The notes beneath the pieces were generated by a model. It saw only the letters and a program-made list of their open reading frames with translations, did not search any database and had not been told where the DNA came from. This document shows positions 1-25,787 of a DNA stretch of 25,787 bases, piece after piece. This stretch comes from a virus. The stretch is from the IMG/VR virus record IMGVR_UViG_3300033552_000051, positions 1 to 25,787 of that record. One strand, 5' to 3'. The position numbers were made by a program, and so were the translations under genes. The first letter of the stretch is position 1. The number at the start of each line of letters is the position of its first letter.

Positions 1-180
1 GACTACAAAGAAGCAACGGTGAAGCTTAATCAATTTCATAAGGACATGCGTAACTTAGGGATGATTAATGAACATAAAAGAATATTTAGAAACATTTCAT
101 TGTGTGCAAATGAGGTGGTAAATGCTCTTAAATCAATGCAGGAAGCGATTGTAAAAAGCAAACCTAAACCCAAATTTTGA
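1..180 (+). CDS. C-terminal part of an unknown protein (5' end outside window)
   Basis: Frame 1 is open from the first base to TGA at 178-180 and gives 59 residues ending in a basic, proline-containing tail (SKPKPKF). The visible part is amphipathic and probably helical, with several Asn, Lys and Met residues. No domain is recognised. The same strand and the short gap (30 nt) to the next start suggest it belongs to the same transcription unit as the small genes ahead of terminase, where phages often keep late-gene regulators or unknown early proteins. Function cannot be assigned from this fragment. Confidence 0.6.
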   Translation, partial: DYKEATVKLNQFHKDMRNLGMINEHKRIFRNISLCANEVVNALKSMQEAIVKSKPKPKF

Positions 181-210
181 TATTACGTTAAACATTACTA
201 AATTAGAGGT

Positions 211-429
211 ATGCCAGAACAAAATACATACAAAAATTGCATTAACTACACTCCATTTAAAATAATGGGCATAAGGCAGGAAAAAGGCTATTGTGATAAA
301 ATAGGAGTCTTTATGTCTAACGCCTATGATACATGCGAAGCCTCTACAGATGATTTAGGGGAATGCGCTATGGTAGGAGAAAATTTCGGATGTATTCATT
401 TTAATAACAAACCAATGATTAAAGAATAA
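211..429 (+). CDS. small cysteine-rich hypothetical protein (72 aa)
   Basis: Codes for 72 residues with five cysteines (C10, C28, C42, C52, C61) and a histidine at 63 in the motif FGCIHF. The spread of Cys with a final C-x-H looks like a small metal-binding or redox-active fold, but this is inferred from composition only. I do not recognise a named family. The ATG is preceded by TTAGAGGT, an A/T-rich leader with at most a weak ribosome site. The next gene starts 2 nt after its stop, so the two are likely co-translated. The location just before terminase suggests a phage accessory role; no function is claimed. Confidence 0.6.
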   Translation: MPEQNTYKNCINYTPFKIMGIRQEKGYCDKIGVFMSNAYDTCEASTDDLGECAMVGENFGCIHFNNKPMIKE

Positions 430-431
430 TT

Positions 432-710
432 ATGGTAGTAGGAAACGATTCAGAAGGAAATTACCTTTGCCCTGGCGACATAGTTATAGACTCCGATGGA
501 TTCGAAAGGGAAATAATTAAAGATAAACACCGTGAAAAGTTTGATTGTGGCTATATAATAGGTTATTTCATTCCAGACGGGTGTATATTAAAGACTCGTA
601 ATCCAATATATGCAACGTATGAATTCCAAATGTTTATGGTAAACGAATCGGGAGATGATTATAAAGAAAGAACAGAGCGTTGCAAGGCATATAAAATAAA
701 CAACGGATAA
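432..710 (+). CDS. hypothetical protein (92 aa)
   Basis: A 92-residue, mixed charged protein that starts 2 nt after the preceding stop. Its N-terminal half (SEGNYLCPGDIVIDSDG) reads like a small beta-barrel or KOW/SH3-like fold, with alternating hydrophobic residues and glycine turns, but there is no diagnostic motif. The C-terminus is hydrophilic and rich in Lys, Glu and Arg. Same strand and tight spacing tie it to the gene before it. A 65-aa minus-strand frame overlaps it at 588-785 but is judged a shadow. Function unknown. Confidence 0.6.
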   Translation: MVVGNDSEGNYLCPGDIVIDSDGFEREIIKDKHREKFDCGYIIGYFIPDGCILKTRNPIYATYEFQMFMVNESGDDYKERTERCKAYKINNG

Positions 711-729
711 TTCACAAACTACATACAAA

Positions 730-852
730 ATGAGAAAGATAAATAAGCCTACTAAAGAGTTTTTGGAGGCACTAAAGGCAAACAATAACTCATATTTAGC
801 ATCATGGGCTAATCAATCAATAAACGGAGTTAAACCACGTACAAGGGAATAA
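730..852 (+). CDS. small hypothetical protein (40 aa) coupled to terminase
   Basis: ATG at 730 opens a 41-codon frame ending in TAA at 850-852, whose last base is the first base of the next ATG (TAATG). The protein begins MRKINKPTKEFLEAL and is basic and probably helical. The one-base overlap with the following gene and the same strand argue for a real translated gene, possibly serving translational coupling of the terminase small subunit. No family is recognised. It would be missed by pipelines with a 60-residue cut-off. Confidence 0.5.
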   Translation: MRKINKPTKEFLEALKANNNSYLASWANQSINGVKPRTRE

Positions 853-1289
853 TGGCAGCAGGAAGACCAAAGACATTCGAAACACCTAAATCCTTAGAAC
901 AGGCATGGGGTGAATATAAGTTATTCCTTAAGGAAGAAGCTAAGAATTGGCCAAAGGTTCAATATGTAGGCAAAGAAGGGGATAGGAAAGAAGATTATCC
1001 GGTACTACCTTATACGATAGAGGGATTTAAGAGATATTGCCGTAGTAAATACGGTTGTGTAGATCAATATTTAAAGAATCAAGATAATGACTACATAGAA
1101 TTTCTTCCTATCTGTTCGTATATTAAAGAGGAAGTACGTGAGCATCAAATAACTGGCGGTTTATTAGGCACTTTTAACGCTTCAATTACCCAAAGATTAA
1201 ACGGCCTTACTGAAAAGCAAGAAACAGTTATTAAGACAACCGAAAACCCGTTTAAATGGGAAGAACTTGAAGGTAACAAAGAAGACTAG
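852..1289 (+). CDS. terminase small subunit (putative)
   Basis: A 145-aa protein directly before the large terminase, the usual place for the small subunit that recognises packaging sites on phage DNA and regulates the motor. It starts MAAGRPKTFETP, continues with helical, Trp/Tyr-rich segments, and has a C-terminal stretch GLLGTFNASITQRLNGL (about residues 102-118) resembling the GxYNxxIxxRLxGL signature of small terminase proteins in Bacteroidota and P22-gp3-like families. The C-terminal tail is acidic (EELEGNKED). The start overlaps the previous stop by one base; the end overlaps the large subunit by 23 nt. The family match is from memory of the motif; the role rests on motif plus position. 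Confidence 0.75.
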   Translation: MAAGRPKTFETPKSLEQAWGEYKLFLKEEAKNWPKVQYVGKEGDRKEDYPVLPYTIEGFKRYCRSKYGCVDQYLKNQDNDYIEFLPICSYIKEEVREHQITGGLLGTFNASITQRLNGLTEKQETVIKTTENPFKWEELEGNKED

Positions 1290-2511
1290 TCAGCTTTACA
1301 GATCAAAGAGCCGAATAAACGTATTAAAAGGTGGTGCTGGTTCTGGTAAATCAGTAGGCGTTACCCAAGTTGAGATACGAAAAGGGTTTGAGAACATAGA
1401 GCGCGTATTGGTTGTCCGTAAGGTTGCTAGAACATTAAGAGATTCGTGTTTTCAGCTTTTTAAAGACATATTAAGCTCTTCTGGTTTCAATAGGGGTGCT
1501 CATTTTGAATACAACTCAACAAGCATGTCCGTTCAATTAGAAAACGGTACAGTATTTTTATTTGCTGGGTTAGATGATGTAGATAAGTTAAAATCAATTG
1601 CAGGCATTAGCAGGATGGTAATTGAAGAGGCCGATCAGATATCAGAAGATGATTTTGATCAGTTAGATTTAAGATTAAGGGGCGAAAACCTTTATTTCCC
1701 TCAAATAACACTGATGTTAAATCCTGTTTCCCAATCTCATTGGATAAAGAAACGGTTTTTTGACACTCAAGACCCAGATGTTTTAATAATAGAGTCTAGT
1801 TACCTAGACAATCCATTCCTTGACTTAGGGTATATTAGCAGGTTAAAGGCGTTAGAGTTTACCAACCCAAGAAAGCACCGCATATATGTTTTAAATGAAT
1901 GGGGAATAGAAGATACAGATAAGCTATTCATTCGCAACTTTAACCGTTTAAAACACGTTGGAACGCCTAAGTACGACCCAGAATTTGATTTATACCTATG
2001 TTGGGATTTAAACTATGACCCCGTTTGCCATGCGGTTCAATTGCTAGATAATGGATTTGTAGTATTAAAAACATTCGGGCAAAAAGGTATTCAGCTTCCT
2101 TATGTTTGTGCTCAAATAAAACACGAATACCCCGAAGCTTTCTTTCAAGTTAACGGTGATGCGTCTGGGCATTATTCACGTAACCTAACGGATAACTCGA
2201 CATCGTACGAGATAATAAAGCAATGTTTGTCAATGTCATGGAATCAGTTTAATGTACCTAAGGCAAACCCTAGTCATAAACGATCTAGGATACAATGTAA
2301 TGCACTATTCGACTTTGGACATGTTTTGATACATGAACAATGCGAAGACCTCATAAAAGATATTGAAAGCGCAATTGTGGATAATAACGGATCACTTGAT
2401 AAATGGAAAAAAGATAATCCGGCTTTATCGCATTGGTTAGACCCTATTCGATATCATGCCAATTCGGAACACCAAGAATTTTTCAAAACAATTGACTTTG
2501 AACAAATTTAA
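1267..2511 (+). CDS. terL: terminase large subunit (ATPase-nuclease)
   Basis: A 414-aa DNA packaging motor that docks on the portal, uses ATP to pump DNA into the prohead and cuts concatemers. The N-terminal ATPase has Walker A GGAGSGKS at residues 22-29 and Walker B MVIEEAD with acidic residues 120-121. The C-terminal RNase-H-like nuclease shows three acidic positions: D247 (CWDLNYDP), D298 (NGDASG) and D392 (HWLDPIRY). Length and motif order fit a complete TerL. No ATG lies before Walker A, so the best start is TTG at 1267, overlapping the small subunit by 23 nt. The real start could be another non-ATG codon upstream in the same frame, which is open from 1153. Confidence 0.95.
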   Translation: MKVTKKTSQLYRSKSRINVLKGGAGSGKSVGVTQVEIRKGFENIERVLVVRKVARTLRDSCFQLFKDILSSSGFNRGAHFEYNSTSMSVQLENGTVFLFAGLDDVDKLKSIAGISRMVIEEADQISEDDFDQLDLRLRGENLYFPQITLMLNPVSQSHWIKKRFFDTQDPDVLIIESSYLDNPFLDLGYISRLKALEFTNPRKHRIYVLNEWGIEDTDKLFIRNFNRLKHVGTPKYDPEFDLYLCWDLNYDPVCHAVQLLDNGFVVLKTFGQKGIQLPYVCAQIKHEYPEAFFQVNGDASGHYSRNLTDNSTSYEIIKQCLSMSWNQFNVPKANPSHKRSRIQCNALFDFGHVLIHEQCEDLIKDIESAIVDNNGSLDKWKKDNPALSHWLDPIRYHANSEHQEFFKTIDFEQI

Positions 2512-2521
2512 TGTAACTTTG
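2492..2521 (+). promoter_or_regulatory. candidate Bacteroidota-type promoter
   Basis: TTG at 2492-2494 is followed after 19 nt by TAACTTTG at 2514-2521, a full match to the Bacteroidota -7 consensus TAnnTTTG with the usual -33 TTG spacing. It lies at the very end of the large terminase gene and 4 nt before the ATG at 2526. Initiation would be near or at that ATG, implying a leaderless or very short leader. A single motif match in AT-rich DNA can arise by chance. Confidence 0.35.
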
Positions 2522-2525
2522 AAAT

Positions 2526-2648
2526 ATGGATAAGAGACTTAGGCATTTGCGATATAAAAAAATAGAAAAAGGAAAATCGGATATAGTATTGAGTTTTTTC
2601 CATAAAATAAACATGACTCTAGTTAAAAATAGACTCAATTTGTTATGA
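2526..2648 (+). CDS. small hypothetical protein (40 aa)
   Basis: ATG at 2526 gives a 40-residue basic protein (begins MDKRLRHLRYKKIEKGKS) with a hydrophobic middle segment (IVLSFFHKI). Its TGA overlaps the ATG of the following gene as ATGA at 2645-2648, the same coupling used by neighbouring genes. It fills the otherwise empty 130-nt gap after terminase. No family is recognised. The strongly basic N-terminus could bind nucleic acid or be a short translated leader for the next gene. Confidence is moderate because the gene is short. Confidence 0.5.
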   Translation: MDKRLRHLRYKKIEKGKSDIVLSFFHKINMTLVKNRLNLL

Positions 2649-3043
2649 AGTGCGAAAAATACACGTCGATTTGCAAGTTTATTCCTGAATGCCTTGAATC
2701 GCTTGTTATTAAAACCGGCAAAATAGGTACTTATAAGGTTGTTTTGTTGGATAAGTTCAAACGGAAATATACATTTGAAGGACCAACAACAGGCGATATA
2801 ACTCTTTCGTTAGAGTTTGGAGAGCTTCATTATTCTTTACTAAATAGGTTTGCAGGTCAGTTCGGCATGCTTATTTATATCAATGATGTGCTATTGGTAG
2901 TCAACTGTGAAGAGTCTTATAACTCTATGGTCATACAGCCTATTAGTGTTACTCCTTCGGTAAGCGCATTCACAATAGATTTAACAATATGCGATAGTCT
3001 AGCAGAGTTTGATAGTAGTTTTGATTTCAGTTTCGCTATATAA
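2645..3043 (+). CDS. putative tail protein with FDxSFD C-terminus (132 aa)
   Basis: A 132-aa, beta-rich protein with no signal peptide. Its last residues (AEFDSSFDFSFAI) resemble the C-terminus of the 750-aa baseplate-type protein at 6813-9065 (GAFDESFDNSFDI), which suggests both belong to the same tail structure. The segment KTGKIGTYKVVLLDKF followed by alternating hydrophobic residues looks like a small beta-sandwich. It lies between terminase and the tail chaperone/tape measure genes. The specific role (for example tail tube or tip component) is not established; 'tail protein' is inferred from the shared C-terminus and location. Confidence 0.6.
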   Translation: MKCEKYTSICKFIPECLESLVIKTGKIGTYKVVLLDKFKRKYTFEGPTTGDITLSLEFGELHYSLLNRFAGQFGMLIYINDVLLVVNCEESYNSMVIQPISVTPSVSAFTIDLTICDSLAEFDSSFDFSFAI

Positions 3044-3098
3044 ATTAACATTATGAAAGCAAGTAGATGTGGAAAATGTGGAAATTATTCAGAAAGCC

Positions 3099-3416
3099 AT
3101 GAGCTTATGCAACTTAGTACTCCTTTGCCTTGGAGTAGCTTCATTAAGCCTATTCATTCAGACGTGCTTGGGACGAGGGATGATATTCAGTCGGTACGGT
3201 CTTTATTTAAATTATCTTTGGATAAAGAACTGGAGAAAATCGGACAGGTGGAAGAGGTTTTGGCTTAAACCTGCAGGTCTTTGTATTTATTGTAATGGCA
3301 CATGGTTATTTATTGTAATATTCTTCTTTTTGCATCGAGGAAACACTTTGCAAATAGCATTATTTTTAGGAATGGGTTTAAATTTCATTTGGATTAAAAT
3401 TTTAGAAAAGTTATGA
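3099..3416 (+). CDS. small membrane protein with CxYCxGTW motif
   Basis: From ATG 3099 the frame encodes 105 residues. A first hydrophobic segment (LCNLVLLCLGVASLSLFI) is followed by a basic, Trp-rich linker (WIKNWRKSDRWKRFWLK), the motif CIYCNGTWLF, and two further hydrophobic stretches, so two or three membrane spans are likely. The CxxC with GTW resembles small inner-membrane proteins of the DUF1360 type, but the match is loose. TGA overlaps the next ATG (ATGA). The same frame also offers GTG starts at 3069 and 3078. A second frame starting at ATG 3053 overlaps the 5' end; I favour this frame because it runs to the coupled junction. Its role in a tail operon is unknown. Confidence 0.6.
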   Translation: MSLCNLVLLCLGVASLSLFIQTCLGRGMIFSRYGLYLNYLWIKNWRKSDRWKRFWLKPAGLCIYCNGTWLFIVIFFFLHRGNTLQIALFLGMGLNFIWIKILEKL

Positions 3417-4105
3417 GTGACAGGGATGCTATAAGGAAGATTGAATCAATAAAGTCTTTTTTTAATAAAAAGCCTAAAGAAAAGCAGCCTGATTGGTTAG
3501 TCAATCCAGACGTTCAGACACGTTATGTGTTTACGTCTAACGGTATTGACTACTATGAGCTAACATCTGGCTACAATGCGTACTATGAGCGTTATATGGC
3601 TGCACAGGATAGGCTTAACGAGATTGAACAGCGTTGCGATGGCAAGTATTTAGATTTATTCCAAGACTTGATTGATGAATACACTCGTAAAGGCGATTTA
3701 GTCAACATTGCTATTATCAATAAGAACCTACGGGATTTAAGAAGCTATGTATTTAACGTAAACCTTCTTTACAATCTTGCGGCGGTATGGTACTTCGATA
3801 AGAACGAAAACCCATTTACTTACGATCACGAATATTGTGATAAAAAAATAAGTGATTGGAAAAAGGACAAGGAGGCATTAAGTTTTTTTTTGCAAGCTCC
3901 TATTCGGGAGTACTTGCCACAACTCAATATATCCAAGGAAGATTTGAGAGCTTACATAATGGGCCTATCACTAAGAGAGTTGTCGACCCTAAAGTATCAT
4001 TTGTCGAATCAACTAAAAGACGTGAAGAACAACGATTTAATTTCAATGCTTCAATCGCAGATAGAGGATATGGAGGCGTTACACTTGAGCAGCTCACAGC
4101 TATGA
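3413..4105 (+). CDS. tail assembly chaperone, unshifted product (gpG-like, putative)
   Basis: The zero-frame product is 230 aa, mostly helical and charged, and sits just before the tape measure gene, where long-tailed phages keep the pair of chaperones (lambda gpG/gpGT type) that hold the tape measure protein during tail assembly. No domain is recognised by motif; the call rests on position and on the frameshift site inside it. After the T9 run at 3883-3891 this frame continues for 72 codons. Those codons have roughly half G or C in third positions, clearly more than the neighbouring genes, so this tail may be fortuitous or may be a C-terminus read in two frames. Confidence 0.6.
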   Translation: MSDRDAIRKIESIKSFFNKKPKEKQPDWLVNPDVQTRYVFTSNGIDYYELTSGYNAYYERYMAAQDRLNEIEQRCDGKYLDLFQDLIDEYTRKGDLVNIAIINKNLRDLRSYVFNVNLLYNLAAVWYFDKNENPFTYDHEYCDKKISDWKKDKEALSFFLQAPIREYLPQLNISKEDLRAYIMGLSLRELSTLKYHLSNQLKDVKNNDLISMLQSQIEDMEALHLSSSQL

Positions 4106-4155
4106 CAATATTAAAATATAACTTGTATATTGCATCATGCAAAAAAAAGAAATAA
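3413..4155 (+). CDS. tail assembly chaperone, -1 frameshift product (gpGT-like, putative)
   Basis: If ribosomes (or RNA polymerase) slip by -1 on T TTT TTT within 3883-3891, the first 159 residues are joined to 88 residues read in the frame that ends at TAA 4153-4155, giving about 247 aa. The new tail starts FASSYSGVLATTQYI and ends with TLEQLTAMTILKYNLY and a lysine run. Third positions in this extension are only about one quarter G/C, like typical genes of this AT-rich genome and unlike the competing frame. The extension ends 42 nt before the tape measure ATG. A sequencing error in the homopolymer is the main alternative. Confidence 0.55.
3883..3891 (+). promoter_or_regulatory. candidate -1 slippery site (T9)
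   Basis: Nine consecutive T, read in the zero frame as AGT TTT TTT TTG, contain a perfect X XXY YYZ heptamer (T TTT TTT), so both tRNAs can re-pair after a -1 step. It is located about 70% into the chaperone gene directly upstream of the tape measure gene. Runs of nine T are also classic sites of transcriptional slippage. Confidence 0.55.
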
Positions 4156-4197
4156 CTGGCTCCGGCGCGCAAACATTACCTTTAATGTATTGCGGTT

Positions 4198-6813
4198 ATG
4201 GCAGAAGTTCAAAATATACGGATTAAATATGTAGTTGATACTACAGACTTAGAGAAGTCTGATAAAGCCTTAAATAACCTAAACAAAGAGGAAAGGGAAT
4301 TAATATCAAACTTTCAAAAGGTAGATTCAGAAGCAAAAAAGACTAACGATACAATTCAAAGAGAGTCGGAACAGTCAGCCAAGGCCGTAGACAAAACTAC
4401 ACGATCAACAGATAATTTTTCAAAGGGAATACAAAAGGTGGGCGGTGCGATTGTCGCAGCGTTTGCAATTTCATCTGTAATAGATTTTACAAAGCAGATA
4501 ATTTCAGTTACCGGAGAGTTTCAAAGACTTTCCGCGGTGCTTACCAATACGCTAGGGAGCCAATCAATGGCACAGCGTGCGTTATCTGATATAAAAGCAT
4601 TTGCAGCAGAGACCCCATTTTCCGTATCCGAGTTAACAGCCTCATTTGTTAAGTTAGCCAATCAAGGATTTACACCAACTACAGAAGAACTTCGTAAGTT
4701 AGGCGATTTGGCGTCTAGTACAGGCAAAGGGTTTGACATGCTTACAGAGGCCATCATTGACGCACAAGTAGGAGAGTTTGAAAGGCTAAAAGAGTTTGGA
4801 ATAAGAGCAACAAAAGAAGGTGATAAAGTTTCATTTAGCTTTAAGGGCGTTAAAACTCAAACAGATTTTACAAACGAATCCATACGGGCATATATACTTT
4901 CTCTTGGAGATTTACAAGGGGTATCCGGTTCAATGGCTGCTATTTCTGAAACATTAGAGGGTAAGATTTCTAACTTAGGTGATTCTTATGAGTCATTTTT
5001 AAATACAATAGGGTCAGGTAATAATGGAGTTATTTCAAATGCTATTGGTTTACTAAGCGATTTAATTAAAGGCTTAGAAACTGCTTTACTAACAGAAGAT
5101 CAAATAGCAAACAGGGTGTTACAGACTGCAGCTAAAGTAAACGGCACGCAAATACTAAAATATATTGACGAAGACACTAATTCCTTACTAGAAAGCCAAA
5201 CCAAACTTAACGGGGTATATCTAGATGCAAATACATTACTAGATATTAATGTTAAGGATTTGGAGCGCGCAAGGTTTGCTCAAGAACAGTCCATTGATCC
5301 AATAAACAGAAAAATAGCAGCACTAGAAGCCGAAAATGAAAAGTACCTGTATGGCGATAACGCCCGTAATGTTCGTATAGGTAAGCTTAACGAAGAAAAA
5401 AACAGTATCCTTCAATCAATCGCAGGACAGCAATTTGCTATTGATGAATTAAACACGCGCCTTAAAGCAAACGAAAAAGCAGAGCAGGCTGCCGGCGAAG
5501 CAGCTAAAAAAGCAGCAGAAGAGCGTTCAAAGATAGCTGAAAAGCAGTTTAAGGATTCGTTAGCTAATTTAGGGCTAGAAGAACAAATTGCTATACGCAG
5601 AGCTAAACTAAACGGAGCATCCGAAGAGCAAATAAATCAAGTAAGCCAGTTTTATAACGATAGACGTATCGCATTATACCAACAATACGGTAAAGCGGTT
5701 GGATTAGTATTTAAAGGTGTTGTGCTGCGAGGTGAAGAACTTGAAAAAGAACTTACTAATATTTTAGCCGAAGAACTTGAAAAGAGGCTAGAGCAAGGAC
5801 GTAAGTTTGAGCAAGACTACAACAAAGATAAAGAGGCGAGTGTCGACAAGTCTTTAGAAGATGTAAATATTAGATTAGATCACAACACCTACGAGATACG
5901 TAAACGATTCGAACGAAACGAAGAAGGCCGCGCAATGGAAAGGGCTGCGCAAATTGGAGCTTTAGAAGCGAAAATAATAATCGAAGAAAAAGCCGAACGC
6001 GATTCAATTAAGTTAAAACTAGAATTACAGGATATTAACGATCAAATCCGTGCAGAGGAATTAGATAAAGAAAAGAAAGCATCCGATGAGCGCAAGGCAA
6101 TACGTAAAGCAGAATATGAATTAGCATTAACATTTGTTAACGCACTATTTCAAATCAACTCTAACAATATAGCTAGGGACTTACAGCAATTACAACAAAA
6201 ACAAGCGTATGAATTGCAATTAGCAGGAGACAACGCAAATGCGCGCGCTGTTATTCAGAATAAGTATGCAAAAGAAGAGGCTGCACTTAAAACCAAGCAA
6301 GCAAAGGCAGATAAGCAAGCTGCATTATTTAGCATTGCAATAAGTACGGCCCAAGCTATCTCAAAGGCTTCTCCAGTAATTCCTTTAATAGTATTTGCAG
6401 CGGCTACAGGTGCGCTGCAATTGGCTGCGGTTGCATCTAAGCCTATTCCTAAGTATAAGAAGGGTACTAAATCAGTTCAGGGTGTTGATACGGGGCAAGA
6501 TTCAATATTGGCTATGCTTAGGCCAGGAGAGGCTATTATCCCAACTGAACACGCTCAAAATAAGCAATACGCTCCAATTATAGCAGGCATGATTGACGGG
6601 ACATTTGATTTAAAGCAAATGAACTATTCAGACATCACTAAACAAGCGGTAACACAACAAACCGAACAATTAGGGGCTAAGATTGATAATTTAACTCGAG
6701 TTATGAAAGGGCTTCCAATTGCTAATGTAAGTGTAGATAAAAACGGGATTAGGACTTTCTTAAAACAAGGTCAAAGTGAAACAGAATTTACAAATAGATA
6801 TTTCAGAAACTAA
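4198..6813 (+). CDS. tape measure protein
   Basis: An 871-aa protein that sets tail length and is threaded through the tail tube, later helping DNA entry. The N-terminus (to about residue 80) is charged coiled coil, then comes a hydrophobic stretch (GGAIVAAFAISSVIDF). Next is the conserved tape measure region with ETPFSVSELTASFVKLANQG and GNLAxST-like segments (about 120-270), ending in LEGKISNLGDSYESFL. A long Ala/Glu/Lys-rich coiled coil follows to about 700, then a hydrophobic segment (PVIPLIVFAAATGALQLAAV) and KKGTKSV...LRPGEAIIPTE (about 755-785), typical of Bacteroidota phage tape measures. It follows the chaperone frameshift gene, and its stop overlaps the next start (TAATG). Family assignment is confident. 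Confidence 0.92.
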   Translation: MAEVQNIRIKYVVDTTDLEKSDKALNNLNKEERELISNFQKVDSEAKKTNDTIQRESEQSAKAVDKTTRSTDNFSKGIQKVGGAIVAAFAISSVIDFTKQIISVTGEFQRLSAVLTNTLGSQSMAQRALSDIKAFAAETPFSVSELTASFVKLANQGFTPTTEELRKLGDLASSTGKGFDMLTEAIIDAQVGEFERLKEFGIRATKEGDKVSFSFKGVKTQTDFTNESIRAYILSLGDLQGVSGSMAAISETLEGKISNLGDSYESFLNTIGSGNNGVISNAIGLLSDLIKGLETALLTEDQIANRVLQTAAKVNGTQILKYIDEDTNSLLESQTKLNGVYLDANTLLDINVKDLERARFAQEQSIDPINRKIAALEAENEKYLYGDNARNVRIGKLNEEKNSILQSIAGQQFAIDELNTRLKANEKAEQAAGEAAKKAAEERSKIAEKQFKDSLANLGLEEQIAIRRAKLNGASEEQINQVSQFYNDRRIALYQQYGKAVGLVFKGVVLRGEELEKELTNILAEELEKRLEQGRKFEQDYNKDKEASVDKSLEDVNIRLDHNTYEIRKRFERNEEGRAMERAAQIGALEAKIIIEEKAERDSIKLKLELQDINDQIRAEELDKEKKASDERKAIRKAEYELALTFVNALFQINSNNIARDLQQLQQKQAYELQLAGDNANARAVIQNKYAKEEAALKTKQAKADKQAALFSIAISTAQAISKASPVIPLIVFAAATGALQLAAVASKPIPKYKKGTKSVQGVDTGQDSILAMLRPGEAIIPTEHAQNKQYAPIIAGMIDGTFDLKQMNYSDITKQAVTQQTEQLGAKIDNLTRVMKGLPIANVSVDKNGIRTFLKQGQSETEFTNRYFRN

Positions 6814-9065
6814 TGGACTATAGATTCTACTTGCGTGATCCAAAAGTTACGACTGCATGGACTGAAATTGACGAACCGGACGGATGGGATGCGTTATCTA
6901 TCACTATGCAACGATCAGACGCGTATACGGGCTTAGAAAACGTATATTCTGACAATATTACTTTTGTTGATGCAGGGGCTAAGTATTTACAAGGCATATT
7001 TGATATTTATTTATTTGATGCTCTCATAGATTTTAAATGGGAATATTACTGTAATGGCATATTGATTGAATCATTCTTTGGATCAATTAATATGATTACG
7101 TACTCTGAAATAAACAATAAAATTTCTGTTAAGATTGAAGAATCGAGCTTTTCAAGAAAGTTATTAAATAGGATAGATACGGTAGTTAATTTAGATGTAA
7201 ATACGTCTATTGAAGGTAACGCAATAAGCACTTTAACTAAAGTAGATTTGCCGTTGCATTCTAAAATAATATCATTACAGTCTACATTCATTAAAAATGA
7301 CTTCTTGTCGGATTATCAAGAACTAGGAATTAATGATGAATCTTTTAATGCGCTTTACTTTCCGTTAGATGTATCATCCGATGAATTTGAAACGGCGGCT
7401 GGAACGACGGTAATGTTTGATATAAATGCACCATTACCGTACTCAAAAAGGTACTTGTTTACGGCTCCCGTTGCTGGCACATATACATTCAAATACGATT
7501 TGAAGGGTTTTGTACAAGAAACAACCGCAGGGATACGGTCGTTTAACTTTTCTATAGCTTTTGCCACATCGTCCAATGTTTTGTACCAAGTAAAACCCGT
7601 AACGGCACATTCTCAAACAGGTGGCACAATAACCATTCCTTATGACTTATCAGGAACATTTGACATTCTACTAGCCAGCGGCGAAAGCGTAGCTTTATTT
7701 TCAAGGCTATTTAATTCAACTCCAAGTAGGAGCTCTGACTTAAGGCAAGTTATGGAAATATCTAAACTTTCAATTCAAAGCTATTCGGTTTATGAATCAT
7801 CCAAAGCTAAGGCATATAAAGTATACGAAGCACTTAATCGGATAGTTGAATCAATAACAGATACCCAAGACGCTATACGGTCGGACTTCTTTGGTCGTAC
7901 AGACTCATCACCGTTTGCATATAGCTCAAATGGCTGCGGTTCTTGGCTAACAACATTAACAGGTAAGGCGTTAAGAGAGTTTGTTAATGACAAGGTTATG
8001 ATAGGCTCAGCTATGTCTTTAAAGACTTTATTTGACGCTTTGGATTGTGAATACTCGATAGGGTTTAGGGTTGAGGAAATAGCAGGTAAGTTATATTTGA
8101 GGGTTGAGCCTAAGGAGTATTTTTACAACGCTACTACTGTAATGCAGTTTGCAAATGTTTCCGATATTAAAAAGTCAATTTCGACTAAAGACATTTATAA
8201 TAATTTTGAGATAGGATATGGAAAATGGCAAATAGAAGAGATAAACGGTATTGATGAAATTAACACACAGCACCAATATTCTATTCCAATAACGACAGGA
8301 AGCAATAAACTAAGCAAGATAAGTACATTTGTTGCTGGAGCCTACGCTATCGAGTATACTCGTAGACAGCAATTCAAAATAACCCCAACAACCGATTGGA
8401 AATTTGATGATGATAATTTCTGGATTGCATTATCAAGAGTAAATCAAACATTTACAACACTTGTTAGCGATCCCTATAAATTAAAAGGTGTAACATATCC
8501 ACACACGTATTTAGCAGGAACGGTACCAGAGCGAAACGAAGCGTTTAGTTATGTGAACAACTATTTAGTACCCGAAACGGGGTATAACATAAGGTTATCG
8601 CCAACTCGTATGGCTATGAATTGGCATCCTATATTGGCGGCTTCTATTACTCAAGATTTGACTAAGAATGTAAAGTTTCAATCCGGTCAAGGAAACATAC
8701 AAGAGTCAGATAAATTAATTGACTTGTGCGAGCCTACTATTTTGGAAATACAGCAAAACATGGACATAAGCCGTGGTTTATTTGAAGTATTTAAACGGGA
8801 TGCGTTCTATAAACCTATACTTTATCAGTTCGAATATCCAGGAACATTCACAGATTTTAGGTTTTTACGATTAAATTCTAATAAAAGCATAGAGTTTTCA
8901 TGCAATTCTACTAACTTTATCAAAGGATTCATAAAAGAAATTGTTTTTGAGCCAAATAGTGAAGAAGGGGGAATCCTACAAATATCTGCGTACGAATCAG
9001 GTTGTACACTTGGAGCGTTCGATGAAAGTTTTGATAATAGTTTTGATATAGGTACATGCCAATAA
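6813..9065 (+). CDS. baseplate / tail-tip structural protein (750 aa)
   Basis: A 750-aa protein encoded immediately after the tape measure, the position of distal-tail and hub proteins. It starts MDYRFYLRDPKVTTAW, with an N-terminal beta-rich region resembling a distal tail protein. It then shows a middle jelly-roll-like stretch (about 200-310, YLFTAPVAGTYTFKYDL) and further mixed alpha/beta sequence. The C-terminus (GAFDESFDNSFDIGTCQ) shares its pattern with the 132-aa protein at 2645-3043. No catalytic motif for a peptidoglycan hydrolase is visible. It overlaps the previous gene by one base and the next by 10 nt. 'Tail tip' comes from position, size and composition; the exact role (hub versus distal tail fusion) is unresolved. 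Confidence 0.7.
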   Translation: MDYRFYLRDPKVTTAWTEIDEPDGWDALSITMQRSDAYTGLENVYSDNITFVDAGAKYLQGIFDIYLFDALIDFKWEYYCNGILIESFFGSINMITYSEINNKISVKIEESSFSRKLLNRIDTVVNLDVNTSIEGNAISTLTKVDLPLHSKIISLQSTFIKNDFLSDYQELGINDESFNALYFPLDVSSDEFETAAGTTVMFDINAPLPYSKRYLFTAPVAGTYTFKYDLKGFVQETTAGIRSFNFSIAFATSSNVLYQVKPVTAHSQTGGTITIPYDLSGTFDILLASGESVALFSRLFNSTPSRSSDLRQVMEISKLSIQSYSVYESSKAKAYKVYEALNRIVESITDTQDAIRSDFFGRTDSSPFAYSSNGCGSWLTTLTGKALREFVNDKVMIGSAMSLKTLFDALDCEYSIGFRVEEIAGKLYLRVEPKEYFYNATTVMQFANVSDIKKSISTKDIYNNFEIGYGKWQIEEINGIDEINTQHQYSIPITTGSNKLSKISTFVAGAYAIEYTRRQQFKITPTTDWKFDDDNFWIALSRVNQTFTTLVSDPYKLKGVTYPHTYLAGTVPERNEAFSYVNNYLVPETGYNIRLSPTRMAMNWHPILAASITQDLTKNVKFQSGQGNIQESDKLIDLCEPTILEIQQNMDISRGLFEVFKRDAFYKPILYQFEYPGTFTDFRFLRLNSNKSIEFSCNSTNFIKGFIKEIVFEPNSEEGGILQISAYESGCTLGAFDESFDNSFDIGTCQ

Positions 9066-9496
9066 AACCATTCATACGTATGACTGAAACATTCTTTGAC
9101 CCATTGGTCGGAGATTGTACGGTTGATACCACAGAGTACTGTGAGCTTCATGAGGCGTATTTGTTGCCTTTCAAAAGGGGTGATGTGGTTAAATGGATTC
9201 AAGACATAGGGACTCTTTTATTAATTCAAGAATTGGCTGATTATAAAGTTGGCATTATTAAGGATTGTAAGTTAGTTCACGAAAACATTGGATCAATAAT
9301 TAAGGGGCCTAATCAATTATTTGTTACGGCTACAATACCAAATAATATTAATTTAAACGAATGTTTTGAGTTCGTTATTTACAATGAATACACTCCTGCG
9401 AATTGTAGCATATTGGCAGGTATTACATTTGATGGATTAGAAGCACTAGGTACGCTTATAGGGGATATTAATTGCACATTTAACGAATTAGAATAA
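9056..9496 (+). CDS. tail-associated hypothetical protein (146 aa)
   Basis: A 146-aa, beta-rich protein with five cysteines (first in GDCTVDTTEYCELHE), overlapping the preceding gene by 10 nt and abutting the next with TAATG. Its pattern of short strands (GTLLLIQEL, YKVGIIKDC, QLFVTATIP, CFEFVIYN) suggests a small beta-sandwich of the type found in baseplate or fibre-attachment proteins. No named family is recognised. Its position between a 750-aa tail-tip protein and a fibre-like protein makes a tail role likely, but this is inference only. Confidence 0.6.
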   Translation: MPIKPFIRMTETFFDPLVGDCTVDTTEYCELHEAYLLPFKRGDVVKWIQDIGTLLLIQELADYKVGIIKDCKLVHENIGSIIKGPNQLFVTATIPNNINLNECFEFVIYNEYTPANCSILAGITFDGLEALGTLIGDINCTFNELE

Positions 9497-10095
9497 TGGA
9501 TAAATTATTAGGGACTGACAAGGCTTCTCCTACGGGTAAAAATAAAATTAATGGAATCATAGACAAGCTTCGAGGTGGCTATCTAGGACAAGTTTTAGTT
9601 TCGTTAGGGAATGGAGTAACCGACCCTCAATGGTCTGACATAGTACCAAATATACCTGGAGGTACAGCAAATCAGGTTTTGACAAAAATAAATGCCACGC
9701 CTAATAGTTATGAATTTAGGGATACGTACAAGCCATTTGTAAACAATGCAGAAGTTGCAAATACGACAATATCAACAAATAATACTTTTCTTGGTGTTGC
9801 TAGTAAATCTGATTCGCCAAGAACTAATGTAATTACATTCGGACTTCAATCTTATGCGGTAGCTGAAACACAATTTAATGTTGAGTTGTTAAAAAATTCA
9901 GTATCTATTAAAACTTGGCAAACTTCTACAAATGATACATCTACAGACTTGGAATCCTATTCAGATATAAAGTCTATTAGCTATGTTGACCAAGCCGCTG
10001 CGGCTTCATCTACTTATCAAGTTAAAATAACTAAAGGTTCCGGCTCTGCTTCTATTGTGATTAGTAATTTTCAAATATATCTTTTAGGGGTATGA
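9496..10095 (+). CDS. short tail fibre-like protein (199 aa)
   Basis: A 199-aa protein with a two-part look. Residues 1-70 contain GGYLGQVLVSLGNGVTDPQW and NIPGGTANQVLTKINA, repeats of the kind found in phage fibre shafts (the 'GQVLTKxxxT' pattern). Residues 80-199 form a Thr/Ser/Asn-rich beta region (TNVITFGLQSYAVAETQFNV to YQVKITKG) suggesting a jelly-roll head that could bind a receptor. It overlaps both neighbours (TAATG before, ATGA after), so it is part of the tail-tip gene run. No enzymatic motif is seen. Fibre or baseplate appendage is the best reading. Confidence 0.6.
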   Translation: MDKLLGTDKASPTGKNKINGIIDKLRGGYLGQVLVSLGNGVTDPQWSDIVPNIPGGTANQVLTKINATPNSYEFRDTYKPFVNNAEVANTTISTNNTFLGVASKSDSPRTNVITFGLQSYAVAETQFNVELLKNSVSIKTWQTSTNDTSTDLESYSDIKSISYVDQAAAASSTYQVKITKGSGSASIVISNFQIYLLGV

Positions 10096-10532
10096 CCGTT
10101 TATTCAAAATCAAACACATTCACTATTACAGACGGATGCGATAACATGCTTATTGCATATCGTAATAATTTTAATGCGTATAATTTTGAATGGGAGTCTT
10201 TTGCTGGTACGTATCAGCAAGTGCGAATAGGGGCTTTCTTGCGAAGCGACAAGCCATCAAAAAAAGAGCAAGTATATCGTAAGTCTAACGGAGAGTACAG
10301 AAGGGGTAATACTTTTATTGACAAAACTATTGAATTACATAGTGATTTAGTAGATGAAGAAACAAGAGACGCTTTTATGGTTGCTCTTTCGCATTCCAAC
10401 TTTAAAATAAACGGTAAAGATTATTTTTGTTTTGGCGATATTGCTTATGAAGATAACGAGTACAATAACTTGGCTAATATAACAGCGGTGCTTTACGATC
10501 AAGGTTTTAATCAATCAAATATCCAATGTTAA
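10092..10532 (+). CDS. tail/baseplate protein (146 aa, putative)
   Basis: A 146-aa protein with DGCDNMLIAYRNNFNAYNFEWESF near the N-terminus split by aromatic residues, then EQVYRKSNGEY, a charged helix (DLVDEETRDAFMVAL) and SHSNFKINGKDY. This order (aromatic strand, YR...EY, acidic turn, helix, 'S..v.i' strand) recalls small baseplate proteins I have seen in Bacteroidota phages, but I cannot name the family. ATGA coupling joins it to the gene before, and it overlaps the portal start by 7 nt. Structural role inferred. Confidence 0.55.
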   Translation: MTVYSKSNTFTITDGCDNMLIAYRNNFNAYNFEWESFAGTYQQVRIGAFLRSDKPSKKEQVYRKSNGEYRRGNTFIDKTIELHSDLVDEETRDAFMVALSHSNFKINGKDYFCFGDIAYEDNEYNNLANITAVLYDQGFNQSNIQC

Positions 10533-12331
10533 GTCAGGATTATATAAATCAATTCTTAAAAAGTGATCCATACAAACATGAATCATACCACAAGGCCTTA
10601 GAAATAGCTAACGGATTAAAGGTTCACTCTAAAGGTGAAAAACCACTAAGTCTATTAAAGAAAGCACGCCCAAATGAGGCCCCCAAGTATCAATTATGGA
10701 GAGAGGAAAGGTTTACCCCTATCACTAAGACATACTTTCAAAAGGCCGTTACAACACTTTCTAAGATGCGTAAGGCCGAAGATTGGAATTACGGGTTCAA
10801 AGAAGAAAAGAATGCATACATTAAAAAATCATCTTTTAGGGACTATCTAACAAAGGATTATCCTTTCTTTGATTCATTTGATAACTGGCTATTCCAAGTT
10901 GCATGGACTACAATGTTTGAAGACCCTAACGCGGTTATTTGTTGTATTCCTTTGCCAAAAAAAGACCCTACAAACGATACGGAATATCTAAGGCCATTTA
11001 ACCGGATACGTGGAGCTGAATACATTTTAGACTTTATGGATGGGGAATACGCTACTGTAATTTCCGATGAAAAAAGCATGGTAACCGTAAATGACGCCCA
11101 GGTAAAAGAGGGTATTGTTTATTGGTTTTTTGATAGAGAGGCCATTCAAATATTTAAGCAAACAGGCAATAAAGATAAGTTTCAGTTCACTAATTTAGAT
11201 GACAGTGGAAAGCCTATGATTATTAATCATGGTTTTGGTCACATGCCTTGCTGGAAAATTGGAGGTAATCTAATCGACTTCGACAATGGATTCATGCTTT
11301 ATGATTCCCTTATTTCGGGCTGTGTAGACTTCTTTAATGAGGCTATCATGGACTTTTCAGATCACCAAGTCAATAAAGCTATTCACTTACACCCGGATAG
11401 ATGGGAGATTGCAGACGTTGAATGTAGGTCATGTAAGGGCACGGGTTCAATATTCGTAACACCTTCTAACGGGCCTAAGTATTCGGCTTCATGCAACGAT
11501 TGTCAAGGACAGGGTAAAATAGCGGTTAAATCTCCGTTTGGTGTTAAATATATTAAGGCAGGTCAAAAAGAAGGTGTAAATGAAGTTATAGCAACCCCAA
11601 CCCCTCCTATGGGTTACGCTTTGCGCGATATTGCATCTATGAAGATGTTGAAAGATGAGTACTTAGATGACATTAGACAAGGTTTATCGGGTATTAACAT
11701 GGAATTCATGCTGGAAAGCCCTACGGACGCGAGCGGTGTAAGTAAAGCGCAAGATCATGAAGGATTATATACATTAATGACTCAAGTTGCTAGAAATACA
11801 GTTGAAAACAACATTATGCCTTCATTCTACTTTACAGCAATGTACATGTATAATAAGCAGGTTAAGCCAGAAGAGATTGAAGAGTTTTTGCCAAGCGTAC
11901 AAGTGCCAGAGAAATTCGATATGGTTATTTCTTCGCTATTATCAGAAAAGGCGGTAAGCGCAAAGACTGCAGGGCTAGACGAAAGCATTACTTCAAATCT
12001 TGAAATATCTTATGCTAAAAAACAATGGGGAGAGTATAGCGACATTCCAAAGAAAATGGAAATTATCGCACGACATGATCCATTGAAAGGCCAAAGTTCA
12101 GAGGAAAAAATGACAACCCTAGCAAACGGAGGGTGTACAAAAGATGATTATATTTTAAGTAATCAAATTTATCACTTCACAGAACGCGCATGTGTTGAAA
12201 ATGCAGATTTCTTAGCCTTAGATTACGCTAAACAAGCTGTAATTTATGATAAATATACAAGTGAAGTAAGAAGCAAGGCCGTAACGGCTGTCCCTATAGT
12301 TAACAAAAATGGATTACCTGCAAATAATTGA
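10526..12331 (+). CDS. portal protein with DnaJ-like zinc motifs (putative)
   Basis: A 601-aa protein that should form the dodecameric ring at one capsid vertex through which DNA passes. The size, the segment order (N-terminal helices, mixed alpha/beta core, long C-terminal helices from about 420 to 480) and the position just before a MuF-like gene all fit a portal. Within the core, C300-x2-C303-x-G-x-G and C323-x2-C326-x-G-x-G form two CxxCxGxG motifs about 20 residues apart, as in DnaJ zinc domains, probably binding one zinc ion. It overlaps the next gene by 23 nt. The portal call is from context and general form; no single diagnostic motif proves it. Confidence 0.75.
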   Translation: MLSQDYINQFLKSDPYKHESYHKALEIANGLKVHSKGEKPLSLLKKARPNEAPKYQLWREERFTPITKTYFQKAVTTLSKMRKAEDWNYGFKEEKNAYIKKSSFRDYLTKDYPFFDSFDNWLFQVAWTTMFEDPNAVICCIPLPKKDPTNDTEYLRPFNRIRGAEYILDFMDGEYATVISDEKSMVTVNDAQVKEGIVYWFFDREAIQIFKQTGNKDKFQFTNLDDSGKPMIINHGFGHMPCWKIGGNLIDFDNGFMLYDSLISGCVDFFNEAIMDFSDHQVNKAIHLHPDRWEIADVECRSCKGTGSIFVTPSNGPKYSASCNDCQGQGKIAVKSPFGVKYIKAGQKEGVNEVIATPTPPMGYALRDIASMKMLKDEYLDDIRQGLSGINMEFMLESPTDASGVSKAQDHEGLYTLMTQVARNTVENNIMPSFYFTAMYMYNKQVKPEEIEEFLPSVQVPEKFDMVISSLLSEKAVSAKTAGLDESITSNLEISYAKKQWGEYSDIPKKMEIIARHDPLKGQSSEEKMTTLANGGCTKDDYILSNQIYHFTERACVENADFLALDYAKQAVIYDKYTSEVRSKAVTAVPIVNKNGLPANN

Positions 12332-13175
12332 TAAGTTAGAGGCCGACACCTCTATTATGTTAGATCAATTGAGCGCAACAACTGCGTCCAGTTCTATAGA
12401 AATAGAAGGTTTCCTTAACGACTTTTTAGCAACGCTTCAAAGAAACTCAGATGGAACCATTAAAAGTTCTGTAGAAAATCTAAAGGCGATTAATAAGCTA
12501 CGTCCTCAATTAAATGATTTCATTTCAAAAACAGAATACGGCCAACAGTCGATAAAATTCGCAGGTGAATACAAGGATTTAACACCATTGATGAACGATT
12601 ACTTCGCTTCAATGGCTTTAGAATTTAGTAAACCATTATTACTAAAAGAGGTATTAAATACTTCGATTCAATCTACAGTTGATAGTTTGGTTGGTTCTGG
12701 TATGGATGCCTCTTTTGGTGAGCCGATATTAAATATTTTTAAAACTGCCGTAACTAGCGGATCAGATAGAGCATCTATAAAGAATGCTATATCAAAGTAC
12801 TTGAAAGATGAAGGGAAGCTTAACAAATACGCTACCCAAGTATCAGAAGATGCAGTTCATCAATATACGTCTCATTACATCGACACAATAAGCGCAGATT
12901 TAGAGCTAGGGCATTACTACTTCAAAGGAACCAAGATAGCAGACTCACGGCCACAATGCGTTAAGATGGCAGGGTATTATTTTACAGCCAAGCAACTAAA
13001 ACAAGTTGTTGAAGATGGCATGAAATTAAACGCAGGTAAAGGCTGGCAAGGAATGATAGCCGGCACAAATTGGAACAACTACAAAGTATACCGTAATGGG
13101 CATAGGTGCAGACATTATGTTTTACCAATTTCTAAGGTAATATATGAGAAGGCTTTAAAGAAATGGGGTAATTAA
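12309..13175 (+). CDS. MuF-like minor head protein
   Basis: A 288-aa protein whose C-terminal 80 residues carry the Mu gpF-like signature: ADSRPQC at about 211-217, GKGWQGM at about 243-249 and NGHRCRHYVLPIS at about 263-275. This domain is found in minor capsid proteins encoded next to portals (Mu gpF, SPP1 gp7), which act in head morphogenesis and DNA ejection. The N-terminal two thirds is helical (coiled coil) and probably docks on the portal. The start at ATG 12309 overlaps the portal end by 23 nt. The stop overlaps by 4 nt the end of a convergent minus-strand gene. Confidence 0.85.
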   Translation: MDYLQIIDKLEADTSIMLDQLSATTASSSIEIEGFLNDFLATLQRNSDGTIKSSVENLKAINKLRPQLNDFISKTEYGQQSIKFAGEYKDLTPLMNDYFASMALEFSKPLLLKEVLNTSIQSTVDSLVGSGMDASFGEPILNIFKTAVTSGSDRASIKNAISKYLKDEGKLNKYATQVSEDAVHQYTSHYIDTISADLELGHYYFKGTKIADSRPQCVKMAGYYFTAKQLKQVVEDGMKLNAGKGWQGMIAGTNWNNYKVYRNGHRCRHYVLPISKVIYEKALKKWGN

Positions 13176-13303
13176 GGACAAGGAATAATTGCACCTGTTT
13201 GATCTGTGCACACGGTTTGGTTTTTATTTGGTTTTGGGTCGTCATTGTTTTTTTTACAAGACATGATTGAAGCAATTGCGAGTAATAATAATAACTTTTT
13301 CAT
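13172..13303 (-). CDS. small lipoprotein (43 aa)
   Basis: Read on the minus strand from ATG at 13303 to TAA at 13172. The protein starts MKKLLLLLAIASIMSC: two lysines, a leucine-rich core and a lipobox-like IMSC at residues 13-16, so signal peptidase II cleavage before C16 is expected. The mature part begins CKKNNDDPKP (charged, as in Bacteroidota surface-exported lipoproteins) and has two more cysteines (C32, C42). Its ATG overlaps the stop of the 60-aa gene upstream (ATGA). Candidate roles are superinfection exclusion, lysogenic conversion or an outer-membrane spanin; nothing in the sequence decides between them. It is convergent with the MuF gene, sharing 4 nt. Confidence 0.65.
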   Translation of the reverse strand: MKKLLLLLAIASIMSCKKNNDDPKPNKNQTVCTDQTGAIIPCP

Positions 13304-13482
13304 TTTTTATCTTTTAATTGGTCGTACAATATAATAATTTCACAGATGGCATCTACTTGATTTATCAATTCATTATGCTTGTCTTCGTATTCACGCTGAA
13401 ATTTACGAATAATTTTCTTTTCTTCTTCACAAAGCAGCACATTTGCAATCGTACAGCTATTTATGGGTTTTCTGTTTGCCAT
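13300..13482 (-). CDS. small helical hypothetical protein (60 aa)
   Basis: A 60-aa, highly charged, probably coiled-coil protein (KIIRKFQREYEDKHNEL) with a short hydrophobic patch near the end (ICEIIILYDQL) that is too short and too interrupted for a confident membrane span. It is the first gene of a two-gene minus-strand cassette and overlaps the lipoprotein start by 4 nt (ATGA), so the two are translationally coupled. Its 5' flank is the AT-rich divergent region shared with the glycosyltransferase operon. No family is recognised. A partner function with the lipoprotein is inferred from coupling. Confidence 0.6.
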   Translation of the reverse strand: MANRKPINSCTIANVLLCEEEKKIIRKFQREYEDKHNELINQVDAICEIIILYDQLKDKK

Positions 13483-13541
13483 TGTAGTAATATATAGTAT
13501 TATACGACAATATACAAAAAAAAGTTATATATTTTTATATC
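13483..13541. promoter_or_regulatory. AT-rich divergent intergenic region, probable promoters
   Basis: A 59-nt, almost purely A/T gap between a minus-strand gene and the first gene of the sugar-modification operon, the longest true gap in the head region. On the minus strand TATAAT lies at 13499-13504, 17 nt before the ATG. On the plus strand a TATATTTT run (near TAnnTTTG) lies about 7 nt before ATG 13542. Both are approximate, so this is called on layout (divergent starts) more than on motif. Confidence 0.4.
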
Positions 13542-14210
13542 ATGAATCTTTTAATTAAATATCCGACTCGATCAAGACCAGAACTATTCCTTAAAACACT
13601 AAAGGAGTACATTGATAATGAGTCAAAAACGAATGAAATAACATATTTGATTAGCTATGATTCAGATGATGTGTCGATGACAGAAAGCGTTATTAATACA
13701 GCCAAATCATTTTCGGATAATATTATTTTTGTAAAAGGCAATTCAAAAACAAAGATTCAGGCATGTAATGCAGATATTGAAAATGTAAAGGATTGGGATA
13801 TTATAGTCCTTATTTCTGATGATATGCACGTACAGATTTACGGATGGGACTATCAAATTGTTAAGGACATGGAAAAGATGTTCCCGGATACAAACGGATG
13901 CCTATGGTATCATGATGGAAGCTCCCAACGAGACATATCAACCCTTTCAATCGTGGGTAGAAAGTATTACGATCAATACGGTTATTTATATCACCCTTCT
14001 TACAAATCATTTTTCTGCGATAACGAATACACAGAGGTTGCTATCCGTAACGGTGCAATTAGATTTATTAATGGAGTCATTATAAAGCATCAGCACCCTG
14101 CATGGGGGCAAGGTATCCCAATGGATACACTTTACAATCACAATGACAAGTACTGGGGTGAGGATATGGCAAACTATAACGAAAGAAAAGCAAATGGATT
14201 CAGAGATTAA
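13542..14210 (+). CDS. GT-A type glycosyltransferase (putative)
   Basis: A 222-aa protein beginning MNLLIKYPTRSRP, the first beta strand of a Rossmann-like GT-A fold. A nucleotide-sugar region follows (YDSDD at 39-43) and then a DxD-like metal site in VLISDDMHVQ (SDD at 92-94). Late conserved residues (GWD, HQHPAWGQG, YWGEDM) fit an acceptor-side domain. There is no signal peptide or membrane segment, so it would act in the cytoplasm, transferring a sugar from an activated donor. It opens a six-gene cassette and overlaps the next start by 17 nt. Donor and acceptor are unknown. Confidence 0.75.
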   Translation: MNLLIKYPTRSRPELFLKTLKEYIDNESKTNEITYLISYDSDDVSMTESVINTAKSFSDNIIFVKGNSKTKIQACNADIENVKDWDIIVLISDDMHVQIYGWDYQIVKDMEKMFPDTNGCLWYHDGSSQRDISTLSIVGRKYYDQYGYLYHPSYKSFFCDNEYTEVAIRNGAIRFINGVIIKHQHPAWGQGIPMDTLYNHNDKYWGEDMANYNERKANGFRD

Positions 14211-14772
14211 ATTATCTATACTAGTGCCTACGGTTGTAGGGCGTGAACATTTATTTAGAGTATTGTTTTCAGAGTTGCAAAAACAGGGATTAGAAAAGCC
14301 TATTGAAATTATTGTTTGTAAGGATAATAAAGAATTGTCAATAGGATCAAAAAGGCAAAAGTTGATAGAAGACGCAAAAGGCGAATATATTGTTTTTGTT
14401 GATGATGACGATATGGTCGCATCTGATTATGTTGAACAAATATTAAACAACACAGGAAGTGACGCAATAGGCTTTCAAATAGAGTGTACGTTTGACGGTG
14501 TAGGTAAATGTTTAGCCTCGGCATCTCGTAGATACCAAGATTGGGGAGAAAATAGAGATGGATTTAGATACGTGCGTTCGATTTATCATAAAACACCTGT
14601 TCGTAGAGAATTAGCATTGAAAGCAGGATTTAAGGATATGCGATTTGGTGAGGACTATGATTACTCGATGCGAATTATGCCTTTAATTAAATCAGAGGCT
14701 TATATAAATAAGGTTATGTACTATTACAGATACGTTGGCGAATCACATAACGAAAAGTATGGAATCATCTAA
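14194..14772 (+). CDS. family 2-like glycosyltransferase
   Basis: From ATG 14194 the product is 192 aa. LSILVPTVVGREHLF at 7-21 is the classic first strand of GT2 enzymes, KGEYIVFVDDDDMV gives the DDDD metal site at 70-73, and GEDYDYSMRI near residue 153 gives the ED-type catalytic region. An upstream in-frame ATG at 14143 would add 17 residues, but the GT2 fold starts after the later ATG, so 14194 is preferred. It is shorter than many GT2 enzymes and has no membrane segment. Overlaps on both sides (17 nt and 14 nt) place it in the coupled cassette. Linkage and substrate are unknown. Confidence 0.85.
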   Translation: MDSEIKLSILVPTVVGREHLFRVLFSELQKQGLEKPIEIIVCKDNKELSIGSKRQKLIEDAKGEYIVFVDDDDMVASDYVEQILNNTGSDAIGFQIECTFDGVGKCLASASRRYQDWGENRDGFRYVRSIYHKTPVRRELALKAGFKDMRFGEDYDYSMRIMPLIKSEAYINKVMYYYRYVGESHNEKYGII

Positions 14773-15436
14773 AAAGTGTATTATACTTGCTGGCGCAATG
14801 GGTTCTTGGTACGAAGCAGGATCACGAAGACTAGAAAAGTCTTTAATGTTCAACGGTTACGCTTTCGACTTTAAATCATTCGATAAGATAGGCGGCAATT
14901 ACGATGCTTCATGTCCGTACAATATAAAAGCAGAAGCGATAGAATGGGCCGTTAATGCAGGCTATGAAATTATAATATGGTTAGACGCTTCTTTTTGGGC
15001 TTTAAGGGATATTATGCCATTCTTAGATATTGTTAACGGTGAAGGTTATTACATGGGAATGTCTGGGTATAATTGCGCTCAAACATGTTCCGACAATCAA
15101 TTACAGTATTTCGGAATATCAAGAGATGAAGCGGAGCATATGAACGAAACAAGTTCCGGAGCAATGGGTTTCAATATGGCAAACCCGACCGCTAAATCAT
15201 TTGTTGAGCAGTTTATTAAATCGGCAAAAGATGGAGCATTTAAAGGTTCTCGACTACATGACAACCAAAGCAAAGATTCACGGTTCTTATTCTGTAGGCA
15301 AGATCAATCATGCGCGTCTGTAATCGCTAATAAGTTAGGAATGAAACTAACTCCATTTGGAGAACAAGTTGCTTATTATCCGGAAGGCGATAAATCAATT
15401 TTAGATAAGGTAATTTTCACATTAAAAGGAATGTAA
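14759..15436 (+). CDS. nucleotide-sugar transferase-like protein
   Basis: A 225-aa protein from ATG 14759 (an in-frame TTG at 14735 would add 8 residues). It begins KKCIILAGAMGSWYEAG and has YEIIIWLDASFWALRDI (residues 69-85), where LDAS takes the place of the DxD motif in galactosyltransferase-like GT-A folds. Conserved-looking HMNETSSGAMGFNM and SRLHDNQSKDS follow. These features suggest a glycosyltransferase acting on phage or host glycans, supported by glycosyltransferases on both sides, but the family is not named with confidence. It overlaps the previous gene by 14 nt and meets the next as TAATG. Confidence 0.6.
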   Translation: MESSKKCIILAGAMGSWYEAGSRRLEKSLMFNGYAFDFKSFDKIGGNYDASCPYNIKAEAIEWAVNAGYEIIIWLDASFWALRDIMPFLDIVNGEGYYMGMSGYNCAQTCSDNQLQYFGISRDEAEHMNETSSGAMGFNMANPTAKSFVEQFIKSAKDGAFKGSRLHDNQSKDSRFLFCRQDQSCASVIANKLGMKLTPFGEQVAYYPEGDKSILDKVIFTLKGM

Positions 15437-16053
15437 TGAAAGATTTTAGTCAGAACGGTGAGCAACAAATTATATTAGATTATTTCAAAAACCACAAAGG
15501 CGGCTATTTAGATTTAGGTGCAAATGACGGCAAAACACTAAGTAACACGAAAGCCCTACATGATTTAGGGTGGAATGGTGTTTGTGTAGAACCTAGCAAT
15601 GAAGCATTTGAAAAAATAAAGTCTAGTCAGCCTAACGCAATAGGGTTAAATTTTGCGGTTTCGGACACAGATGGAGAGATTGAATTTTACGAGTCAGGCA
15701 CACACCTAAAAAACGGAGACACATCTCTTTTGTCTACCCTTAAAAAGTCTGAATTGAACCGATGGGAAGGGTCTGACAACCATTTCAATAAAACAAAGTG
15801 CAACTCCGTTTCTGTACCAACACTACTATCCAAGTTAAAGCTTTTCTTTATTGGCACTTATGACTTTATCTCTATTGATATTGAAGGACTCGACTACGAC
15901 GTACTTGTTCAAATGAATTTAAAATCTTTAGGGTGTAAAATGTTGTGCATCGAGACTAATTCAATAGAAGATCAAAAATACATTGATTACTGTGCTAATT
16001 TTGGAATGAAAGTGATTCACAAGAACGGCGAGAATTTAATATTTACAGTATGA
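15436..16053 (+). CDS. FkbM family methyltransferase
   Basis: A 205-aa SAM-dependent methyltransferase. Motif I is YLDLGANDG (24-32), the SAM-ribose acidic residue is in CVEPS (E52), and the FkbM-type FISIDIEGLDYDVL lies at 144-157. FkbM enzymes O-methylate sugars and polyketides; several act on glycans, which suits its place among glycosyltransferases. It would cap or modify the sugar chain made by the neighbours. Start and stop overlap the flanking genes (TAATG, ATGA). Family assignment is firm; the substrate is inferred from context only. Confidence 0.88.
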   Translation: MKDFSQNGEQQIILDYFKNHKGGYLDLGANDGKTLSNTKALHDLGWNGVCVEPSNEAFEKIKSSQPNAIGLNFAVSDTDGEIEFYESGTHLKNGDTSLLSTLKKSELNRWEGSDNHFNKTKCNSVSVPTLLSKLKLFFIGTYDFISIDIEGLDYDVLVQMNLKSLGCKMLCIETNSIEDQKYIDYCANFGMKVIHKNGENLIFTV

Positions 16054-16700
16054 AAACCTGTATATTAATATTTAATGATGGACGTAACGACTATTTAGAA
16101 CAGACACTAAAAAGCCTGTTTGAAAATGTTCAATTCAATGATAATTATAAAATACTCATTGATGATGTGCCAGAAAATAGGGATACTGACTTTTTAGAAT
16201 GGATTACAGCGCAATACGGGATTGATAGTCTTGTATTGAATGATGAAAACTTGGGCGTTTTCGGATCAGTTCAAAAGGCATGGGGGTTAATTCCAGAAGA
16301 TTGTACGCATGTATGGCATCAAGAAAACGACTTTATATTTAATGAAAAGATTGATTTTGATTCAATATTAAAGTTGTCAAATCATAAGAGAGTGTTTCAA
16401 GTTGCATTGTTGCGTCAAGATTGGTTTGCGTTTGAAAAGAAAGCAGGATCAATATTTAAAGCTTACCCAGGATTTAGGGATGCAAATGTTTCTGGTCATG
16501 ATGTTGTTTTGCACAAGAATTATTTTACCCATAACCCATGTTTGTATCGTAAAGAGCATGCTATCCAATGCATCGGTTATGACGAATATAAATATATGAA
16601 AGTATTGGAAAAAACAGATTCTAATGGATGGTGTGCATACCTTGGAAAGATGTCAGACACTCCAAGGGTTACGCATATAGGAGAGGTTAAATATGTTTGA
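16050..16700 (+). CDS. GT-A type glycosyltransferase (putative)
   Basis: A 216-aa protein starting MKTCILIFNDGRNDYLEQTL, a GT2-like first strand and helix. LNDENLGVFGSVQKAW (63-78) matches the 'N.G...a...g' donor-binding segment, and VWHQENDFIF has E92-N-D94 in the DxD position. There is no membrane segment. The later HVVL-like region (GHDVVLHKNYFTHNPCLYRK) may bind the acceptor. It overlaps the methyltransferase by 4 nt and the next glycosyltransferase by 8 nt, so it belongs to the same coupled cassette. Substrate not predictable. Confidence 0.75.
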   Translation: MKTCILIFNDGRNDYLEQTLKSLFENVQFNDNYKILIDDVPENRDTDFLEWITAQYGIDSLVLNDENLGVFGSVQKAWGLIPEDCTHVWHQENDFIFNEKIDFDSILKLSNHKRVFQVALLRQDWFAFEKKAGSIFKAYPGFRDANVSGHDVVLHKNYFTHNPCLYRKEHAIQCIGYDEYKYMKVLEKTDSNGWCAYLGKMSDTPRVTHIGEVKYV

Positions 16701-17319
16701 TGTAACCTACTATATTAACATGAAGTCTCGCACAGATAGGCGAATAAATATGAAGCATCGTTTATCTGAATTGGGAATAGAATCTATTCGTATTGAAGGT
16801 ATTAATGCAGGGGAATACGACACTGGTAATTTAGTATTTGGCGAACAAAAAAAACATCTTAATAATGCTGAAATAGGATGCTTTTTAACACATCACAATT
16901 TATATAAAACAATACTTGACGAAGGGCATGAAACGGCTTTAATACTCGAAGATGATGCGTTATTCTTAGAAGGATACAAAGAAGTAGTCGAGCAGGCAAT
17001 GAAAGACATACCTAAAGATTGGGATTTGCTTTATCTAGGACAAGCAAACTATGATTCAATTAAAATCGCTCAGTCTGCAGAATTAAAAACGCATGCAATT
17101 AAAGAAAATATAGCAGGCCAATTATTTAAAGCTTCGCGGTGTTGGCTAACACATGCGTATGTTGTTAATAGAAAAGCCTTACCTAAGTTAATAGAAGGAA
17201 CACAGGTGCTATATGCAAGCATAGACGGCGTATTGGCAGACCTTCAAGAAAATTTGAATGTATATGCAATTTATCCCAATATAGTTAAACAGGATGGAAC
17301 ACAGAGTTCTATTCGCTAA
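16693..17319 (+). CDS. glycosyltransferase family 25 (LPS/LOS type)
   Basis: A 208-aa protein with clear GT25 features: VTYYINMKSRTDRRINM (4-20) is the 'INL..R.DRR' signature, AEIGCFLTHHNLYKTI (59-74) is the 'GE.GC..SH...w' segment, and ALILEDDALF gives EDD at 86-88. Family members add galactose or similar sugars to lipooligosaccharide or proteins. No export signal is present. It is the last gene of the cassette; the next gene starts 10 nt later, so transcription probably continues into the capsid genes. Family assignment is confident; the acceptor is unknown. Confidence 0.88.
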   Translation: MFDVTYYINMKSRTDRRINMKHRLSELGIESIRIEGINAGEYDTGNLVFGEQKKHLNNAEIGCFLTHHNLYKTILDEGHETALILEDDALFLEGYKEVVEQAMKDIPKDWDLLYLGQANYDSIKIAQSAELKTHAIKENIAGQLFKASRCWLTHAYVVNRKALPKLIEGTQVLYASIDGVLADLQENLNVYAIYPNIVKQDGTQSSIR

Positions 17320-17329
17320 ATAAAAGTGT

Positions 17330-17617
17330 ATGAAAAAGAATGAACCAATACCAGAAGGTTTTGTATACGTTACAAGACAAATTATAAAAGACAACGTCTA
17401 CGAAGGCGACGAAGAAGTGCTTGTTTGGGGAGAAAAAGCCGATCAGCAGCTAAGTCTTCCAAACGATGAACGTAATCCACACTGGAGAAACGTAAAATTT
17501 AAACAAGTAGAACAAAGAGAAATACCCTCGTATGTTGAAGGAACTAGTTTTGTTCCCGGCATTGAAGAAGAATCAACAGGTATCGACATTCCTAAGAAAA
17601 GAACAAGAAACGTATGA
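17330..17617 (+). CDS. hypothetical protein (95 aa) upstream of scaffold
   Basis: A 95-aa, acidic and proline-containing, probably largely extended protein (PIPEGFVYVTRQII at the start, basic KKRTRNV end). No motif is recognised. It overlaps the scaffold-like gene by 4 nt (ATGA), so it is likely a head-assembly accessory or internal protein, but this rests on position only. It lacks cysteine and membrane segments. Confidence 0.55.
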   Translation: MKKNEPIPEGFVYVTRQIIKDNVYEGDEEVLVWGEKADQQLSLPNDERNPHWRNVKFKQVEQREIPSYVEGTSFVPGIEEESTGIDIPKKRTRNV

Positions 17618-18456
17618 AACTAGGCGAATTTATAGCTGCAGCAGCTGAAAAAATAGGCATTGATGTAACGGATGCCTCATTAAAAGAATTGGTAGGATCT
17701 CAACTTGACGTACCTGAGACATTGTCGGTAGGTCTTGACAAACTAATGACAGAGGAGGCTGCAAAGTCAAGTCCTATCATTAAAAAGCACTACTTGGATA
17801 ATATGGCTAATGGTCAAAATAAAAATCTTGATATCTTAGCTTCCGATTACGGCTTAAGCCAAGAGGAAAGAGACGAAATATTCAGAGATAATAAAACCGT
17901 ATCTGATAAACACAAAGCTATTGTTGCAAAGGTTGCTGAAAAATCAAAAGGGAAAGATTCTAAAGATGATAGCAAGGCGATAATTGAAAAGTTAAATGCC
18001 GATTTGGTAGAAGCTCGTTCCTTAACAGATAAAAAAGTTTCAGAAGTTACCAATCAATATGAATCTAAAATGCTAGACGATCATATTGTAGGATCATTTA
18101 TGAAAAAAACATGGAGTTCTAATTTCTCAGAAGAAAATAGGCCAGAATTTGCTAAAATCGCTTTAGACAGAGAACTTAAAAAGATGGGAGCCGTTTTAGT
18201 AAAAGACGGACAATCAATTAAAATAGTTCGTGCTGAAAATAAAGAGCAAGATTATTTTGATACTAAAAATCAAAAAGTTACATTTGACGAGTTGAGAGAT
18301 AATATCTTTGCAACTAATAATTTTGGTTCGATTTCATCGGACACGCCCCACCCTGTTGTACCTCATGTACAAACGCCCACAACACAATCAACACAGTATC
18401 TAGACCCAAGAACCGCGGCAGCTTTTGCAGCATCTAAGGCAGATCAAAACATGTAA
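17614..18456 (+). CDS. capsid scaffolding protein (putative)
   Basis: A 280-aa, charged, Lys/Glu/Asp-rich protein with a long predicted coiled coil (about 85-150, KAIIEKLNADLVEARSL) and a flexible Pro/Thr/Gln-rich C-terminal tail ending in a short helix (PRTAAAFAASKADQNM). Scaffold proteins typically place the capsid-binding helix at the C-terminus. It directly precedes the probable major capsid gene with a 4-nt gap from its stop. No serine protease triad is evident, so scaffold rather than protease is favoured. The call rests on composition and position. Confidence 0.65.
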   Translation: MKLGEFIAAAAEKIGIDVTDASLKELVGSQLDVPETLSVGLDKLMTEEAAKSSPIIKKHYLDNMANGQNKNLDILASDYGLSQEERDEIFRDNKTVSDKHKAIVAKVAEKSKGKDSKDDSKAIIEKLNADLVEARSLTDKKVSEVTNQYESKMLDDHIVGSFMKKTWSSNFSEENRPEFAKIALDRELKKMGAVLVKDGQSIKIVRAENKEQDYFDTKNQKVTFDELRDNIFATNNFGSISSDTPHPVVPHVQTPTTQSTQYLDPRTAAAFAASKADQNM

Positions 18457-18460
18457 AACC

Positions 18461-19579
18461 ATGTCGATTACACAACAAAACGGGGTGTGTCCAGCAATAT
18501 TAGCCTCATTTGAGGAACTGAGCGCACCGAACAATATGGCAAACCTTAAGACGCCAGTAGGTCTTATTGATGCCCTTTACGATCCTTCCAACGTGCAAGG
18601 CGTAACAGTTGAACAGCTAGGAGATGGAGGCGAAGGCCACCGCAAAACTGTTCGTATCATGCACAAGCAACGTCAATCTATTAGTGATGTTCGTACTGCA
18701 AAAACTTGTGATACAGGCGTAGAAAAGCCAAGATTTGAAACAACATTTGACGTTAACATGAACGCTGAAATTGCCATTAAGGTAAGTGAAGCAACAGTTA
18801 GAAGATTATGTTCTGCTTATTCTGCTTTACAAACTATTCCCGTAGCTACAAGATCAAGCAACGCAACGGCTCAAAATTCATTATTGATTATGCGAGAAAT
18901 TGCAGAAGAAATTAACATGGATATTGATGCTTTACGTCAAAAAGTTGATGACACAGGATTAGAAGCAGTTGAACTTAACTTTGGTAGGTACCAAGGCGGC
19001 GCGACTTTTAAAGAGTATAAAATGTTAAAGTCCGCAACGGATCACTCCATTGTAACTGCAGCTTTTAATACTTGGAAAGAAGACATGCGTAAAATAGGAA
19101 TGACGGGAATGCCTCTAGTTGTAGGTAATGGCGTCATATCTTACGCGATGGATGAATTAGGTATCGGATGTTGCAATATTGGCGGTCAGGATATTGGTAA
19201 ACTTGGCGCGCGTCAAGATGCTAAGTTCTTCTATGACTCTGCCGATTTAGCTTCCCATTTTGGTGTATTGCCCAGTGGAGCGCAGCCGTTTATTTCGTTC
19301 TTCCCTAAGATGATGCAAATGGTTACATATAATAAGTATGTAGGGCCTACGTTCTCCAAGCCAATCGGTATTATGGAACGAGGTACTTTGCCTGATGCAA
19401 AAATTCCAGGTTTGAGATACGATATCCGTATCAAGCCGAACGAGTGCGGTGAGTACTATGATTTATGGGTAGATTTAGATTACGATTTCTACTTTGCGCC
19501 TCAAACATTGTTTAAATCTACTGATAGATTAAGTGGTGTTAACGGTATCTTCAAGGGATTTGCAGGTTACGTATCATAA
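18461..19579 (+). CDS. major capsid protein (putative)
   Basis: From ATG 18461 (4 nt after the scaffold stop; an upstream in-frame TTG at 18425 would overlap it) the product is 372 aa. It is a soluble mixed alpha/beta protein with an N-terminal extension, a central helix (SLLIMREIAEEINMDIDAL) and a C-terminal beta-rich region (LRYDIRIKPNECGEYYDLWVDL), which fits an HK97-type shell protein. It follows a scaffold-like gene and is followed at once by a strong terminator, as expected for the most highly expressed gene. No sequence signature proves the fold, so the call is contextual. It contains several Cys (GCCNIGG). Confidence 0.75.
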   Translation: MSITQQNGVCPAILASFEELSAPNNMANLKTPVGLIDALYDPSNVQGVTVEQLGDGGEGHRKTVRIMHKQRQSISDVRTAKTCDTGVEKPRFETTFDVNMNAEIAIKVSEATVRRLCSAYSALQTIPVATRSSNATAQNSLLIMREIAEEINMDIDALRQKVDDTGLEAVELNFGRYQGGATFKEYKMLKSATDHSIVTAAFNTWKEDMRKIGMTGMPLVVGNGVISYAMDELGIGCCNIGGQDIGKLGARQDAKFFYDSADLASHFGVLPSGAQPFISFFPKMMQMVTYNKYVGPTFSKPIGIMERGTLPDAKIPGLRYDIRIKPNECGEYYDLWVDLDYDFYFAPQTLFKSTDRLSGVNGIFKGFAGYVS

Positions 19580-19583
19580 ACAT

Positions 19584-19607
19584 AAGGGGGTGTAATAGCC
19601 CCCTTTT
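19584..19607 (+). terminator. intrinsic terminator after the capsid gene
   Basis: AAGGGGG (19584-19590), loop TGTAATAG, CCCCCTT (19599-19605) form a 7-bp perfect stem followed by T residues (TTTT at 19604-19607). It starts 4 nt after the capsid stop and ends 16 nt before the next ATG. Read-through or a promoter in the short gap must serve the downstream genes. Confidence 0.8.
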
Positions 19608-19622
19608 AAACTATATTATATC

Positions 19623-20471
19623 ATGGGTTTATTTGGATGTACCACCAATCCTGTAAGACGTTGCGATGACTGCGTTGATGAGGAATTAAATAGAGTAATT
19701 CATGCTGCAATGGTTCGTAAGAATACTGCAGTTATAGATACTACAACACCTGCATTATTTGCATCTACATTGTTAGCTGCGGAACTTGCTTGTAACGCCA
19801 TCATTATTCGTAATGTTAACGGAACAAAAGACGCTCCAAGCGTACAAGAAGGCAGAGGCGCAGGAAAGCAAAATACACGTATTTTAGCAAAGCAACATAC
19901 ACTATCATTTGTAGATTTTAACTACATTAAAAACGTAGTATTCTGGAATGATTTTGAAAATGCTTCACAAAATTATGATCTGTATTATTTCACCGATTCT
20001 TACGGGTGGTCTGTTACTAATACTAGGATTTCTGCAAGCGCAGCCGATCCGATTACAGATGACAACACAACGTATATTGAAGGGCTTATTACTGTTAAAT
20101 GGTCTCAAAAGGGGAACCCTTTGCCATTCTTAGCAGATACGGACGCCTTAGAAGCTTGCCAATTATTGTTTGACTATGATGCTTTGGTTGGGTTTGTTAA
20201 CCGTTCTGGTTCGACTGCAATAATCACTAAAACTACTGTAACAAATCGTGCAGGAGACCGTATGTCTATCGGACTTGATACGAACGTTGTCCTTTCAACT
20301 GTTTCTATTGATGAAGGAACACTTCCTGCAGGCTTAACGCTAAGTATACAAGATCAAGGAATCATACTTGCCGGTACTGTTGCGTTAACAACCTCTGCAA
20401 AAGTAACGATTAGAGCTTCTAATGCTTGCGGTATTTCTGGACAATTTGATTTAACAATCAACATTATCTAA
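19623..20471 (+). CDS. structural protein with C-terminal Ig-like domain (tail tube or decoration)
   Basis: A 282-aa protein with a cysteine-bearing N-terminus (MGLFGCTTNPVRRCDDCVDEE). A central region rich in aromatic residues follows (YFTDSYGWSVTNTRIS), and the C-terminal domain of about 75 residues has the He_PIG-type pattern LPAGLTLS...GIILAGTV...VTIRASNACG...FDLTI. Ig-like domains are common add-ons on phage tail tube, capsid and fibre proteins and bind surface glycans weakly. Placed directly after the capsid gene and terminator, it could be the major tail tube protein or a head decoration protein. Position alone cannot decide. Its TAA overlaps the next ATG (TAATG). Confidence 0.65.
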   Translation: MGLFGCTTNPVRRCDDCVDEELNRVIHAAMVRKNTAVIDTTTPALFASTLLAAELACNAIIIRNVNGTKDAPSVQEGRGAGKQNTRILAKQHTLSFVDFNYIKNVVFWNDFENASQNYDLYYFTDSYGWSVTNTRISASAADPITDDNTTYIEGLITVKWSQKGNPLPFLADTDALEACQLLFDYDALVGFVNRSGSTAIITKTTVTNRAGDRMSIGLDTNVVLSTVSIDEGTLPAGLTLSIQDQGIILAGTVALTTSAKVTIRASNACGISGQFDLTINII

Positions 20472-21487
20472 TGAACTGCCTAAAAGATTACGTAGGCTTA
20501 AAATCTTGTTCAACTACTCCATTATCCGGCAAGTATATAAATATCTTGCCGGGTATGAGTACTGAATTAGTAGATAATATTGCTAACTCCGAACAAGTAA
20601 CATTTAAAGGAGTTTGGAGCGATATTGAAGACGCTTCGTATGACGTTTTTAAAAATGATATATCTATTTTCTTAAGACAAAATAAAGCTTCTAAGTTTGA
20701 TGAGGTATTGTTTCAGACTGAAAGAATAGGTAACATTTCACGTAATCCTATTTTTATAAATTCATCATCAAATTATAATGGTGTTTATATTCGAGTGCCG
20801 GCGAGTAAGTACACGGAGTTGTACGTAAAAAACTTATGGGTATACTCCAAAACAGCTATCGCAACCACTTTTAAAATATTTGATGTTAATGATGGATCAA
20901 CCATTTTAACAAAAGAGATTACACTTTCAGTAGGCATGAATACTGTTCCTATCGAATTAACTATTACACCAACATTTGATACGTTGGTTATTTTTGCAGG
21001 TGTTGACGCTACTAATTTACAAAGCATTGAAACAGTTAGGGATTTGTATTCATGGGGCTATGATGACTGCGCATGCTCACATCAGTACGAACAACAAATA
21101 AGTACGTTTGAGTATTGGCCTTCACAGTTATTATTAACAGGTAACGCCTTATTTGATAACCTTAAACAGAACGGGTCAGGATTTGGAATTGGACTAGATG
21201 CAGATTTAATATGTTCAATTGACCAGTTTGTTTGTCAGAATAAAAAGTATTTATTAACTGCATGGATGTACTTATTAGCAAGCCAAACTTTAATTCAAAA
21301 AATGGCATCGTACCGGATGAACATATTTACAACTTCTAATTTAGAAGCGACTTCATGGCTAAGGTCTGACTACGAAAAAAAGTACAATAAAATGCTGGAT
21401 CAGGTACTGGAAAGCTTGCCAAAAAACGATATATGTATTTCCTGTGAAGGAACATTAAACGTTTATACGGGTGGAAGTATCGCTTAG
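20471..21487 (+). CDS. head-tail adaptor-like protein with beta-rich insert (338 aa)
   Basis: A 338-aa protein beginning MNCLKDYVGLKSC and with LPGMSTELVDNIANSEQ, a start I associate with small head-tail adaptor proteins in Bacteroidota phages (from memory, not verified). A beta-rich stretch at about 110-190 (NGVYIRVPASKY...LYVKNLWVYS...TVPIELTI) resembles an inserted carbohydrate-binding-like sandwich. The C-terminal half returns to helices (LLTAWMYLLASQTLIQK). It contains a strong GC-rich hairpin early in the gene (20526-20552). It overlaps the preceding gene by one base. Adaptor is a moderate-confidence inference from N-terminus and position between capsid and neck genes. Confidence 0.55.
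   Translation: MNCLKDYVGLKSCSTTPLSGKYINILPGMSTELVDNIANSEQVTFKGVWSDIEDASYDVFKNDISIFLRQNKASKFDEVLFQTERIGNISRNPIFINSSSNYNGVYIRVPASKYTELYVKNLWVYSKTAIATTFKIFDVNDGSTILTKEITLSVGMNTVPIELTITPTFDTLVIFAGVDATNLQSIETVRDLYSWGYDDCACSHQYEQQISTFEYWPSQLLLTGNALFDNLKQNGSGFGIGLDADLICSIDQFVCQNKKYLLTAWMYLLASQTLIQKMASYRMNIFTTSNLEATSWLRSDYEKKYNKMLDQVLESLPKNDICISCEGTLNVYTGGSIA
20526..20552 (+). repeat. perfect 8-bp inverted repeat (hairpin) inside a coding region
   Basis: CCGGCAAG (20526-20533) and CTTGCCGG (20545-20552) are exact reverse complements separated by 11 A/T bases. The stem is far more GC-rich than its surroundings and lies about 55 nt into the adaptor-like gene. No T-run follows, so it is not an intrinsic terminator. 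Confidence 0.7.
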
Positions 21488-21623
21488 CACAGATTTTAAA
21501 AGTTTAATTTCTGCATATTCGAGATGTATAGAAATGAACGAAACGGAACCGCAGTACTTTGTAGAATCTTACATTTCAAAAGGTATAATAAAGTTTAGAG
21601 TATGCCAATTCAATCTGATTTAA
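21471..21623 (+). CDS. small hypothetical protein (50 aa, GTG start)
   Basis: The 114-nt gap after the adaptor-like gene is bridged by a frame from GTG 21471 to TAA 21621-21623. It encodes 50 residues beginning MEVSLSTDFKSLISAYSRC, with natural-looking composition (aromatic residues, SYISKGIIKF). It would overlap the upstream gene by 17 nt and the next gene by 22 nt, in keeping with the overlap style of the region. A shorter ATG start at 21534 (29 residues) is possible. No family is recognised; the neck location suggests a minor head-tail component, which is speculative. Confidence 0.45.
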   Translation: MEVSLSTDFKSLISAYSRCIEMNETEPQYFVESYISKGIIKFRVCQFNLI

Positions 21624-22081
21624 CACAATTTATTTCAGCTCAAAAAGAAATGCTTGGAGAGCTTGGTTTAAATAGTGATAAAATACTAAGGCAGGCGGCC
21701 TTTGACTTAACAGTTCTCATCACAGATAGGATTCAGCAACGCGGAGAGCTTACAAGTGGAGTTAAAATGAAAACTTCATCACAATATAAAGCAGGATCAT
21801 ATTCATTTGACTATGCAAAGTATACAAGGGTAAAAACGGGAAGGCAAATAAATCATATTGATCTTACATTAACGGGCGAAATGATGGACAATTTTCTACC
21901 AACATCAAACGGTAAAAATGAATATGTTGTAGGGTTCATGGGTAAATCAAACGCAGATAAAGCAGAATGGAATGAGTTAAACTTTGGGGTGATATTTCAA
22001 GCCTCAAACGAAGAAATATCACAAACAGGTGAAGCTATATCAGACAACGTAAATGAAATTATTAGACGAAATAGTATCTAG
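21602..22081 (+). CDS. head-tail joining / tail completion protein (gp10-like, putative)
   Basis: A 159-aa protein with N-terminal helices (FISAQKEMLGELGLN, LRQAAFDLTVLITDRIQ), a middle segment rich in Tyr/Lys and the phrase LTLTGEMMDNFLP. It is followed by a beta strand (EYVVGFMGKSNADKAEWNEL) and a phage-like end with FGVIFQASNEE. The 'LxxTGxMxxxx...vGf....a.w.nfG...' layout is typical of HK97-gp10-type neck proteins. It lies between adaptor and terminator-like genes, as expected. It overlaps the following start by 29 nt. Confidence is moderate because the match is by pattern, not by search. Confidence 0.6.
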   Translation: MPIQSDLTQFISAQKEMLGELGLNSDKILRQAAFDLTVLITDRIQQRGELTSGVKMKTSSQYKAGSYSFDYAKYTRVKTGRQINHIDLTLTGEMMDNFLPTSNGKNEYVVGFMGKSNADKAEWNELNFGVIFQASNEEISQTGEAISDNVNEIIRRNSI

Positions 22082-22511
22082 CATTAATTGCACAATAAAT
22101 CCAAATGAAAATAGTTTTTTGGGTGGAATTGTACGTGTTGTTTCTAAAGAAGGAATCGACATTAATTACATTTCAGATACTCAAATTTCATTTGATGATA
22201 AGTTTTTAAATTACTTATATCATAAAATTACAAGTGAGTCATTTGAGGTATTACAATACAGAGGCAATCGAACAACATACAACCGTACGTCTAGATTGAA
22301 TTTAATAGTGATGACTGAAAATAGAAGTTTTGACGATTATTTAGTTTCAAAACTATCTAAAATAAAACATTTGAACATTTTGAGTATAGACTGGGATTCT
22401 GTAGGAATATACAGACGAGAAGTTGGAAACTTAAATAGTTACGATCCAAAAAAATATGTATTCGCTATTTCTTACGAAGTAGTTTATAAATCCGAATGCG
22501 ATGAGTGTTAA
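22053..22511 (+). CDS. tail terminator-like protein (152 aa, putative)
   Basis: A 152-aa protein with an alpha/beta layout (MKLLDEIVSSINCT, TSRLNLIVMTENRSFDDYLVSKLSK, KKYVFAISYEVVYKSE) resembling proteins that cap the tail tube and join it to the head. It overlaps the preceding neck gene by 29 nt and the following fibre gene by 11 nt. No diagnostic motif exists for this family, so the call rests on size, fold impression and position after the joining protein. It ends in a Cys-rich tail (CDEC). Confidence 0.5.
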   Translation: MKLLDEIVSSINCTINPNENSFLGGIVRVVSKEGIDINYISDTQISFDDKFLNYLYHKITSESFEVLQYRGNRTTYNRTSRLNLIVMTENRSFDDYLVSKLSKIKHLNILSIDWDSVGIYRREVGNLNSYDPKKYVFAISYEVVYKSECDEC

Positions 22512-23493
22512 AACAGATGCGGAATTAATTGTATTAAATAATAATAGGATTCCAGACAATACCGTAAGGGCTATTTCTGCAGAAGACGTAAGGAGTCAAA
22601 ATCAAGACATGATTGACTCTAAGGTTTCAAAGCAGGGCGGACTTGTGGTTGTTGCCGAAACAGGCTATTCATCAGCCGTCACACCTGCCTCACCGTACGC
22701 CTTCGCAACTGTAAAGCAGGTACAAGATTCAGCCGGTGCAGTATACGCAGGTGCAACACCTTCAAATACGGCTGTCGGAGGTATTCCAGTAGGGTTCAAT
22801 CCAACTGGGCTTACGTCTTTACAGTTGTTAGAAAAGGCAATGGTTCGATATGTAAACCCTGAATTTACTTCTTTTGCAGTTTCAGGACAAGCTAATACCG
22901 TAGAGGTAGGCACGGCGTTAAGCGGATCAAAGACTTTTACATGGGCTATTAATTCAGGTTCTGGAACGATTCCAACGGTAGATGTTTTTGATATTACTAC
23001 AGGGACAACTTTAATATCAGGCACGCCAAATGATGGGACTCAATCAGTAACCATTAATACTAGGGTATTGGGCAATAGCGGAGCTTCTCAAATTTGGAAG
23101 TTGACAGGTAACAACGCAGGTAACGGTACCATTTTCGATTCAAACGATTTTACTATTACAGCTCGATTTATAACTTTCTTTGGCACAACAACCGCAACCC
23201 CAACGACATCGGCACAAGTAAGGGCATTACCTCAAACTAGTTTTTATTTAGGTTCAGGTGTGATCCAATTAAACACAGGTACAGGCATTAAATTTGGTGT
23301 TGCAGTTCCCCCAGGTTCTACTGTAGTTTCTGCAATAGACTTAGATGCTTCTAATGCTAATGTTACTTACACATTAGTAGGAAATATAAGCGTAACCGAT
23401 GCAGGTGGTACAGCTAGACTATACCCTTATTACGAAGCGAATATTGCAGCTGCATACGCATTTTCACATAGACATAACATATCAATATCTTAA
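22501..23493 (+). CDS. tail fibre protein (330 aa)
   Basis: A 330-aa protein with an N-terminal segment of the type NRIPDNTVRAISAEDVRSQNQDMIDSK (residues 15-41), common at the start of Bacteroidota phage fibre and baseplate proteins. It is followed by a Gly/Ala/Thr-rich shaft, the phrase LLEKAMVRYVNPEFTSFAVSG, and an Ig-like region (EVGTALSGSKTFTWAINSG). The C-terminal part (from about 250) is a beta-rich domain. There is no enzymatic motif. It precedes a large SGNH-containing fibre by 3 nt and probably forms part of the same adhesion apparatus. It overlaps the previous gene by 11 nt. Confidence 0.65.
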   Translation: MSVKTDAELIVLNNNRIPDNTVRAISAEDVRSQNQDMIDSKVSKQGGLVVVAETGYSSAVTPASPYAFATVKQVQDSAGAVYAGATPSNTAVGGIPVGFNPTGLTSLQLLEKAMVRYVNPEFTSFAVSGQANTVEVGTALSGSKTFTWAINSGSGTIPTVDVFDITTGTTLISGTPNDGTQSVTINTRVLGNSGASQIWKLTGNNAGNGTIFDSNDFTITARFITFFGTTTATPTTSAQVRALPQTSFYLGSGVIQLNTGTGIKFGVAVPPGSTVVSAIDLDASNANVTYTLVGNISVTDAGGTARLYPYYEANIAAAYAFSHRHNISIS

Positions 23494-23496
23494 TAT

Positions 23497-25787
23497 ATGG
23501 CACAAACTCCCCCATCCCAACAATTACAAGCAGGCGTACAGGTGCTAAATCCATTTGAATTAGAAACAGATTTAGGCCCTTACGCAACCGTTGCGGAGGC
23601 AAACGCTGCTATAATTACAGCTAAAAGGTTTCCAGGTAAAAAGATTAAAATTGTAGTCGCTAACGTGCCGACAGAATATTGGTGGTCTGGTGGTATTGCG
23701 GATGTTAACTTAATTGCAATAAGTACAGGTTCCGCTGGCTTAACCTCCTTCAATGGTCGTACAGCAGCAGCAGCAGTATTTTTACTTTCTGACTTACCGG
23801 CACTTACTGGATACGCTGCACTTGCTGGCGTTGTTTCCGCTACAGATACACCACTTACAGCTATTCAGAAACTCGACGGGAATGTACAGTCGTTAAATAA
23901 AGAAGTCGGTATAGTATACTCTGAGGCTTTTGCAGCAGGAACAGTTGCAACCAATTACAATAAAACAGGTGCGATTGCAACATTTACGGAGGCTGTTGGT
24001 AAAATAATAGTAGATGGAGGCGTAGGCGATTGGATTCAATCTATTTCATTAAAGAATTTTAAATTAGCAAATAGTAAACAAACAAACAGGTATAGATATA
24101 CTGTTAAAACGCTTAATACAATGGGGGTTGGATTTGGCATAAAAACCAATCCTTTCGATTTGCGATTTCATTTAGATCAAACAGTTTCGGGTGCTTCTTA
24201 TATTAGACTTTATCTAAATAGTATAGAAATATCAAATCAAATTAGAACAACAGCCCAAACTATGAGCGTTGCGCTAAATGATGTAATAGAAATGACTTGG
24301 AAACAAGTTGGTTCTGATACGTACATTACATACACGAATACCAACCCTGCAACTATTCAAAAGTTGCAATATGTTTACAGACATGTTAATAATTCGGCTG
24401 TAGCTCCAATCGCTTACAGTATAGGTTCGCCTACTATTTATGCTTTAGCTGGGCAAGTTGAAATAACACAAGCCGATACGACAGACAACAACCAAGTCAG
24501 TCCAGACTATATCTTTGTTTGGGATTCAATAGGCCGTGGAGGTGATGCACTTTCAGATGAATATTCATGGTTCTCATTATTATTAAAGTCAGGAGTTAAT
24601 GCCGTTATGTTGTCCGCTCCCGGCGGCTCACTGGACGACTTCAATGTTACGGCCTTTTTGAATACACTTAATTTATATTCAAAAAAAGCTATTGTAGTAA
24701 ATGGGCTTGGAACTAACGGTGTCGAGTCGGACGGTGGATCAACTACATATACTAAATATTCAGCATTCAACACAGCCATATCAGCACTTGGATTCACAGT
24801 GCAATCAGCCACATTAATGGGCGCGACAGCAAATGTAAATACATTTAATGCCTCTGTGCGTGCTAATATTGCAGACTATTATGATATACAGGCAATAGTG
24901 CCAGATCGGATTGGATTGCACCCTACATTGTCAGGCTCTAGGCAAATTGCTAGAGAAATGTTAAATAAGGTTAAGACAAGTAGAAACGTTACAAATTCTG
25001 ATTTGTTGGATTATGTTGTTTTTAGAAATAGAATAGTAAATAGTAACACAGCTATGACTTTAGGGTTTACGCCTACAGCAACATTTACAACATCTAGCAC
25101 AACGATAACAACTGGAGCAATTCCTACTGGGTTCCCAACCTCTGGAATTTGTAAGATTGTAAAGACTAGCACAGGAGAGTCTGAGTTTGTTGAGTACAAT
25201 GCAAAGAGCGGAACACAAATAATAGGACTAAAAAGAGCGCAGTTTGGAAGCGTAGCAATATCGACAAGTGTTGCAAACGATGCGTATGTTTCTTTTGTGC
25301 ACCAAATTTGGAATGGGGCAGACAATTCCACACCAAGTTTCCATACAGCAGGATTAGGAAGCGGGCTAATGGGTGCACATTACAACGGCTATGGACTAAC
25401 CCCTAAAGACGCTTTTAGTTTTGGGTTAAGCGATGCAGATATATTTAGAATAAAATCAACTGGCACGGCCCAAATATCGGTAGTTAGAAATTCAGGGGCA
25501 TCTTTTGCCAAAATATCGCTCGATGTAATTGTTTCGGGAAGCCCACGTGAAGGTTACGGTATGTTTGTAAATACTAGTAATAACTTTTCTTTGTTGCGAG
25601 CAACGTCAGGCACGACGCTTGATGATTCAGTACCTTTATTTTCGTCTAATACATCAGGCAATTTGTCTTTTGGATTACACTCTAAAACATACAGACTGAC
25701 AAATGGAGGGGCAGACGTTACTTCTGACTTCTTAATACACCCAACAAAAAACACTGTTGCGACTGTAAAAAAATACGCATTGGATCA
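23497..25787 (+). CDS. large tail fibre with SGNH-hydrolase-like domain (3' end outside window)
   Basis: ATG 23497 opens a frame with no stop up to the window end, giving at least 763 residues. A short N-terminal part is followed by GLTSFNGRTAAAA (about 80-92), a fibre collar motif, then a lectin-like beta region (140-330). The SGNH-hydrolase-like domain (about 338-490) shows block I VWDSIG (S344), block II APGGS (G376-377), block III LGTNG (N407) and block V IGLHPT (H475). Such domains remove acyl groups from host polysaccharides. Position -3 from the histidine, normally Asp, is Ile472, so a Ser-His dyad or loss of activity is possible; D470 lies nearby. The C-terminal 280 residues are Thr/Ser-rich beta repeats, likely receptor-binding. 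Confidence 0.8.
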   Translation, partial: MAQTPPSQQLQAGVQVLNPFELETDLGPYATVAEANAAIITAKRFPGKKIKIVVANVPTEYWWSGGIADVNLIAISTGSAGLTSFNGRTAAAAVFLLSDLPALTGYAALAGVVSATDTPLTAIQKLDGNVQSLNKEVGIVYSEAFAAGTVATNYNKTGAIATFTEAVGKIIVDGGVGDWIQSISLKNFKLANSKQTNRYRYTVKTLNTMGVGFGIKTNPFDLRFHLDQTVSGASYIRLYLNSIEISNQIRTTAQTMSVALNDVIEMTWKQVGSDTYITYTNTNPATIQKLQYVYRHVNNSAVAPIAYSIGSPTIYALAGQVEITQADTTDNNQVSPDYIFVWDSIGRGGDALSDEYSWFSLLLKSGVNAVMLSAPGGSLDDFNVTAFLNTLNLYSKKAIVVNGLGTNGVESDGGSTTYTKYSAFNTAISALGFTVQSATLMGATANVNTFNASVRANIADYYDIQAIVPDRIGLHPTLSGSRQIAREMLNKVKTSRNVTNSDLLDYVVFRNRIVNSNTAMTLGFTPTATFTTSSTTITTGAIPTGFPTSGICKIVKTSTGESEFVEYNAKSGTQIIGLKRAQFGSVAISTSVANDAYVSFVHQIWNGADNSTPSFHTAGLGSGLMGAHYNGYGLTPKDAFSFGLSDADIFRIKSTGTAQISVVRNSGASFAKISLDVIVSGSPREGYGMFVNTSNNFSLLRATSGTTLDDSVPLFSSNTSGNLSFGLHSKTYRLTNGGADVTSDFLIHPTKNTVATVKKYALD

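Follow-up and report, generated by a model that had tools for sequence, protein, structure and literature searches.

A six-gene sugar-modification cassette before the putative scaffold and capsid genes of a phage, and its probable role in virion glycosylation

Six overlapping genes encode five glycosyltransferases and an FkbM methyltransferase

The window (the whole stretch of DNA that was analysed, 25,787 nt long, from an uncultured phage) carries six open reading frames on the plus strand between positions 13542 and 17319. With the starts of genes 2 and 3 set by homologues (moved from 14143 to the ATG at 14194 and from the TTG at 14735 to the ATG at 14759, respectively), successive frames overlap by only 1-17 bp, so that the run of six overlapping genes described in the initial annotation was borne out.

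13542..14210, plus strand: gene 1 (GT1), GT2-superfamily glycosyltransferase (PHROG 14945, E 1e-17)
14194..14772, plus strand: gene 2 (GT2), glycosyltransferase family 2 (PF00535, E 5e-7)
14759..15436, plus strand: gene 3 (g3), predicted GT-A-fold glycosyltransferase (AlphaFold model and Foldseek)
15436..16053, plus strand: gene 4, FkbM-family SAM-dependent methyltransferase (PF05050, E 2e-14)
16050..16700, plus strand: gene 5 (g5), GT2-like glycosyltransferase (PHROG 3047, galactosyltransferase, E 1e-4)
16693..17319, plus strand: gene 6, glycosyltransferase family 25 (GT25; PF01755, E 3e-23)

The content of five glycosyltransferases (GT) and one FkbM methyltransferase, also proposed in the initial annotation, holds on the basis of Pfam, PHROG, matches of family members and the structure predicted for gene 3; genes 1, 2 and 5 have profiles from a single superfamily, and the GT labels are best-match labels. 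Three of the proteins score above the curated Pfam cut-offs: gene 2 (30.3 bits versus 23.3 for PF00535), gene 4 (54.7 versus 22.7 for PF05050) and gene 6 (83 versus 24 for PF01755). The last of these keeps the EDD motif in an invariant LILEDDA, and the solved structures nearest to its profile are those of procollagen galactosyltransferase 1 (E 1e-23). The family of gene 2 also includes the N-terminus of Che8 gp108, Avani gp105 and LittleE gp15. For gene 1, whose orthologues at the same place are 56-60% identical, Glycos_transf_2 (PF00535) was matched by 6 of 19 aligned family members, and for gene 5 by three of four aligned homologues (best E 2e-5).

Structure searches, which had been suggested for all six proteins, were informative for gene 3, while the model of gene 5 was too poor (pLDDT 62.8) for such a search. 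As gene 3 matched no curated family in Pfam or PHROG, its assignment was made by structure prediction. Its AlphaFold model is confident (pLDDT 93.7), and in Foldseek it matched GT-A enzymes with E of about 1e-6, the top matches including UGGT, alpha-1,3-galactosyltransferase (alpha-1,3-GalT) and the capsid glycosyltransferase of PBCV-1. Membership among GT-A enzymes requires the GT-A fold and a conserved acidic D-x-D/S-type motif; the model has the predicted fold, and W-D (WxD) and R-D (RxD) motifs are invariant across 23 gene 3 homologues. Judged by the model, gene 3 represents a new GT family of GT-A fold for which Pfam has no model.

By hydropathy alone, used here in place of a dedicated predictor, no signal peptide or membrane-spanning stretch was found in the six proteins (maximum 19-residue mean of 1.31). 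They thus look soluble, in agreement with the earlier proposal of cytoplasmic action. The similarity in base composition to neighbouring genes was also confirmed (G+C of 0.34-0.38 in the cassette versus 0.36-0.41).

The cassette runs into the scaffold-capsid unit but is separated from the portal-MuF pair

The cassette is flanked by the following features.

10526..12331, plus strand: portal, upstream border
12309..13175, plus strand: MuF-like gene by position, upstream border
13172..13482, minus strand: two short ORFs (60 aa; lipoprotein-like, about 43 aa), variable site between MuF and the cassette
17330..17617, plus strand: small conserved gene between GT25 and scaffold
17614..18456, plus strand: putative scaffold, by position before the capsid gene and by orthologues
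18461..19579, plus strand: putative major capsid protein, by position and by orthologues in all relatives

The flanking names given initially stand on different grounds. That of the portal is supported through a relative, as the portal of contig L086 matches PHROG 7376 (E 1e-14). No significant family match in Pfam or PHROG was obtained for the MuF-like (a weak match only), scaffold and capsid proteins, nor a PDB match for the capsid profile, and these three are therefore named from gene order and size. The small conserved gene has an orthologue in contig L002, and genes of similar size occupy its site in L086, L087 and L173. The portal-like protein (10526-12331) has a CxxCxGxG repeat (CRSCKGTG...CNDCQGQG), which is unusual in portals and is kept in relatives.

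The cassette had been placed inside the head operon, and this proved correct on one side. Downstream, only 10 bp separate GT25 from the small gene, which is followed by scaffold and capsid without real gaps. Upstream, however, a 366-bp gap lies between the MuF-like gene and the cassette and contains both minus-strand ORFs, the 60-aa one at 13300-13482. The cassette therefore opens a unit that continues into scaffold and capsid, yet it is separated from portal and MuF. In L086 and L087, different minus-strand genes occupy the same site. A promoter scan of the region gave 36 hits versus 29.4 in shuffled sequences (sd 4.9), which is not above the shuffles. One minus-strand ORF at 13172-13482 begins with a lipoprotein signal-like stretch, MKKLLLLLAIASIMSC, while the flanking late region is on the plus strand.

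The cassette is conserved in capsid relatives

A capsid-seeded scan, in which relatives with at least 40% capsid identity were counted, yielded five contigs, and in all five the cassette lies directly upstream of scaffold and capsid. It is complete, in the same six-gene order, in four of them (L085, L086, L087 and L089, the first two near-identical); the fifth, L002, ends inside GT25, whose C-terminus there is 79% identical. The order is thus kept in diverged phages whose six proteins are 45-70% identical, whereas across the same relatives capsid identity is about 43% and scaffold identity has fallen to about 30%. Whichever pair of cassette orthologues is compared, it is the third codon position that differs most, so all six genes are kept under purifying selection. 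The cassette is real and old, in line with the long residence in the lineage proposed at first.

One extra gene is present between gene 3 and FkbM in L085/L086; its sequence resembles a SAM methyltransferase, although it matched nothing in PHROG or Pfam. A family of about 200 aa, SAM methyltransferase-like but with no PHROG or Pfam match, was seen at L085:2962-3558, L086:11907-12473 and ten further loci (12 loci), often adjoining gene 3 or FkbM. The Ig-like C-terminus of the protein encoded after the capsid is kept in the cassette phages; we considered it as a diagnostic acceptor domain and rejected this idea, as a distant relative lacking GT2 also has a homologue.

GT25 looks ancestral before scaffold and capsid, next to a hotspot for sugar-related genes

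Ten more distant records (34-39 kb) lack GT2, and nine of them carry GT25. In the distant relatives examined (G006-G008 and L203/L204) GT25 stands directly before small gene, scaffold and capsid, and its coordinates in G003-G005 agree with this position. Because it occurs before scaffold and capsid alone, in distant relatives without the rest of the cassette, GT25 looks ancestral at this site and older there than the other genes.

In L203/L204, a GT1-FkbM-GT2-gene 3 core lies between MuF and GT25 on the strand opposite to the head genes, and L199 has a similar arrangement, partly seen at the contig end (the strand being judged relative to portal, MuF and, where the sequence covers it, capsid). 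The stretch between MuF and GT25 is thus a hotspot that receives sugar-related genes; the window's clade carries such genes in line with GT25. It follows that co-transcription with head genes is not essential. The co-regulation with virion genes that was suggested initially is therefore not fully supported, given also the minus-strand ORFs upstream of the cassette. The hotspot pattern weakens co-regulation as a necessary feature and, at the same time, lends weight to a functional link with the GT25-capsid pair.

Two further observations concern this hotspot. In L203, where GT25 is retained ahead of scaffold and capsid, the core of the opposite-strand cassette at L203:6697-11337 (+) is accompanied by a gene for an HNH endonuclease and by one with weak similarity to O-fucosyltransferases (E 0.0028, which falls short of the curated cut-off). 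At L173:4509-5216 (-), in a phage with GT25 and without GT2, there is a lone opposite-strand gene, glycosyltransferase-like by reading, for which no PHROG or Pfam match was found.

The opposite-strand cassettes of L203/L204 resemble independently expressed cargo. This would suit a reading in which the enzymes remodel LPS or capsule glycans on the host surface, in lysogeny or at a late stage of infection, either excluding other phages or freeing progeny. GT2, GT25 and FkbM families are known from surface-polysaccharide loci, and a small lipoprotein-like ORF is found at the adjacent variable site. On the other hand, the placement beside scaffold and capsid has long been kept, and no flippase, polymerase or membrane-anchored GT was seen. 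Serotype-conversion (Gtr) operons of temperate phages, which likewise encode their own glycosyltransferases, need the GtrA flippase and membrane GTs, whereas the six cassette proteins have no hydrophobic segment. We thus regard remodelling of the host surface, an alternative raised in the initial annotation, as unlikely and less favoured than a virion target.

A four-gene core recurs beside unrelated head modules

An alignment scan with gene 2 returned 80 loci. Within 5 kb of gene 2 (76 loci), gene 1 was found in 53, FkbM in 46 and gene 3 in 32; in the whole locus set, at least three of the six cassette families occur within 6 kb in 51 loci. Among control loci seeded with terminase, any of the six families was found in 0 of 79. 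An independent scan with gene 3 gave 16 loci (three of them the already known contigs L085-L087), each having at least two other core families. A four-gene core of GT1, GT2, gene 3 and FkbM thus recurs in about 50 metagenomic loci, all of them fragments, with G+C from 0.27 to 0.59. At least three unrelated head modules flank these loci: a PF04860 portal with a PF05065 capsid and MuF, a Clp protease with a capsid-like protein, and the type seen in the window. Scans of viral contigs with a single protein, either gene 3 or the portal, returned no relative; relatives do exist, and these probes were too specific. A small HNH-endonuclease-like gene, possibly a homing element, lies inside the cassette in L097, L106, L107 and L128.

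The GT2 of the window is closest to that of L089 (70%), while its capsid is not closest to L089, which only suggests exchange of GT2 between lineages; in an AU test on the GT2 tree, a single clade was not rejected (p 0.13, with one row, L100, mis-framed). We consider it possible, with somewhat less than even confidence, that the core (GT1, GT2, the predicted new GT-A family and FkbM) is a modular operon exchanged among many unrelated non-actinobacterial tailed phages, where it would glycosylate capsids. If this is true, glycosylated phage heads would be widespread in the environment and not a peculiarity of mycobacteriophages.

Beyond the window's clade, gene content, order and orientation are variable, additional genes (SAM methyltransferase, O-FucT-like, HNH) are present in some cassettes and missing from others, and in L149 the core sits between a virion gene and the portal. 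One might thus argue that the cassette is hotspot cargo moved by illegitimate recombination, with no single function and with a target (fibre, capsid or host glycan) that differs by phage. However, that the same four families so strongly co-occur in unrelated phages suggests one shared pathway, and we find the cargo explanation quite improbable.

Several cassettes lie near terminase genes, which could fit a role in glycosylating (hypermodifying) the bases of phage DNA as a defence against restriction. A hydroxylated base usually comes from an enzyme of the thymidylate synthase/hydroxymethylase family. Of 24 cassette-bearing records, which may be fragments and do not include the window, only 2 have a gene of this family, and a base hydroxymethylase is absent from G001 and G013-G015, the closest relatives of the window. 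Phage modules that glycosylate proteins, by contrast, do match the families of gene 2 and GT25. DNA-modifying GTs encoded by viruses are known (Pyle 2024, cited in PMC12619734), yet for this cassette we think a DNA target very unlikely.

As to the host, distant matches of virion proteins in Cellulophaga, Leeuwenhoekiella and Tenacibaculum phages suggest that it is probably a member of the Bacteroidota, a weak call since phages of Pseudanabaena and Rhodobacteraceae also match virion proteins of the window. A genome-contig scan with gene 1 found one contig only, L172 in a Sulfuritalea MAG (59% G+C); this was rejected as host evidence because the core is followed there by a virion-sized gene, and the contig is read as a phage.

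The cassette probably glycosylates a virion protein

We consider it fairly probable that the cassette is a cytoplasmic module for stepwise O-glycosylation which builds a methylated glycan on a putative virion protein acceptor. We infer the target, the order of action, the linkage, the sugars and the benefit as follows. GT25 would act first and link a sugar to a side chain of a virion protein soon after its synthesis; the capsid protein is the foremost candidate acceptor, followed by a tail-tube or decoration protein. Further sugars would then be added singly from host nucleotide-sugars by GT1, GT2, gene 3 and gene 5, and FkbM would O-methylate the glycan, probably as a cap. The decorated particle might be masked from binding proteins, antibodies or grazers, or might gain adhesion or stability.

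Several lines of evidence point to virion glycosylation. The cassette lies just upstream of small gene, scaffold and capsid in all capsid relatives found, GT25 alone is kept there in distant relatives, and the four-gene core co-occurs across unrelated head modules. The six proteins have no membrane segments, and procollagen galactosyltransferase 1, the nearest solved relative of GT25, acts on protein. Some points count against a virion target: LPS and small molecules are also substrates of bacterial GT25 and FkbM enzymes, virion proteins in the window's lineage are identified by position alone, and the neighbourhood of head genes is not constant, given the opposite-strand core of L203/L204 and L199 and the module at the far genome end in Che8 and Avani.

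The closest tested precedent, and a direct one for the virion target proposed initially, is mycobacteriophage Che8 gp108-110. PMC12363180, citing Freeman et al. 2023, lists virion glycosylation modules in mycobacteriophages (Che8 gp108-110, Corndog gp38 and Myrna), and describes Che8 gp110 and Corndog gp38 as essential for viral capsid glycosylation, which keeps antibodies off the particles. In Che8, gp108 joins a GT2 to an O-methyltransferase of the TylF type in one protein, gp109 is GT2-like and gp110 belongs to GT25; gp108 matches the GT2 profile of the window (165 bits) and gp110 its GT25 profile (28 bits). Both phages thus combine a GT2-family GT and a sugar O-methyltransferase with a further GT2-like GT and a GT25, and, as judged from gene families, the window appears to encode the defining set of a Che8-type module (GT25, a GT2-family GT and a sugar methyltransferase). 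Mycobacteriophages in general carry the gene 2 family (34-38%) and GT25. However, Che8 lacks gene 3 and FkbM, no orthologue of GT1 was detected in it, its methyltransferase is of a different type and fused, and its host is an actinobacterium.

Two more systems are informative. In LittleE (Omegavirus, gp15-21), the major capsid gene is directly followed by an orthologue of GT2 (37.5%) and three other genes annotated as GTs, which also favours virion glycosylation; the cluster differs in having a kinase-like gene and no profile match to FkbM, GT25 or gene 3. PBCV-1 A64R (2p72/2p73), a viral GT-A enzyme linked to glycosylation of the major capsid protein, is among the matches of the gene 3 model and points the same way. 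The likeness is only at the level of the fold (10% identity, other GT-A families scoring slightly higher), and PBCV-1 is an unrelated eukaryotic algal virus.

The kind of system is already known; its new parts are the predicted GT family and the wide environmental spread. Phage-encoded virion glycosylation was previously shown in few mycobacteriophages, and a recurring, defined gene set makes the frequency of sugar-coated phage particles testable outside actinobacteria.

The large terminase gene of the window is a mosaic

The large terminase (1267-2511) was compared with that of a relative having an 87% identical capsid (L003:9914-11194). The two proteins are almost the same in their C-terminal half and far more diverged in the N-terminal ATPase half (57% identity over the whole length), which suggests recombination inside this gene.
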